Below are positions 1 to 54,373 of a DNA stretch of 54,373 nt, piece by piece (position 1 is the first letter of the stretch; each line of letters starts with the position of its first letter). The notes beneath the pieces were generated by a model that was not told the DNA's origin, did not search any database, and saw only the letters and a program-made list of their open reading frames with translations. A program made the translations under genes and the position numbers. Where the stretch lies: contig NZ_OZ061553.1 in NCBI RefSeq assembly GCF_964065165.1, positions 1 to 54,373 on the forward strand, written 5' to 3'. This DNA comes from Levilactobacillus yonginensis. GTDB lineage: Bacteria; Bacillota; Bacilli; Lactobacillales; Lactobacillaceae.

Positions 1-1524
1 ATGTACGATTTAAAGACGGTTCAGGCTGCACAAAGACTGGTATTACACGATTCACTACATACATATAAAGTTAAAAATAGTAGTTTTAATATTGCCGGAC
101 AAGTGATGGAAACCCCTACAAAGAAGGGGGCCATTGCGCTCTTCAGCAGTAAGGATTCCATGCAAAAAGCCCATGGTGTGGTTATCACCTCTTTTGAAGG
201 CCTGGAGGCCATTGCTGATCGGATGACTCACTGGACACCTAACACCTTTAACTGGCTGGGCTACACGCAGAACAGGGGGAGCGTTCGTGGTCACCGAGAA
301 GCTAACTTAGCTCAGATTAATACCTTGGTCGTTGATATTGATTTTGCTGACGCGCAAGAACGCGATGCTCGGGAGCGGGAAGTTTTGGGTGCGGTCACGG
401 TTGCCGACTTATTCATTCCCACGATGATTTTGCGGACTGCGAAGGGGTTCCATATCTACTACGTTTTTGATCAGCCTATGTTTTTACGGAAGAAGCGCGG
501 CCAGTTTCCAGTTTTGAAAGCGGCCCAGAAAATGTCTAGTTTTGTGCGGCAGTGGATTCAACAACGGGTTACTGGGGTCGATGTGGGCTGCAATAATTTT
601 GGCATTTTCCGAATTCCGCGTCAGGATAATCTGATTTTTTTTGATGCTAATATGTTGATCCAGGTGAGCGCTCTGATGAAGTGGTCACAGTATTATGCTG
701 CTCAAGTTCCCGTCACGGACCAAATGGGAGATCAGGTGATTTCATTGTCTTCTGATGAGGGCCGTCAGGTTGATCAAGCTTGGTTTAAAGCCTTATTGAA
801 AGTGACAACAGTCAAATCAGGTCAAGGTTTAGCCCGTCACAACACGGTTTTGACGTTAGCTTTAGCGATGTATCAGTCTAAAATTTCTCAGCAGCGTGCG
901 AGAGACGTGCTTGACGTCTTTAATTCAAATTTACATGACCCATTGGTCGATCGCGAAGTTGTACAGTGCGTCAGAGACGCTTATTCAGGTGACTATCGAG
1001 GGGCCGCACTGAGTTATGTTCAAGGACTATTGGATCAATGGGTGCCTAATTTTTCAGGTAAAGTCGTTGTGGGGATTGGCTGGCATAAATTTGCTAAGCC
1101 ACGTGCCGAACGGCAATACAGCCATGCCCATGAATGGCGTAACGATGTGCTTGCGTTGATTAATCGAATGGGTGGTTCTGCTGCTTCGGTAGCCATGTCA
1201 ACGCGTCAAATTCAAGCTGAGTTAGGGATTTCTCCGGCGAGTTTGAATCGGGTTATGAAGCAATTACAAGCAACTTCGCAATTGAAGCAGGTCCAGCGTG
1301 GTAACCAGCCGACTTTATTGACGACGGTGACCATGTTATTTAAGTCGGCTATGGTGAGCCGTCAGGCTCAAAGTCAAGCGTGGACTGGGTATTTAACCAC
1401 CCTAGTTCCTACTGTAGGACCAAATGGGTATGAGCCAACAGTTGGCACTTTAACTGAGATGCAAGCGGTGAGTGGTGATTCAGAGCCACCGTGGGAAATG
1501 GAGGCGAGGCGAAGGACGGGGTGA
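1..1524 (+). CDS. rep: Plasmid replication initiator, primase-like (RepA/RepB type)
   Basis: The 507-residue protein has the layout of plasmid initiators that carry a primase-polymerase-like N-terminal half. A conserved acidic patch (LVVDIDFAD, about residues 103-111) is followed by an ILRTAKGFHIYYVF segment (about 144-157) and a DVGCNNFGIFRIPR segment (about 195-208), as in archaeo-eukaryotic primase folds. A helical primase-C-terminal-like part follows, then a winged-helix-like C-terminus (TRQIQAELGISPASLNRVMKQL) suited to binding origin DNA. It should start replication by recognising the origin and perhaps laying primers. The ATG is at base 1 and its ribosome binding site is the AAAGGAGG at 54356-54363, so the window joins into a circle. 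The leader upstream (54183-54296) is hairpin-rich and probably controls copy number. The family call is from visible motifs; the exact Rep class is uncertain. Confidence 0.85.
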   Translation: MYDLKTVQAAQRLVLHDSLHTYKVKNSSFNIAGQVMETPTKKGAIALFSSKDSMQKAHGVVITSFEGLEAIADRMTHWTPNTFNWLGYTQNRGSVRGHREANLAQINTLVVDIDFADAQERDAREREVLGAVTVADLFIPTMILRTAKGFHIYYVFDQPMFLRKKRGQFPVLKAAQKMSSFVRQWIQQRVTGVDVGCNNFGIFRIPRQDNLIFFDANMLIQVSALMKWSQYYAAQVPVTDQMGDQVISLSSDEGRQVDQAWFKALLKVTTVKSGQGLARHNTVLTLALAMYQSKISQQRARDVLDVFNSNLHDPLVDREVVQCVRDAYSGDYRGAALSYVQGLLDQWVPNFSGKVVVGIGWHKFAKPRAERQYSHAHEWRNDVLALINRMGGSAASVAMSTRQIQAELGISPASLNRVMKQLQATSQLKQVQRGNQPTLLTTVTMLFKSAMVSRQAQSQAWTGYLTTLVPTVGPNGYEPTVGTLTEMQAVSGDSEPPWEMEARRRTG

Positions 1525-1628
1525 AAAGTGCTGCTATCAATTGCCATAGGTATATATCTAATATAGGCTTGTTGCTGTGTGAGGGTATTGCTACTTAGGG
1601 GTCTTGTGTGGGGACTCACAAAAATAGC

Positions 1629-1685
1629 TTGGCAAATTTTAGGAAGTGCGGTAAACTATAGTCAGCCAAAAGGGAACGTATGTTC
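1629..1685 (+). promoter_or_regulatory. Putative promoter with LexA-like (SOS) box
   Basis: TTGGCA (1629-1634), a 17-nt spacer and TAAACT (1652-1657) form a sigma-A-like promoter. Just downstream, GAACGTATGTTC (1674-1685) is a perfect match to the core GAAC-N4-GTTC of the Gram-positive LexA/DinR box; only the outermost C and G of the consensus differ. A repressor there would sit near the transcription start. No DNA-repair gene follows, only a small hydrophobic reading frame and an inverted repeat. Confidence 0.4.
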
Positions 1686-1690
1686 TTGAT

Positions 1691-1768
1691 ATGGCAAACT
1701 TAATAGTTTTATTATTTTTTGTGTCAGTATTGTCTGACTGTGCTATTTTAAAGTTGTATAGTAAATAG
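1691..1768 (+). CDS. Possible small hydrophobic peptide downstream of SOS-like box
   Basis: The reading frame encodes 25 residues beginning MANLIVLLFFVSVLSD and ending in KLYSK, that is, one short membrane-spanning stretch with a basic tail. This is the general shape of LexA-controlled membrane peptides such as TisB, but there is no detectable sequence match to any named family. It begins only 6 bases after the LexA-like box. The nearest purine-rich stretch (AAAAGGG, 1668-1674) is too far upstream to be a normal ribosome binding site, which argues against efficient translation. It is reported because of its position between a promoter/SOS box and the terminator at 2108-2145. It may equally be untranslated leader. 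Confidence 0.2.
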   Translation: MANLIVLLFFVSVLSDCAILKLYSK

Positions 1769-1826
1769 CACAGTGCCTGTTGATTTATTTATCAGGGCAC
1801 AAAAAAGAGGGACCAGCTCCCAAAGT

Positions 1827-1854
1827 CTTGTCAAGAACGCCAATTCTTGACAAG
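1827..1854. repeat. 11-bp perfect inverted repeat
   Basis: CTTGTCAAGAA (1827-1837) and TTCTTGACAAG (1844-1854) are perfect inverted arms with a 6-bp spacer. The repeat sits in the 700-bp region between rep and the DUF3102 gene. It could be an operator, a plasmid-origin structure or an RNA hairpin. An 82-codon open frame spans 1780-2028 but has no good ribosome binding site and is not called. Confidence 0.5.
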
Positions 1855-2107
1855 ATGGCGAAGTTGGTGCCGCATAACGTGATCAGACACGTTAGCGACC
1901 GTTGCCCTCCTGACACAGCCTGGCACGTCTTGGAAACGATAGGCCATGCCAAAACCATTATATCATTGCTAGGTCGTTCTTACGATACTCTTATTTACGA
2001 ATTCGAGAGAATACTGGTTGATGGTTAGTTTTAACGCGTGATTAACGGGTTAAGTGGGTTTGGTGGGTTCAATCAAAACAAGACAATACTGACGCTGTAC
2101 TTAAGTC

Positions 2108-2145
2108 GGGGGGTCTCACGCTAGCGCGTGGGGCCCCTCTTTTTG
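2108..2145 (+). terminator. Intrinsic terminator
   Basis: GGGGTCTCACGC and GCGTGGGGCCCC pair almost fully and are followed by TCTTTTTG. This ends the 1660-2108 transcript and isolates it from the 2219 operon. Confidence 0.65.
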
Positions 2146-2218
2146 TGTCCTGACAAGTAAATCAACGGCGCTTAGATAAATGGTTGTGGTTGTTGACTAG
2201 TTCAAGGAGGTAAAGGAC

Positions 2219-3187
2219 ATGGAGAATGCGGGAAGGCGTGATATTACGTCACAAGCTGAGGAAACGAGTGCAGTTGAGTTGAGCCATAATTTGACCACTG
2301 TGACGACGGAGATTAAGGCGTATCAATCAATTGGGGGCCAGGCAATTTTTGAAATTGGTCGGCGTTTGAAGTGGGTGAAAGAGAATGATTTGGCACATGG
2401 AGAGTACATGAAATGGCTTAAAGAATCAGTCAATATGAATCCGACTACAGCACAACGATTTGTAAAGATAGCATCTGAGCTTCCAAATCGGTACTCGAGT
2501 ACTGATTTGGGTTGGAAAGCTCTTTATGAGATTGCGACTATGCCGCCTGAAGAGCGCGACAACCCCCAACAACTTGATTCGGGTGAAACTAAGAAGCCTG
2601 ATGAGATGACGGTTCGCGAGTTACGGGAAACGAAGCGTAAATTGGCCGCGGCTTACTCTGAGAATATGGCGAATCAGACGTTGCTAACGCAAGCGGATAA
2701 GAAAGCTCAAAAGCTGCAAGCTCAAGTGACGAAGTTACAACAGCGTGATCCAGATATTAAACAAGTTGAGGTTGAACCAGCTGATTATCGAGATACGAAG
2801 GCTGATTTGAAAGCCGCTAATGAGAAGATTGCGGATTTACAAAAGTTGGTTGATGACGCTGTGGATGATCACAATCAACGGTTGGCTTATGAATTGGAAT
2901 TGGAAAAAGCTAAGGCTGATCAGGAAGAAATTAAGGCTGATCTGAACGATCTTGAGGTCAAACGGCAAAATATGTTGAAACAGAATGCGCAAATACGCGA
3001 AGTTCAGAAGATGGTCAAGTCGATTAATGAACTCCTAGATAATTTTGCGATGCTGCGGAACCGCCTTGATACGACAATGTTGCCCGATGAGAGTTCGTTG
3101 GTTCAAGGGCTGACAGAAATGGCCGATAAGTTGATTGAAAATGGGCAAGTTTTACATGACGATTTGGCTCATCCATACCGTGGTTAA
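2219..3187 (+). CDS. DUF3102 domain protein with long coiled coil
   Basis: The protein has 322 residues. The first ~125 residues match the pattern of DUF3102 proteins of phages and plasmids (AYQSIGGQAIFEIGRRLKWV, then EYMKWLKESVNMNPTTAQRFVKIAS), an all-helical region thought to bind DNA. From about residue 128 to 290 the sequence is rich in K, E, Q, A and L with heptad character, giving a long coiled coil likely to mediate oligomerisation. The ATG follows AAGGAGG by a normal distance. It is the first gene of a tightly packed operon running to 5566, with several ATGA/TAATG overlaps. The association with rep suggests a role in plasmid maintenance or replication; no enzymatic motif is visible. 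The precise function is unknown. Confidence 0.75.
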   Translation: MENAGRRDITSQAEETSAVELSHNLTTVTTEIKAYQSIGGQAIFEIGRRLKWVKENDLAHGEYMKWLKESVNMNPTTAQRFVKIASELPNRYSSTDLGWKALYEIATMPPEERDNPQQLDSGETKKPDEMTVRELRETKRKLAAAYSENMANQTLLTQADKKAQKLQAQVTKLQQRDPDIKQVEVEPADYRDTKADLKAANEKIADLQKLVDDAVDDHNQRLAYELELEKAKADQEEIKADLNDLEVKRQNMLKQNAQIREVQKMVKSINELLDNFAMLRNRLDTTMLPDESSLVQGLTEMADKLIENGQVLHDDLAHPYRG

Positions 3188-3224
3188 GGGCTTAATTCAG
3201 AAATCAGTGGAGGAGGAAAAGAAC

Positions 3225-3413
3225 ATGACATACGGCTTAATTGATATTGATGCGGGGACTCTTGTTGGTCAATTATTTGTGACTGAGGGTTTGGCTTTTC
3301 AGTGGTTGCGTCAGCACAAACTGGAAACCGGAGATCAAGATACTTATCGCATCGTGAGTTTGAAAGGGCAAGTGACGAGTATTTCACCACAATTATTGGA
3401 GGCATTGGCATGA
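3225..3413 (+). CDS. Small hypothetical protein (62 aa)
   Basis: A short acidic-to-neutral protein beginning MTYGLIDIDAGTLVGQLFV. AGGAGG at 3211-3216 fits the ATG at 3225 better than the more upstream ATG at 3135, which lies inside the DUF3102 gene. It overlaps the next gene by ATGA, indicating translational coupling. I recognise no domain. Its position between the DUF3102 and SSB-like genes suggests it belongs to the same plasmid maintenance operon. Confidence 0.65.
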   Translation: MTYGLIDIDAGTLVGQLFVTEGLAFQWLRQHKLETGDQDTYRIVSLKGQVTSISPQLLEALA

Positions 3414-4051
3414 GTGATTTGGAAAATAAGCCGGCAACTTGGGTGGTTGTGCAGCTGTTTAGTTTAGATCAGGCGGACGATCCAATGGTTTGTCGCGTGG
3501 TGTTAGATCGATCAGATCATTTATTGTCACGTGATGGGGTGTTGGTAGCTGTTCCGGGTGTCCCCGTGCTCTTGGCAGGGGTGGTGATTGATAGTGCCTC
3601 TAATGACCAAATTAACAAGGTGAAAGGACAAATTAAGGCAACTGAGTTACCCATTATTGTGCAGCGAATTCCATTGGCTTTATCAAAAGTTCGGTTACGG
3701 GTAGCTGAAGGGTTACGGTATTTGATTCGAGACGTGGGAACAGTTCCCCACGTTGACCGTCGGGTCAATCGACTGGAATTAACCGGAACGGTGGTCACAA
3801 AACCAATTTTTGAACCTAAGAATAAAGCCCGATTTACGGCCAGATTTGACTTACAGATTGGGACTCAAAAACAGGTCGTTTGTTTGATTCACGGCCAATT
3901 AAATGAGCCGCTCTATCGGACAGTTAACGCCCTTGAATCTGGGCAGACGGTAGGCATAACGGGTCATCTTGGTAGTCATCAAGGCAGTCTGGTAGTGGTG
4001 ATTTCGCAGTTGGATGTGTTAGCGACGGGGCTAACCTCGGAGGTGGACTAA
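3410..4051 (+). CDS. OB-fold single-stranded DNA-binding-like protein
   Basis: The start is the ATG at 3410 (MSDLENKPATW), overlapping the preceding stop as ATGA; the open frame extends further upstream but without a start site of equal quality. The product has 213 residues. Residues ~125-205 have the pattern of an SSB OB-fold: VNRLELTGTVVTKP, then RFTARFDLQIG, a strand, LYRTVNALESGQTVGITGHLG and a final VVVISQLDVL. The N-terminal ~120 residues are unusual for SSB and may be a second, degenerate OB fold. There is no acidic SSB C-terminal tip, although the end is acidic (SEVD). Next to rep, a role in handling single-stranded DNA during replication or transfer is likely. The call rests on pattern, not on a database match. 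Confidence 0.6.
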   Translation: MSDLENKPATWVVVQLFSLDQADDPMVCRVVLDRSDHLLSRDGVLVAVPGVPVLLAGVVIDSASNDQINKVKGQIKATELPIIVQRIPLALSKVRLRVAEGLRYLIRDVGTVPHVDRRVNRLELTGTVVTKPIFEPKNKARFTARFDLQIGTQKQVVCLIHGQLNEPLYRTVNALESGQTVGITGHLGSHQGSLVVVISQLDVLATGLTSEVD

Positions 4052-4284
4052 TGGCAGTTAATCAGTCAGGAGACAAGTTTGTTACTCTCGAAAAGCTACC
4101 AGATCGATCTCATTTTCAACGGCGACGGGGGGGACGAACAACGAGAAAATTACCCTCTACAACCACATTCGATCAAACCCGTAAGCACTTTGGTTGGTTT
4201 TGGGACGGAGTGGCTGATCAAATTTTGATTTTGATTATTCTAATGGTGTTGGTAGAAGTGGTCCATACAGTAATGGAGAAGTGA
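4051..4284 (+). CDS. Small single-pass membrane protein
   Basis: A 77-residue protein coupled to the previous gene by TAATG overlap. Residues 1-50 are polar and very basic (HFQRRRGGRTTRKL). Residues ~54-72 (VADQILILIILMVLVEVVH) form one membrane segment, so the basic part should lie in the cytoplasm. No family is recognised. The following gene starts 3 nt after its stop region, so it is part of the same operon. A membrane tether for the plasmid maintenance or transfer apparatus is a reasonable guess only. Confidence 0.65.
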   Translation: MAVNQSGDKFVTLEKLPDRSHFQRRRGGRTTRKLPSTTTFDQTRKHFGWFWDGVADQILILIILMVLVEVVHTVMEK

Positions 4285-4286
4285 GC

Positions 4287-4640
4287 ATGAAAAAAAGCAG
4301 ATTAAAGCGCTGGCAAGTCGTGACGTTGATTGCAGGTAGTGTAATCGTGATGGGATTTTTGACGGGGATTTTGGTGAGAAATCGAGTGGAGAATAAAGAG
4401 TATGTTGAATCGTCACCCGTTACCATTCAACGCACGTTATCGCGTAAGACCAGTCGAAGAATTGTGTTGTTATTTTATCGGCCGGGTTGTCGTTATTGTC
4501 AGCAAATTAAGCGTCAGGTAAACCGCAATGAGGCCCAAGTGAAGTCAAGTAGGCAGAAAGAAACGGGTGTTTTTTTGAAAGTTCGAACGACTAATCCAGC
4601 CAAAATTGATCAATTGATGTTAAGAGGTGACGCTAAATGA
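4287..4640 (+). CDS. Membrane-anchored thioredoxin-like protein (CxxC)
   Basis: The protein has 117 residues from ATG 4287, which has GGAG 8 nt upstream; the GTG at 4281 is too close to that site. After a basic N-terminus a membrane segment (VVTLIAGSVIVMGFLTGILV) anchors the protein with the rest outside. The external part has RIVLLFYRPGCRYCQQIKRQV, a thioredoxin-fold beta strand followed by a CRYC redox motif. The domain is short, with no clear cis-proline segment, so it is a minimal or partial thioredoxin fold. Thioredoxin-like proteins occur in Gram-positive conjugation regions, which fits the operon position, but the substrate is unknown. It overlaps the next gene by ATGA. Confidence 0.65.
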   Translation: MKKSRLKRWQVVTLIAGSVIVMGFLTGILVRNRVENKEYVESSPVTIQRTLSRKTSRRIVLLFYRPGCRYCQQIKRQVNRNEAQVKSSRQKETGVFLKVRTTNPAKIDQLMLRGDAK

Positions 4641-5566
4641 GGCGACTAAAAGAGCTGTGGTTCTGGTGGCGTGAATCAGCACGTCGTCGCAGGATTATTG
4701 GTTTGGGCCTTTTTATATTGATCTGTGGGGGGTTACTCGGCAGTATCAAGTTTGCACCAACGTTTGCCAATGTTGATGAGACACCATTGAATTCCGCGGT
4801 TAGTTTTTCGACTTCAAATACTGGTGATAGTGATGATAGTAGTGGCCCTGGTGTTGCACTGACAGCGCGTCAATATAGTTCGAAAACGCAGCGCTTAGTG
4901 ATGCAATTTCATATTACGGGGGACAATGACGATGCCACAGAGGCTTCAATATTACCTAGTGATTTAGATTGGTATATTAAAACGGTGGGACAAGAAAGTG
5001 CCAGTTATCAAGTGGTGCCAACGACCACGAATCATTATGTTTTGATTGTCGACCATCTGGATGATAACTTCGGTGCCATTCAAATTACGGTGGAGAATCG
5101 AGATAAAACGGTGGGCGCTAATGGTAAGATCACCAAGGGTGGATCAGCGCAGTTAGTGCTAAAAAATCATCCAAGTTTGGACAATCATAACTTAGAGAAG
5201 TTGAGCGCTAAGCAGTATGCGATAACGGCAATCAACAAAGAAATTGAAAAGCAACAACAAAAAATCAAGCAAAATAAACAAGTGATTCAAGTCGCTCAAG
5301 CCGCCATTAAAACCGATAATCAAAAGATCACCATGCGACAAAAGGACTTAAAATATGAAACAGATTCACAGCGGCAAGACACGTTGAGCGGCATTTCAGA
5401 TATTCGTAGTGACCAGGATACGCAACGGACGAATATTAGTGAAGCCCAAAAAGATATTGAAAAACGGCAAACTGAAATTGCCTATATGCAGAAGAAACAA
5501 ACGGCAATTAATGACGGTAGTTACCAGCTACCAAAACCCGGAAAGACTCAGATTTATCAGAAGTAA
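4637..5566 (+). CDS. Membrane-anchored extracellular coiled-coil protein
   Basis: The protein has 309 residues. A basic N-terminus (RRLKELWFWWRESARRRR) precedes one hydrophobic segment (IIGLGLFILICGGLLGSI, about residues 20-37), so the rest should be outside the cell. Residues ~60-180 look like a beta-rich domain. Residues ~195-290 are a strongly charged coiled coil full of K, Q, D and E (EKQQQKIKQNKQVIQ). It is the last gene of the 2219-5566 operon and overlaps the thioredoxin-like gene. No family is recognised; surface contact or cell-envelope attachment during transfer is possible. Low-complexity stretches mean that remote similarity should be read with care. Confidence 0.6.
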   Translation: MRRLKELWFWWRESARRRRIIGLGLFILICGGLLGSIKFAPTFANVDETPLNSAVSFSTSNTGDSDDSSGPGVALTARQYSSKTQRLVMQFHITGDNDDATEASILPSDLDWYIKTVGQESASYQVVPTTTNHYVLIVDHLDDNFGAIQITVENRDKTVGANGKITKGGSAQLVLKNHPSLDNHNLEKLSAKQYAITAINKEIEKQQQKIKQNKQVIQVAQAAIKTDNQKITMRQKDLKYETDSQRQDTLSGISDIRSDQDTQRTNISEAQKDIEKRQTEIAYMQKKQTAINDGSYQLPKPGKTQIYQK

Positions 5567-5612
5567 GTGCCTCTTTTTTTAATTTTGTCGGGTGATTTTT
5601 TGATTTGTCGGT

Positions 5613-5692
5613 GTTAGTCAGTTTCCAATTTAGGTTACTTTTTTGTTAGTCAGTTTCCAATTTAAGGACAAAAAGCATATTTAGTTTCCAAT
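5613..5692. repeat. Direct repeats GTTAGTCAGTTTCCAATTTA
   Basis: The 20-mer occurs perfectly at 5613-5632 and 5645-5664 (32-bp period), with a third partial copy (TAGTTTCCAAT) at 5682-5692. The repeats lie just before the stem-loops at 5722-5755 and the RHH gene, so they may be binding sites for that protein or part of a transfer origin. Confidence 0.7.
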
Positions 5693-5721
5693 AATGAGCA
5701 ATCGCAGCAAGCCCGCTGAGC

Positions 5722-5755
5722 GCCGACACTGTCGGCCTAGCACCGTAGGTGCTAG
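5722..5755. other. Two adjacent stem-loops, candidate transfer origin or RHH operator region
   Basis: GCCGAC-act-GTCGGC (5722-5736) is followed directly by CTAGCACC-gta-GGTGCTAG (5737-5755). With the repeats at 5613-5692 and a ribbon-helix-helix gene 135 bp downstream, the arrangement is typical of a mobilization region. No nic consensus is recognised here, unlike at 16683-16718. Confidence 0.45.
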
Positions 5756-5890
5756 CAGCTCCCCTTATCCTGTTGTCTTTTTGAACCGGGGGTTGAGTGG
5801 GTTCTGACAGATGTAGAAAGTTGGATTAAAAATTGAGTCGTTTGCCAGCTTAAAATAGCGGCACATTTCATATCGAAAGGAGCGGGTTAA

Positions 5891-6244
5891 ATGAGTCAGC
5901 AAACACCACTTTACATTCGCGGATTAACAGAAAAAGAGTTAGCGGATCTCCAAAGTTTTGCGAAGGAACGGGGGTATGCAGATCGGTCAGCGTATTGTCG
6001 ACAGTTGTTGCGTGACGCGTTACAACAAGAATATGTTGAAAGCTATGCGGCACCGTTAGAAAAATCGATGCAGGATCAGCGAGAAGCGGAGTTAAAAATG
6101 TTAATGGCTTTTAGAACCTATGCCGAAACCAATAACGAAGCAGTGGCGAGCAATGGAAAACTAGCCGAAAAAGTTTCACGCTTATTGGTAGATTGTAAAA
6201 TTAATCCGAACGCTGTTCGGACAAAAAAGATCAGCTTCCTATAA
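5891..6244 (+). CDS. Ribbon-helix-helix relaxosome-type protein, C-terminus replaced by IS30 DNA
   Basis: The N-terminus (PLYIRGLTEKELADLQSFAKERGYADRSAYCRQLLRDAL) is a typical MetJ/Arc-type ribbon-helix-helix domain: one beta strand then two helices. MobC-like relaxosome proteins and partition repressors have this form. Residues 50-98 are helical. The native sequence stops at about residue 98 (KVSRLL). From 6187 on the DNA is the end of an IS30-family element, so the last ~18 residues (DCKINPNAVRTKKISFL) are not original. The ribosome binding site is GAAAGGAG at 5875-5882. Together with the hairpins and repeats upstream this is probably a damaged mobilization locus. It may still bind DNA because the RHH domain is intact. 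Confidence 0.65.
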   Translation: MSQQTPLYIRGLTEKELADLQSFAKERGYADRSAYCRQLLRDALQQEYVESYAAPLEKSMQDQREAELKMLMAFRTYAETNNEAVASNGKLAEKVSRLLVDCKINPNAVRTKKISFL

Positions 6245-6288
6245 AATGATGTTTACCACAAACACATCTTTTAGGAGCTGATCTTTTG
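6187..6288 (+). mobile_element. IS30-family element, left-end fragment
   Basis: The sequence from GGTAGATTGTAAAATTAATC to the TTG start of a transposase is nearly identical to 39968-40068, where the transposase continues. Here the element is cut within its start codon by the left end of an ISL3-family element at 6289. Confidence 0.8.
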
Positions 6289-6434
6289 GGAAGTTTGTCA
6301 AATGGTGTTGAAGGATAGTTTCTATCCTTTGGAGATCTCCTCGTGTGGGAGATCTTTTTTGTTGTTTTATTAGGGACTGTCTGAAAACTTAAAATTCAGG
6401 TACAATCTGAGGAAAAACGAATCGAGGCATTCCG

Positions 6435-6845
6435 ATGACAACACCTAAACGATACGAACTGGAAGATGCTCAGTGGGACCGAATCAAAGGATACTTCCCG
6501 CCATACCGGACTGGCCGTCCATCAAGCCTAGACAACCGTACCGCCCTCAACGCTATCCTCTGGCTCATGCGCAGCGGGGCTCCTTGGCGTGATCTACCTG
6601 AACGCTATGGCTCTTGGAAAACGGTGTATAGTCGCTTCCGAGCCTGGGTAAGTTCAGGCTTGTTCGAACAGGTTTTTCTCGAATTGATTGACGATCCCGA
6701 CATGGAAAACTTGAGCTTAGATTCAACGATCGTTCGAGCGCATCAAAAGGCCACTGGGGCAAAAAAACGCCGAATGTATGGTCGAAAATCAAGCTATTGG
6801 ACTAAGTCGAGGTGGCCGAACGACCAAGATTCACGCACTCGTTGA
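6435..6845 (+). CDS. IS5-family transposase, first reading frame (OrfA)
   Basis: The first part of a split transposase: an N-terminal IS5 domain (YELEDAQWDRIKGYFPP, then NAILWLMRSGAPWRDLPERYG) and the first catalytic Asp (LSLDSTIVRAH). The second frame (6778-7209) overlaps it. A run of seven A at about 6760-6767 (ggggcAAAAAAAcgcc) is a typical slippery site, so a programmed frameshift should give the full enzyme. Transposases of the IS427 group are usually made this way. The same gene is present at 15565-15975 with an identical protein. Confidence 0.85.
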   Translation: MTTPKRYELEDAQWDRIKGYFPPYRTGRPSSLDNRTALNAILWLMRSGAPWRDLPERYGSWKTVYSRFRAWVSSGLFEQVFLELIDDPDMENLSLDSTIVRAHQKATGAKKRRMYGRKSSYWTKSRWPNDQDSRTR

Positions 6846-7209
6846 CGGATTAGGGAATCCCTTGGGTTTTCGCCTAACAGGTGGTCAAGTACATGATAGC
6901 CAAGTTGCCAGTGAGTTGCTGGAAGGCTTCGATATTTCTCAATCAAATATTATCGCGGATAAAGCCTATAGCACCGCGAAACTTCGCCAGTATATTGAAG
7001 ATAAAGCAGGCGTCTATACCATTCCGCCAAAGGAAAATACCAAAGACAAGTGGACCTGTGATTACCACGTTTATTGTGAGCGCCATTTGATTGAGAACTT
7101 CTTCAATCAGTTGAAGAACTTTCGTAGGATTGCAACGCGTTATGATAAGCTCGCTCATGTTTATCTGGCTACGGTCTACATTGCCTCAATTTGCATCTTA
7201 CTTAAGTAG
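6778..7209 (+). CDS. IS5-family transposase, second reading frame (OrfB)
   Basis: The C-terminal part of the transposase, with the second catalytic Asp (IIADKAYST) and the catalytic Glu (CERHLIENFFNQLKNFRRIATRYDK). It is expected to be expressed as a fusion with the upstream frame through frameshifting at the A7 run, not from the ATG at 6778. It ends 15 bp before the right inverted repeat, the normal layout for this IS group. The protein is identical in the inverted copy at 15201-15632, which argues that the two copies are recent. Confidence 0.85.
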   Translation: MVENQAIGLSRGGRTTKIHALVDGLGNPLGFRLTGGQVHDSQVASELLEGFDISQSNIIADKAYSTAKLRQYIEDKAGVYTIPPKENTKDKWTCDYHVYCERHLIENFFNQLKNFRRIATRYDKLAHVYLATVYIASICILLK

Positions 7210-7223
7210 TTTTCAGACGGACC

Positions 7224-7653
7224 CTAGGCAATCAGCTGGTAGACGCGTGTGAACATATTGGCCTGATTGGAGAAGCCATAACAAGCACGTTTGAGCTCCT
7301 TGATCTTACGGTTGATGCCCTCTATCGGTCCGTTAGAGTAGGACGATTTGGCGGCGTTAATTACGCCATTAAGATTCTTTCGTAGGGTATGCATGGCCGT
7401 ATCTAGGGGCGTGCCGTTAGGCTGATAGTTAGTGATGATATTCTTGAGTTCATCAGCGTGACGCCCCATCAAAGCATCGTGGAGATCGATGTAGGTTTCA
7501 TAAGCTGTTTTGAAGGCCGGAAACGTATCGGTTCCAATATCAATAGCGTTCTGTTCGGTCGAGTACTCATTCAGGCCGAAGAGGTAGCGGCTCTTTTGTG
7601 CGTCAGGGTTGGCCTTGTGGAATAGGCGCCATAGTGATTTCAGTACTTTATAT
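7224..7653 (-). pseudogene. ISL3-family transposase, C-terminal fragment
   Basis: The frame encodes the tail of an ISL3 transposase ([20 protein letters not shown], ending FTRVYQLIA), with the characteristic SNGPIEGINRKIKELKRACYGF motif that holds the catalytic Glu. The 5' part is cut off at 7654 by an ISS1-like IS6 element, so the gene is dead. The first base of its stop codon comes from the IS5 element inserted beside it. Confidence 0.85.
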
Positions 7654-8461
7654 GGTTCTGTTGCAAAGTTTTCCAAAAAATCTATTTTAGTGTAAAATTG
7701 AGAAAAAAGACAGAGAGGACAGAGTAATGAATCATTTTAAAGGCAAACAATTCAAAAAAGACGTCATTATTGTCGCTGTTGGTTACTACCTGCGTTACAA
7801 TCTAAGCTATCGTGAAGTTCAGGAATTGTTATATGATCGTGGAATAAATGTTTGTCATACTACGATTTATCGTTGGGTGCAAGAGTACAGCAAAGTCCTC
7901 TATTATCTTTGGAAGAAGAAAAATAGACAATCCTTCTATTCATGGAAAATGGACGAAACCTATATCAAAATTAAGGGACGTTGGCATTATCTTTATCGTG
8001 CAATTGATGCGGACGGCTTAACCTTAGATATCTGGTTACGAAAGAAACGGGATACGCAAGCAGCCTATGCTTTCTTAAAACGACTCCATAAACAGTTTGG
8101 TGAGCCGAAAGCAATTGTGACCGATAAAGCACCTTCTCTTGGCTCCGCCTTTAGAAAGTTACAGAGTGTGGGTTTATATACTAAGACAGAGCACCGAACT
8201 GTGAAGTATCTTAACAATTTAATAGAACAAGACCATCGACCTATTAAACGACGAAATAAATTTTATCAAAGTCTCCGTACAGCCTCTTCCACGATTAAGG
8301 GCATGGAGACCCTTCGAGGAATATATAAAAAGAACCGAAGAAATGGAACGCTCTTCGGCTTTTCGGTGTCTACTGAAATCAAGGTATTAATGGGAATAAC
8401 AGCCTAAGATATTTGGAGTTCAGAGAGGGCGCGTTTGATTTTCAAACTTCGCATCAGAACC
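7654..8461 (+). mobile_element. ISS1-like IS6-family element
   Basis: Left end GGTTCTGTTGCAAAGTTT at 7654 and right end complementary to GGTTCTGATGCGAAGTTT at 8461 give 808 bp, the known length of ISS1. No 8-bp target duplication is visible, as expected when IS6 elements resolve by recombination or cause deletions. Confidence 0.92.
7727..8407 (+). CDS. IS6-family transposase (ISS1 type)
   Basis: The full-length 226-residue protein has the IS6 DDE residues: WKMDETYIKIKG (first Asp), IVTDKAPSLGSAF (second Asp) and NNLIEQDHRPIKRR (Glu with the following K/R motif). The helix-turn-helix at the N-terminus (SYREVQELLYDRGINVCHTTIYRWV) is intact. IS6 elements move by replicative cointegrate formation and often bring plasmid segments together. 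This copy marks a junction between ISL3 debris and the amino-acid permease. It is likely functional. Confidence 0.92.
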   Translation: MNHFKGKQFKKDVIIVAVGYYLRYNLSYREVQELLYDRGINVCHTTIYRWVQEYSKVLYYLWKKKNRQSFYSWKMDETYIKIKGRWHYLYRAIDADGLTLDIWLRKKRDTQAAYAFLKRLHKQFGEPKAIVTDKAPSLGSAFRKLQSVGLYTKTEHRTVKYLNNLIEQDHRPIKRRNKFYQSLRTASSTIKGMETLRGIYKKNRRNGTLFGFSVSTEIKVLMGITA

Positions 8462-8602
8462 ATTAAAACCCGTTTTTTACGGTTTCCTTCGGTGGCAAAA
8501 GTTGCACGGTGGATTATTTTATCATAAAATGAATGAACGTGAAAAAATCTGTATTTTTATGAAAATTATTATCAAATTGGATTAAAGGAAAGTTGAGGTC
8601 AT

Positions 8603-9943
8603 ATGGAAAATCAGCAACTTGCCCGTAAACTAAAACGCCGTCACGTGCAGATGATTGCGCTTGGTGGCGCGATTGGAACCGGGCTCTTTTTAGGATCCGG
8701 TTCAGCAATCAAACAGGCGGGGCCGTCGATCTTGTTGGCTTATGCCATTGGCGGTTTCTTCTGTTACTTGATGATGCGAGCACTGGGCGAGCTATTATTG
8801 TCGGATACGCGCTTACATTCGTTTCTAGAATTCATTAATCGATATTTAGGTAAACGTTTCGAGTTTGCCATTGGGTGGACCTATTGGCTCTGCTGGATCA
8901 GTTTAGCTATGGCTGACTTGACTGCGAGTGGTATCTACATTCGTTACTGGTTTCCGTGGATCCCGCAGTGGGTGACACCCTTAATAATTATTTTGATTTT
9001 ATTAGTATTCAATATGCTCTCCGTCAGTGCGTTTGGCGAACTAGAATATTGGTTTTCGATGATTAAAGTGGTGGCTATCATTGCTTTGATCGTGACGGGG
9101 GCTATCTTGATTGGTTCATCGGCCCATGTCGGTGGGCAAACGGTCTCGGTGACAAATTTGGTCAGTCACGGAGGCTTCTTCCCAACAGGTGTCCAGGGCT
9201 TCTTGATGTCGTTTTCGCTCGTTATCTTTGCGTTTACGGGCATCGAAATGGTTGGAATTACAGCTGGGGAAGCCGAAAACCCAGAAAAAGAATTACCACG
9301 GGCCATCAATAGCTTACCTATTCGAATCTCATTCTTCTACGTGGGCGCTTTATTCGTGATCATGGCAATTTATCCTTGGGATCAGATCACGACCAGTCAG
9401 TCACCCTTTGTGCAAGTTTTCAGCGACGTTGGGATCAAAGCCGCGGCCAGCATTATCAACTTCGTGGTTCTGACCGCGGCGCTCTCGGCTTGTAATAGTG
9501 CCATCTTCAGTACGAGTCGAACACTATTTACACTTGCGCACGGTGACAACGCGCCGAAATGGATGGGAAAGGTCAATCGTTACAACGTTCCCGCCCGCTC
9601 ATTGTTATTCTCATCATTGATCTTACTGGTGATCGTGGCGTTGAATTACGTGATTCCAAGTACCGTCTTCACGTTGATCTCTAACGTGGCAACGACCAAC
9701 TTCATCATTGTTTGGTGTGCCTTGTTGGTGTGCCATTACGTTTACAAACGAACCACTGACAGTACGCATAATCCGTTTAAACTGCCACTGTTCCCTGTTT
9801 CCAACATCGCGACCTTGGCCTTCTTTATCGCGGTGACGGTCGTCTTGTGCTTTGATCAAGTCAACCGTTGGGCAGTCATCGGTTCAGTCGTTTGGTTCGT
9901 CATTTTATTAGTCATCGAACGAAGTATGCATCGCACCGTTTAA
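8603..9943 (+). CDS. Amino acid permease (APC superfamily, AAT family)
   Basis: The protein has 446 residues and about 12 membrane helices. The N-terminus KLKRRHVQMIALGGAIGTGLFLGSG contains the glycine-rich substrate-binding break of helix 1 typical of the AroP/LysP/GabP group. Conserved features include GPSILLAYAIGG and, in helix 6, FSLVIFAFTGIEMVGITAGEAENPEKELPRAI. It should import an amino acid with protons; the substrate cannot be told from sequence. The start follows AAAGGAAAGTTGAGG. It stands alone between an ISS1-like element and ISL3, followed by a terminator at 9960-10016. Association with the cysteine operon inside the IS5-bounded segment suggests an amino-acid nutrition role. The 130-bp upstream region contains no recognised riboswitch. 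Confidence 0.9.
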   Translation: MENQQLARKLKRRHVQMIALGGAIGTGLFLGSGSAIKQAGPSILLAYAIGGFFCYLMMRALGELLLSDTRLHSFLEFINRYLGKRFEFAIGWTYWLCWISLAMADLTASGIYIRYWFPWIPQWVTPLIIILILLVFNMLSVSAFGELEYWFSMIKVVAIIALIVTGAILIGSSAHVGGQTVSVTNLVSHGGFFPTGVQGFLMSFSLVIFAFTGIEMVGITAGEAENPEKELPRAINSLPIRISFFYVGALFVIMAIYPWDQITTSQSPFVQVFSDVGIKAAASIINFVVLTAALSACNSAIFSTSRTLFTLAHGDNAPKWMGKVNRYNVPARSLLFSSLILLVIVALNYVIPSTVFTLISNVATTNFIIVWCALLVCHYVYKRTTDSTHNPFKLPLFPVSNIATLAFFIAVTVVLCFDQVNRWAVIGSVVWFVILLVIERSMHRTV

Positions 9944-9959
9944 AAACGATAATTGTAAT

Positions 9960-10016
9960 CACCGGTCATCAGTCTTGGTAAACCCAATTAGTTTACCAGC
10001 TAATGGCCGGCGATTT
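9960..10016 (+). terminator. Intrinsic terminator after permease
   Basis: TGGTAAAC and GTTTACCA form an inner perfect stem, and CCGGTCAT with ATGGCCGG an outer one, followed by CGATTTTTG. Confidence 0.65.
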
Positions 10017-10020
10017 TTGT

Positions 10021-11562
10021 GGAAGTTTGTCAAATGGTGTTGAAGGATAGTTTCTATCCTTTGGAGATCTCCTCGTGTGGGAGATCTTTTTTGTTGTTTT
10101 ATTAGTTGCGGCGTTTAATCTGGTGTGTTGTCTGAATATCGTACTTGAAGGCATAACAAATAAGCCTACCATCGTGACGTTATTGTGGTAGATAATCTAG
10201 GCAATCAGCTGGTAGACGCGTGTGAACATATTGGCCTGATTGGAGAAGCCATAACAAGCACGTTTGAGCTCCTTGATCTTACGGTTGATGCCCTCTATCG
10301 GTCCGTTAGAGTAGGACGATTTGGCGGCGTTAATTACTCCATTAAGATTCTTTCGTAGGGTATGCATGGGTATCTAGGGGCGTGCCGTTAGGCTGATAGT
10401 TAGTGATGATATTCTTGAGTTCATCAGCGTGACGCCCCATCAAAGCATCGTGGAGATCGATGTAGGTTTCATAAGCTGTTTTGAAGGCCGGAAACGTATC
10501 GGTTCCAATATCAATAGCGTTCTGTTCGGTCGAGCAGGCCGAAGAGGTAGCGGCTCTTTTGTGCGTCAGGGTTGGCCTTGTGGAATAGGCGCCATAGTGA
10601 TTTCAGTACTTTATATTCCCGCGAATGCTTGTCGAGTTGCTTTAAACATTGAGTGCGAATGGTATCCATCGTCCGGCCCATTAATTGAATAATGTGGAAC
10701 CGATCAATAATGAGTTCGGCGTTAGGGAATAGTTCGTGCACGAATGCCTGATAGGAGGCGTTCATGTCCATGATGACGCGTTGAACCGCGGCCCGTTCTG
10801 CGGTGCTGTACTGACTAAGAAAGAACTGTTTGATGGTTCTATTAAGGCGGTCGCTAAGTACTTTAACTGATTTGTGAGTGTCGGCGTCAATGCAAATAAA
10901 CGACGTGGAGCCGTGCGTGGAACGGAATTCATCAAAGCATAGATTAATCGGTAACCGGCGGCTCGCGTGTGGATGAATATTAGCCGTCAAAATACGCTGA
11001 ACTGAGTTTGTCGAAATACCGGTGAGACTGGCGATAGTCTTAGCCGGGAGTGATTTACTGGCTAGCTTCAGCACATGAGTCGCTAGTCCGTGACCGATGG
11101 CGTGGTTGGTTGATACCACTGGAGTGGTGGCCGTACAAGTGCTATGGCAGTTACTACAACGCCAGCGTTGCTTGTTTAGCTCTAGAATTACGGGCCGGTC
11201 CATGGGTCCTGCAATGTGGACATGAGTGAGCTTGTGTCCGTTAGGGTGCAACGTATTGTATCCACAGCTGGGACAGCGCCTGAGTGTGTAGGTAAGCTCT
11301 GCCTGGATGACCAAATACTTTTTGCGACCCGAGCCCCGACCATGAAATTCCTCACGAGTACCGAACACCTGAATGTTTGTGTCTGTAATTCCCAGTAATT
11401 TAAGTGTATTATCTAGTTGAGACATCTATTCCTACCCCGCTTATCTTGAGTTTCGTCGCTTAAAGCATAGCACTAGGGAGGCTTAGATGCCTTTTTTGTT
11501 ATCAAAAAGGGCCTAGTACTTTTGGAATGGAAATACTTTCCAACACCAAAAATTCTAGACCC
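10021..11562 (-). mobile_element. ISL3-family element, nearly complete but inactive
   Basis: The 1542-bp element has related ends (GGAAGTTTGTCAAATGGTGT at 10021; inverted GGGTCTAGAATTTTTGGTGT at 11562). The 8-bp flanks differ (ATTTTTGT against GTAATTCG), so one end is probably a recombinant junction. Compared with the first copy, its transposase has at least two small deletions. Confidence 0.8.
10197..11425 (-). pseudogene. ISL3-family transposase, frameshifted
   Basis: The first ~297 residues are intact: an N-terminal zinc-binding region ([15 protein letters not shown], then [11 protein letters not shown]), an HTH ([18 protein letters not shown]) and the DDE core ([15 protein letters not shown]). 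The frame then breaks at about 10535: the copy at 7224-7653 has 8 more bases (TACTCATT) there. Another 2-base loss occurs at about 10370. The remaining C-terminus with the catalytic Glu is out of frame. Full-length family members have about 430 residues. This copy should therefore be inactive. Confidence 0.85.
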
Positions 11563-11950
11563 GTAATTCGGTTTGGGTGGCGTACTCACGGGAAAAGAGT
11601 GTATCGTCAATGATCAATGCTAACCGCCGCCGGCGGTCAATAAACGGTCGTAAATGCTTGATTAAATGACTCCCAACTTGACAAATCAAGCGTTGCCAAT
11701 TGATCCGGCCATCGTTCAAATTATTTCTGACGGTGCGACTGGTAAAGTTAGGTGTTTCATGGGCTCGATAAAGCGAGCGTCCCAGGAACTTTGTCGTGAG
11801 CAGCCATTCAATGACCTTCATCAAGCTGATTTCTGAATTCCGGCGATAATTCACCAACTTGGTGAGTTTAGATAGACCAATGAGGGAAGTAAATTGATGA
11901 ACAATATTGTGAAGCTCGTTTTCTGTATTTTTTTGTCTTATAATATTCAT
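11563..11950 (-). pseudogene. IS4-like transposase, N-terminal fragment
   Basis: About 129 residues remain from a start at MNIIRQKNTENELHN. The order SEISLMKVIEWLLTTKFLGRSLYR, then RTVRNNLNDGRINWQRLI and finally RRLALIIDDTLFSREYATQ matches the N-terminal half of IS4-type transposases from lactobacilli, ending just after the first catalytic Asp (IIDDTLF). The ISL3 element starting at 11562 removes the rest. The frame extends upstream to 12046 but without a better start. It is a remnant showing an older round of insertion next to the cysteine operon. Confidence 0.7.
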
Positions 11951-12090
11951 GACGTAAGTCTTCTTTGTATCTTGGTTTTGGTCGACTAAAGTATACAACG
12001 CAGGAGAGCTTGCGTTTATTTTTTTGCCAAAAAAGCCAATAACCACACGCCTTTGGCGTGATTATTAGCTTTCAAGTTTCAGTAACTATG

Positions 12091-12131
12091 TAAAAGGTCA
12101 TTGGCAATTTGGTTGTCAATGACCTTTTATC
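12091..12131 (-). terminator. Terminator of the cysteine operon
   Basis: AAAAGGTCATTG and CAATGACCTTTT are near-perfect arms around a short loop, just beyond the cysE stop codon on the minus strand. The symmetry lets it work in both directions. Confidence 0.75.
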
Positions 12132-12135
12132 GTCC

Positions 12136-12693
12136 TTATTTTGATCTTGTTACCTGATGATTAAAGGAAACGGAAACGACTTTTGAAATCGGATGTGGGG
12201 CAATCGTAGCCGGATTGCCAACGACGGTCAAATGGCTAGGAACATTTACCAGCACAACGGCACCGGCGCCAACCTTGCTGTATGGCCCAATCTCGATTGG
12301 CCCCAGTATCTGGGCATTGGCGCCAATGAAAGCACCCTTTCTGACGTGAGGGTGGCGCCGGCCCTTATCCGTCATACGCCGCGTGCCAAATGTCACACCA
12401 TGAAGAATGGTGACGTCGTCTTCGATGATGGCGGTTGCGCCAATAACAGTTCCCACCCCGTGATCGATGAAAACGCGTTTGCCGATGGTTGCTTCGGGGG
12501 CAATTGTAATTCCAGTAACTTTAGCGGCGTGTTGGCTAATTAAGCCAGCTATGACGAATCGTTGATGACTGGCAAAGAAGTGAGCAATCCGATACCAGAA
12601 CAGTGCCCGAACCCCGGGATACGTTAGAATCACCTGAAGCAGACTATGAGCGGCCGGATCACGCTTGAGAATGGACCTTGCTGTTTGAAACAT
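12136..12693 (-). CDS. cysE: Serine O-acetyltransferase
   Basis: The 185-residue protein makes O-acetylserine from serine and acetyl-CoA, the first step of cysteine synthesis. After a helical N-terminus (LLQVILTYPGVRALFWYRIAHFF) comes a left-handed beta helix of hexapeptide repeats (ITIAPEATIGKRVFIDHGVGTVIGAT). It contains the catalytic His region (FIDHGVGTVIG and ILHGVTFGT) and the acetyl-CoA loop (GRRHPHVRKGAFIGANAQILG). It is shorter than E. coli CysE because it lacks the long N-terminal trimerisation domain, as is usual for short-type SATs in lactic acid bacteria. It is the third gene of the operon and overlaps the lyase gene by 35 bp. Its product feeds the CBS/CysK-like enzyme encoded by the first gene. 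Confidence 0.92.
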   Translation of the reverse strand: MFQTARSILKRDPAAHSLLQVILTYPGVRALFWYRIAHFFASHQRFVIAGLISQHAAKVTGITIAPEATIGKRVFIDHGVGTVIGATAIIEDDVTILHGVTFGTRRMTDKGRRHPHVRKGAFIGANAQILGPIEIGPYSKVGAGAVVLVNVPSHLTVVGNPATIAPHPISKVVSVSFNHQVTRSK

Positions 12694-13843
12694 CTTGATG
12701 GCTCCCCTTTAGTTGATCGAATCCACGTTCCAGGTCGGCTAATAGGTCTTTTTGATCCTCAACGCCGACTGACAGGCGGATTAGTTCGTCCTTGATGCCG
12801 TTTTTAAGCCGGATGTCACGGGGGATTGAACCGTGAGTCATCAAGGCTGGAATTTCGATGAGACTTTCAAGAGCGCCCAGACTTTCGGCCAGGGTGATAA
12901 CTTGAAGTTGTTCGACAAATTGTTTGGGATCCAGACCGGCTTGTAATTCGAACGAGATCATTGCGCCAAATCCGTGCATCTGTTTCTGAGAAACTTCGTA
13001 ATCCGGATTGTTAGGATCGCCAGGATAGTAAATTTTGCTGACCAGCGGCTGATTTTTCAAATAATTGAAGATTGCTTCCGCATTGGCCAAATGAGCCCGC
13101 ATTCTAAGTGAGAGGGTCTTCATTCCCCGTTGCAATAACCAGCTCTCCTGGGGTGCCAAGATGCCGCCGATGGCATTTTGCAGGTACCCAATTTTTTCGC
13201 CAAGGGCTTGATCCTTAGTGACTACCAGGCCGGCAACCAGATCACTATGGCCACCAAGGTACTTAGAAGCACTGTGCAAAACGATATCCACGCCAAGGTC
13301 TAAGGGCCGTTGAACGTATGGCGATGAGAAAGTGTTGTCGATAATGCTTAAAATACCACGGTCCTTAGCAATTTTAGCGACGGCAGCGATATCGGTTACC
13401 CGCAGCAGTGGATTGGTCGGGGTTTCCAAATAAATGGCCTTTGTGGCGGGGGTGATGGCGGCTTTAACGGCTTGCAGGTCGCGGGTATCAACGACGGTAA
13501 ACGTCATGCCGAATCGTTTTAAAACCGCGTCAATCAAGCGGAAAGTCCCACCGTAGACGTCATTGCCAATGACGAAATGATCGCCGGCAGAAAATAGTGA
13601 GAACACCGTATCGATGGCCGCCGAACCGGAAGCAAACGCAAAGCCAGCGGTGCCGTCTTCCAAATCGGCAATTAATTTTTCAACCGCTTCCCGGGTGGGG
13701 TTACCCGAACGGGAATATTCGTATTCGTTTTCACCAATCTTCTGTTGATGAAAGGTGGATGCCATATAGATTGGGACTGATGTTGCGCCTGTGTATTTGT
13801 CTTCGCTGATGCCACCGTGAATTAATTTTGTATCAAATTCCAT
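12659..13843 (-). CDS. Cystathionine gamma/beta-lyase (PLP-dependent Cys/Met metabolism enzyme)
   Basis: The 394-residue protein is of the Cys/Met-metabolism PLP family. Visible features: the YSRSGNPTR motif near residue 55, the cofactor-stacking region (FASGSAAIDTVFSLFSAGDHF), the PLP-binding Asp (IIDNTFSSPYVQRPLDLG) and the Schiff-base Lys in DIVLHSASKYLGGHSDLVAG. With the other two genes it allows cystathionine to be split to cysteine (reverse transsulfuration). Gamma- and beta-lyases cannot be separated safely by eye. The start is chosen at 13843 (MEFDTK) because GTGAGG lies 9 nt upstream; in-frame ATGs at 13849 and 13858 are too close to it. This CBS-lyase-CysE order is a known, horizontally transferred cluster in lactobacilli and Streptococcus thermophilus. 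Confidence 0.88.
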   Translation of the reverse strand: MEFDTKLIHGGISEDKYTGATSVPIYMASTFHQQKIGENEYEYSRSGNPTREAVEKLIADLEDGTAGFAFASGSAAIDTVFSLFSAGDHFVIGNDVYGGTFRLIDAVLKRFGMTFTVVDTRDLQAVKAAITPATKAIYLETPTNPLLRVTDIAAVAKIAKDRGILSIIDNTFSSPYVQRPLDLGVDIVLHSASKYLGGHSDLVAGLVVTKDQALGEKIGYLQNAIGGILAPQESWLLQRGMKTLSLRMRAHLANAEAIFNYLKNQPLVSKIYYPGDPNNPDYEVSQKQMHGFGAMISFELQAGLDPKQFVEQLQVITLAESLGALESLIEIPALMTHGSIPRDIRLKNGIKDELIRLSVGVEDQKDLLADLERGFDQLKGSHQDVSNSKVHSQA

Positions 13844-13884
13844 AATCATTGACCTCACTTTTTTAGTTGTTAGATTTAAGTTGA

Positions 13885-14796
13885 TTAGTTGTAAATGTTT
13901 TCACTCATGTAACGCTCGCTGCTGTCTGGAAAAACCGTGACGATTGAACTGTTTTCTGGCAATTCATTGGCTACTTTAAGACTAGCTGCTAACGCGGCCC
14001 CGCTGGAACTGCCAATGAAGAGCCCTTGTGTTTTGGCCATTTGTTTAACCTGATCAAACGCGTCGTTGTCAGAAATGGTGAGGGTTTCATCAATTTGGAC
14101 GTCTTTGAAGAAGGGCGGAATAAATTCGACACCAATCCCTTCCGTTTTGTGGGGATGAGCCGGGCCACCATTTAGAATGGAGCCTTCGGGTTCAACGACG
14201 ACGGTCCGGGTTGCTGAATTCTGTTCTTTCAGATATCGGGCGATGCCGGCAAATGTCCCGCCACTGCCCGCGCCAGCAACGAACGCGTTAATTTGAGCAG
14301 GGACGTCTGCTACTAACTCCGGCGCCAAGGTGTGGTAATAAGTCGCCGGATTAGCCGGATTTTCAAACTGCATCGGCACAAAACTGTTTGGGGTCTTCGC
14401 TGCCAACTCGCGCGCTTTTTGGATGGCGCCTTTGATTCCTTGGTCGCTCGGCGTGTTGATGAGAGTCGCCCCGAGAGCCTTCATCAGCTGTTGTTTTTCA
14501 AAACTAAACTTTTCAGGGACGACGAGGATAGTTGGCAAGCGGTGCTGTTGGGCGGCCAGGGCCACCCCAATGCCGGTATTGCCGGCGGTGGGTTCAATAA
14601 TGGTGGTTTTTCCTTCAGTCACTTTACCGTGGTCGATGGCGTCTTGAATCATGTACTGACCCAAGCGGTCCTTGATGCTGCCGCCGGGATTAAACATTTC
14701 AAGTTTGGCGTAAATATGACTGTGGTGAGGAACGTTAATTTGTAGGTCGATCATCGGGGTATGGCCGATGAGTTGGGAAACGGATTGAATAAGCAT
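13885..14796 (-). CDS. Cysteine synthase / cystathionine beta-synthase-like PLP enzyme
   Basis: The 303-residue fold-type II PLP enzyme carries the catalytic lysine in [15 protein letters not shown] (about residue 42), the substrate loop [14 protein letters not shown] (about 70-83), the phosphate-binding [10 protein letters not shown] (about 176-185) and a C-terminal SSSGAALAA serine loop. It forms cysteine from O-acetylserine and sulfide, or cystathionine from serine (or O-acetylserine) and homocysteine. Neighbouring lyase and CysE genes favour the transsulfuration role. It has no heme or CBS regulatory domain. It is the first gene of the operon, with AGAAAGGATC upstream of its ATG, and is preceded by the leader peptide and attenuator at 14901-15080. 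Confidence 0.9.
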
Positions 14797-14900
14797 GGTA
14801 AGATCCTTTCTGAATAGTTGTTTTAACTGTTAGACTGCGATTCAGGAAAGATGATCTTTGGCGATGTTAAATGGCCGGTTGGCTGCAGTGAATAGAAAAA

Positions 14901-14938
14901 GGGCGCGAAACTCTGAAAAATCAGAATTCTCGCGCCCT
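14901..14938 (-). terminator. Attenuator terminator in the cysteine-operon leader
   Basis: On the minus strand GGGCGCGA pairs with TCGCGCCC, with a further AATTCTGA/TCAGAGTT inner stem, followed by a run of five T. It lies about 65 nt after the leader-peptide stop and about 100 nt before the cysK-like start codon, where it would block the operon unless read through. Confidence 0.9.
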
Positions 14939-15005
14939 TAGTTCAATTCCAGCCAAGTGGACATTGAACTTCTTTAAGGTCATTATTCCTCAAAAAATGT
15001 CAATG

Positions 15006-15080
15006 CTAACAGGCCGAACATCGCCAAAAACGCGTTGTTCGACAGCAACAATTAATCGCACTAAACATTGATTGAGTCAT
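15006..15080 (-). CDS. Cys-rich leader peptide (24 aa)
   Basis: The peptide begins MTQSMFSAINCCCRTTRFW and ends RCSAC: five cysteines in 24 residues, three of them consecutive (codons 11-13), and the last codon before the stop is also Cys. It has an excellent ribosome binding site (GGAGG at 15088-15092, 7-nt spacer), so it should be translated well. Position, length and composition are those of amino-acid leader peptides such as those of trp, his or leu operons, here for cysteine and directly upstream of cysteine-synthesis genes. Ribosomes starved of Cys-tRNA would stall at the CCC run and change folding of the leader RNA. Too short for most gene callers. Confidence 0.85.
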   Translation of the reverse strand: MTQSMFSAINCCCRTTRFWRCSAC

Positions 15081-15111
15081 AGTGACACCTCCGAAATTTT
15101 TTGTTGCCATA

Positions 15112-15140
15112 AATATACATAATCCCAGTGGAAGTGTCAA
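15112..15140 (-). promoter_or_regulatory. Promoter of the cysteine operon
   Basis: On the minus strand TTGACA (15140-15135), a 17-nt spacer and TATATT (15117-15112) form a near-consensus sigma-A promoter. Transcription would begin at about 15105, just upstream of the leader-peptide ribosome binding site. Confidence 0.85.
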
Positions 15141-15200
15141 GGATTTTTAAGAAATAAAATTATAAATTGCTGGGAAATTTTATTAGGGTCCGTCTGAAAA

Positions 15201-15632
15201 CTACTTAAGTAAGATGCAAATTGAGGCAATGTAGACCGTAGCCAGATAAACATGAGCGAGCTTATCATAACGCGTTGCAATCCTACGAAAGTTCTTCAAC
15301 TGATTGAAGAAGTTCTCAATCAAATGGCGCTCACAATAAACGTGGTAATCACAGGTCCACTTGTCTTTGGTATTTTCCTTTGGCGGAATGGTATAGACGC
15401 CTGCTTTATCTTCAATATACTGGCGAAGTTTCGCGGTGCTATAGGCTTTATCCGCGATAATATTTGATTGAGAAATATCGAAGCCTTCCAGCAACTCACT
15501 GGCAACTTGGCTATCATGTACTTGACCACCTGTTAGGCGAAAACCCAAGGGATTCCCTAATCCGTCAACGAGTGCGTGAATCTTGGTCGTTCGGCCACCT
15601 CGACTTAGTCCAATAGCTTGATTTTCGACCAT
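15201..15632 (-). CDS. IS5-family transposase, second reading frame (OrfB)
   Basis: The protein is identical to the one at 6778-7209: catalytic Asp in IIADKAYST and catalytic Glu in CERHLIENFFNQLKNF. It is made as a frameshift fusion with the 15565-15975 frame through an A7 run. With its inverted twin it bounds a 9.7-kb segment holding the amino-acid permease and cysteine operon, which could in principle move or invert as a unit. Confidence 0.85.
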   Translation of the reverse strand: MVENQAIGLSRGGRTTKIHALVDGLGNPLGFRLTGGQVHDSQVASELLEGFDISQSNIIADKAYSTAKLRQYIEDKAGVYTIPPKENTKDKWTCDYHVYCERHLIENFFNQLKNFRRIATRYDKLAHVYLATVYIASICILLK

Positions 15633-15975
15633 ACATTCGGCGTTTTTTTGCCCCAGTGGCCTTTTGATGCGCTCGAACGATCGTTGAATCTAAGCTCAAG
15701 TTTTCCATGTCGGGATCGTCAATCAATTCGAGAAAAACCTGTTCGAACAAGCCTGAACTTACCCAGGCTCGGAAGCGACTATACACCGTTTTCCAAGAGC
15801 CATAGCGTTCAGGTAGATCACGCCAAGGAGCCCCGCTGCGCATGAGCCAGAGGATAGCGTTGAGGGCGGTACGGTTGTCTAGGCTTGATGGACGGCCAGT
15901 CCGGTATGGCGGGAAGTATCCTTTGATTCGGTCCCACTGAGCATCTTCCAGTTCGTATCGTTTAGGTGTTGTCAT
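15565..15975 (-). CDS. IS5-family transposase, first reading frame (OrfA)
   Basis: The 136-residue protein is identical to the one at 6435-6845, with the WLMRSGAPWRDLPERYG IS5 signature and the first catalytic Asp in LSLDSTIVRAH. Perfect protein identity between the copies points to recent duplication or gene conversion. Confidence 0.85.
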   Translation of the reverse strand: MTTPKRYELEDAQWDRIKGYFPPYRTGRPSSLDNRTALNAILWLMRSGAPWRDLPERYGSWKTVYSRFRAWVSSGLFEQVFLELIDDPDMENLSLDSTIVRAHQKATGAKKRRMYGRKSSYWTKSRWPNDQDSRTR

Positions 15976-16017
15976 CGGAATGCCTCGATTCGTTTTTCCT
16001 CAGATTGTACCTGAATT

Positions 16018-16308
16018 TTAAGTTTTCAGACAGTCCCTAGGTTGATCGTTTTTTAATTTATCCGGTTTATGGGCGTTAACATAGTCAGCAAATATGTTTA
16101 AAAGCTCTTCGGTTTGTTCGACCGAGAGGTTATCAGCTTGAAAGTATTTTTCTAGCAAAGCCCCTTTTTGAATTAATCGGCGAGAACGGGCTTTGCGGGC
16201 TTGCCGATTTTCATAGTATTTAGATTGCCGTAATTTAAAATCTTCCCGCTCAATTTTTTGTTTTAAACGCGCTTGTTGCTCAACTAGTTTTTCATATTGA
16301 TTAGGCAT
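16018..16308 (-). CDS. Small mobilization-type protein, 3' end altered by IS5
   Basis: A highly charged, helical protein of about 97 residues (MPNQYEKLVEQQARLKQKIE, then RQARKARSRRLIQKGALLEKYF). It resembles the small accessory proteins often found divergent from, or beside, relaxase genes on lactobacillus plasmids. The start at 16308 has AGGTGG 9 nt upstream. The last six residues (RDCLKT) come from IS5 copy B, whose end is at 16037; the native end is lost or altered. It follows the 16328-16537 gene in the same direction, close to oriT. The family name is uncertain; the context supports a relaxosome or DNA-processing role. Confidence 0.55.
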   Translation of the reverse strand: MPNQYEKLVEQQARLKQKIEREDFKLRQSKYYENRQARKARSRRLIQKGALLEKYFQADNLSVEQTEELLNIFADYVNAHKPDKLKNDQPRDCLKT

Positions 16309-16327
16309 AGTCATTACCACCTAACTA

Positions 16328-16537
16328 TTATCGGTTATTTTGAGCTTGATTTAAAAAGGCGGCAACTTTTTTAGCAATCATTTTAATCTGTGGAGTAGTA
16401 AGTGTCCCATAATCCAAATTGGCTGATCTAATGATTTGCTTACCGAGATTTTGTTCAATTTTATTTTTTTCAGCTTTAATCTTTTGATTAAGCTGTTTTA
16501 ATTTGGCTTCTTGTTTTTCTAAGTTACTTTGAGACAT
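16328..16537 (-). CDS. Small coiled-coil mobilization-type protein (69 aa)
   Basis: The protein begins MSQSNLEKQEAKLKQLNQKI, continues as a Lys/Glu-rich helix and ends with a compact segment (DYGTLTTPQIKMIAKKVAAFLNQAQNNR). GGAGGG sits 6 nt before the ATG at 16537; the longer frame to 16576 lacks such a site. It is the gene nearest oriT on the side transcribed away from it and is followed 19 bp later by the 16308 gene. Pairs of small genes like this accompany MOBQ-type nickase genes in lactobacillus plasmids. The function is inferred from context only. Confidence 0.55.
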   Translation of the reverse strand: MSQSNLEKQEAKLKQLNQKIKAEKNKIEQNLGKQIIRSANLDYGTLTTPQIKMIAKKVAAFLNQAQNNR

Positions 16538-16682
16538 AATGATCCCTCCAATCGTATTAAAAATAATCACCGACACTATATCATACAGAGAACGTTAAAT
16601 CAAAGGATAGAAGTTGAAATAGCGAAGCGGAAGGCATACACTATAAGTAAATTTAGGGGAATCAGCAGGACGAGTGAAACGA

Positions 16683-16718
16683 GGTCAATGCGCACTTATA
16701 CATAGAATGAATTCTATG
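16683..16718 (-). other. Origin of transfer (oriT) of the pIP501/pSK41 (MOBQ) type
   Basis: On the minus strand the 8-bp inverted repeat CATAGAAT/ATTCTATG (16718-16701) is followed at once by TATAAGTGCGCATTGACC (16700-16683). An inverted repeat next to ATAAGTGCGC is the recognised oriT arrangement of the RSF1010/pIP501/pSK41 relaxase group, with nicking after the TAAGTGCGC core. No relaxase gene lies anywhere in the window. Confidence 0.75.
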
Positions 16719-16806
16719 TTGTGCTAACCCCAAAATCCTGTATTAGAAGTCGCCGATGGCGACAACAAAGTCAAGCCCATAGAATCAAAGTAAAGAGGTG
16801 ACTAAC

Positions 16807-16986
16807 ATGGCAATATTTATATCAGGTTTAACCCCTATAATCGCCGCTATCCATAAAATTAAAGATAATAAAGCTAATATAGTTGATATTTTAACTATCT
16901 TTACCCAAAATCCATCTATCTCATTATTAGTTACTCTATCAAATAATACAAATAGTAGTAATAAAAAAACACTAAAAATTTTATAA
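16807..16986 (+). CDS. Doubtful small hydrophobic reading frame
   Basis: 59 codons beginning MAIFISGLTPIIAAIHKIKD, with AGAGGTG 6 nt upstream. Relaxase genes of this plasmid type often begin MAIFH directly downstream of oriT, and this frame occupies exactly that place. The rest does not look like a relaxase and is AT-rich and low in complexity. It could be the decayed start of a lost relaxase or simply intergenic DNA. Confidence 0.25.
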   Translation: MAIFISGLTPIIAAIHKIKDNKANIVDILTIFTQNPSISLLVTLSNNTNSSNKKTLKIL

Positions 16987-17012
16987 TTTCAATTTTTCCA
17001 ATCATTTCTCTA

Positions 17013-18255
17013 CGCAAATTGCAAGAACAAGTTAGTCACTAGGACCAAATACTAATACCAAGGGATTCTCAGGGCTTGGAATTGGGTGTGATCATTGGGC
17101 TGAGCTTAGCCGCAGGCAGCAGCGAAGCACTCGGCAGGTGACCGGTAGCCGAGTTGGCGACGAGGCATGTTGTTCAGCTTGTCAGCGGTCTTAGCGACAT
17201 CAGCTGGACTAACAGCATCGAGCGACTCGCCCTTAGGGAAGTCGCGGCGAACCATGCGGTTGTGGACTTCATTAGTACCACGTTCACTGGAAGTATACGG
17301 ATGCGTAAAGTAGACCGGTGCGACTGACGCCATCACTTGAGAAAGGGTCGCAAACTCTGGGCCGTTGTCCGCAGTCACTGACTGGATAATGTCTCCGTAT
17401 TCAGCGATGATTGCTTTCATGATGTAGGCTACGGAATCGGCGTCACGGCCGTCAATCAGTCGGATAATCTGGAAGCGGGTTTGACGCTCAATCAGGGTCA
17501 TAATGACGCTCTCTTGGCCATCGCGCTTACCGACAATAGTATCAATCTCAAAGTGGCCAAATTCTTCACGTGTCGCCACTTCAGCGGGCCGTTTTTCAAT
17601 GCTTAACCCCAGCTGACGGCTGTTTTTATGAGGAGCGCGCTTGGGTAGTCGGCGACTCATCTTCTCAGCGAGATCCAAGTTACAGACCTCTAAGAGTTGT
17701 TCGTCGATGTACTTATACAACGTCTTGGTGCAGACCATCTCGTCAGGACGAAAGAGTCCCAGCGCTTTGGCTCGCCCCACAGCAACATCTGGTGCCCAGC
17801 TATCAGTCTTAAAGTGCTCAACAAAGAACGCTAAGAAGGCTAGAACCTGGTAGAACTTACAAGGACGATGACAGGCCTTACGCTTCTCGTGATACCGCCG
17901 TTCAGCGAGCTCTGCCACATAGATTTCATAGAACTTCTCCTTACCATTAACCAGCTGTTTATTGGTCACTAAGCCCCGCTTGATCTCGTTGTTTATGGTC
18001 TGCGCACTAACTCCAATCAGCTCAGCAATCTTACGACGAGAGTACCTGTCGTGATTGAAGAGGACCTCAATGTTTCCCCGCTCCTTCAAAGTTAGGTGGT
18101 GACCCTTGGGACGATTCATGGTAAGCTGTTCTTGCATCAAGACGAAGACCTCTTTCATTGTTTGTGTAGGAACTCCAATGATACTTGAAATCTACGTCTT
18201 GGTGTATTTATTTTGTCCTAAATTCTAAGTGGCTAACTTGATTATAAAATTCGCC
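17013..18255 (-). mobile_element. IS30-family element, diverged copy of the 45606 and 51185 elements
   Basis: The ends (CGCAAATTGCAAGAACAAGT and inverted GGCGAATTTTATAATCAAGT) match those of the other two copies, but the element is 1243 bp, not 1236, and its transposase differs at many residues. No 13-bp duplication flanks it, so its surroundings have been rearranged. Confidence 0.85.
17106..18158 (-). CDS. IS30-family transposase
   Basis: The full-length 350-residue protein has an N-terminal HTH (HHLTLKERGNIEVLFNHDRY, then RRKIAELIGVSAQTINNEIKRG), the IS30 core EFGHFEIDTIVGKRDG (first Asp), SVTADNGPEFATLSQV (second Asp) and SSERGTNEVHNRMVRRDFPKG (Glu). All catalytic residues are present. 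It is clearly related to, but diverged from, the proteins at 45703-46755 and 51271-52323, so it arrived separately or earlier. The start could lie at either of the Met residues 1 or 8. Confidence 0.9.
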   Translation of the reverse strand: MKEVFVLMQEQLTMNRPKGHHLTLKERGNIEVLFNHDRYSRRKIAELIGVSAQTINNEIKRGLVTNKQLVNGKEKFYEIYVAELAERRYHEKRKACHRPCKFYQVLAFLAFFVEHFKTDSWAPDVAVGRAKALGLFRPDEMVCTKTLYKYIDEQLLEVCNLDLAEKMSRRLPKRAPHKNSRQLGLSIEKRPAEVATREEFGHFEIDTIVGKRDGQESVIMTLIERQTRFQIIRLIDGRDADSVAYIMKAIIAEYGDIIQSVTADNGPEFATLSQVMASVAPVYFTHPYTSSERGTNEVHNRMVRRDFPKGESLDAVSPADVAKTADKLNNMPRRQLGYRSPAECFAAACG

Positions 18256-18557
18256 ACACAGAATTAAGCGAGAATACCAGAGATAAGGTAAATAAGTATT
18301 CAATTAATTGAACTTGCCACCCCCGTATATTAGTTGTCTTTTTAGCTCGGTTATGTATCCAGCATGATTTATAGCTGGAGAAAACGATCCAGATATTTAA
18401 AATAGATAAAGAAAATTCAGAAATCACTTTTAAAGTTGGCGGTGTCTGTGTTTCGAATAAGTAACTAAATGTGACAACTTATCGTTACTTGAATATTTTT
18501 GATTAGTTTGCTAGCATATAAGAAGTATTATTAAAACATGAATAAATAAATCAGTTG

Positions 18558-18618
18558 ACGTAAGCTCAAGGTGTTCTCTTTCAGGGGTGTGTAAGAGGTA
18601 TCTGGGTTTACGTTTTTT
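18558..18618 (+). ncRNA. Leader hairpin/terminator before antiporter 1
   Basis: ACGTAA (18558-18563) pairs with TTACGT (18608-18613), followed by a T run. An inner stem CTCTT/AAGAG (18576-18580 with 18593-18597) displays the loop TCAGGGGTGTGT. The same layout occurs before the second antiporter (33072-33130) with different stem bases. It lies directly before the ribosome binding site. The 300 bp between the IS30 end at 18255 and this leader shows no gene. Confidence 0.5.
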
Positions 18619-18636
18619 GTATGAGGAGGTTTTTGT

Positions 18637-19791
18637 TTGGAATTTTTAGGTACCTTGGTGATCATCTTGATTACAACTAGTCTATTTGGCCATCTAGCCT
18701 CTAGGGTTGGTATCCCAGCAGTGATCGGTCAATTATTTGTTGGAATTATTCTTGGCCCTGTGTTGTTGAATTGGGTTCACGCCAATGATTTCATCCATAT
18801 TTTTTCAGAGATTGGGGTTATCATCTTAATGTTTATCGCCGGACTTGAGAGTGATCTTACATTGCTTAAAAAATATTTGCGTCCTAGCATAATTGTCGCG
18901 TTGTTAGGAGTTTTGATTCCGATGGTACTGATCTATCCAGTTGGTATTGTTTTTGGCTTGACACAATTTGAAAGCTTGTTTTTGAGCGTTATTTTTGCCG
19001 CAACGTCGGTTTCAATTTCAGTTGCTGTCATGAAAGAACTAAATTTACTTGATAGTAAGAGCGGTTCAACAGTCCTCGGTGCCGCGGTGGTTGACGATGT
19101 GCTAGCTGTCGTTTTACTTAGCATTATGGTCAGTTTAATAGGTACAAAGGCTGGTACGGATACCCAGATACCGCTAGCTCTGACTTTTTTAGAGCAGCTA
19201 ATTTACTTTGCCGCAATTTATTTCGTGATGCGTTTTATCGCCCCTCTCCTCGCTAGACTAGGCACCAAATTATTGAATCCAGTGGGACCTACTATAATGG
19301 CGATGATTTTGTGTTTTGGTATGGCATATATTGCAGATCTGATTGGACTGAGTGCAGTGATTGGGGCCTTTTTTGCAGGAATTGCGATTGCACAAACTCA
19401 TGTAGCTCATGAAGTTGATCAAAGTATCGAACCAATCGGTTATGCGATTTTCATTCCTGTATTCTTCGTTTCAATTGGTTTAAATATGTCACTAGCTGGC
19501 ATAGAACACGATTTGTTATTAATTATCGTATTGACGATTGTGGCAACACTGACAAAACTATTAGGAGCGGGAAGTGGGGCTAAATGGGCCGGATTCAGTT
19601 CGAATGAAGCTTACCTCGTTGGTGCGGGGATGGTCTCGCGTGGGGAAATGGCCTTGATTATCGCTCAAATAGGCTACCAATCCAAACTAATCAGTGATGA
19701 TTACTATTCGGCAATTATCACTGCCATTATCCTAACAACGTTATTAGCACCATTACTACTCAAACATGCGGCTCGTCATATAAACTACTAA
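18637..19791 (+). CDS. Cation:proton antiporter (CPA2 family, NapA/KefB-like)
   Basis: The 384-residue membrane protein has about 12-13 helices. It shows VGIPAVIGQLFVGIILGPVL in helix 2, EIGVIILMFIAGLESDL in helix 4, the unwound-helix region ATSVSISVAVMKEL and the paired acidic motif GAAVVDDVLAVVLLS (two Asp, the cation/proton-binding signature of electrogenic CPA2 members). It should exchange Na+ or K+ for protons and help with salt, pH or acid stress. There is no C-terminal TrkA-N domain. The start is the TTG at 18637, with GAGGAGG 7 nt upstream. It is followed 122 bp later by a ClC gene. A paralogue with very similar motifs lies at 33152-34330. Confidence 0.9.
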   Translation: MEFLGTLVIILITTSLFGHLASRVGIPAVIGQLFVGIILGPVLLNWVHANDFIHIFSEIGVIILMFIAGLESDLTLLKKYLRPSIIVALLGVLIPMVLIYPVGIVFGLTQFESLFLSVIFAATSVSISVAVMKELNLLDSKSGSTVLGAAVVDDVLAVVLLSIMVSLIGTKAGTDTQIPLALTFLEQLIYFAAIYFVMRFIAPLLARLGTKLLNPVGPTIMAMILCFGMAYIADLIGLSAVIGAFFAGIAIAQTHVAHEVDQSIEPIGYAIFIPVFFVSIGLNMSLAGIEHDLLLIIVLTIVATLTKLLGAGSGAKWAGFSSNEAYLVGAGMVSRGEMALIIAQIGYQSKLISDDYYSAIITAIILTTLLAPLLLKHAARHINY

Positions 19792-19913
19792 AACATCTTA
19801 GCGGTATGACACCCCTTCTCTGTGAAAAGTAACTACTAGATTTCATCGAGATATTGCCTAGTTTAATTAAGCACTAAATTATATAATATTGGTTATAATG
19901 GAGGATTAGTTAT

Positions 19914-21521
19914 TTGATACAGCTTGTAAAAGAAAAATTTGACGTTACTCGTTTGCGATTTGTTTTACTCGGCCTGCTTGTGGGTTTAATGAGTGGCACC
20001 GTTGTTAGCTTATTTCGCTATTGTATTGAGATAGGGCTGCACTATAGTCGATTGGTATATAGATACTTACGAATCGCGCCATTTGTTTGGTGGGAATGGG
20101 CATTGTTGATTGGCATCAACCTTGGTTTAGCTTTAATTGTGGCTCGACTTCTCAAGAGAGAACCTTATATCTCTGGTTCCGGAATTCCGCAAGTTGAAGG
20201 TCAATTGGCTGGCGAATTGGAAATGCACTGGTGGTCAATTCTTTGGCGAAAATTTATCGGTGGTATTCTGGCATTGGGACCTGGATTATTTCTCGGACGA
20301 GAAGGACCGTCGATTCAATTAGGTGCGTCAGTTGGTCAAGGTTTCGCTGCTGGGTTTAAGTTATCAGGAACTGATCGCCGACTGCTAATTGCATCAGGCG
20401 CCGCTGCTGGATTAGCAGCGGCGTTTAATGCTCCCATTGCTGGAACTCTATTTGTCTTAGAAGAGATTTACCATAATTTTTCACCGCTGGTTTGGTTAAC
20501 AGCATTAGCCGGAGCAATTGGTTCAAATTTTATCTCGCTGAATGTTTTCGGACTTGTTCCCGTGTTACATTTAAATTATTCACGTAGTTTACCAGTATCA
20601 AATTATTGGCACTTAATTTTACTCGGCATTGTTTTGGGATTGTTTGGTTACTTATATCAACGGGTCTTGTTAGTTATGCCTCGGTGGTATCATCAACTGA
20701 CACATTTGCCACGCCCAATACAAGGTATCGTACCATTTCTGCTGGTAATCTTAGTTGGTTACTTTTCGCCAAATTTACTCGGTGGTGGTAATGGATTAAT
20801 TGTTGGATTTGGCCAGTATGTTCCACCTTTGTTTGTACTAATTGCAATTTTTATTATACGATTCGTCTTTTCAATGATTTCATATGGTTCCGGATTACCT
20901 GGCGGTATTTTTTTGCCGATTCTTTCTTTAGGTGCTGTGATTGGTGCGGTTTATGGCGTCTTAATGAATCAATTAGGATTATTATCGCATGTCTATATCA
21001 TGAACCTAATCATTTTTTCCATGGCCGGTTACTTTGCTGGAATTGGAAAAGCTCCCTTCACAGCTATCTTGCTGGTAACAGAAATGGTTGGCAATTTAAC
21101 ACATTTAATGCCATTAGCAGTCATATCGCTAACTGCTTACCTTGTTGTTGATTTATTAGGCGGTGCACCAATCTATGAAGCATTGCTTAAGCAGATGACA
21201 ATGCCTAAAACTGTTCAGCAACTTCATCGACCTGATCATTTGGAAATACCGGTTTTCTTTGGCAGTCCCTTAAACGGCAAAATGGTCCAAGACATGCCAT
21301 GGCCTAAAGAAGCACTGCTCATTGGAATCCGGCGTGGTGAACAAGAAGTGATTCCACATGGTGACACCTTGATTCATGAAGGTGATACGTTAGTACTGTT
21401 AACTGATACAACCCAACGAACCCGAGTTAAACAACGGATTGATGCATTATTAGCAACTTTAGAAAAAAACACCGAGACTAAGTTAATAGGCAAATTGGTC
21501 TATCATAATAATAAATATTAG
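19914..21521 (+). CDS. ClC chloride channel/transporter with TrkA-C domain
   Basis: The 535-residue protein has the ClC selectivity-filter motifs GSGIPQVEG (about residues 90-98), GREGPSIQLGA (about 127-137, holding the gating Glu) and GSGLPGGIFLPILSLGA. The proton-path Glu is in TLFVLEEIYHNFSPL. With both glutamates present it is more likely a Cl-/H+ exchanger than a passive channel. Residues ~440-520 form a cytoplasmic TrkA-C-like regulatory domain (PVFFGSPLNGKMVQDMPWPKEALLIGIRRG). Start TTG at 19914, with GGAGGA 8 nt upstream. With the preceding antiporter it forms a likely acid and salt tolerance pair. About 110 bp of AT-rich DNA with a possible TATAAT-like box separates them. Confidence 0.92.
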   Translation: MIQLVKEKFDVTRLRFVLLGLLVGLMSGTVVSLFRYCIEIGLHYSRLVYRYLRIAPFVWWEWALLIGINLGLALIVARLLKREPYISGSGIPQVEGQLAGELEMHWWSILWRKFIGGILALGPGLFLGREGPSIQLGASVGQGFAAGFKLSGTDRRLLIASGAAAGLAAAFNAPIAGTLFVLEEIYHNFSPLVWLTALAGAIGSNFISLNVFGLVPVLHLNYSRSLPVSNYWHLILLGIVLGLFGYLYQRVLLVMPRWYHQLTHLPRPIQGIVPFLLVILVGYFSPNLLGGGNGLIVGFGQYVPPLFVLIAIFIIRFVFSMISYGSGLPGGIFLPILSLGAVIGAVYGVLMNQLGLLSHVYIMNLIIFSMAGYFAGIGKAPFTAILLVTEMVGNLTHLMPLAVISLTAYLVVDLLGGAPIYEALLKQMTMPKTVQQLHRPDHLEIPVFFGSPLNGKMVQDMPWPKEALLIGIRRGEQEVIPHGDTLIHEGDTLVLLTDTTQRTRVKQRIDALLATLEKNTETKLIGKLVYHNNKY

Positions 21522-21697
21522 ATTAAGTGGGTCCGTTGCCAGACATAAACATATTGGGAAACTATATACAAATACGGCGAAGTACGAAAAACGCTGAAAA
21601 AGAATTAGTTGAACCTATTTTTGAAAAATACAAAGATAAATAATAAGCTGAAAATGCCTTGCTACCCAATTTTTCATAGTCATGCTATAATGAAAAA

Positions 21698-21815
21698 GAA
21701 AAAGGAAGTCCCACGTGAACAGGACTTCCCGTGTAGAGCCGTTAAAGACGGTGGCAGATATTAAAACAACACTAGTTCGCCCCATAACCGGTCAAAGTTA
21801 TGTGGGGCGGCTTTT
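21698..21815 (+). ncRNA. Antisense RNA of type I toxin-antitoxin module 1
   Basis: The extended -10 box TGCTATAAT (to 21691) starts a plus-strand transcript. It has a GGAAGTCC/GGACTTCC hairpin, an AGCCGT/ACGGT hairpin and a perfect terminator (CGCCCCATAAC with GTTATGTGGGGCG, then TTTTT, 21779-21815). It runs toward and overlaps the 3' end of the convergent toxin gene, as in TxpA/RatA and BsrG/SR4 systems. The homologous RNA at 25575-25699 has compensating base changes in the first hairpin. Confidence 0.7.
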
Positions 21816-21905
21816 TCATTTGTGGTGTTTGTCGATATAGCTGAGTAGCGCGATTAAAAACGTGCCAAACAGCAACATCAACGAGAGTGTCTGAAAGACG
21901 CTCAT
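21816..21905 (-). CDS. Type I toxin, holin-like TxpA/BsrG-type peptide 1
   Basis: The 29-residue peptide begins MSVFQTLSLMLLFGTFLIAL and ends SYIDKHHK: a short leader, one membrane helix and a charged tail. This is the pattern of the putative holin-like toxins of Bacillus and lactobacilli (compare the sister peptide at 25688-25792). AGGAAGG at 21917-21923 precedes the ATG. A TATAAT promoter lies at 22009-22004 on the minus strand. The toxin would insert in the membrane when the unstable antisense RNA is lost, ensuring plasmid retention. Too short for ordinary gene callers. Confidence 0.75.
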   Translation of the reverse strand: MSVFQTLSLMLLFGTFLIALLSYIDKHHK

Positions 21906-22202
21906 TGACTGTGAAGCCTTCCTGAAGATTATTCCATGTTCCCATGAGCCTCACCTCGCAAGGGAAAAGACAATCATTGCCATTAAAGCTTCTTGCTTAA
22001 TCTATTATACAGAAACTTTGACGAGGAAACCAAATTTCATCTTAATATTGTTATCAACTGTTTCAGTGAAAGTTGCGCTTAATAAGGTATTTTTGTTTAA
22101 TACTACGATCAAAGTTTAGCAGCAACTAAAAACAGCTTAAAATCTCTTTGTCGGTAGCAACCAGAGCTTATTTGTATAATTCTTTAAGCTTTTTTATTTA
22201 AT

Positions 22203-23357
22203 TCAACTTTTAACAACTTCAAATATCTCTGCCAACCATTCTTTAGCAATTTTTTCTCTGTCGTTTTCATTTAATTCAACAATTCCCTGATTTTCTTCAC
22301 CTGAAATGTCTTTTTGTAGTATAACTGCCATTTCAGCCTGTGTTAATTGGACGTAGGAAGCTAATGTTGATATAGAGTATGTGAAATTAATTGCGTTCCC
22401 TGAATTTGCTAGAATAACAGTCCTATTGCTTTTAGTTTTTAAAATTTTATACCCACCATTGTGTCCATAGTGGGGTAATTTGTTGATCATTTGACTATTT
22501 TTAAAAGTATCGTCCGCTGAAGTTACAGAAAAGCTATATAAAGTATGTTTCAAATCCAATTTTTTTAGTTGAAGAGTATCAATAGACTTCTCTCCATTAG
22601 CTATATACACAATATCAACGTCAATTAGCTCAGTATATATATCATTAGTTATTTGGTACCCATGGGCTAATGCGTTAGCTAATCGTATTGCCCTTTTATC
22701 AGCAACTATGACTATTGCACCACGTTTTCTTAAATTACCCGCTATACTGGAGCCAACTTTACCATAGCCAATAACTAGTACTTTCTTGCCTAAAAGCGTC
22801 GTTCCATAATCTGCTAAAAAGATTTCGGATTTGACTACAATCTCATGTCCAACCAAAAAATCTTCCTCAATTTTTAAAGAACTTCTTGCCACTGATAGTA
22901 TTGGGACTGATATTGAATTATTGGACAGCTTATCTTCATACTTTTGGTAGCCATTTTCCGTATCCTCGATTATTTTAACCAATTGACCTTTAAACTGTTT
23001 CTGAATGTCACTTAATCTTGGTACAAAATACCCACCAATATCAATAATTGCAAACGTGTCCTGTCCGACAATTTCCTTTATCAAGTTAGGTGTATCAACG
23101 CCTGCTAATTCTTTACTAGAAACATCTAATATTGTACAAGTCTTTGATAAATGTTTAAGGACTTTACGATCAATACTTTTGGGCTTGGGTATAAAGTACA
23201 CTTCGTAGTGTTCACATAAATAGTCTATAAAATCCAAACTGTTAATCACGGCGTGCTCTACGACAAGGATTTTTTGGGGATCAGACTGCCCTTTATTAAA
23301 AAGCGCAGCGACTTTTTCGAAATACGATTTATCTAATAGATACTCATTATGTCTCAT
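22203..23357 (-). CDS. Adenosylhomocysteinase-like NAD-binding protein
   Basis: The 384-residue protein resembles S-adenosylhomocysteine hydrolase: an N-terminal catalytic-like part (VKIIEDTENGYQKYED) followed by a Rossmann NAD-binding domain (LLGKKVLVIGYGKVGSSIAGNLRKRGAIVIVADK, about residues 185-220). It is shorter than true SAHH (about 430 residues), lacks its C-terminal Lys-Tyr NAD clamp and diverges at the substrate residues, so the substrate may not be SAH. It is the last gene of an overlapping three-gene operon with an HD hydrolase (10-bp overlap) and a DHA2 exporter. AT-rich codon use differs from the cysteine operon. The specific reaction is unknown. Confidence 0.65.
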   Translation of the reverse strand: MRHNEYLLDKSYFEKVAALFNKGQSDPQKILVVEHAVINSLDFIDYLCEHYEVYFIPKPKSIDRKVLKHLSKTCTILDVSSKELAGVDTPNLIKEIVGQDTFAIIDIGGYFVPRLSDIQKQFKGQLVKIIEDTENGYQKYEDKLSNNSISVPILSVARSSLKIEEDFLVGHEIVVKSEIFLADYGTTLLGKKVLVIGYGKVGSSIAGNLRKRGAIVIVADKRAIRLANALAHGYQITNDIYTELIDVDIVYIANGEKSIDTLQLKKLDLKHTLYSFSVTSADDTFKNSQMINKLPHYGHNGGYKILKTKSNRTVILANSGNAINFTYSISTLASYVQLTQAEMAVILQKDISGEENQGIVELNENDREKIAKEWLAEIFEVVKS

Positions 23358-24009
23358 CTTTTACACCTGTTTCCATTTGGAATTCAGATAAGAAATCACG
23401 CATATACTTTGTTCGACGACTGGCTTCTTGCTTTCCCGTTCTGGTATTCATTGAACTTGCTAATTTCAGTAGCTTTTCATAAAAGTGATTGATGGTTGTA
23501 CTTTTGTGATGGCGATAATCATCGTGTGTTTTGATTTCCTTCACTGATATTTTGGGATCGTATATTTCCTGTCCAGCGTGCCCGCCGTAAGCAAATGCAC
23601 GTGCTATGCCGATTGCACCTAGTGCATCAAGTCTATCAGCGTCCTGAACACATTTACCTTCGTTAGAAAGCTGGTAATGGTGTTCAATGTTGTCAGAATA
23701 TGACATATGTTGGATAATATCTAAAATGTCTTCTCTAGCCGGAGTTGCAATATTCTCATGGCTAAGTATAATTCGTACTTCTCTCAGTCTATTCTTTTTA
23801 TCTGCAGTGACTTTTTCGTCTATGGTGTCATGCAAATAGCTAGCTGCTTTCACAACATACAGACCAATATCAGTTTCATCTTTTTTAAAATCTTCTGTAT
23901 ATATTTTCTGAGCTAACTTAGCCACTCTTTGGGCATGAAGAAAATCATGCCCAGTTGGATCAAAGGCCATATTTTCTTTAGAAAATGATTTTATATCATC
24001 TAAACTCAT
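23347..24009 (-). CDS. HD-domain phosphohydrolase (YedJ/YpgQ-like)
   Basis: The 220-residue protein has the HD superfamily metal motif: HDFLHAQRVAKLA (first His), SYLHDTIDEK (His-Asp) and CVQDADRLDALGAIGIARAF (final Asp). This matches the small YedJ/YpgQ/YfbR-like group that hydrolyses nucleotides or phosphoesters. Residues 150-220 are helical. It overlaps both neighbours (1 bp with the exporter, 10 bp with the SAHH-like gene), so the three are translationally coupled. The combination suggests processing and export of a nucleoside-like compound, or protection against one, but this is inference. Confidence 0.8.
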   Translation of the reverse strand: MSLDDIKSFSKENMAFDPTGHDFLHAQRVAKLAQKIYTEDFKKDETDIGLYVVKAASYLHDTIDEKVTADKKNRLREVRIILSHENIATPAREDILDIIQHMSYSDNIEHHYQLSNEGKCVQDADRLDALGAIGIARAFAYGGHAGQEIYDPKISVKEIKTHDDYRHHKSTTINHFYEKLLKLASSMNTRTGKQEASRRTKYMRDFLSEFQMETGVKDET

Positions 24010-25409
24010 TACTCTTTATCTCCTTTAATTACTTTATTTCGTAAAGCTATCAAGCATAGAGAAATTGTGAATACGGCAACAAAAAACAAAATCAAGAAAT
24101 TGATTGCTAACCCCCATTTTGTCCCTGAAATTACACTCCCTTGTTGTTTCTGCAATAAAGAAACAATAGAGGACGATATTGCAATTCCAACTGCTCCTGA
24201 ATAAGCTTGAACCGTCATATAAATCGAATTACCATCATTTACTAACCCAGCAGGTAATTGAGACAAACTATAGGTCATGATGTTACTGTAGCTAAAGCTC
24301 AATCCCACCATAAAAAGCATATATATTAAAACCAGCCCGCCAATACTTGGTGTAAATAGGTTGGCGCCCAAAAAGGTCAGTCCAATGATTATACAGCCAC
24401 TTATAATGGGTAAGCGGGGTGCAGTTTTATCGTAAATAATACCAGCAACCACCGATAGCACTGCATCAATCACAGCGGCAGGAGCAATTAGAAAACCTAC
24501 CAAACCAGGTGACTGGGCAAAAAGTATTTGTAGCACATTAGGGATTAAGTATGACATACTCAAAGAACTGAATTGCAATAGAAAAAAAGCACTTAACAAC
24601 TGCAAAAAGCGTTTGTTTTTAAAGAGACTTAATTCCAACAATTTATGGCTCTTATGCTTCTCATTAAGAAGGAAAAGTAAGCCACTAAAAAAAGCTGTTC
24701 CTAGTAAAAATAAATACAATTTAAAAGAGCTACTGTTAGCAGTCAAGTTAACAATAAACATCAACGTCGTTGTCAAAAAAATGGCCAAGAAAATGCCCCC
24801 ACGGACATCAAAGGGAACGTAATGAACCGGTGAACTTTGTTCAATGCTAAGCTCACCAAGCAGCCAGGTAACCATAATAATTGGTATTAAAATTATAAAT
24901 AGAAAATGCCAATTGAATGTGTCCTGAATTATGCCACCATATATGGGACCCACTGCTGGTGCAAAGGCAATAACTAAGCTACCTAGCCCCATAAAAGTGC
25001 CAACTTTTTTCTTTGGCACTTGATCTAGTATGACAGCAAACATCAACGGTAACGCGATTCCATCAGCAATGCCTTGACATAAGCGGCCTAGCAAAACTAA
25101 ATTAAAGCTGTTGGAAAAGCTTGCAATCAACGTACCGACTAAAAAGCTTAAGCACGAAACTCTAAATAAAGTTACCACACGAAACCGTCTTAAAAAGAAT
25201 GAACCCAATGGAATCAAACTAGTTGAGACTAGCATATATCCAGTAGTCAACCATTGAACTTGACTGATAGGTATAGAAAAATACGTTGTTAATTGTGGGA
25301 AGGTTATGTTTAACGCTGTTTCAACCACTATTCCTAAAAAGCTTAAAAGACCAATCGAAATTATTGCGCTCAATAGTTTGTTGTGTTTCTCTTGAACCAA
25401 GAATTGCAC
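24009..25409 (-). CDS. MFS drug/metabolite exporter (DHA2 family, 14 TM)
   Basis: The 466-residue membrane protein shows MFS motif A-like LGSFFLRRFRVVTLFRVS, motif B-like LLGRLCQGIADGIALPLMFAVI and motif C-like GLGSLVIAFAPAVGPIYGGII, the antiporter signature of the EmrB/LmrB/QacA group. It should use proton exchange to expel a small molecule. The start is uncertain: GTG 25409 lies directly after GGAAG, whereas TTG at 25400 (MVQEKHNK) has better spacing. As first gene of the operon it is followed without gap by the HD hydrolase and SAHH-like genes. The operon is flanked by two type I toxin-antitoxin loci. Confidence 0.85.
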   Translation of the reverse strand: MQFLVQEKHNKLLSAIISIGLLSFLGIVVETALNITFPQLTTYFSIPISQVQWLTTGYMLVSTSLIPLGSFFLRRFRVVTLFRVSCLSFLVGTLIASFSNSFNLVLLGRLCQGIADGIALPLMFAVILDQVPKKKVGTFMGLGSLVIAFAPAVGPIYGGIIQDTFNWHFLFIILIPIIMVTWLLGELSIEQSSPVHYVPFDVRGGIFLAIFLTTTLMFIVNLTANSSSFKLYLFLLGTAFFSGLLFLLNEKHKSHKLLELSLFKNKRFLQLLSAFFLLQFSSLSMSYLIPNVLQILFAQSPGLVGFLIAPAAVIDAVLSVVAGIIYDKTAPRLPIISGCIIIGLTFLGANLFTPSIGGLVLIYMLFMVGLSFSYSNIMTYSLSQLPAGLVNDGNSIYMTVQAYSGAVGIAISSSIVSLLQKQQGSVISGTKWGLAINFLILFFVAVFTISLCLIALRNKVIKGDKE

Positions 25410-25574
25410 CTTCCAAACACTACATATATTTTTTATTACATATTATACCACTATATATGGTTCTTAGGCCGTTGCTCCTACATATTTTCAAGAACGAACA
25501 ATAGTTTCTCTAGCCTTTGAGAAACTACACTTAAAATAGTCGCAAGTCCGTTATAGCCATGCTATAATGTAAAC

Positions 25575-25699
25575 AGAAAAAGGAAGCCCCGCTAGAACAG
25601 GGCTTCCCATGTAGAGCCGTTTAAGACGGTGGCAAAGTTTAATAATAGATTAAATAATCCGTTAGCCCTGCCAAAAGCTAAGACGGATTATTTTTTTTG
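25575..25699 (+). ncRNA. Antisense RNA of type I toxin-antitoxin module 2
   Basis: The extended -10 box TGCTATAAT (to 25568) precedes hairpins GGAAGCCC/GGGCTTCC and AGCCGT/ACGGT. A terminator built from AATAATCCGT and ACGGATTATT with a following T run overlaps the end of the toxin gene. The layout and sequence are those of module 1 (21698-21815). Confidence 0.7.
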
Positions 25700-25792
25700 C
25701 TGACTTTTGATCAGCTCAACAATTAATGCAATCAAGGCCACGATAAATGTACCGAAAGCTAGCATTAATTGTAAAGCGTCCGAAACGGACAC
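25688..25792 (-). CDS. Type I toxin, holin-like TxpA/BsrG-type peptide 2
   Basis: The 34-residue peptide begins MSVSDALQLMLAFGTFIVAL and ends ELIKSQQKK, with one membrane helix and a basic tail. Start GTG at 25792 with AAGGAG 8 nt upstream. A TATAAT promoter lies on the minus strand at 25902-25897 in the same relative place as in module 1. The N-terminal MSV and the LMLxFGTFxxAL core are shared with the 21816-21905 peptide. It should be a membrane toxin repressed by the convergent RNA at 25575-25699. Confidence 0.75.
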   Translation of the reverse strand: MSVSDALQLMLAFGTFIVALIALIVELIKSQQKK

Positions 25793-26070
25793 TTAGGCTA
25801 CTCCTTTCGTTAGGATTTATGGGCTTTAAAGGTTTAACACCATAAGCACCGCCTCCGATCGGAAATAGCCACCGCCTTAACTTCTCTACTTGATTCATTA
25901 TACAGAGATATAATTCTTTTAGAAACATATTTTTAAATCAGTAGTGTACTTCATTCTAACCTGGATTAGTGTATTAACGTAAGTCATCTTAGTAAGAACA
26001 TTGAGCATAAAAATACGGTAATTGATTCATTTTATCAGAGTGCTTGCTTATATCTATAGGAGGTTCTATT

Positions 26071-27150
26071 TTGAATATTCAATCTGTAAATAGTTTTTTA
26101 AGCAAAAAAGCAGAATCCCTAAAGTCTATAAAAGCTAATGTAACAGTTGATGGAAGAGGTTTGCTACCACGATTTTTCTATAGAGGACAGTCAAATGACT
26201 TCAAAAGTAGTAATAACGTTGCTAGCATCTTTAGACAAAAAGAGCTCTCCGGATATACCCATGAATATTCATTTACTAATGAGTACATGCGTAGGTACGC
26301 AAACGATTTTAACAATTTAGAAAACAATTTTTCTCGCCTGTCTTATATGCAACATTTTGGCTTGCCAACTAGGTTATTAGATGTAACGACCAATGCTCTT
26401 GTCGCTCTTTATTTTGCCTGTCAATCTCATCTTGATTCTGAAGGACATGAAACAGACGGGATAGTTACCATGTTTTTTTCTAACAAGACACAAAATATTG
26501 ATGATTTCACATACTATAGTAGTCGCAGTGACACCGTGGAAGTCTTATCAACATTAGCATTGATGGACGAAGAAAAAAAGAAAAGTATTTATAGAAAAAT
26601 ATCTTCTTTCAACAAAAATATTGATGATTTGTTGAAAGAAGATGAAAATCATTTATACCAAAGTTGGTACATGGATCTGGTCAAGCAGTTCCCAGAGGGC
26701 TATTATGAACAACTTTCTGAGGAAAACCAAAAAGTATATGACTCACTAAATGATTTCTATAAAGAAATAAATCAGTCTTATGAAATGCAATGCCTGTATC
26801 ATGATATTAAAAGAGATACTGGTTATTTTGCTGATCTAATCAACTTTAGAACTTTACTTCACCCATTTTTCGTCGAACCTTCAATTAATAATGAACGCTT
26901 ACGAGCTCAAAGTGGTTTTTTCCTTTTTGAACCTTATGATGGTACATCATGTAGCTTGGAAAATATTCATGATGATATTGATAACAAAGTATCTCTGTAC
27001 AATGGACACAATGAGCCAATTAGATTAGTAATTCCTGGTGAAAAAAAGCAACAAATTTTAAACGAATTAAATCAATCATTGGAAATAAACCAGGCTACTT
27101 TATTTCCAGACAAAGAAAATGTGGCTAGTTATATAAAAAATAATTTTTAA
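26071..27150 (+). CDS. FRG-domain protein
   Basis: The 359-residue protein starts at TTG 26071, where AGGAGG ends 7 nt upstream; the longer frame from 26044 would run through that site. It has the FRG signature: LLPRFFYRGQSNDF (about residues 37-50), MQHFGLPTRLLDVTTNALVALYFAC (about 92-116) and, near the end, RLRAQSGFFLFEP (about 288-300). FRG domains are found alone and in putative anti-phage or toxin proteins, and their activity is not firmly known. Codon use is AT-rich. An IS30 element begins 2 bp after its stop codon, so any downstream partner gene has been separated. A stand-alone defence or stress gene is possible but not shown. Confidence 0.85.
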   Translation: MNIQSVNSFLSKKAESLKSIKANVTVDGRGLLPRFFYRGQSNDFKSSNNVASIFRQKELSGYTHEYSFTNEYMRRYANDFNNLENNFSRLSYMQHFGLPTRLLDVTTNALVALYFACQSHLDSEGHETDGIVTMFFSNKTQNIDDFTYYSSRSDTVEVLSTLALMDEEKKKSIYRKISSFNKNIDDLLKEDENHLYQSWYMDLVKQFPEGYYEQLSEENQKVYDSLNDFYKEINQSYEMQCLYHDIKRDTGYFADLINFRTLLHPFFVEPSINNERLRAQSGFFLFEPYDGTSCSLENIHDDIDNKVSLYNGHNEPIRLVIPGEKKQQILNELNQSLEINQATLFPDKENVASYIKNNF

Positions 27151-27152
27151 TA

Positions 27153-28185
27153 GGCAAATTCTATAATTAATCCGAACAGAAATTAAAAAGCCCAAAGCAA
27201 TCACTTACAATGGTAGTAGCTAATTCCAACCAATATAGGGAGTGATTACTTTGGGTACATCTACTTTATCACGTTTTCAACGTGGCGCACTAGCACAACT
27301 GGTCAATGAGGGGAATAAATCTTACCAAGTAATGGCTGACGCCTTAGGCGTCGCCAAAGCTACGATTAGCTATGAGTTGGACCGGGTTAAACCTTATGAT
27401 CCAGAATTAGCTCAGCAAGATGCAGATCGCAAAAGGCGGAATTGCGGCCGTCGTTCGATGCTGACGGCAGCATTAGCGACTTTAATTACCAATCACTTAC
27501 GATTAACCTGGTCACCAGAAACCATTGCGGCCGCTTATAACTTGAGCACTGCGTCAATTTATAATTGGCTTAATCGTGGCTGGCTCCCCTTCAAATTGAC
27601 TGATCTACCCAATCGGAATGTCCGCCAGCACCGAGTGAGCGAAAATCGTGGGAAATTTACAAGTGGGACTTCCATCGAACAACGGCCAACAACTGTTAAT
27701 CAACGGTTAGCTTTTGGTCATTGGGAAGTAGATACGGTGCTTTCTAGTCGAAGTGAGTCACGATCATGTCTGGTTACATTCGTAGAACGTAAGACCCGAC
27801 TTCTATGGGCCATCAAAGCCCCTAATAGAACGGCTAAGGCTCTAAACACCGCCTTTGGCAAGTTTATGGGGGCCTTCGGTCCCCAAGTAAAATCCATTAC
27901 TGTTGATCATGGTAAAGAGTTTGCCAATTATCAGGCCTTAGAACAGGATTATCAGATCAAAGTTTATTTTTGCCATCCATATTCACCATGGGAGCGAGGT
28001 TCCAATGAATATTTTAATAGACGGTTACGCTGGTTCTTCCCGAAAAAGACCAATTTTAGCCAAGTAACGACTGATGAGATCCTAGCAGCACTTGAACTAA
28101 TTAATCAACGACCATTAAAAATACATCATCAACAGACTGCCATTGAAAGATTCCGGGCTTGTTCGGATTAAACTTGTAATTTGCC
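27153..28185 (+). mobile_element. IS30-family element inserted between FRG and immunity genes
   Basis: The ends GGCAAATTCTATAATTAATC and inverted GGCAAATTACAAGTTTAATC bound 1033 bp. The element is related to, but distinct from, the fragments at 6187 and 39968. No target duplication is seen, so the two flanks probably come from different places. Confidence 0.85.
27251..28171 (+). CDS. IS30-family transposase
   Basis: The protein has 306 residues from TTG 27251 (GGGAG upstream), with an HTH region (YQVMADALGVAKATISYELDRV). The catalytic core is complete: FGHWEVDTVLSSRS (Asp), SITVDHGKEFANYQAL (Asp) and SPWERGSNEYFNRRLRWFFPKK (Glu). It ends inside the right inverted repeat (FRACSD). It is probably active. 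The 28143-28490 frame partly overlaps its end but belongs to a different gene. Confidence 0.9.
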   Translation: MGTSTLSRFQRGALAQLVNEGNKSYQVMADALGVAKATISYELDRVKPYDPELAQQDADRKRRNCGRRSMLTAALATLITNHLRLTWSPETIAAAYNLSTASIYNWLNRGWLPFKLTDLPNRNVRQHRVSENRGKFTSGTSIEQRPTTVNQRLAFGHWEVDTVLSSRSESRSCLVTFVERKTRLLWAIKAPNRTAKALNTAFGKFMGAFGPQVKSITVDHGKEFANYQALEQDYQIKVYFCHPYSPWERGSNEYFNRRLRWFFPKKTNFSQVTTDEILAALELINQRPLKIHHQQTAIERFRACSD

Positions 28186-28490
28186 ATTTAGAAAAAAGAC
28201 GTACAACAAATAACTCATCTGAGTTACTTGATATTATGGACGTCCTCTTACAAGTAATCAAAAATATCTCTTCAACTAAAAATCCTGCTGCATTGGTAAA
28301 TCGCTTAGTTAACTATATTCGGAGCGTCGCTTTAGCTGGCAGGCTACACTTTTCAAAACCAGAAGAAGATCTGATCATTAAACTAGAAATTTTTGGTCAA
28401 AAAGCTGGTTTAAATGGTGCTTACATGGCAGATTTTTCTGACAAATCTTATTTCTATAAGTGGTCAGAAGAAGTTCCTAATCGTCATTAA
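28186..28490 (+). pseudogene. Class IIa bacteriocin immunity protein, 5' truncated by IS30
   Basis: The remaining ~100 residues (LLDIMDVLLQVIKNISSTKN, then LVNRLVNYIRSVALAGRLHF) fit the four-helix enterocin-A/pediocin immunity family (EntA_Im). The pattern ASQALVDKLHFT in PedB corresponds to VALAGRLHFS here, and both end in a Trp-containing tail. The IS30 right end at 28185 directly precedes the fragment, removing about the first 20-25 residues and the native start. It might be expressed as a short fusion from the element. No bacteriocin structural gene, leader peptide or processing transporter is present, so this would be an orphan immunity remnant. Confidence 0.6.
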
Positions 28491-28536
28491 TTAGAAACAG
28501 GGGCTATTTGTTATATCACCCCTAGAAAAACCTATT

Positions 28537-28584
28537 AAAACAGCTCCTATTATCTAGTGATTAGATAATAGGGGCTGTTTTTTT
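28537..28584 (+). terminator. Strong intrinsic terminator
   Basis: AAAACAGCTCCTATTATCTA and its near-perfect inverted copy (28562-28581) are followed by a T run. It separates the immunity fragment from the GIY-YIG gene. Confidence 0.85.
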
Positions 28585-28628
28585 GTTTGGTGGTATAATA
28601 GTGCTTAAAAAACGAGGTCGATGATCAC

Positions 28629-29459
28629 ATGCCCAATCACATATTTATCAATCGAGAGTCAGGTAATGATAATATTTCAATATTCTATGACGAACCATCA
28701 TTTTTGGTCATTGCGAATAAAGATGATCTAACTAGCATTCAGTTGATTGATGAGTCTAAAAAACCTGGTATCTATATATTGTTAGGTGATGATAAACGAT
28801 ATATAGGTCAAGCATCAAATGCTATTTTTAATCGGTTGCAGCAACATTATATTAATAAGCCGTGGTGGAACAAGTTAATATTTTTTGGACGTGAAGATGG
28901 ACATTTATCAAAAGCACAATTAGATCTGCTAGAACGAAAGATAATTGAAAAAATGAAACGAGAAGAAATCGAACTAGATAATAATACCCAAGGTAATCAG
29001 AGCTATATTGATAAATTAAGCCAATTTTCTGCCTTATCATTGTTATCGAAAGTTGAAAGGGTATTGATAGATATCGCAAATATTGACTTATTTGCTAGTG
29101 AGGATACCGAATTTGATAGGCCGGACCCTATTCCAAACAACGATACTATATCGATTTTATTTGGCGAACAGCATTATAAAGGAAGCTCTTACCGAGACGT
29201 CTTTACTAAATTAGTATCTACACTTATTCTTTCGTCAGATATAGCTAACTTAACGGATTTAATAAATTCGACTGAACCCAATACTGTACAAATAATAGGG
29301 ACCCTAGAGCGCGTATCAGGAAAAGGAACAAAATTAACTAAAGCTATAGACTCAAGTAAATATCATGTCTACGTTAATTTTTCTAAAGATGCATTGTATA
29401 AAAAGATACAAATATTAGCTAATTTAACTAAAAATAAAGTGATCTTTGAAAGGTGGTAA
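28629..29459 (+). CDS. GIY-YIG nuclease-family protein
   Basis: The 276-residue protein has a GIY-YIG domain at about residues 45-120: KKPGIYILLGDDKRYIGQASN (GIY and YIG motifs), the catalytic Arg in NRLQQHYINK, the Glu in LDLLERKIIEKM and an Asn in NNTQGNQSY. The C-terminal 130 residues hold a DUF4357-like segment. Such proteins are often called nuclease-like and occur beside mobile DNA and restriction genes. A TATAAT box lies at 28593-28598. The tyrosine recombinase begins 8 bp after its stop, suggesting one transcript and a joint role in DNA processing. The substrate is unknown. Confidence 0.8.
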   Translation: MPNHIFINRESGNDNISIFYDEPSFLVIANKDDLTSIQLIDESKKPGIYILLGDDKRYIGQASNAIFNRLQQHYINKPWWNKLIFFGREDGHLSKAQLDLLERKIIEKMKREEIELDNNTQGNQSYIDKLSQFSALSLLSKVERVLIDIANIDLFASEDTEFDRPDPIPNNDTISILFGEQHYKGSSYRDVFTKLVSTLILSSDIANLTDLINSTEPNTVQIIGTLERVSGKGTKLTKAIDSSKYHVYVNFSKDALYKKIQILANLTKNKVIFERW

Positions 29460-29466
29460 ATTAACT

Positions 29467-30057
29467 ATGGTGCAACAAATCGTCCTACCAATCAAAGACT
29501 CTAACGTCTTAAAAATGGTGCAAGATACCTTACTAGATAGTTTTCGGGCGGGTCGGCGTAACTACACCATCTTTCAAGTTGGAAAAGCTACCCTACTACG
29601 GGTGAGTGATGTCATGACGTTAAAGAAATCAGACGTCTACAATCCTGATGGTTCGGTCAAAAATACCGCCTTTATTCATGATAAAAAGACCGGTAAAGCA
29701 AATACATTATATTTAAAGCCCGTGCAACAAGACTTGCTGCAATATCATGATTGGCTAGTCCAACAGAATATCAATTCGGATTGGTTATTTCCCTCAACGT
29801 CCCATCCAGATCGACATATAACAGAGAAGCAGTTTTACAAGATCATGGCACGCGTGGGTGATCTCTTAGGTATCAACTATCTAGGAACACATACGATGCG
29901 TAAAACAGGCGCTTACCGCGTCTATACACAGTCAAACTACAATATTGGTTTAGTCATGCACTTACTGAATCATTCGAGTGAGGCTATGACCCTTACTTAT
30001 CTCGGCTTAGATCAAGCAAGTCGCGAAACAATGTTAGATCAAATTGATTTTGGATAA
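29467..30057 (+). CDS. Tyrosine recombinase/integrase, catalytic domain only
   Basis: The protein has 196 residues from ATG 29467, with AAAGGTGG upstream. It has the tyrosine recombinase residues: Arg in ATLLRVSDVM, Lys in FIHDKKTGKAN, the HxxR box GTHTMRKTGAYR, a second His in LMHLLNHSSEAM and the nucleophile Tyr in LTYLGL. It lacks the N-terminal core-binding domain of phage integrases, as do many small recombinases of lactobacillus plasmids that resolve multimers or shuffle DNA. A broken copy of the same gene family lies at 32691-32834, so the 30-33 kb region may once have been bounded by two such genes. Confidence 0.88.
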   Translation: MVQQIVLPIKDSNVLKMVQDTLLDSFRAGRRNYTIFQVGKATLLRVSDVMTLKKSDVYNPDGSVKNTAFIHDKKTGKANTLYLKPVQQDLLQYHDWLVQQNINSDWLFPSTSHPDRHITEKQFYKIMARVGDLLGINYLGTHTMRKTGAYRVYTQSNYNIGLVMHLLNHSSEAMTLTYLGLDQASRETMLDQIDFG

Positions 30058-30176
30058 ATACGCCAATTAATCTCCTAAAATTATCAGCTGTTTATTCATT
30101 TTTGCGCCATTATGTCAGTAGTCGTTACTGTTTTGAAAATGCAATTTTTAACAGGGGCTGTGGTAATTATGAATTA

Positions 30177-31364
30177 CCCGAATTGTCAAATCAAGTGCAA
30201 CACTTTCGACCTATTCTTAGTTATTGGTCTAGTTAATCGAAGTCTGGCAGAACTGCCATTGCCGATTGATAGTTGAGAACCTTTCGTGGTCTTTGGTTCA
30301 GAGCGTTTTGGATTGCTTGAATCCCTGTTAAGGTCAAGGCTCTCATTGAATGTCCCTTAGGAATGAACTCGCGGATCAGTTGGTTCTGGTTCTCATTAGT
30401 ACCACGTTCCCATGGTGAATATGGATGGGCAAAGTAGACTGTCGTGCCGGCTACCTTTGATAAATCCGCAAACTCTGAACCGTTGTCAAAAGTAACTGTC
30501 TTAAAGTATTCTGGACCATAGTCATCGATAACATCTTGCAGGGCTTGTCGACAAGTGTCGGCGTGATAGTCCGTAATCTTAACGATGATTTCATAACGAC
30601 TAACACGTTCAGTCAAGGTCATAATAGCGGGTTCACTGGCAACTCGTTTGCCTTTAACTAGATCACCTTCCCAATGGCCGATTTCAGTTCGGTTATTGGC
30701 TCCAAATGGTCGTTCTTCAATAGACTTGCCTAAGGTACGTTTATTCATACGCTGATGAGCTTTACGAACAGATCTCACCCGTCGACGTAGCTTCATGGGT
30801 AGTTCACTATTAGTTAGTTCTAAAAGGCCATTATCAATGTATCTGTAGACAGTTGGTGTTGACGGACAAGCTAGTTCTTGATGGTTCAGTTTGAACCAAT
30901 GCACAAAGCTATCAATACTGTGGACTCTAGGTTTGCGACGAAGTTCAATGACCAGTTGTTGGAAGAACACAGGTGCCGGTGCCTTGACCAGCCAGCTAAC
31001 GGCATGAGAATTAGCTTGATGATTTGCATGAATAGTTTGAGCAGTCTCTGCAAAGTAAGCTTCAAAGGGCTTGTGATTAGGGCCAATTTGACGAATTGTA
31101 CCGTGCTTTAATTCCCGACTGATGGTACTTGGACTCCGATGAAGTTCACGCGCAATCTGACGGCAAGACCAACCGTCAGATTTACGAGCCATGATCAAGC
31201 CACGTTCATAAGGTTGAAGTTGTTGGTAATGACTAATCATGGTATTCTGGTTAAGGGTCATGAAGACATCTCTTTTCTTATTTGTTGTGGTAACTATAAG
31301 AATAGGTCTTCATGGCCTTTTTGGTCTAGTCATTTAGGTGTTGCACTTCAATTTTAAATCCGGC
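30177..31364 (-). mobile_element. IS30-family element with perfect 13-bp target duplication
   Basis: The 1188-bp element has 27-bp related ends (CCCGAATTGTCAAATCAAGT and inverted GCCGGATTTAAAATTGAAGT). It is flanked by TAATTATGAATTA on both sides (30164-30176 and 31365-31377). Confidence 0.9.
30233..31261 (-). CDS. IS30-family transposase
   Basis: The 342-residue protein has an HTH (LQPYERGLIMARKSDGWSCR, then REIARELHRSPSTISRELKHG-type sequence) and an intact core: TEIGHWEGDLVKGKR (Asp), TVTFDNGSEFADLSK (Asp) and SPWERGTNENQNQLIREFIPKG (Glu). It is likely active, and the perfect 13-bp flanking repeats suggest a simple, recent insertion. It separates the recombinase gene from the HxlR regulator. 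The start at Met 1 or Met 8 (MISHYQQL) is uncertain. Confidence 0.9.
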   Translation of the reverse strand: MTLNQNTMISHYQQLQPYERGLIMARKSDGWSCRQIARELHRSPSTISRELKHGTIRQIGPNHKPFEAYFAETAQTIHANHQANSHAVSWLVKAPAPVFFQQLVIELRRKPRVHSIDSFVHWFKLNHQELACPSTPTVYRYIDNGLLELTNSELPMKLRRRVRSVRKAHQRMNKRTLGKSIEERPFGANNRTEIGHWEGDLVKGKRVASEPAIMTLTERVSRYEIIVKITDYHADTCRQALQDVIDDYGPEYFKTVTFDNGSEFADLSKVAGTTVYFAHPYSPWERGTNENQNQLIREFIPKGHSMRALTLTGIQAIQNALNQRPRKVLNYQSAMAVLPDFD

Positions 31365-31440
31365 TAATTATGAATTATTAAAATTACTGTTAAAATGATC
31401 TTTGAAACATTTAGACGTTTTTTCCAACCTATTGCATTGT

Positions 31441-31821
31441 TTAGATTGTCGTATCATCAATTTGAAGCTTTTCTAATCTTTTTGTACCCCATGAGAACAT
31501 CATTTCAATGATAGGCATTAAGGTCTCACCAGTCGTTGTTAATGAATAAAAAACTGCTTTTCGATTGTTAACTAACCCTTCTTGACGATCAATCAAACCG
31601 TCTTCATCTAACTCCTTTAGTTGTTGTGATAGGACTTTATGCGTTGCATTGCTCAATGACTTTTGAATTTCTCCAAAACGCATTTTACCGTCATAGTGTA
31701 GCTGATAAAGTATGACGATTTTATATTTACCCGAAAACATCGACAGCGTATATTCTTTAGCGCAATTAAAATCTTTTTGTTGTATTTTATCAAGGGCATA
31801 CTTTCGTACAGTGTCTGTCAT
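31441..31821 (-). CDS. HxlR-family transcriptional regulator
   Basis: The 126-residue winged-helix protein of the HxlR/MarR-like type has LSMFSGKYKIVILYQLHYDG, then MRFGEIQKSLSNATHKVLSQQL for the recognition helix and LIDRQEGLVNNRKAVFYSLT for the wing. A single Cys near the N-terminus (DFNCAKEY) is in the place used by redox-sensing HxlR regulators (YodB, HypR) to sense quinones, aldehydes or oxidants. It is divergently transcribed from the DJ-1/PfpI gene, which is probably its target. The shared 109-bp region contains an imperfect AT palindrome near the pfpI promoter. Redox sensing is inferred from the Cys position. Confidence 0.88.
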   Translation of the reverse strand: MTDTVRKYALDKIQQKDFNCAKEYTLSMFSGKYKIVILYQLHYDGKMRFGEIQKSLSNATHKVLSQQLKELDEDGLIDRQEGLVNNRKAVFYSLTTTGETLMPIIEMMFSWGTKRLEKLQIDDTTI

Positions 31822-31879
31822 TATTATTACCTATTTTCTGAAGATTATGATAGGCACAAAAAAGTGCCTTATTGTGGTC

Positions 31880-31918
31880 TATTATTTATAGGTATATATT
31901 ATATACTATAAATAAAGG
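31880..31918. promoter_or_regulatory. Divergent promoter region with AT palindrome
   Basis: Between the divergent hxlR-like and pfpI genes the segment AGGTATATATTATATACTA is a near-perfect palindrome. Sites of this kind (GTATA...TATAC) are bound by HxlR dimers. It lies just upstream of the AAGGAGG of the pfpI gene, so binding would block that promoter. Confidence 0.45.
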
Positions 31919-31930
31919 AGGAATTTTATT

Positions 31931-32434
31931 ATGGCAAAATCAGTTGCAGTTTTGGTGACTAATCTAGTCGAAGACGTTGAATATACTGAACCTGTAGAGG
32001 CTCTTAAGTCTGCAGGACACGAAGTGACAACGATCAGTTTTGAAAAAGGTACTGTTGAAGGTAAGCATGGTACTCAGATTAACGTTGATAAGTCCATTGA
32101 TGAAGTTCGTCCTCAAGACTTTGATGCCTTGTTCATTCCAGGAGGATTTTCACCAGATCAATTACGTGCGGACCAACGGTTTGTCGAATTTACAAAGTTC
32201 TTTTTGGCAACTAACAAGTTAACGACATCTATTTGCCACGGTCCACAATTAATGATTCAAACCGGGCTAGTGCAAGGTCGTACAATGACAGCATATTTAA
32301 CTGTACAACCTGATTTGTATTATGCCGGTGCACGCATTGAAGACAAAGCTGTTGTGATCGATGGTAATCTAATTACTAGTCGCGAACCAAAAGATATCCC
32401 AGCATTTAATGAGGCCTTCCTAGCAGCTTTATAA
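31931..32434 (+). CDS. DJ-1/PfpI family protein (protein/aldehyde deglycase-type stress protein)
   Basis: The 167-residue protein has the class I glutamine-amidotransferase-like fold. The nucleophilic Cys is in TTSICHGPQLMIQTG (elbow, about residue 103), with the acidic partner in VTNLVEDVEYTEPVEALKSAGH (about residues 9-30) and the loop ALFIPGGFSPDQLRAD. The motif set matches YraA/YhbO/PfpI stress proteins, which act on methylglyoxal-type damage and help survive oxidative or heat stress. The ribosome binding site is AAAGGAGG. It is divergently paired with a redox-type HxlR regulator. A terminator follows at 32536-32566. Confidence 0.9.
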   Translation: MAKSVAVLVTNLVEDVEYTEPVEALKSAGHEVTTISFEKGTVEGKHGTQINVDKSIDEVRPQDFDALFIPGGFSPDQLRADQRFVEFTKFFLATNKLTTSICHGPQLMIQTGLVQGRTMTAYLTVQPDLYYAGARIEDKAVVIDGNLITSREPKDIPAFNEAFLAAL

Positions 32435-32535
32435 TGTTGATGGTTGATAAGCATATAAACATGTACCAATTATAGCTTGACGAGTTTGGCTGTTTTAAAA
32501 TAAATTTTTTAAACAGTTACCGTTAAAGTAACTTA

Positions 32536-32566
32536 GTCCTCGTGTTAGTAGCACGGGGACTTTTTA
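32536..32566 (+). terminator. Intrinsic terminator after pfpI
   Basis: GTCCTCGTG pairs with GCACGGGGAC around TTAGTA, followed by five T. Confidence 0.8.
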
Positions 32567-32619
32567 TATAGCAGTTTTTAAACAACCGTTGCGCAATTCA
32601 ACTGTACTTATTAATTAAT

Positions 32620-32664
32620 AAAAGGCTAGTCACTGACCAACTTTTGGTTAGTAACTAGCCTTTT
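32620..32664. terminator. Bidirectional hairpin at end of recombinase fragment
   Basis: AAAAGGCTAGTCACTGACC and its inverted partner GGTTAGTAACTAGCCTTTT form a long stem with A and T runs on the two sides. It would stop transcripts from either direction. Confidence 0.75.
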
Positions 32665-32690
32665 ATTTTATTCATAAGCGTTGTTGTAAC

Positions 32691-32834
32691 TGATAAGTAA
32701 TATCCTCGTATCCTGGCTTTCCCAACTTGAAAAACGGTATAGTTACGCCGACCAGCTCTGAAATTATGGAGTAACGTATCTTGCACTTCTTTAAGTACAT
32801 TTGAATCTTTGATGGGTAGGACGATTTGTTGCAT
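32691..32834 (-). pseudogene. Tyrosine recombinase, N-terminal fragment
   Basis: The sequence MQQIVLPIKDSNVLKEVQDT to about NYTVFQVGKA aligns with the start of the recombinase at 29467-30057 (VQQIVLPIKDSNVLKMVQDT) with only a few changes. It breaks exactly where the catalytic Arg region (TLLRVSDVM) should follow; the remaining ~20 codons are unrelated. It is a dead relic, inverted relative to the intact copy, suggesting past recombination at this gene. Confidence 0.8.
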
Positions 32835-32887
32835 AATGAGCGCTCCTTCGGACAATATTTATGGTCTATAATAGCTAATTAAAACAA

Positions 32888-32930
32888 AATAGCCCCCAAT
32901 ATCTACATTATAGATATTGGGGGCTATTAT
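32888..32930. terminator. 18-bp perfect inverted repeat, terminator-like
   Basis: AATAGCCCCCAATATCTA and its exact inverted copy around CATTA lie between the recombinase fragment and the second antiporter, with A-rich and T-rich flanks on the two sides. Confidence 0.7.
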
Positions 32931-33071
32931 TTCAACGTTTCCGAGGGGTGATTGGATAGAAATAGACCCTATTTTTTTCCTGTATTTATATGTTGAGCAG
33001 TTGAATTAGGCTCCCAAGGTGACTTATGGTAAACTACTGTCTGTATAATGTTAATAAAGTGGTTGGAGTTA

Positions 33072-33130
33072 CGGCTTTCAAGAATTATCTTTGGTCTGGG
33101 TTGCCAAGGGATTCTTCAAGCCGCTTTTTT
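33072..33130 (+). ncRNA. Leader hairpin/terminator before antiporter 2
   Basis: CGGCTT (33072-33077) pairs with AAGCCG (33118-33123) and AAGAAT with ATTCTT, with an inner stem TTTGG/CCAAG carrying the loop TCTGGGTTG, then CTTTTTTATT. The order TCAAG...TCTTT...GGGT.TG...AAG.GG matches the leader at 18558-18618, although the stem bases differ. It ends just before the ribosome binding site. Confidence 0.5.
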
Positions 33131-33151
33131 ATTGAGAAAGGATTTTTGTTC

Positions 33152-34330
33152 ATGGAATTTATCGGTTCATTGTGTTTAATTTTAGTTGCTACCGCTCTTG
33201 GTGGTCATATAAGCGCTCGCCTTAATCTCCCAGCCGTTGTAGGTGAATTATTAATGGGAATCTTATTGGGACCTGCTTTACTTAATTGGGTTCAACCTAA
33301 TAATTTTATCCATTTCTTTTCCGAGATCGGCGTAATAATTTTAATGTTCATTGCAGGTTTGGAAAGTGATCTCTCCTTGCTTAAACGTTACATTCGTCCT
33401 AGTATTGTTGTTGCGGTTCTTGGCATGATCTTCCCAATTATTATTGCTTACTTAACTGGTCTATATTTCCATTTCTCTAACATAGAAAGCCTGTTTTTAG
33501 GAGTGACATTTGCTGCTACCTCTGTTTCGATATCAGTCGTTGTTTTACAAGAAATGAAACACCTTAATAGCCAAGAAGGAACAACTATCTTAGGTGCAGC
33601 AGTCGTAGATGATATTTTAGCTGTGCTTGCTTTAAGTGTCTTGGTTAGCCTTTCTGGTAATCAAGTTTCCGAACAGGGTGGACCCCAAAATATAGGCCTT
33701 TCCCTGCTACTCCAACTCGGATACTTGGTTCTTCTTTTTATCTTGGGACGGTGGGTTATTCCACAGCTCATGAAGCTTAGTGAAAAGCTTTTAGTTCCTT
33801 CTTCAGAGATTTTAATTTCGCTGGTTTTGTGCTTGGGATTAGCTTATTCAGCAGATTTAACCGGCTTGAGCACGGTAATTGGCGCTTTCTTTGCTGGTCT
33901 TGCTATTGGTCAAACTGATTATAAAGCTCTGATTGACCGTAACGTTGAACCAATCGGCTATGCTGTTTTCATCCCTGTTTTCTTTATTAGCATTGGATTA
34001 AAGATGACTTTTACCGGCATTATCAATGATTTCTGGTTATTTTTAATTTTATCTATTGGTGGCATAGTATCGAAACTGCTGGGTGCAGGCATAGGTGCTA
34101 AGGTAGCTTCTTTTTCTTGGAATAGCTCCTGGATGATCGGTGCAGGGATGGTCTCACGTGGTGAAATGGCGCTGATTATTGCACAATTAGGCCTCCAAAG
34201 CCACTTATTATCCACAGATCGATATTCTTCTGTTATTGGGGCAATTATCATAACCACTTTAGCAGCCCCATTTCTTTTACGCAGTACCATTTCCAAGCTC
34301 AGAAAAAGCCAAGACAAGTTAATGGATTAA
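33152..34330 (+). CDS. Cation:proton antiporter (CPA2 family), paralogue 2
   Basis: The protein has 392 residues from ATG 33152, preceded by GAAAGGA; the upstream extension to 33026 passes through the leader hairpin and is rejected. Its signature segments match the 18637 protein closely: LPAVVGELLMGILLGPALLNW, EIGVIILMFIAGLESDL, ATSVSISVVVLQEM and GAAVVDDILAVLALS with the two acidic cation/proton-binding residues, and IGAGMVSRGEMALIIAQLG near the end. It should exchange Na+ or K+ for H+. Two such genes on one plasmid, both behind similar leader hairpins, suggest selection for ion or acid tolerance. No nucleotide-binding regulatory domain is present. Confidence 0.9.
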   Translation: MEFIGSLCLILVATALGGHISARLNLPAVVGELLMGILLGPALLNWVQPNNFIHFFSEIGVIILMFIAGLESDLSLLKRYIRPSIVVAVLGMIFPIIIAYLTGLYFHFSNIESLFLGVTFAATSVSISVVVLQEMKHLNSQEGTTILGAAVVDDILAVLALSVLVSLSGNQVSEQGGPQNIGLSLLLQLGYLVLLFILGRWVIPQLMKLSEKLLVPSSEILISLVLCLGLAYSADLTGLSTVIGAFFAGLAIGQTDYKALIDRNVEPIGYAVFIPVFFISIGLKMTFTGIINDFWLFLILSIGGIVSKLLGAGIGAKVASFSWNSSWMIGAGMVSRGEMALIIAQLGLQSHLLSTDRYSSVIGAIIITTLAAPFLLRSTISKLRKSQDKLMD

Positions 34331-34427
34331 TTTTTACAAAATAACTCTCGATAAGTCGTGGTTATGTAAATAAGACCTCCAACACCTGCAAATTGCTCTA
34401 ACCTTACTAGCATGTTATAATAATAGT

Positions 34428-34500
34428 GCGGAATGAGAGTATATCGTGCATAGACAGCAAAAGAGCCACTACCCGGGCATGGGTAGTGGCTCTTTTTTTC
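34428..34500 (+). ncRNA. Antisense RNA (RNA II) of an Fst/Ldr-type par locus
   Basis: TTGCTC (34393-34398), a 17-nt spacer and TATAAT (34416-34421) give a strong promoter. The short transcript begins with AATGAGAGTATATC (34432-34445), which is repeated exactly at 34626-34639 inside the toxin gene on the opposite strand, so the RNA is complementary to the toxin mRNA there. It ends at the terminator at 34468-34499. This is the RNA I/RNA II layout of pAD1 par. Confidence 0.8.
34468..34499. terminator. Shared bidirectional terminator of the Fst-like locus
   Basis: AGAGCCACTACCC and GGGTAGTGGCTCT form a perfect stem with A-rich and T-rich flanks, placed between the convergent toxin and antisense RNA genes. 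Confidence 0.85.
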
Positions 34501-34540
34501 GCTGCGCGGAATTCAGCGTGTGAGTTAGAATGACAACTTG

Positions 34541-34648
34541 CTAGTGATTGTTGTCTTTGTCGCTCTTATCTAACCAGTAAGAGAATAGTTTATTAACTAT
34601 ACCGACTAGAATCGGTGCAACAATCAATGAGAGTATATCATGTAACAT
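34541..34648 (-). CDS. Fst/Ldr-family type I toxin
   Basis: The 35-residue peptide begins MLHDILSLIVAPILVGIVNK and ends in SYWLDKSDKDNNH. The pattern VAPIxVG, a membrane helix and a WLD-charged tail matches Fst of pAD1 (VIAPIFVGLVLEMISRVLDEED). GGGGGC upstream of the ATG is held in a GCCCC-gaaa-GGGGGC hairpin that would hide the ribosome binding site, as in fst mRNA. A TGCTATAAT promoter lies at about 34694-34686 on the minus strand. The toxin damages the membrane in cells that lose the plasmid and its antisense RNA. Too short for standard callers. Confidence 0.88.
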   Translation of the reverse strand: MLHDILSLIVAPILVGIVNKLFSYWLDKSDKDNNH

Positions 34649-34805
34649 AGACAACGCCCCCTTTCGGGGCAAGTTGCCATTCATGATTATAGCATTTCCT
34701 CTTTAGTTCGGTCTAAGTAATTTTGAACAGTGTTTTTTTCTTGTCCTCGCCATTCTCTTTGCTAAAATAAAACTAAAAATAACTTTATTTGCGGAGGTTT
34801 TAGCT

Positions 34806-35033
34806 ATGGCTAGTGAACTAGAGAAATTAGATGAACTACAGCGGAAATTAAACGAGCGGAAACGCAAAGCACGCACCAAAGAATATCAGAAATTAGGCCG
34901 TGAGTTTTATCAGAAATCACAGGCCAAAACTTTTGCAGGTGCGCACCAGATGTTAGACCATATTCCCATGTTTCAACAATCTGCAAAAAAAGCCAATTTA
35001 ACGGACGCTTTACAATTAATATCCGGTTTTTAG
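34806..35033 (+). CDS. Small charged helical protein (75 aa)
   Basis: The protein begins MASELEKLDELQRKLNERKR, is rich in Lys, Arg and Glu, and ends with a compact part (AGAHQMLDHIPMFQQSAKKANLTDALQLISGF). GCGGAGG precedes the ATG. It resembles in composition the small genes near oriT at 16018-16537 and could be a mobilization accessory protein; the family is not recognised. The IS5-type element begins at the third base of its stop codon: the native TAA has become TAG, so the protein is unchanged. Confidence 0.55.
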   Translation: MASELEKLDELQRKLNERKRKARTKEYQKLGREFYQKSQAKTFAGAHQMLDHIPMFQQSAKKANLTDALQLISGF

Positions 35034-35040
35034 AACGTGT

Positions 35041-35544
35041 TTAGAATCTTTTCAAGAGTATTCGCAGGAAGGCTAAGCTAATCATCATCTTACTGGTGTT
35101 CAGCTTTCGCTCACAATTGCGCCAGAGGCGCCGATATTTTCCTAGCCAGCTAAAACTGCGTTCGATAACCCAGCGTTGCGGGGTCACTTGACCGTGCCTA
35201 AGGTCACTCTGTTTAGCAATAATGACTTCAGCGTTAATCATTGCCTGAACTGATTGAGCAAAGTTGTTACCAGTATAACCACCATCGGCCATTACTCGTT
35301 GAACCAGGTCAAACTGTGATTTGTTTAACGCCAGTAGCGCATTGGCGCCATCACGCTCAGAAACATTGGCGGTTGTCACATGGACTGCCATCGGCAGCCC
35401 ATTGATATCTACAGCAAGATGGCGCTTAATCCCACTCACCTTTTTACCACCATCGTAGCCACTACTTTCAGCAGGATCGGTATTCTTGACACTTTGAGCA
35501 TCTAGAATGATGAACGATGTATAAACTGAACGCTTCTGAGCCAA
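35041..35544 (-). CDS. IS5-family transposase, second reading frame
   Basis: The 167-residue frame carries all three catalytic residues: Asp in IILDAQSVKNTD, Asp in VMADGGYTGNNF and Glu in RWVIERSFSWLGKYRRLWRNCER. It should be produced by frameshifting from the 35502-35840 frame at an A7 run (TTTTAAAAAAATTG). It is identical to the protein at 40846-41349. Confidence 0.85.
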   Translation of the reverse strand: MAQKRSVYTSFIILDAQSVKNTDPAESSGYDGGKKVSGIKRHLAVDINGLPMAVHVTTANVSERDGANALLALNKSQFDLVQRVMADGGYTGNNFAQSVQAMINAEVIIAKQSDLRHGQVTPQRWVIERSFSWLGKYRRLWRNCERKLNTSKMMISLAFLRILLKRF

Positions 35545-35840
35545 CCGATGTTGGCTGACAATTTTTTTAAAACCTTATCCAGAGGAGTGATACCAGCAGG
35601 AGATGGCGTTTTAGTCCAAAGTAACCAGTAATAATAGACGGTTTCCCATTTAGGAAAATCACTGGGTAAATCGCGCCAAACGCACCCATTTTTCAAGGTA
35701 TAAAGCAGGGCACAAAAGATATCATATAAATCAACCTTTCTTGGCTTAGTCCGCTTACGTATGCCTTCTAGATCTGTCCGGATTAGTTCAAATTGTTCAC
35801 GAGAGATGTCGCTACTATAATGGTGTGCAAAGCTTTTCAT
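35502..35840 (-). CDS. IS5-family transposase, first reading frame
   Basis: The 112-residue N-terminal part (ISREQFELIRTDLEGIRKRT, then LYTLKNGCVWRDLPSDFPKWETVYYYW) is the DNA-binding part of ISL2-type transposases. Its frame diverges after the A7 run near 35566, where the ribosome should shift to join the catalytic frame. It is identical to the protein at 40550-40888. Confidence 0.85.
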   Translation of the reverse strand: MKSFAHHYSSDISREQFELIRTDLEGIRKRTKPRKVDLYDIFCALLYTLKNGCVWRDLPSDFPKWETVYYYWLLWTKTPSPAGITPLDKVLKKLSANIGWLRSVQFIHRSSF

Positions 35841-36040
35841 GGATTAAAAACTCCTGTTTTTGATCTAATTTAACTAAAATCAAATCGAATGTCAAAGTAT
35901 CCAAACACGTTCTTAAGATAGGTAGTGACCAGACATATAATTTGGACTTGTTATGAATATGTGTTAAGGTAATCTTAATGATTCGGCTGTAACATTTTTG
36001 TAATGTGTGGACCACAAGTTCGTTTTATAGTTATTTTACA

Positions 36041-36083
36041 GCGTGGCCGATCAAAGCTAGTAAAGCATCGATCGGTCTCTTTT
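36041..36083 (+). terminator. Hairpin with T run upstream of the betaine transporter operon
   Basis: CCGATC and GATCGG pair at the ends of a ~30-base segment followed by TCTTTTTG. A second hairpin (AGGCCAG/CTGGCCT, about 36190-36211) follows. The 420 bp between IS copy C and the operon hold no convincing gene; these structures may be leader elements or ends of lost transcripts. Confidence 0.5.
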
Positions 36084-36339
36084 TGTATCATGTTTTTCAT
36101 TTTATTCAGTAAGGTATACGCTAGGCAATACACTATAATAACGAAGGTTCAAGCTGTAGACAGTTCAAGTCTTTTTTATTCGAGCAGAAAGGCCAGTTAT
36201 CAGGCTGGCCTGACGAATTTCAACTGCTAGGGCAGTGTAGGGTGTACTAAACATTTTTCAGCCGATGGTTCTTAATTGTTTATCAGTTACACCAAGCACT
36301 TCGCAGCATAAGAAAGCACGGATTTATTGGAGGCATGTA

Positions 36340-37533
36340 ATGACAGAAAAAGTTAAAGTCAAACATTTAACTAAAATATTTGGCAAACAGATCTCTCAGG
36401 CTAAGGAACTCCTTAAACAAGGTAAGAACAAAGAGGAGATCCTTGCTCAAACTGGTTGTACAGTTGGTGTCAGTGACGCTAATTTTTCAATTAATGAAGG
36501 AGAGATCTTTGTTGTCATGGGTCTATCCGGTAGTGGTAAATCAACCCTGATCCGGATGATTAATCGTTTGATCAACTCGACTGATGGAGATGTCGAAGTT
36601 GATGGCCAAAGTGTGATGGATCTAGACAAAGAAGGTTTGCGTAAACTACGCCAGGATAAGTTCGGAATGGTTTTCCAGAATTTTGCTTTGTTCCCACACT
36701 TGACAGTTCTGCAGAATGCGGAATATGGATTAGCACTAAAAAAAGTTGATCAGGAAACGCAAGAAAAAAAGGCCAAGGATGCTTTGAACCTAGTTGGTTT
36801 GAATGGTTACGATCAACAATATCCCGACCAGTTATCTGGTGGGATGCAGCAACGGGTCGGTTTAGCACGGGCAATTGCCAATGATGCCGAGATCTTACTG
36901 ATGGACGAAGCCTTTTCTGCCTTGGATCCACTGTATCGTAAAGAAATGCAGGATCTCTTGTTACAGATCCAAGAAAAAATGCATAAGACAGTTATTTTCA
37001 TTGGTCATGATTTAAACGAAGCCTTGAAATTGGGTGATCGAATCATGATCATGCGTGATGGTGTAGTTCAACAGATCGGGGATCCTGAAGATATCTTGAC
37101 GCATCCGGCTAATGATTATGTCGAACGCTTTATTGAAGGCGTTGACCGGACTCAAGTCTTGACAGCCAGCAGCGTCATGGCTAAAGCACAGGTGGTCAAC
37201 ATTGCTAAAGCTGGTCCGCGAGTGGCTTTACGCCGCATGCGTGAAAATGATATTTCTTCGATCTATGTGGTTGATAACGAAAACAGGTTCGTCGGCTTTG
37301 CTGACGCGCATGATGTTTCAGACCTGATCAAGAAAAACAGTAAAGATTTACGGTCCGTTTTGAAGACCGATGTGCCCAAGACTCATGCTGATACACCGAT
37401 CAATGATCTGATCAATGATATTTCGAAGACCCCGATCCCGTATATCGTGGTCGATGATGATGATCATTTGCTGGGTATTATCTTGCGTGGGACAGTCTTG
37501 GCTGCTATTTCCGGGGAAGAGGTGAGCGCTTAA
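36340..37533 (+). CDS. Glycine betaine/choline ABC transporter, ATP-binding subunit with CBS domains
   Basis: The protein has 397 residues from ATG 36340 (TTGGAGG upstream). Motifs: Walker A GLSGSGKST, Q-loop MVFQNFALFPHLT, signature LSGGMQQRVGLARAIA and Walker B ILLMDEAFSALDP. The long insert before Walker A (QAKELLKQGKNKEEILAQTG) is typical of OpuAA/ProV/ChoQ. Two C-terminal CBS domains (about residues 280-397) act as the ionic-strength sensor in OpuA. It powers uptake of betaine-type compatible solutes during osmotic stress. It overlaps the permease gene by TAATG. GC content is higher than in nearby genes. Whole operon flanked by inverted copies of one IS5-type element. Confidence 0.93.
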   Translation: MTEKVKVKHLTKIFGKQISQAKELLKQGKNKEEILAQTGCTVGVSDANFSINEGEIFVVMGLSGSGKSTLIRMINRLINSTDGDVEVDGQSVMDLDKEGLRKLRQDKFGMVFQNFALFPHLTVLQNAEYGLALKKVDQETQEKKAKDALNLVGLNGYDQQYPDQLSGGMQQRVGLARAIANDAEILLMDEAFSALDPLYRKEMQDLLLQIQEKMHKTVIFIGHDLNEALKLGDRIMIMRDGVVQQIGDPEDILTHPANDYVERFIEGVDRTQVLTASSVMAKAQVVNIAKAGPRVALRRMRENDISSIYVVDNENRFVGFADAHDVSDLIKKNSKDLRSVLKTDVPKTHADTPINDLINDISKTPIPYIVVDDDDHLLGIILRGTVLAAISGEEVSA

Positions 37534-38375
37534 TGAAAGGTATCGGAGCATTACCATTAGCCGATTGGATCAACGCTGGTGTTGATTGGCTAAGTAAATT
37601 TACAGGATTTTTCAACAGTATCACGGCTTTTTTCCAGGCTATCATTGACGCGATCCAATGGGTCTTTGATTTATTGCCGGAATGGCTATTTATCATTGTT
37701 ATTTTGGCTTTAACGTATTGGGTCAAGAAAGACCAGAAGAAATTGGGCTTCATGATTTTTGAAGTTTTGGGTCTTTTATTGATCTGGAACTTAGGATATT
37801 GGCGTGATATGACACAGACCCTGACTTTGGTCTTGTCGTCAAGTTTGATCGCGATCATCATTGGGATCCCGCTGGGGATCTGGATGGCTAAGAGTAATAA
37901 AGCTGAAGTTGTGATCAAACCGATCCTGGACTTCATGCAGACTCTGCCGGCCTTTGTTTACCTGATCCCAGCTGTGTCCTTCTTTGGTATCGGGATGGTC
38001 CCTGGTGTCTTGGCATCTGTGATCTTCGCAATGCCGCCGACAGTACGGATGACCAGCTTGGGTATCCGTCAGGTCCCAGAAGGCTTGATCGAAGCTGCCG
38101 ATTCATTCGGTTCGACTAGCTGGCAAAAACTGATCGGACTGCAATTGCCGATGGCTAAGACAACGATCATGTCCGGTGTCAACCAGACAATGATGCTCGG
38201 ACTTTCCATGGTCGTTATTGCATCGATGATCGGTGCGCTTGGTTTGGGTACGCAGGTTTACTTCGCTGTTGGACGTAACGATGCTGGTGCAGGTTTCGCT
38301 GCAGGTATCGCGGTGGTTATCGTCGCTATTATTTTGGATCGGATCACACAATCGTTCAACCAGACATCCAGATAA
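37533..38375 (+). CDS. Glycine betaine/choline ABC transporter, permease subunit
   Basis: The 280-residue membrane protein has the binding-protein-dependent permease loop GLIEAADSFGSTSWQKLIGLQLPMA (EAA motif, about residues 185-210) and helices such as LSSSLIAIIIGIPLGIWMAKS and FMQTLPAFVYLIPAVSFFGIG, all typical of OpuAB/ProW. Unlike the lactococcal OpuABC fusion, its binding protein is a separate gene. It is translationally coupled to the ATPase gene and followed by the binding protein 12 bp later. Confidence 0.93.
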   Translation: MKGIGALPLADWINAGVDWLSKFTGFFNSITAFFQAIIDAIQWVFDLLPEWLFIIVILALTYWVKKDQKKLGFMIFEVLGLLLIWNLGYWRDMTQTLTLVLSSSLIAIIIGIPLGIWMAKSNKAEVVIKPILDFMQTLPAFVYLIPAVSFFGIGMVPGVLASVIFAMPPTVRMTSLGIRQVPEGLIEAADSFGSTSWQKLIGLQLPMAKTTIMSGVNQTMMLGLSMVVIASMIGALGLGTQVYFAVGRNDAGAGFAAGIAVVIVAIILDRITQSFNQTSR

Positions 38376-38387
38376 GGGGTGATCATA

Positions 38388-39296
38388 GTGAAGAAGAAAA
38401 TCCTCCGTTATCTAAAATTAGCAGCCGCGACGTTAGGCTTGGCAGTAGTTGTTAGTGCCTGTGCCAAGCCGCCCGAATATAATTCGCATAAAAAATTAGG
38501 GTCTCAGATCAACTATACGATCACAGGGATCGAAGCTGGTGCGGGTATTACTGATAGTACTGAAACGGCTTTGAGTAAGTACCATCTGAAAAGCGCAAAT
38601 TGGCAAATTATGCCAAGTTCTACTGCTGCCATGGTAAGTACCTTGGATAAGGCTATTAAAAATAAAGAGCCGATCGTAGTGACAGGGTGGCAGCCGCACT
38701 GGATGTTCGCCAAATATCCGCTGAAATTCCTAGATGATCCTAAACATGCTTATGGCAAGGGTGAATCAATGCGGACTATTACTCGAAAGGGATTTAAACA
38801 AGATAATCCAGGTGCCAATAAATTCTTAGAGAATTTCCATTGGTCGATCAAAATTTCTAATCCATTAATGATGAAAATCAACAACGGTATGAATAAACAA
38901 AAGGCCGTTGATGAGTTTATTAAGGACCATCCTAAGCAAGTCAAAGAGTGGCTAAAGGGTGTGCCTGATGGAAAAGGCAAGAAAATCAAGATCGGGTATA
39001 CTCCATATGACTATGAAATAGCTACTACTACCCTAGTCACAACTCTTTTGAAACAAAAGGGGTATGACGCAACGATGCAGCAGCTTGATGTTGGTATTAT
39101 GTGGAGTGCGATCTCTAGTGGTAAATTGGATGCGACAGTTACAGTCGAACTTCCTGTGACACATAAGTTATATGCTAAGAAATATAAGGGTAAATATGTT
39201 GAAGTCAGGAAAAATCTGGAGCATGCTAAAACTGGATTGGCTGTGCCGAAGTATATGAAGAATATTAATACCATCGATGATTTAAAAAACAAATAA
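38388..39296 (+). CDS. Glycine betaine/choline ABC transporter, substrate-binding lipoprotein
   Basis: The protein has 302 residues from GTG 38388, with AAGGGG 9 nt upstream; the GTG at 38379 lies inside that site. The signal peptide ends in a lipobox (VVVSAC), so the protein is lipid-anchored outside. The lobe order matches Bacillus OpuAC: first INYTITGIEAGAGITDSTE with WQPHWMFAKYPLKFLDDP, then KIKIGYTPYDYEIATT and LAVPKYMKNINTIDDLK at the end. Two Trp residues of the ligand cage are visible (NWQIMPSSTAAM, GWQPHWMF). The length is complete, as OpuAC also ends in this motif. Confidence 0.9.
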   Translation: MKKKILRYLKLAAATLGLAVVVSACAKPPEYNSHKKLGSQINYTITGIEAGAGITDSTETALSKYHLKSANWQIMPSSTAAMVSTLDKAIKNKEPIVVTGWQPHWMFAKYPLKFLDDPKHAYGKGESMRTITRKGFKQDNPGANKFLENFHWSIKISNPLMMKINNGMNKQKAVDEFIKDHPKQVKEWLKGVPDGKGKKIKIGYTPYDYEIATTTLVTTLLKQKGYDATMQQLDVGIMWSAISSGKLDATVTVELPVTHKLYAKKYKGKYVEVRKNLEHAKTGLAVPKYMKNINTIDDLKNK

Positions 39297-39349
39297 AAAT
39301 AAGGTTGATGCAAAAAGTATTAGTGGATCATCCTGAAACGTAACCTGGC

Positions 39350-39485
39350 TGTTAACGATCCATTACCTCCTTACTATTCTGAAGTTGAGGATATTATCAA
39401 TGGTATTTTATTCTTGGCGAGTGACAAAGCTAAGACAATTACCGGAACAGAATTAGTAATTGATAATGGTAGCCTAGCTATTTAA
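39350..39485 (+). pseudogene. Short-chain dehydrogenase, C-terminal fragment
   Basis: About 40 codons read ...DIINGILFLASDKAKTITGT, then ELVIDNGSLAI and a stop. This is the standard end of SDR oxidoreductases (FLASD...ITGxxxxxDGG). No start or Rossmann part precedes it; DNA upstream is the end of the transporter operon. It is debris joined to the operon before or during IS-mediated assembly. A terminator-like hairpin (AAAAGATACCC/GGGGTATCTTTT) follows. Confidence 0.75.
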
Positions 39486-39535
39486 AAATATGAGTCTTGA
39501 AAAGATACCCTGCAAATGTAAAGGGGTATCTTTTC

Positions 39536-39967
39536 GGGACTTTGTCAAATAGTGTTGATGGTCCATAGAACTCTATCTTATGGTAGGGTTCTTTTTTTAC
39601 CGCCATAGCTAGATTAAAGTGTTTGGGTTGGGAGGCAGGTGCGGGTCCGAAGCGTAGCGAAACGGGCCCGCACCTGCCTCCCACAGTGTTGACCTAAATT
39701 TTTTATTTTAGGCATGGATCAATTTGATGCGGATAAAGAAATGCCTTAAGTTACTGAAACCGTAACAGCTACGTTTAAGTTCTTTGATCTTGCGATTGAT
39801 CCCCTCTAACGGCCCATTAGAGTAGTCATAGAGACAAGCGTTCCTGATCCCTAAGTAGTTCTTTTGAATGGTCCTTATGACGGTATCCATTTCAGTACCA
39901 TTGGGACGGTAGTTCATAACTAATTGTTGTAAAGTAGCCCGATCGCGGTTGCGAATAAAGGTTAAGA
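39536..39967 (-). mobile_element. ISL3-family element, left-end fragment with transposase tail
   Basis: The end GGGACTTTGTCAAATAGTGT is related to the ISL3 ends at 6289 and 10021. The transposase tail (from 39967 down to 39708) has the SNGPLEGINRKIKELKRSCYGFS motif but differs in sequence, so this is another ISL3 member. A 20-bp-arm hairpin (GGGAGGCAGGTGCGGG... at 39629-39683) follows the stop. Cut at 39968 by IS30. Confidence 0.8.
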
Positions 39968-40477
39968 GGTAGATTGTAAAATTAATCCGAACGCTGTTCG
40001 GACAAAAAAGATCAGCTTCCTTTAAAATGGTGTTTACCACAAACCCATCTTTTAGGAGCTGATCTTTTGTCTAGTATAACCTATTCTGAACGAATTAAAA
40101 TCGAAACCTTTTGTGAACTAGGACTGGCCAATGCCCAAATGGCTGAGCAGTTAAAACGATCGCCGTTCACGATTTCTTATGAATTATCCCGCTGTCAACC
40201 TTATCAAGCTGAGTCAGCGCAAGCGAACGCTGAATCTAAGCGGGCACGATGTGGTCGGAAAACTAAATTGAATGCCAAATTAAAGCAAATCATTCTAAAC
40301 CATTTACGTCTAAGCTGGTCACCAGAAGTGATTGCTCATGAACTTAAACTAGCTACTAAATCTATTTACAATTGGCTATATCAGGGGAAATTTGAATTTT
40401 CTTTGAGTGACCTACCTGAACATGGTCTACGCCAACGGCGTAACCTCGACCAACGTTCTAAATATAATCAATCATTA
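39968..40477 (+). mobile_element. IS30-family element, left fragment with partial transposase
   Basis: The element starts GGTAGATTGTAAAATTAATC. Its transposase begins at TTG 40067 (MSSITYSERIKIETFCELG), runs through the HTH and stops after SKYNQSL, where an IS5-type element enters at 40478. The catalytic half is missing. The same left end is present at 6187-6288. Confidence 0.85.
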
Positions 40478-40549
40478 GAACGTGTTTGGATACTTTGACA
40501 TTCGATTTGATTTTAGTTAAATTAGATCAAAAACAGGAGTTTTTAATCC

Positions 40550-40888
40550 ATGAAAAGCTTTGCACACCATTATAGTAGCGACATCTCTCGTGAACAATTT
40601 GAACTAATCCGGACAGATCTAGAAGGCATACGTAAGCGGACTAAGCCAAGAAAGGTTGATTTATATGATATCTTTTGTGCCCTGCTTTATACCTTGAAAA
40701 ATGGGTGCGTTTGGCGCGATTTACCCAGTGATTTTCCTAAATGGGAAACCGTCTATTATTACTGGTTACTTTGGACTAAAACGCCATCTCCTGCTGGTAT
40801 CACTCCTCTGGATAAGGTTTTAAAAAAATTGTCAGCCAACATCGGTTGGCTCAGAAGCGTTCAGTTTATACATCGTTCATCATTCTAG
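40550..40888 (+). CDS. IS5-family transposase, first reading frame
   Basis: The protein is identical to 35502-35840, with the ISL2-type N-terminal domain (LYTLKNGCVWRDLPSDFPKW). Translation should shift frame at the A7 run (about 40819-40827) into the 40846-41349 frame. Confidence 0.85.
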   Translation: MKSFAHHYSSDISREQFELIRTDLEGIRKRTKPRKVDLYDIFCALLYTLKNGCVWRDLPSDFPKWETVYYYWLLWTKTPSPAGITPLDKVLKKLSANIGWLRSVQFIHRSSF

Positions 40889-41349
40889 ATGCTCAAAGTG
40901 TCAAGAATACCGATCCTGCTGAAAGTAGTGGCTACGATGGTGGTAAAAAGGTGAGTGGGATTAAGCGCCATCTTGCTGTAGATATCAATGGGCTGCCGAT
41001 GGCAGTCCATGTGACAACCGCCAATGTTTCTGAGCGTGATGGCGCCAATGCGCTACTGGCGTTAAACAAATCACAGTTTGACCTGGTTCAACGAGTAATG
41101 GCCGATGGTGGTTATACTGGTAACAACTTTGCTCAATCAGTTCAGGCAATGATTAACGCTGAAGTCATTATTGCTAAACAGAGTGACCTTAGGCACGGTC
41201 AAGTGACCCCGCAACGCTGGGTTATCGAACGCAGTTTTAGCTGGCTAGGAAAATATCGGCGCCTCTGGCGCAATTGTGAGCGAAAGCTGAACACCAGTAA
41301 GATGATGATTAGCTTAGCCTTCCTGCGAATACTCTTGAAAAGATTCTAA
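40846..41349 (+). CDS. IS5-family transposase, second reading frame
   Basis: The protein is identical to 35041-35544 and carries the DDE residues (IILDAQSVKN, VMADGGYTG, RWVIERSFSWLGKYRRLW). Expected as a frameshift product with the upstream frame. Confidence 0.85.
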   Translation: MAQKRSVYTSFIILDAQSVKNTDPAESSGYDGGKKVSGIKRHLAVDINGLPMAVHVTTANVSERDGANALLALNKSQFDLVQRVMADGGYTGNNFAQSVQAMINAEVIIAKQSDLRHGQVTPQRWVIERSFSWLGKYRRLWRNCERKLNTSKMMISLAFLRILLKRF

Positions 41350-41362
41350 ACACGTTCTTAGT

Positions 41363-41725
41363 CCGACTTCCGGGGCCGGCTGACAACGCTGGAACAGGGC
41401 GGACATCGATTTGAACTCACGCAGCAACCCACTGCGCAATTTCAAATACGAGTCTTCTTCTAGCCCGGGAAATTCACCCGGACAAGAAGAATTTCGCCCT
41501 TGAGCATTGTCAGCCAGCCCCTACAGTCGGGAAACCGCTCGAATGGCAGATGAACGACCACCTATCTTGGTGCAATTGACCACTGAATATTTAAGTGTCT
41601 GGTCCTTCAGACAAAGGCTTAATTTGTATCGTTGATGCCTGGAAGCCGGTGTAGGACGCGCCTACCACAGAAAGTTTACAGTAACTCGCCTTGTTTTCCA
41701 GCGATTCTAAGCTGGCTGTTTTTGA
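41363..41725 (+). ncRNA. Candidate large structured RNA of unknown class
   Basis: The region has no coding frame of note but dense pairing. CCGACT/AGTCGG closes it (41363-41368 with 41525-41530). A 19-bp stem pairs 41372-41390 (GGGGCCGGCTGACAACGCT) with 41503-41521, with two G-U pairs. AGGGCG pairs with CGCCCT (41396-41401 with 41495-41500). Two hairpins fill a three-way junction: ATTTGAA-CGCAG (41409-41424) with CTGCG-TTCAAAT (41432-41447), and TTCTTCT-CCGGG (41455-41469) with CCCGG-AGAAGAA (41477-41491). Further hairpins follow (GTCTG/CAGAC; GTGTAGG/CCTACC). The last (CCAGC/GCTGG then CTGTTTTT, to about 41722) acts as a terminator. The 5' end may be lost to the IS at 41357. Confidence 0.55.
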
Positions 41726-41773
41726 ACTTGGAATAGCATGATTCATGACAAATTAACTATCACAATGCGTATT

Positions 41774-41866
41774 ATGAAGATCAAAGTAAGATTGGTGGGT
41801 GATTCCGCAGTCCTAACCATTCCTAAAGTATTCAATATTGAAAAGGATGCAGAATTTGAAGTTGAA
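41774..41866 (+). pseudogene. MazE/PemI-like antitoxin, truncated
   Basis: About 31 residues (MKIKVRLVGDSAVLTIPKVF, then NIEKDAEFEVEQ) fit the AbrB/SpoVT swapped-hairpin fold of MazE/PemI antitoxins (GxSxxLTIPK core). Normal antitoxins continue for 30-50 residues with a toxin-binding tail, followed by a toxin gene. Here a terminator (41874-41915) comes instead. No MazF/PemK gene is present. It looks like a relic of a plasmid type II addiction module. Confidence 0.6.
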
Positions 41867-41873
41867 CAACCCC

Positions 41874-41915
41874 AAATAACCCGCCCAAGTTCTCACAAAC
41901 TTGGGCGGGTTATTT
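41874..41915. terminator. Bidirectional intrinsic terminator
   Basis: AAATAACCCGCCCAAGTT and its perfect inverted copy around CTCACA serve the end of the antitoxin relic on one strand and of the baeRF-like gene on the other. Confidence 0.9.
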
Positions 41916-41935
41916 CAGCTTAATCGAACGTCAAT

Positions 41936-43072
41936 TTAGTACCGCATGATGGCGAGGGCGGCAGTTTCGACGGGCATCCGGTCAGCTGGGATGATGCGAA
42001 TCTGACCATTCATTGCCATCACCACATCGACGAGGTCATCGATTAGATTATCTGGTGCAGCGACGGGGTCGGGTTGTTCGACGGTGGTTGTTGGCAGGCC
42101 ACCAGCGACATTCGCGTCAGCTGCAACGATCAAGGTGTCGATGCGACCGCTGAGTGCGGGTTTGATCATGTCGAAGGGATCGTCAATGGCGAGTTGCCGT
42201 GATTGGGCCTGGTCGTAGCGCTCCATCATGATGTCGGCGAGCTGCGTATGCCACTTGGTCTGAACTGGTTCAATGGCCGTTTGCATGGCACCTAACGTTA
42301 AGTTGCTTGGCGATTTATCAATCATCAAGTGTTGCGACAAGTACGGGTTCTTGTTGATTGCCCGAAAGACAGCTTGATTATGTGGCAAGCCCATCAAAAT
42401 CAGTAGGCGTTGTGTCCGTTGTGAGTAGGCTTGGACGTAGGTTGAAACTTGTTGGTAATAGTTACGCTGGTCAATATCGCGCTCTTCGGCTTTCGCGTTG
42501 TGGCCGTGATAGTTCGCGCCGTGGACCGGACTCGCGTTGAAATTCAGGTCACCGCCGCGCTTTTCAGTCCCCAGTGCTTCTGTCAAAGTTCGAGGGGCAT
42601 CCGCGGGCAGCTCGATTTCAATGAAGCGACCGTCACGTTGTGCATAGAGTGCCATGCTATCTTCGTTAAGCGCTAACAAATCAAAATCAAATTGATGTTG
42701 ACGGTCGGCGAGCACCGGACGAATCGCAGGCATACTATTGACGATAACTTGATTTTCGGTTGGGTATTGCAGGTCAAAGACGTGTAAATCGCGGCCGTTG
42801 GTAATAATTCCCGTTTGAGGCCCCGTATGTTGAAGCCAGAAGGCGTTATCATCGATCAGTTGGGTCAACTGTTGCTGATAAGGCGCAAAGTCTGTCTTGG
42901 GAAAGTGGTGGGCCATCTGGGTTTCAGCGTCGTTAATTAATTGTTTGAATTGTAAGCGGCGGCGGTTCAGGTCGTTCATGACAACGGCCGTATTGCCATA
43001 GATTGCAATGAAGGGGCCGTCGTCGCGCTGTTGCATCAGTTGTGTGAGATCGTTTTTAACCATCGTTTCCAT
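41936..43072 (-). CDS. baeRF-like protein (bacterial archaeo-eukaryotic release factor family)
   Basis: The 378-residue protein has the layout of bacterial eRF1-like (baeRF) proteins: an N-terminal segment (LTQLMQQRDDGPFIAIYGNT), a middle domain (FDFDLLALNEDSMALYAQRDGRFIEIELP) and a DIDQRNYYQQVSTYVQAYSQRTQRLLILMGLPHNQAVFRAINKNP part corresponding to eRF1 domain 2/3. The C-terminal part resembles the ribosomal-L7Ae-like domain. Members are proposed to act on stalled ribosomes or as stress proteins; activity is not established. GC-richer than its neighbours, so probably from a different source. Alternate start MVKNDLTQ at 43063 is possible. Confidence 0.7.
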   Translation of the reverse strand: METMVKNDLTQLMQQRDDGPFIAIYGNTAVVMNDLNRRRLQFKQLINDAETQMAHHFPKTDFAPYQQQLTQLIDDNAFWLQHTGPQTGIITNGRDLHVFDLQYPTENQVIVNSMPAIRPVLADRQHQFDFDLLALNEDSMALYAQRDGRFIEIELPADAPRTLTEALGTEKRGGDLNFNASPVHGANYHGHNAKAEERDIDQRNYYQQVSTYVQAYSQRTQRLLILMGLPHNQAVFRAINKNPYLSQHLMIDKSPSNLTLGAMQTAIEPVQTKWHTQLADIMMERYDQAQSRQLAIDDPFDMIKPALSGRIDTLIVAADANVAGGLPTTTVEQPDPVAAPDNLIDDLVDVVMAMNGQIRIIPADRMPVETAALAIMRY

Positions 43073-43146
43073 AGGTCCAACCTGCTTTCTGTATTTGATA
43101 AGCCTAGCATACCAAGGATTGGATTATTAACGCAAATATTATGATT

Positions 43147-44097
43147 ACGCGTGGTGCTAGTTAAATTTAGACAGTAAAAAAGCCTGACGGCTTACACTTA
43201 AAGCAATCTAGAGCAAAGAAGTGTTAAGTATGTCAGACCAATTTAAGTCTAATCAAAGTAATAATCGAATACAAGCCCCATGGTTCGAATGGCAAACAAT
43301 CCTAAGTCCGCTGTACCACAAATACGTACCAGCGGTTGTACGCCATCGAAAGAATGTGACGCAAGCTATCCTACAAGATGTGACAGTACTAGCTTTAATG
43401 TGTTGGCAAGTTACCATTGGAATTGAAAATCAGCGAGCCTTTTATCGCTTGTTAGCTAGTTTGGGGCTGTTACTGCCAGAAAGATCACGATTCAACCGTA
43501 TTTGTCAGCAAGCCGGAGCTTTGTTTAACATGATTAGAAATGGCTTACTGCAAGAAGCGTTGCCAACGGCAACCTATACCATAATCGATAGTATGCCGAT
43601 GCCTCTGTGTCAGCCAATCCGCAATCATAGCGCCAAGGTTTTTAGTCCAACCGCCTCAATTGGCTATAATGCGACCAAGAAAACATGGTTTTATGGTTTC
43701 AAAGGCCATTTTCAGGTCACAAATGCAGGAATTGTAGTGGCATACGCCATTACTAAGGCTTCAATCCATGATGTTAAGTTGGTAAAAGCCTTAGTAAACC
43801 AATATTTCAGTGCCAAAATTCTGGCTGATTCAGGGTATATCAGTCATGCACTGCATACCGATTTAAAAGGAAAGGGCATCTGGTTTTGGACACCATGTCG
43901 TAAAAATATGAAACAACGTTCAAGTGATGAAACCTTATTAAAAGGCCAACGGCGTAGGATAGAGACGGTATTTTCGCAATTATGTTGTTTATTTAATATC
44001 GAACACAACCCTGCGCGATCATACTTAGGGTTTCAAGCACGCCTAGAACAGTGTCTTTTTATCGATACCTGGTTCAAAATCAACTAGCACCACGCGT
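43147..44097 (+). mobile_element. IS982-family element
   Basis: ACGCGTGGTGCTAGTT at 43147 and its exact inverse at 44097 bound 951 bp. No clear target duplication is visible. Confidence 0.88.
43230..44087 (+). CDS. IS982-family transposase
   Basis: The 285-residue protein has the IS982 DDE residues: TYTIIDSMPMPLCQPIR (Asp), KILADSGYISHAL (Asp) and RRRIETVFSQLCCLFNIEH (Glu). The N-terminal part (FEWQTILSPLYHKYVPAVVRHRKN) is typical of the family. It is full length and probably active. The start at 43230 (MSDQFK) is preferred to the GTG at 43221. Confidence 0.88.
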   Translation: MSDQFKSNQSNNRIQAPWFEWQTILSPLYHKYVPAVVRHRKNVTQAILQDVTVLALMCWQVTIGIENQRAFYRLLASLGLLLPERSRFNRICQQAGALFNMIRNGLLQEALPTATYTIIDSMPMPLCQPIRNHSAKVFSPTASIGYNATKKTWFYGFKGHFQVTNAGIVVAYAITKASIHDVKLVKALVNQYFSAKILADSGYISHALHTDLKGKGIWFWTPCRKNMKQRSSDETLLKGQRRRIETVFSQLCCLFNIEHNPARSYLGFQARLEQCLFIDTWFKIN

Positions 44098-44421
44098 GAA
44101 ACATTATTTGGAAATACAGGGGCAGCAACTTTGGAAGAATTAGAACAAGAACTAAAATGCGAAGATCGTGTAAATAGTTTAAATTCAGTTCCTACGAAGT
44201 TTTATCAGGCTTACAAACTAGTTTTCCCAAAATATATGCAGTTAATTAATAGTCCACAAGTTTGCCGATTATTAGAGATTCTGAACTCAGATAGTTGTAA
44301 AACTTATGAAAAGCCAATCGACTTCACAAAACTATTTACAGAATGCTATGAAAATAGTCAAAAAATATGCATAACATCAAAGTTGTCTGATATGCTCTGT
44401 TATCATACAATGGTAGTATAG
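44098..44421 (+). pseudogene. Gene remnant of unknown function, 5' truncated by IS982
   Basis: An in-frame stretch from the IS982 border (TLFGNTGAATLEELEQEL) to a stop at 44421 gives ~105 residues, ending TSKLSDMLCYHTMVV. The frame enters the IS without a start, and a TTG at 44131 lacks a ribosome binding site. I recognise no family. Helical and acidic composition only. The gene probably lost its 5' part when IS982 inserted and the flank was deleted. Confidence 0.4.
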
Positions 44422-44488
44422 TTTTAAATAAAATTAGTGCTAGTAGATTGTATAACCACTAAATCCTATATGGTTGGAGGTAGTAATT

Positions 44489-44941
44489 ATGTTCAAGAAC
44501 ATCCTAGTTCCACTAGACGGAAGTAAAGATTCATTCAAGGCATTAGCATATGCTAAAGAGATGGCACAGATGTTTTCTGCTACTCTTTTTGTAACCACTA
44601 TAATTGACCCTAGTGTTGCTATACCAGCCGGTGTACCTTCAGTTGGTGGCATTGTTCCGGTCCAAGTTGAGTTGAACGTTCGCGAAGAGGCAGCGCATGT
44701 TATTGATGAGGCAAAAAAAGAACTAGCTGGTACTAATATTCTAGTAAAGTACACCATTGTTTCTGGTACAGTAAATGATGAAATTGCTACTAATCTTCCA
44801 GAGAAGGAAGAAATCGATCTAATCGTACTTGGAAAGTCTGGAAAGAGCGCGTTAGAGAAGCTCATTGTTGGCTCTGTGACAAAGTACGTTGTGCAACACG
44901 CAGAAGTTCCTGTATTAGTTACCGAAGCGGCTTCTGAGTAA
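44489..44941 (+). CDS. Universal stress protein (UspA family)
   Basis: The protein has 150 residues from ATG 44489, where GGAGG ends 8 nt upstream (the longer frame from 44474 spans that site). It has the Usp fold: FKNILVPLDGSKDSFKALAYAKEMA at the N-terminus and the ATP-binding loop VLGKSGKSALEKLIVGSVTKYVVQHAEVPVLV (G-2x-G-9x-G-S/T type). It probably binds ATP and helps survive acid, starvation or membrane stress. It is monocistronic and followed by a perfect terminator (45022-45059). In this plasmid it fits with the ion, osmolyte and redox stress genes. Confidence 0.92.
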   Translation: MFKNILVPLDGSKDSFKALAYAKEMAQMFSATLFVTTIIDPSVAIPAGVPSVGGIVPVQVELNVREEAAHVIDEAKKELAGTNILVKYTIVSGTVNDEIATNLPEKEEIDLIVLGKSGKSALEKLIVGSVTKYVVQHAEVPVLVTEAASE

Positions 44942-45021
44942 GCTAGCTGCTCTATTGACACTAGTACATGTATGTATGACGCACTACTTAGATACTGCTA
45001 TAATATTAGCTTGATATAGTA

Positions 45022-45060
45022 ACCCCCCTGAGTCTGAATTTACTCTGACTCAGGGGGGTC
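45022..45060 (+). terminator. Intrinsic terminator
   Basis: ACCCCCCTGAGT and ACTCAGGGGGGT are perfect 12-bp arms. A TATAAT box lies only ~18 bp upstream (44999-45004), so a very short RNA may begin and end here. Confidence 0.85.
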
Positions 45061-45157
45061 TCTTTACCGATATCTTTTTATTATGTATATTAGCAGGGGC
45101 TCTGGTGCAAAAATAATAAAAGGAGCGATTTAACCCTGTTTGATAATCATTTGCGGG

Positions 45158-45605
45158 CTAGTTTGCTAATAATTCGGTTAATGATTGTAACGCTGAAAAA
45201 CCAAAGAGGTTAATTGCTCTTTGGCTTATTTTATGTAGCTGATGCATGACTTCAATACCACTTAAAGTTTTACTGGCGGTGCGCATAGATTGAAACCCGC
45301 TAGATTTAACTAACACATGTTTAATCAGCCGATGATCTTGCTCGATCAGATTATTTCGATACTTAGAGCACTGGTGATTTCCTTTCGCCAATAATCCATT
45401 TTTAATTACTTGCTTAATCGCTTTTAAAGTTGCTCCATACTGATCGGTTACCAAACAATCTGGGCGACCGTAGGTCGTCAATAACCGTTTCAAGAAGTGG
45501 TAAGCGGATTGGTAATCTCGATGACGACGCAATTCAAAGTCTAATGTTAATCCATGATTGTCAATGGCTCGATAAAAGTAATACCAGCGCCCTTTAATTT
45601 TAAGA
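45158..45605 (-). pseudogene. IS6-family transposase, C-terminal part
   Basis: The segment contains YQSAYHFLKRLLTTYGRPDCLVTDQYGATLKAI (second Asp) and NNLIEQDHRLIKHVLVKSSGFQSMRTASKTLSG (Glu and the IS6 tail). It continues the N-terminal part at 46842-47096; the IS30 element at 45606-46841 sits between them within the codons after MDETYLKIK. Removing the IS30 and one copy of the 13-bp repeat (TTTAATTTTAAGA) would restore the frame. It is inactive as it stands. Confidence 0.85.
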
Positions 45606-46841
45606 GGCGAATTTTATAATCAAGTTAGCCACTTGAAATTTAGGACAAAATAAATACACCAAGACGTAAATCTCAGGTATCATTGGAGTTCTCACACAAA
45701 CAATGAAAGAGGTCTTCGTCTTGATGCAAGAACAGCTTACCATGAATCGTCCCAAGGGTCACCATCTAACTTTGAAAGAGCGTGGAAACATTGAGGTCTA
45801 CTTTAACCACGACAAGCTTTCTCGGCGGAAGATTGCTGAGTTACTTGGCGTTAGCCCGCAAACCATAAACAACGAAATCAAGCGAGGCTTGGTAACCAAT
45901 AAGAAAATCGTTAACGGTAACGTAGTCTTCTATGAGGTCTACGTGGCGGAACTAGCCGACCAGCGGTACCACGAGAACCGCAAGGCCTGCCACAGGCCTT
46001 GTAAGTTCTTCCAGGCGGCTGACTTTATAGCCTTCTTTGTAGAACACTTTAAGACTGATGGCTGGGCTCCAGATGCTGCTGTAGGCCGCGCCAAGGTGTT
46101 AAACCTTTTTCGGCCTGACGAGATGGTCTGTACCCAAACGTTGTACAAGTACATCGACGAACAACTTTTAGAGGTCTGTAACTTAGATCTTACCGAGAAA
46201 ATGCGGCGGCGACTACCCAAGCACGTTAATCACAAAAATAAGCGTGTAATGGGACGGAGTATTGAAGAACGTCCGGCTGAAGTTGACTCTCGCAAGACGT
46301 TTGGTCATTTCGAGATTGATACTATCGTTGGTAAACGTGATGGCCATGAGAGTGTGATTATGACCCTGATTGAGCGTCAAACTCGCTTCCAATTTATCCG
46401 TCTGATTGACGGGCGTGACGCCGATTCGGTTGAGTACGCCCTGCGAGAAATCCTCGCAGAGTATGGACCAGTTATCAAGTCGATCACCGCTGATAACGGA
46501 CCTGAGTTTGCCTTGCTGAGCGAGGCATTGCGTTCAGTGGCACCAGTCTTTCATACGCACCCGTTCACCTCTAGTGAACGGGGAACCAATGAGGTCCATA
46601 ACCGGATGGTCCGCTATGACTTTCCCAAAGGCATGTCCTTAGACGCCGTAAGTCCTCGGGCTGTTGCTAGAACAGCGGACAAGTTGAATAACACACCTCG
46701 TCGTCTGCTAGGCTTCCAGACTCCCGCCGAACTCTTCGCCGCCGCCTGCGGCTAGGCTCCTCGCGCCACCAACTTCAACCCCTGAGAATCCCTTGGTATC
46801 AGTATTTGGTCCTAGTGACTAACTTGTTCTTGCAATTTGCG
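45606..46841 (+). mobile_element. IS30-family element with perfect 13-bp target duplication, copy in IS6
   Basis: The 1236-bp element has ends GGCGAATTTTATAATCAAGT and inverted CGCAAATTGCAAGAACAAGT. It is flanked by TTTAATTTTAAGA at 45593-45605 and 46842-46854. Confidence 0.93.
45703..46755 (+). CDS. IS30-family transposase
   Basis: The full-length 350-residue protein has HTH ERGNIEVYFNHDKLSRRKIA, core TFGHFEIDTIVGKRDG, SITADNGPEFALLSEA and SSERGTNEVHNRMVRYDFPKG. It differs from the 51271-52323 protein by a single residue (SIEERPAE here, SIEEHPAE there), so the two insertions are recent. Likely active. Confidence 0.92.
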   Translation: MKEVFVLMQEQLTMNRPKGHHLTLKERGNIEVYFNHDKLSRRKIAELLGVSPQTINNEIKRGLVTNKKIVNGNVVFYEVYVAELADQRYHENRKACHRPCKFFQAADFIAFFVEHFKTDGWAPDAAVGRAKVLNLFRPDEMVCTQTLYKYIDEQLLEVCNLDLTEKMRRRLPKHVNHKNKRVMGRSIEERPAEVDSRKTFGHFEIDTIVGKRDGHESVIMTLIERQTRFQFIRLIDGRDADSVEYALREILAEYGPVIKSITADNGPEFALLSEALRSVAPVFHTHPFTSSERGTNEVHNRMVRYDFPKGMSLDAVSPRAVARTADKLNNTPRRLLGFQTPAELFAAACG

Positions 46842-47096
46842 TTTAATTTTAAGATAGGTTTCATCCATTCGCCAGCTCTGACTAGTGGCATGTTGCTGCT
46901 TTCGCCACAACAATTTAAAGATTGGACCATAGTGATGAACCCAACGCATAATTGTCGTATGGTGGACCGCAATTCCCCGATCACGCAAAATTTCAACAAG
47001 ATCCCGATAGCTTAAACTGAAGCGAAGATAGTAGCCGACGGCTACCAAAATAATGTCTTTCTGGAAATGCCGCCCTTTAAAATAATTTTTCATCAT
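46842..47096 (-). pseudogene. IS6-family transposase, N-terminal part
   Basis: The segment begins MMKNYFKGRHFQKDIILVAVGYYLRF and includes the HTH (YRDLVEILRDRGIAVHHTTIMRWV) and the first catalytic Asp (SQSWRMDETYLKIK). It is cut by the IS30 element at 46841. Its start codon is right at the border of the second IS30 (47097), which cuts it off from the IS6 promoter end. Confidence 0.85.
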
Positions 47097-48080
47097 GACG
47101 AATTTACAATTGAAGTGCAACAAGTAAGAAAAAAATAAAAAAGAACTCATAGCCTGAGTCCTATAAAATGAAGTCACCACAACAATCATCTAAAGGAGAT
47201 CCTAGGCTATGAGTCCGTACAACCATCTTACCTTAAAAGACCGAGAATGCATACTGTTGGGCGTCACTTTAAACGACACCTATCAAGTTATTGCGGAGAA
47301 AATTGGGTGTTCCAAAGCCACCGTATCGCGCGAAATCAAGCGCAATGGTGGTCGTAAGGCATACTCGGCCGTCAAAGCCCAAGAGAACTATCAGGGACGG
47401 CGGCTAAAAAGCCGACGTCCTAGGCTTCTAACTGATTTGAAGTTACGGGATTTTGTTCTTCACTGTATTGTTCAACGTCAGTGGTCCCCGGAACAAATTT
47501 CCGGTCGTTTAGTCCACGAAAACAGTGAATGGCATGTCAGTTATAACACCATTTATCGTGGGATTGAACGTGATAATTTAGGCATCAAACGTAAGAATCA
47601 CGAGGCTCGTGGCTTTGCCCGTAAGCTCCGTCACCGTGGTAAAACCCGAAAGGTCAAGGGAACCTTGGTGGACCGCAAATCTCGGTATTTATTATCTCAG
47701 CGGGTTCCCAAAGTAAACGCCAAGAACGTCACACAAGCGATGATTGACCTCTTGCATACCGTGACGCCCAAACGAGTTCGGACGCTTACGCCGGATCGTG
47801 GAACTGAATTCGCAGAATACCGCGAAGTTAGTCAAGAGCTAAGTATCCCAGTCTATTTCCCAGATCCTCATGCGCCTCAGCAACGAGGAACCAATGAGAA
47901 TACCAACGGACTTATCCGTGAGTATTTCCCCAAAGGAACCGACCTAGACCAACTGACTGATCAAGATATCGACAAGTTTGTCAGGGATTTAAATCACCGA
48001 CCACGTAAGGTCTTAGGCTGGAAGAGTCCATTTGAAGTTTTCTTCGGGACAAAGTTGCGCTTGATTTGACAATTCGTCAT
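47097..48080 (+). mobile_element. IS30-family element, internally deleted
   Basis: The ends ATGACGAATTTACAATTGAA and inverted ATGACGAATTGTCAAATCAA lie at 47096/47097 and 48080. About 984 bp against ~1.07 kb expected. Its transposase lacks a catalytic segment. No clear target duplication. Confidence 0.75.
47209..48069 (+). pseudogene. IS30-family transposase lacking the first catalytic Asp
   Basis: The 286-residue frame has an intact HTH (YQVIAEKIGCSKATVSREIKRN) and C-terminal core (TLTPDRGTEFAEYREV, PHAPQQRGTNENTNGLIREYFPKG). However, RGKTRKVKG runs straight into TLVDRKSRYLLSQ. In related enzymes about 25-30 residues, including the GHWEADTV Asp motif, lie between these. The deletion is in frame, so an inactive but DNA-binding protein could still be made. 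Such a product might act as an inhibitor of related elements; this is speculation. Confidence 0.8.
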
Positions 48081-48362
48081 AGCTACCTCGCTTTTTAGGC
48101 TAATTATACTCAAAATAAGTTTACCTGAAAACTTTTGCACCAGAACCGGTTTTGGCAGACCGGTCTTTTGTTGAAGTGAAGCAAACTTAAACATTAAGAT
48201 TATTTTTGGCTCGTGACAATAATCATTTTGTATACCCAAGTAATTAATTGAGTGTTGCAAGTCGCAAAGTTTCTCACCATTAAAAAAGCTTAGATATATT
48301 TAGATACAAATTTTTTGACGTTTTGAATATGTGATAATTAAAGTGTTTAAATGGCACAAACT

Positions 48363-48396
48363 AGGTCACAACTTAACAGTTGTGGCCTCTTTTTTG
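48363..48396 (+). terminator. Intrinsic terminator before the resolvase gene
   Basis: AGGTCACAACT pairs with AGTTGTGGCCT, followed by CTTTTTTG; its T run merges with the -35 box of the next promoter. Confidence 0.75.
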
Positions 48397-48442
48397 ACAC
48401 TGTATAATTAAAGGGTTAGAACCGTGTCATTACTTAATGACA
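48394..48442 (+). promoter_or_regulatory. Promoter and palindromic operator of the resolvase gene
   Basis: TTGACA (48394-48399), a 17-nt spacer and TAGAAC (48417-48422) form a promoter. TGTCATTACTTAATGACA (48425-48442) is a perfect 8-bp-arm palindrome placed over the start of transcription and 19 bp before the ATG, so autoregulation or a recombination site is likely. Confidence 0.6.
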
Positions 48443-48461
48443 TAAGTAAGGAGATAAAAAG

Positions 48462-49031
48462 ATGAAATATGGCTATGCGCGGGTCAGTACCACTGATCAA
48501 AAATTAGCAAATCAAATTGAGTTACTAAAATTGGCAGGAGCAGAAAAAATCTTTCAGGAAAAGTTTACCGGCACAACTACTGAACGACCGGAGTTTCAAA
48601 AACTGTTGCGCGCTCTAAAAACAGGTGATACTTTGATTGTCACTAAGCTGGATCGGTTTGCGCGGAACACGCGCGAGGCATTAGCCATTATCCAAGAGTT
48701 GTTTAAAGAAAATGTCAAAGTTAACATTTTGAATATGGGCTTAATTGACAATACGCCGACTGGCCAATTAGTCTTTACAATATTTAGCGCCTTTGCGCAG
48801 TTTGAACGCGATATGATTGTCACGCGCACACAAGAAGGTAAAGTGTATGCCAAGCAACATGATCCGTTGTTTCGGGAAGGGCGACCGAAAACGTATTCTG
48901 AGGAACAAATCAGATTTGCCTACGAGTTACGAAAACAAGGCATGACCTATAAAATGATTGAACGAAAGACGGGGATTAGTAAACGCACGCAACAGCGACG
49001 ATTTAAATTAGTTAAAAACAATATATTTTAA
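48462..49031 (+). CDS. Serine recombinase (resolvase/invertase family)
   Basis: The 189-residue protein has the catalytic Ser in [18 protein letters not shown] (Ser 9), conserved Arg residues in [15 protein letters not shown], the [19 protein letters not shown] dimer/E helix and a C-terminal HTH ([21 protein letters not shown]). It is a small resolvase or invertase, typical of plasmids, for multimer resolution or inversion. It is preceded by a palindromic operator (48425-48442) and followed by a terminator (49050-49080). A second, more distant serine recombinase follows at 49408. Confidence 0.93.
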
Positions 49032-49049
49032 AACTGTTTACACCATACC

Positions 49050-49080
49050 AAAAGGGGCTTCGAATACGAGGCCCCTTTTA
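49050..49080 (+). terminator. Intrinsic terminator after the resolvase gene
   Basis: AAAGGGGC and GCCCCTTTT pair around a loop with CGAATAC. Confidence 0.75.
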
Positions 49081-49125
49081 GATTTAGATAGTAATCCGTA
49101 TTAAAGTTAATGGCTAGCTCCCAGT

Positions 49126-49239
49126 TCAACTTTTTAATGGCTTACGATCTGTCAACAAAGCAATTGGTGACAGAATCAAAACAATCACCGCTCCTACTAA
49201 GTAGGTATGACTGAAGGCCTGGCTGATCTGTCGATTCTT
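49126..49239 (-). pseudogene. MFS transporter, C-terminal fragment
   Basis: On the minus strand ~37 codons read NRQISQAFSHTYLVGAVIVL, then ILSPIALLTDRKPLKS and a stop: a last membrane helix and cytoplasmic tail like those of DHA2-type drug exporters. No upstream part remains. It is not from the intact exporter at 24009-25409, whose tail differs. The rest of the 49080-49400 region holds no further gene. Confidence 0.6.
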
Positions 49240-49407
49240 AGTGTACCCTAAATGGACAAAAAGCAGTATAATCAACTTATGAAGAAAAGCTTAGATTCTG
49301 CTTGGGATAACAAGCAGTTCTTTGTTTTTGTCAAACCGTCTAATTAGAGTGTCTAAACAGAATGTAGTAGGGTGGGGGAGACTGATCTTCTGAAAGGAGA
49401 GTTATTG

Positions 49408-50040
49408 ATGAAAGTTGGTTATGCACGAGTTAGCTCAACTGATCAAAATTTGGCCCGCCAAATTAAAGCACTGAAAGTAGCCAGATGTGAGAAAATCTTT
49501 GAAGAAAAACAATCGGGCAAATCGACCCAGAACCGACCAGAATTACAGGCGGCGATTGCTTATGTGCGGCAAGGAGATACATTAGTGGTGGCCTCATTGG
49601 ATCGGCTTAGTCGAAACTATGACGATGCCAGTGATATAATCAAACAGATTAGAGATAAACAAGTTAAAATGGAAGTCTTAGACGCCCCATTTCTTTCAAT
49701 GCAAACTGGCGATTCAGATATGGACAAATTTATGTTCGATATGCTAACTAAGCTGCTAGCTTATATGGCCCAGACGGAGCGAAAGAAAATTCGCGAGCGT
49801 CAAAGACAAGGAATCGAGATTGCTAAGGCTAATGGAAAGTACCGCGGAACTAGACCAGCATACGCTGAAGATTCACCTAACCCACAAAAACGGTTTATTT
49901 ATCATCGAATTGTTGATCAGTTAAGAAACAAAGCAACAGGAGCTAAAATCAGCTATCGTGCGATTGCGGCCGAAACTGGCGTATCGGTTCAGACTATCAT
50001 TAATATCAAGAATCGGTTGAATGAAGAAATTCCCGAATAA
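49408..50040 (+). CDS. Serine recombinase (resolvase family), second copy
   Basis: The protein has 210 residues from ATG 49408 (AAAGGAGAG upstream), although the frame is open from 49372. The catalytic Ser lies in KVGYARVSSTDQNLARQ, with VASLDRLSRNYDDAS, a long DMLTKLLAYMAQTERKKIRERQRQGIEIAK helix and a C-terminal HTH (ISYRAIAAETGVSVQTIINIKN). It probably resolves plasmid multimers. It is followed 102 bp later by the Fic-like gene, and this pairing of a resolvase with a Fic gene is common on lactobacillus plasmids. Confidence 0.93.
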   Translation: MKVGYARVSSTDQNLARQIKALKVARCEKIFEEKQSGKSTQNRPELQAAIAYVRQGDTLVVASLDRLSRNYDDASDIIKQIRDKQVKMEVLDAPFLSMQTGDSDMDKFMFDMLTKLLAYMAQTERKKIRERQRQGIEIAKANGKYRGTRPAYAEDSPNPQKRFIYHRIVDQLRNKATGAKISYRAIAAETGVSVQTIINIKNRLNEEIPE

Positions 50041-50142
50041 AATGTTAACAAGGCTTTGTTGATTTCAACTGAATATCGAACATTAAAAGTTGGCCAATTT
50101 TCAATTGCGGATAATATACGAACTAAGGAGGAGATCGGTATA

Positions 50143-50994
50143 ATGGATAACACGGCTTTGGCACGATTTATTACGTCACTTGGAAGTTTAAACGGGTATG
50201 GGAGTACCCTAGCCCAAACGAAAAAAGCTTTGGACCTGAGATCAAGCCAACCACTTAATCAACATGGCGAAGATGTGGCCATTTTTGAAGACACATTGAA
50301 GGGAATCGCGGCCGTTAAAGAAAAAGGATTCAGCGTTGATGGTATTATTGCGATCAAATCAGCCTTTGATTCACCTTCCGATGAGCAGCCTAACTGGCCG
50401 GGACATTTACGCAATGCCTACTATAATGAAGATGATCGCATTGGAATTACAATTGATCAAAGTGCAAAAGAGACCTACTTTCCACCAGAGATTGTTCGGC
50501 GTGATGATTTACAAAAAATTGTGGATAATTACAAGGAGTCTCCTAAAAAAGAAAAAGATGCTTGGAAAGTTTTTGCCGATTTATCTAAGCTACAACCGTT
50601 TCAGGACGGTAATAAGCGGACGGCACTGATTGCTGCAAATGCTGCGTATGGAACATTTGAGAGGGAAAACTACTTAGTGCTTCCTTTCAATGACCTGGAT
50701 CGTGGTGAGTTTACAATTTCATTGATGCGTTACTACGATGCCAAAAATCCAACTGATGAAGCGAAGTACCTGGATAAAATGGTTGATTTACTTCCAAGTG
50801 ATCGTGAACGGGAGTTGCATCGGCCGATCATTAGTGATGGGAGTCAGGGTAAAACACGAGTGGCACGAGTTAAGCCACAATTTAGAAATGTTGAAAATAA
50901 GGAGAGCAAAGAGAGTACCAATCCTAAAATTGAATCGAGACAGGTAAAGCCCCCCTTTAGTCCGTTAAGGCATGATCGAGGTCCGAAGCGATAA
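50143..50994 (+). CDS. Fic/DOC-family protein with altered catalytic motif
   Basis: The protein has 283 residues from ATG 50143; AAGGAGGAG precedes it, and the longer frame to 50056 is rejected. The Fic motif reads LQPFQDGNKRTALIAANAA (about residues 149-167). The normal HPFxDGNxR histidine is replaced by Gln, while the phosphate-binding DGNKR is kept. A beta-hairpin-like flap (YFPPEIVRRDDLQKIV) precedes it. True Fic enzymes transfer AMP to proteins using that His, so this protein may be catalytically weak, do a different reaction or serve as a regulator. The last ~60 residues are basic and disordered. No small antitoxin gene is next to it. Confidence 0.8.
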   Translation: MDNTALARFITSLGSLNGYGSTLAQTKKALDLRSSQPLNQHGEDVAIFEDTLKGIAAVKEKGFSVDGIIAIKSAFDSPSDEQPNWPGHLRNAYYNEDDRIGITIDQSAKETYFPPEIVRRDDLQKIVDNYKESPKKEKDAWKVFADLSKLQPFQDGNKRTALIAANAAYGTFERENYLVLPFNDLDRGEFTISLMRYYDAKNPTDEAKYLDKMVDLLPSDRERELHRPIISDGSQGKTRVARVKPQFRNVENKESKESTNPKIESRQVKPPFSPLRHDRGPKR

Positions 50995-51126
50995 ATTAGA
51001 TGTTAAATAGGTGTATTCTGAGCACACGTTCGTTACATTAGATGGATAAATGTAAAAGCTGTAGTTTGGTATACAGTTTTTTATATTAAACAAAAATGAT
51101 CTTATAATCACAGACTTGCTGCAATT

Positions 51127-51180
51127 AAAAACAATAGTATCATTGATAGTAATATTGCTATCAATGATACTATTGTTTTT
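51127..51180. terminator. 23-bp perfect inverted repeat (terminator), interrupted at its edge by IS30
   Basis: Positions 51127-51149 and 51158-51180 are perfect inverted arms (core ATAGTATCATTGATAG and its inverse) with an 8-bp loop. The IS30 element at 51185 used the T-rich 3' flank as target: its 13-bp duplication begins within the second arm (51172). The ~130 bp before the hairpin hold no gene. Confidence 0.85.
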
Positions 51181-51184
51181 GTAA

Positions 51185-52420
51185 CGCAAATTGCAAGAAC
51201 AAGTTAGTCACTAGGACCAAATACTGATACCAAGGGATTCTCAGGGGTTGAAGTTGGTGGCGCGAGGAGCCTAGCCGCAGGCGGCGGCGAAGAGTTCGGC
51301 GGGAGTCTGGAAGCCTAGCAGACGACGAGGTGTGTTATTCAACTTGTCCGCTGTTCTAGCAACAGCCCGAGGACTTACGGCGTCTAAGGACATGCCTTTG
51401 GGAAAGTCATAGCGGACCATCCGGTTATGGACCTCATTGGTTCCCCGTTCACTAGAGGTGAACGGGTGCGTATGAAAGACTGGTGCCACTGAACGCAATG
51501 CCTCGCTCAGCAAGGCAAACTCAGGTCCGTTATCAGCGGTGATCGACTTGATAACTGGTCCATACTCTGCGAGGATTTCTCGCAGGGCGTACTCAACCGA
51601 ATCGGCGTCACGCCCGTCAATCAGACGGATAAATTGGAAGCGAGTTTGACGCTCAATCAGGGTCATAATCACACTCTCATGGCCATCACGTTTACCAACG
51701 ATAGTATCAATCTCGAAATGACCAAACGTCTTGCGAGAGTCAACTTCAGCCGGATGTTCTTCAATACTCCGTCCCATTACACGCTTATTTTTGTGATTAA
51801 CGTGCTTGGGTAGTCGCCGCCGCATTTTCTCGGTAAGATCTAAGTTACAGACCTCTAAAAGTTGTTCGTCGATGTACTTGTACAACGTTTGGGTACAGAC
51901 CATCTCGTCAGGCCGAAAAAGGTTTAACACCTTGGCGCGGCCTACAGCAGCATCTGGAGCCCAGCCATCAGTCTTAAAGTGTTCTACAAAGAAGGCTATA
52001 AAGTCAGCCGCCTGGAAGAACTTACAAGGCCTGTGGCAGGCCTTGCGGTTCTCGTGGTACCGCTGGTCGGCTAGTTCCGCCACGTAGACCTCATAGAAGA
52101 CTACGTTACCGTTAACGATTTTCTTATTGGTTACCAAGCCTCGCTTGATTTCGTTGTTTATGGTTTGCGGGCTAACGCCAAGTAACTCAGCAATCTTCCG
52201 CCGAGAAAGCTTGTCGTGGTTAAAGTAGACCTCAATGTTTCCACGCTCTTTCAAAGTTAGATGGTGACCCTTGGGACGATTCATGGTAAGCTGTTCTTGC
52301 ATCAAGACGAAGACCTCTTTCATTGTTTGTGTGAGAACTCCAATGATACCTGAGATTTACGTCTTGGTGTATTTATTTTGTCCTAAATTTCAAGTGGCTA
52401 ACTTGATTATAAAATTCGCC
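51185..52420 (-). mobile_element. IS30-family element with perfect 13-bp target duplication, copy near par
   Basis: 1236 bp, the same ends as 45606-46841 but inverted. Flanked by ATTGTTTTTGTAA at 51172-51184 and 52421-52433. Confidence 0.93.
51271..52323 (-). CDS. IS30-family transposase
   Basis: The 350-residue protein is identical to the one at 45703-46755 except for R to H in SIEEHPAEVDSRK. All catalytic residues are present (HFEIDTIVG, TADNGPEFA, ERGTNEVHN). Likely active and a recent insertion into the terminator between the Fic-like gene and the partition region. Confidence 0.92.
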   Translation of the reverse strand: MKEVFVLMQEQLTMNRPKGHHLTLKERGNIEVYFNHDKLSRRKIAELLGVSPQTINNEIKRGLVTNKKIVNGNVVFYEVYVAELADQRYHENRKACHRPCKFFQAADFIAFFVEHFKTDGWAPDAAVGRAKVLNLFRPDEMVCTQTLYKYIDEQLLEVCNLDLTEKMRRRLPKHVNHKNKRVMGRSIEEHPAEVDSRKTFGHFEIDTIVGKRDGHESVIMTLIERQTRFQFIRLIDGRDADSVEYALREILAEYGPVIKSITADNGPEFALLSEALRSVAPVFHTHPFTSSERGTNEVHNRMVRYDFPKGMSLDAVSPRAVARTADKLNNTPRRLLGFQTPAELFAAACG

Positions 52421-52481
52421 ATTGTTTTTGTAATTACTTCATTTTACTTTGGTGTATAGTTTAATCTATGAAACCAGAAAA

Positions 52482-52589
52482 AGTATACTAGTGGAAAAGT
52501 ATATTTAGCTACTAGTATACTTTTTGAAATGCTTGTTTATCAATGATTATAGGGTAGTTATTATAAGTATACTTTTCCACTAGTATACT
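52482..52589. repeat. Partition-site repeats, cluster A (AGTATACT octamers)
   Basis: Four perfect AGTATACT octamers (52482-52489, 52514-52521, 52566-52573, 52582-52589) and one near copy (52498). The units 52482-52505 and 52566-52589 are the same 24-bp pair (two octamers around AGTGGAAA) in opposite orientation. They lie directly downstream of the parB-like gene. Confidence 0.75.
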
Positions 52590-52870
52590 TACGGCTGTTT
52601 TCTTTGATAAATGCTGTCGAAGATTTCTCTCTCTCTATCTGAAAGCGTGTTTTGCTTATATGCCTCAACAGCGCTTTCTACAAGTTCATACATTTTCACG
52701 TCTTTAATGTAAGCTAGACTCTTTATCGTGTCAAAAACAGGTGGATCGACCCTTAGGCTTTTTCTGTCCGCTGCGGAGTATTTAGTAGTTTTTTGTTCGT
52801 CTCTGGAATCATCGACTGTTTTTTTTATGTTCACTTCGAAGTGATCAGCATCTTTTTTAATCAAGGCCAT
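52589..52870 (-). CDS. ParB-like small centromere-binding protein
   Basis: The 93-residue protein begins MALIKKDADHFEVNIKK, has a flexible charged N-terminus and a ribbon-helix-helix-like C-terminal part (RKSLRVDPPVFDTIKSLAYI, then DVKMYELVESAVEAYKQ). This is the form of type Ib partition proteins that bind centromere repeats and stimulate the ParA ATPase. ATG 52870 (AAGGAG upstream) lies inside the end of parA, so the two genes are coupled. AGTATACT repeats on both sides of the operon are its likely binding sites. Confidence 0.75.
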   Translation of the reverse strand: MALIKKDADHFEVNIKKTVDDSRDEQKTTKYSAADRKSLRVDPPVFDTIKSLAYIKDVKMYELVESAVEAYKQNTLSDREREIFDSIYQRKQP

Positions 52871-53756
52871 CAGCACTTATCTCCTTTCCAAGTGGTGTTA
52901 GTTTTTTGCCATTGAGATATTTTGGCGTGTAGACATAATCGTCCGCAATATCTCCTTTACTTTCGAATTGGTCTATTCTTTCCATTAATTCCGCGTAAAG
53001 ATCGGAAAAGAGTGCGAACATAGCACGATCGTGGTAGTCTTCAAACTGAACTCCGTATTCACCATAGTTTTCAAGGCGTAAGTGACTTTTGATAATGGCA
53101 TTGAATATATTCTGTTTACCAAAATATTTAACGGTCTTATCAACAATGAGCTGTTCAACCGTGTGAGTTTTGTCAAGCATGACTAACAGTATTCCCGCGA
53201 CCTGAACATTAATCTCGTCGCTGAAGTCATCGTAGAGAGTTTGAAGATAAGTGTTGGTTAGTTCCTTTGAACCCTCAAATGCGAATCTCTTGGTTTCTTG
53301 CACAACAATTACATAGTCAGTTGCAACCATTATGTTGTCGACTTTTATATCTGTTGCTGGTGGAGTGTCTATAAAAATAAAGTCATAGTTGTCTTTGATT
53401 TTATCTAGTAATTTTTTGAAGTAAAAGGTTCGTTCATGGACACCCTTTATATGGTCGGCTACCCATGTGCCCCAGTTCCGAAAATCAGAATCTCCTGCAA
53501 TGGCATCTAGATTTTCTGTTAGATGCGTGATCCCCTTACTTAGATCCTTATCATTTAAGCATCTTGTTATAGAAGCGGGCCAATTTGATTTATTAAAGGT
53601 CATGCCGAGCATGAATGTACTGTTTGCTTGGAGATCCATATCAATATGTAAAACCTTTTTATGGAAAACGGTGGCAAGAGTGATTGCGAACATCACATTG
53701 TTGGTCGTCTTGCCAACGCCCCCTTTTTGGTTGCTTAAAGCGATTACGTACGTCAT
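52857..53756 (-). CDS. parA: ParA-family partition ATPase
   Basis: The protein has 299 residues from ATG 53756 (GAGGAG upstream); the frame is open further to 53825 but through the repeat region. It has the deviant Walker A NQKGGVGKTTNNVM, the Walker A' HIDMDLQANSTFMLG and Walker B YDFIFIDTPPATDIKV. There is no N-terminal HTH, so this is the short type Ib ParA that relies on the small partner for operon control. It positions plasmid copies before cell division by dynamic DNA binding. AGTATACT octamers upstream (53776 on) overlap its promoter region, suggesting that the parB-like protein represses it. Confidence 0.93.
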   Translation of the reverse strand: MTYVIALSNQKGGVGKTTNNVMFAITLATVFHKKVLHIDMDLQANSTFMLGMTFNKSNWPASITRCLNDKDLSKGITHLTENLDAIAGDSDFRNWGTWVADHIKGVHERTFYFKKLLDKIKDNYDFIFIDTPPATDIKVDNIMVATDYVIVVQETKRFAFEGSKELTNTYLQTLYDDFSDEINVQVAGILLVMLDKTHTVEQLIVDKTVKYFGKQNIFNAIIKSHLRLENYGEYGVQFEDYHDRAMFALFSDLYAELMERIDQFESKGDIADDYVYTPKYLNGKKLTPLGKEISADGLD

Positions 53757-53775
53757 TGATAACACTCCTCTCATA

Positions 53776-53949
53776 AGTATACTTCTGATATAAATATAGC
53801 ATACCACATTAAAACCTGAAATCAAGCTTTTTTATCAAAAGTATACTAGTTTATAAGTATACTAATATACTCTTATACTTTTACATTAGTATACTCGTGG
53901 ATTTGTGGATTAATATACTAAAAAACATCAAAAGTATACTTTTGATGTT
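53776..53949. repeat. Partition-site repeats, cluster B (AGTATACT octamers)
   Basis: Perfect octamers at 53776, 53840, 53856, 53888 and 53933, with near copies at 53864, 53872 and 53912. The last is centred in a 26-bp perfect palindrome (53924-53949). The cluster lies upstream of parA and within its promoter, and extends toward the rep leader. Confidence 0.75.
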
Positions 53950-53977
53950 TTTGTTTACATTTTCTTTGTTATGGTGT

Positions 53978-54103
53978 ATGGTTACCTTAAATAAAAGAAA
54001 AGCGCCACCCAACGGCAATTGGGAAGCACTCGACAAAAAAATCTTTTTCATTCAACTAAAGAGATTATACCAGCAAAATGGTGAGATGTCGAGAATGGTG
54101 TGA
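53978..54103 (+). CDS. Possible small protein upstream of rep
   Basis: A 41-codon frame beginning MVTLNKRKAPPNGNWEALDK and ending in LKRLYQQNGEMSRMV, with balanced composition unlike random AT-rich sequence. The frame is open from 53897, but that part runs through the 26-bp palindrome. No clear ribosome binding site is seen. It lies between the partition repeats and the rep leader. It might be a small replication regulator, or non-coding. Confidence 0.3.
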   Translation: MVTLNKRKAPPNGNWEALDKKIFFIQLKRLYQQNGEMSRMV

Positions 54104-54182
54104 TTTCAAAACGGTAGGGGACAAGCTGCCGGGTAAAGACTAAGGGGACACGTGTGGTGAGCGACTTCTGCGCAAATTCACT

Positions 54183-54296
54183 GGATCTATTTAATTAGAT
54201 CCGTAGGCGGTAATTTTAAAAACTTAAAAGTTTATTCGGGGGTAGTCGGACTACTTCCACCTTAAGCAACTTGGCATAACGCTAAGTTGCTTTTTT
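54183..54296 (+). promoter_or_regulatory. Multi-hairpin rep leader ending in a terminator
   Basis: GGATCT/AGATCC (54183-54202), GTAGTC/GACTAC (54242-54254) and AAGCAACTT/AAGTTGCTT followed by six T (54264-54296) lie 75-190 bp before the rep start. A terminator between promoter and rep with upstream alternative hairpins is the usual sign of copy control by transcriptional attenuation or antisense RNA, but no antisense promoter is proven. Confidence 0.5.
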
Positions 54297-54355
54297 GTCT
54301 GCGCTTTTTCATTTTCTATGTATTTTCTATTAAGCTAACTTAGGTGTTTATTTTG

Positions 54356-54363
54356 AAAGGAGG
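54356..54363 (+). promoter_or_regulatory. Ribosome binding site of rep across the circle junction
   Basis: AAAGGAGG is followed by 10 nt (tgagctcacc) up to base 54373, and base 1 is an ATG. Read as a circle this is a strong Shine-Dalgarno site with ordinary spacing, which supports the window being a complete circular replicon. Confidence 0.85.
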
Positions 54364-54373
54364 TGAGCTCACC

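Follow-up and report, generated by a model that had tools for sequence, protein, structure and literature searches.

A predicted ribosome-mediated cysteine attenuator upstream of the cysK2-ctl-cysE operon of Levilactobacillus yonginensis and its counterparts in Lactobacillales

The leader of the cysK2-ctl-cysE operon of Levilactobacillus yonginensis is predicted to be a ribosome-mediated transcription attenuator of the trp/his type that senses charged tRNA-Cys, a reading to which we assign a probability of roughly 0.93. The case is built from the sequence parts of the leader, their conservation, the covariation of its competing helices, and the published behavior of a homologous operon, which is induced without cysteine and shows high read coverage of its 5'-UTR. 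A sequence-only reading of this DNA had proposed a ribosome-mediated cysteine attenuator in place of the T-box usual for amino-acid operons of Firmicutes; conserved Cys codons, a conserved terminator and covariation now support it. The mechanism of attenuation is of the textbook kind; what is new is the leader family. Coordinates refer to the window, that is, the whole 54,373-nucleotide stretch of DNA that was analyzed; all features of the leader and operon lie on its minus strand.

The leader, its competing hairpins and the predicted switch

The promoter (15112-15140) is composed of TTGACA (15140-15135), a 17 bp spacer and TATATT (15117-15112) and matches the consensus at 11 of 12 bases, in agreement with its original description as near-consensus; both hexamers are kept in two homologues (L003 and L004), and the -10 hexamer differs by one base in a third (L005). 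A Shine-Dalgarno sequence, GGAGG (15088-15092), is located 7 nt 5' of the ATG (15080) of a leader ORF of 24 codons plus TAG, MTQSMFSAINCCCRTTRFWRCSAC (15006-15080); Cys-rich ORFs led by a Shine-Dalgarno sequence are also found in homologues. The well-initiated 24-codon peptide with Cys-Cys-Cys at codons 11-13 and Cys as its last codon had been correctly recognized at the outset, although Cys codon 21 had been left out (the complete list is 11, 12, 13, 21 and 24). Codons 11-13 (UGU UGC UGU, 15042-15050) are assigned as the sensor on the basis of the sequence and of the homologues. An intrinsic terminator and then, as first read, a cysteine-synthesis operon follow. Its first gene encodes a cysK2/CBS-type PLP enzyme (PALP, 13885-14796; identified by Pfam, with the same cluster annotated in homologues), the second, ctl, a cystathionine beta/gamma-lyase (Cys_Met_Meta_PP, 12659-13858; Pfam), and the third, cysE, a serine O-acetyltransferase of the hexapeptide type (12136-12693; Pfam and homologue annotation).

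On its upstream side the promoter is adjoined by transposase-like frames (15201-15975), which we take to be IS5-like. Other copies of the cysK-ctl-cysE cluster have IS30 or IS3 transposases upstream, a variety that fits the title of PMC6200037, 'Highly Mobile cysK-ctl-cysE Gene Cluster'.

Three structures compete within the leader. Hairpin A (15013-15043, segments 1:2), supported by folding, pairing and permutation, is an 11 bp sequestrator inside the leader ORF that masks the antiterminator strand; its arms are GUCGAACA/UGUUCGGC plus CGC/GCG, and its energy is -15.8 kcal/mol (z -3.5, folded as 15012-15043). The masked strand, segment 2, CGCGUUUUUGG (15024-15034), also lies in the ORF, at codons 16-19 and directly 3' of the Cys codons. 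It pairs (15034-15024 with 14941-14931) with segment 3, CUAAGGGCGCG (14931-14941), which is the 5' arm of the terminator and is common to terminator and antiterminator, as folding and covariation indicate. The antiterminator hairpin (14931-15034) is formed by this base, 15034-15024:14941-14931, and an apical helix, 15005-14988:14979-14962, with an energy of -42.9 kcal/mol (z -6.6, folded as 14931-15036) or of -43.5 kcal/mol in a separate comparison of states. The intrinsic terminator with its U tract (14896-14939, stem 14939-14899), likewise supported by folding and covariation, has an energy of -28 kcal/mol (z -7.0, folded as 14899-14941).

The leader thus contains the parts by which an attenuator is recognized: a short ORF, led by a Shine-Dalgarno sequence, with sensor codons for the amino acid that the operon makes; an intrinsic terminator between that ORF and the first gene; an antiterminator that, by pairing and by covariation, is mutually exclusive with the terminator; and a sequestering hairpin, of which at least four expected pairs form in 107 of 109 leaders. 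The sequence-only reading had seen something other than the textbook trp layout, a view that is not borne out, because the antiterminator overlaps the terminator and hairpin A hides its strand. The two short pairings that it had put forward as a switch do both exist. One (15005-15000:14967-14962) belongs to the apex of the antiterminator, the only portion of that hairpin which the reading had found; the other (14970-14963:14947-14940) is held in a hairpin, H2 (14940-14970), predicted in the terminator state and in the minimum free energy (MFE) structure of the free leader. As the whole of the switch they are rejected.

The predicted sequence of events presumes that the ORF is translated, that ribosomes stall at its Cys codons, that the timing is co-transcriptional and that tRNA charging is the signal. 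Transcription would start just downstream of 15112 and a ribosome would begin the leader ORF. With enough cysteine, it would pass codons 11-13, reach the stop codon and leave; hairpin A (15043-15013) would then close over the antiterminator strand, the terminator (14939-14899) would fold, and transcription would stop. With Cys-tRNA in short supply, the ribosome would stall with codon 11 or codon 12 in the A site. A stalled ribosome covers about 12-13 nt downstream in the standard geometry; here it would mask hairpin A on its 5' side, the footprint of a stall at codon 11 ending immediately before 15034. The strand from 15034, being free, would pair with the terminator 5' arm (14941-14931) before the 3' arm has been made, and RNA polymerase would read through into cysK2-ctl-cysE.

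Equilibrium folding places a constraint on this scheme. The state that combines hairpin A, the apical helix and the terminator has a predicted energy of -59.8 kcal/mol, which becomes -44.0 without hairpin A, next to -43.5 for the antiterminator. The MFE structure of the free window leader (-72.9) comprises hairpin A, the hairpin 14970-14940 and the terminator, which also dominates the MFE structure of the masked leader (-61.4). Among all 109 leaders, the terminator keeps at least five expected pairs in 104 when free, in 94 when the first Cys codon is masked and in 101 when the second is masked. Masking at the first codon brings a gain of at least two antiterminator pairs in 40/109 leaders and an equivalent loss in none; at the second codon there are 31 such gains and 34 losses. 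Masking barely alters the predicted antiterminator pairing of the window leader (9.6 to 9.9 pairs, with the 3' arm still to be transcribed). Since the terminator dominates at equilibrium even when the leader is masked, the antiterminator would have to prevail through kinetics, by the sequence in which the helices form as the RNA is made.

Conservation, covariation and competing explanations

The Cys codons and the terminator are conserved in homologous clusters; a lack of such conservation was one of the findings by which the sequence-only reading would, on its own terms, have been refuted. Nucleotide homologues are found in 32 Lacticaseibacillus plasmid records, 14 of which match the full 381-base query at about 99% (99.0-99.5) and 18 of which align over 64% of its length with an identity of 88.5-88.9%. 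Two of these 88% records were opened; in both, the leader is followed by the three genes of the operon, and Cys codons, antiterminator strand and terminator are all kept. A DNA search across the genus detected no copy beyond the window (1/35 genomes). The plasmid setting originally ascribed to the leader holds for these homologues but is not general: many others are carried by contigs that range in length from hundreds of kb to several Mb.

A protein-guided search finds a CBS match (E 1e-40) in 165/397 Lactobacillaceae genomes, a count that includes paralogues of ~40% identity; matches of at least 60% identity were taken further, leaving out these paralogues and three partial matches lacking the N-terminus (G385, G279, G372:C441). 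With the leader defined as an ORF led by a Shine-Dalgarno sequence and containing at least three Cys codons upstream of the CBS gene, it is present in 30/30 loci of a first set (the window's own copy included), in 39/41 named Lactobacillales loci, many of them from the same genomes as the first 30, as against 1/38 loci of other Bacilli, and in 70/77 further loci drawn from genomes. Cys-rich leaders of this kind, which the sequence-only reading had suggested looking for before CBS-lyase-CysE clusters, are thus found upstream of CBS genes in other lactobacilli. The two misses among the named loci (L066, L076) have two-Cys leaders, and five of the seven among the 77 have a Cys-Cys ORF that the filter missed, the remaining two being an apparent ORF end only (L176) and a locus with only 115 nt upstream (L188). 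The sole positive among other Bacilli (L091) is regarded as a chance ORF and was left out of the counts that followed. When the search is limited to 300 nt and Cys-Cys is required, 31/41 named loci and 1/38 of other Bacilli remain; a Shine-Dalgarno-led ORF of 8-60 codons with Cys-Cys and at least three Cys occurs in 86/107 real upstream regions and in 5/1070 dinucleotide-shuffled 300-nt regions. The genera with leaders include Lentilactobacillus, Secundilactobacillus, Weissella, Ligilactobacillus, Lactiplantibacillus, Tetragenococcus, Paucilactobacillus, Loigolactobacillus, Oenococcus, Companilactobacillus and Limosilactobacillus. Listeria grayi (L082), tallied separately, has a six-Cys leader, MKNNTTLATKSCCLTRAYCCCAICIV, and a terminator upstream of CBS; no convincing antiterminator pairing was found in it.

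The pairings themselves were examined in 109 leaders (110 distinct ones less L091), by alignment-free tests that cover the more divergent leaders and in two alignments chosen because they are alignable: A4 (26 leaders) and A5 (22 leaders of the second main group). When terminators are permuted among 19 clusters, antiterminator-terminator complementarity averages 16.96 with the leader's own partner (minimum 15.84) and 12.98 with permuted partners (maximum 15.63; 2000 draws); the own terminator beats the cross partner in 17/19 clusters (Wilcoxon p 0.0005). The pairing was not seen in the Listeria grayi and L160 clusters. Swapping the arms of hairpin A in the same permutation test gives 15.43 (minimum 14.95) versus 11.06 (maximum 13.53). 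In A4, hairpin A is paired in 94.8% of cells, as against at most 47.6% in slid controls, and the antiterminator base in 88.8% (at most 60.7% slid), with a covariation of 0.407 (at most 0.192 slid); for both helices, the paired percentage and the covariation were reached in 0/500 shuffles. Hairpin A pairs changed on both sides do not rise above the shuffles (4 versus 3.4; 230/500 as high). The middle and apex of the A4 antiterminator are less conserved (66.9% versus up to 53.1% slid). In A5, a 13-bp base is 93.7% paired and the whole antiterminator structure 80.6% (at most 42.8% slid). The terminator covaries as expected, and the sequestrator and antiterminator helices covary between clades. 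In the weaker test of shuffling single leaders, 61 of the 109 reach 5% or less. There is also an exception among near relatives of the window. The near-identical leaders of L006 and of L008, which is of the L. casei plasmid type, read CAT or CTT where codon 17 is otherwise CGT, and the resulting mismatch at the base of the antiterminator is not compensated.

The position and the manner of the changes bear on two other explanations. In 94/109 leaders, the start of the best 9-nt complement lies 12-16 nt past that of the Cys run. Arg codons (CGU/CGC) in the leader become His codons (CAU/CAC) as GCG becomes GUG in the terminator, and a Tetragenococcus leader (L060) has a 1-nt gap after its Cys codons, and with it another C-terminus, and largely keeps the antiterminator complement. 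Because the Arg/His swaps are compensated and the pairing largely outlasts a break in frame, the sequences argue for selection on RNA, not peptide, in the second half of the leader. It could instead be supposed that the palindrome GGGCGCGA..TCGCGCCC is the DNA operator of a transcription factor and the Cys-rich ORF incidental, as might be drawn from what PMC6004538 reports of Liu et al. But the palindrome runs into the U tract, other clades have different sequences in its place, the palindrome's 5' arm changes along with the strand in the leader ORF (partners GCGUCUU, GCAUCUU and UGUGCCCU), and an operator gives no reason for a Cys run 12-16 nt upstream of the antiterminator strand; we regard it as very improbable. 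Arrest by the nascent peptide, with CCCRTTRFWRCSAC itself stalling the ribosome on a cysteine- or thiol-linked signal rather than on uncharged tRNA-Cys, would fit the strong conservation of the C-terminal part among window-type, Lentilactobacillus and Secundilactobacillus leaders. However, the C-terminus varies by clade (RCSAC, GSRLMRPT, STTRFRCCTAC, SSRHLAKK), only the Cys run being common to all, and it goes out of register in L060 and changes with the compensated Arg/His swaps while the RNA pairing is kept. A peptide-level function of the leader is rejected on these grounds, and arrest of this kind is given scant credence.

A third alternative makes the short ORF a chance feature of a cryptic tRNA- or metabolite-binding riboswitch, that is, a divergent T-box or an aptamer. 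The sequence-only reading had seen no T-box, and Rfam covariance searches at curated and relaxed thresholds agree: the window leader matches no family at its curated score, and relaxing the search as far as E 10 brings up five eukaryotic miRNA/snoRNA families and no others, all of them below threshold and chance matches. As a positive control, 26 T-box matches are found elsewhere in the window's genome. Only five of these exceed the Rfam curated cut-off, and a search by cut-off could accordingly miss one; the homologous operon of L. paracasei FAM18149, moreover, has high 5'-UTR coverage as T-boxes do (PMC6004538, in part). Against this, a search of 20 related upstream regions at E 0.1 yields miRNA families and one match to the rliH sRNA (22.9 bits, below its cut-off of 100) but neither a T-box nor a riboswitch, and 40 loci, a good part of them from distant Bacilli, contain neither in the coding-strand leader at curated cut-offs. 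On these searches a T-box or other Rfam element is rejected, and the chance of a cryptic riboswitch appears very small.

Elsewhere in the window, there are two matches to the RatA-family antitoxin RNA (25565-25654 and 21688-21776), which suggest type I toxin-antitoxin modules, and matches on the minus strand to the Enterococcus sRNA RefB11 and the Listeria sRNA rli28 (34495-34678 and 25726-25911).

Lineage-specific additions and similar leaders ahead of other sulfur genes

Past the terminator, the segment AACATCGCCAAA (14857-14868) is a perfect 12-bp complement of leader positions 15028-15017. The sequence-only reading had counted this link as part of the switch, and the complementarity is real: taken as a 15-nt run with G-U pairs, it is reached in 0/200 shuffles (longest shuffled run, 14). 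It was seen only in the window's own lineage (L006, L007, L008), the segment being deleted in the two aligned 88% plasmid homologues and the link absent from L009, L010 and L011; L030 has a weaker 12-nt run that 11/200 shuffles reach. Being lineage-specific, the link cannot be the core of the switch and is rejected as such. In readthrough RNA the segment (14868-14857) could capture the antiterminator strand again. Cys codons beyond the sensor run, here 21 (15020-15018) and 24 (15011-15009), recur in many leaders (RCSAC, RCLAC, CCTAC). Stalling there would cover the antiterminator strand, so that a second tier of control is possible.

Covariance models derived from A4 and A5 were searched over Lactobacillaceae, the first also order-wide; they match 63 and 46 of 301 Lactobacillaceae genomes, respectively. 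Order-wide, A4 matches 13/295 genomes: six Lactobacillaceae, four of one genus of another family (g83) and three weakly. A g83 genome (L249) has a Tetragenococcus-like leader and a CBS operon; one weak match that was fetched (L248) is a false positive. The R1 model, searched over the genus, matches the window at E 1e-41 and otherwise only weakly, in six other genomes; in the window's own genome, R1 matches this leader in full and has one weak, terminator-only match, and R2 has none.

The 36 loci taken from model matches elsewhere are a selection, from which weak or overlapping matches (e.g., G144, G237, G521, G540) were left out. By reading, 28 of them have a leader with a Cys run or C-x-C before a sulfur or transport gene: cystathionine lyase, amino-acid ABC transporter operons, an oligopeptide-binding protein, and an HTS-family gene followed by CysK or an NlpA lipoprotein. 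The genes are identified by Pfam matches for 13 of the 28 and named by resemblance for the others, and in L232 and L237 the named gene is far from the leader. The other eight are the CBS operon of L249, two one-Cys leaders (L225, L228) and five false positives (L224, L226, L227, L229, L248). The one-Cys leaders come from one genus, match the model weakly and precede an amino-acid ABC transporter; perhaps they are decayed or differently tuned attenuators. One leader (L246) pairs through a different sequence, UGUGCCCU with AGGGCACA. In a shuffle test with 28 such leaders scored, nine exceed 5% and seven exceed 10% (L214, L215, L219, L222, L239, L247, L249), failures that are due in part to an off automatic choice of terminator; L220 was missed by the start-codon search.

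Taken together, these leaders allow a wider reading that we put forward only tentatively, as rather less probable than not: a cysteine regulon that extends across Lactobacillales and is governed by one rapidly drifting family of leader attenuators, with a second tier of control added. Its targets would be the CBS-CGL-CysE operons, stand-alone cystathionine lyases, cystine-type ABC transporters, HTS-CysK and the peptide-binding protein, and it would do for cysteine what T-boxes do for methionine. In the second tier, Cys 21 and 24 would keep a starved ribosome positioned on top of the antiterminator strand, and the post-terminator segment of the window's lineage would recapture that strand.

Published expression and comparison with known systems

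PMC6004538 reports from RNA-seq that in L. paracasei FAM18149 cysK2-ctl1-cysE2 is expressed more strongly, by 2.9-3.2 log2 units, in medium deficient in cysteine than in medium deficient in methionine, that its 5'-UTR has high read coverage, that a rho-independent terminator was predicted and no T-box or S-box found, and that its regulation was 'yet to be discovered' as of 2018. The FAM18149 plasmid carries the 88% homologue L003, and the induction data are those of this homologue, not of the window's plasmid. The attenuator proposed here accounts for the reported induction without cysteine, the covered 5'-UTR, the terminator and the missing T-box. The methionine-to-cysteine operon is studied in cheese lactobacilli, and the leader specifies the exact bases to mutate. 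If the reading is true, cysteine is sensed in some Firmicutes by translation as well as by T-boxes, which makes a case for studying how such systems replace each other. The compensated Arg/His swaps show clearly how constraint on an RNA can prevail over the sequence of the peptide that it encodes. Among the papers listed in a literature search by title and start of abstract, mostly outside subscription journals, none describes a cysteine leader peptide in lactobacilli, and this leader family, its place in Firmicutes and its regulon were likewise not seen there.

The leader-peptide attenuators of the trp and his operons of Enterobacteria are the textbook case. The leader described here has in common with them a short Shine-Dalgarno-led ORF bearing its sensor codons in tandem, a hairpin that covers the antiterminator strand, a terminator 5' arm that the antiterminator also uses, and an intrinsic terminator followed by a biosynthetic operon. 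It differs in its amino acid, cysteine, in its host, a Gram-positive lactic acid bacterium, and in the place of the antiterminator strand, which is within the reading frame and directly after the sensor codons. Polycysteine attenuators, with a poly-Cys leader before cysteine genes, also occur in mycobacteria. The Cys-run leaders of Actinobacteria (cys operons, B. longum cbs), likened here by description only, similarly place a poly-Cys peptide before cysteine genes, but their Cys codons are near the stop and, in the part of PMC1262725 seen, no terminator was found and Rho was suggested, whereas the present leader has an intrinsic terminator and an antiterminator that covary. Also by description only, as given in part of PMC8632094, uORFC-8-2 before cysS of Rhodobacterales has tandem Cys codons in an upstream ORF, an intrinsic terminator and a proposed ribosome-mediated attenuation, but belongs to Alphaproteobacteria and precedes a tRNA synthetase gene. 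Within Firmicutes, leader-peptide attenuation of other amino acids and genes is represented by the leucine attenuator of S. aureus ilv-leu (PMC5794164) and the histidine leaders of Bacillus hisS*/hisZ (PMC2965389), both likened by description from sources seen in part. A cysteine-specific T-box precedes glnP2 on a plasmid of L. paracasei FAM18149, the strain of L003 (PMC6004538): its operon, like that of the L003 homologue, is induced when cysteine is short, but the T-box binds uncharged tRNA directly, without translation, whereas the window leader, which has no T-box match, would sense the same shortage through a ribosome stalled at its Cys codons.
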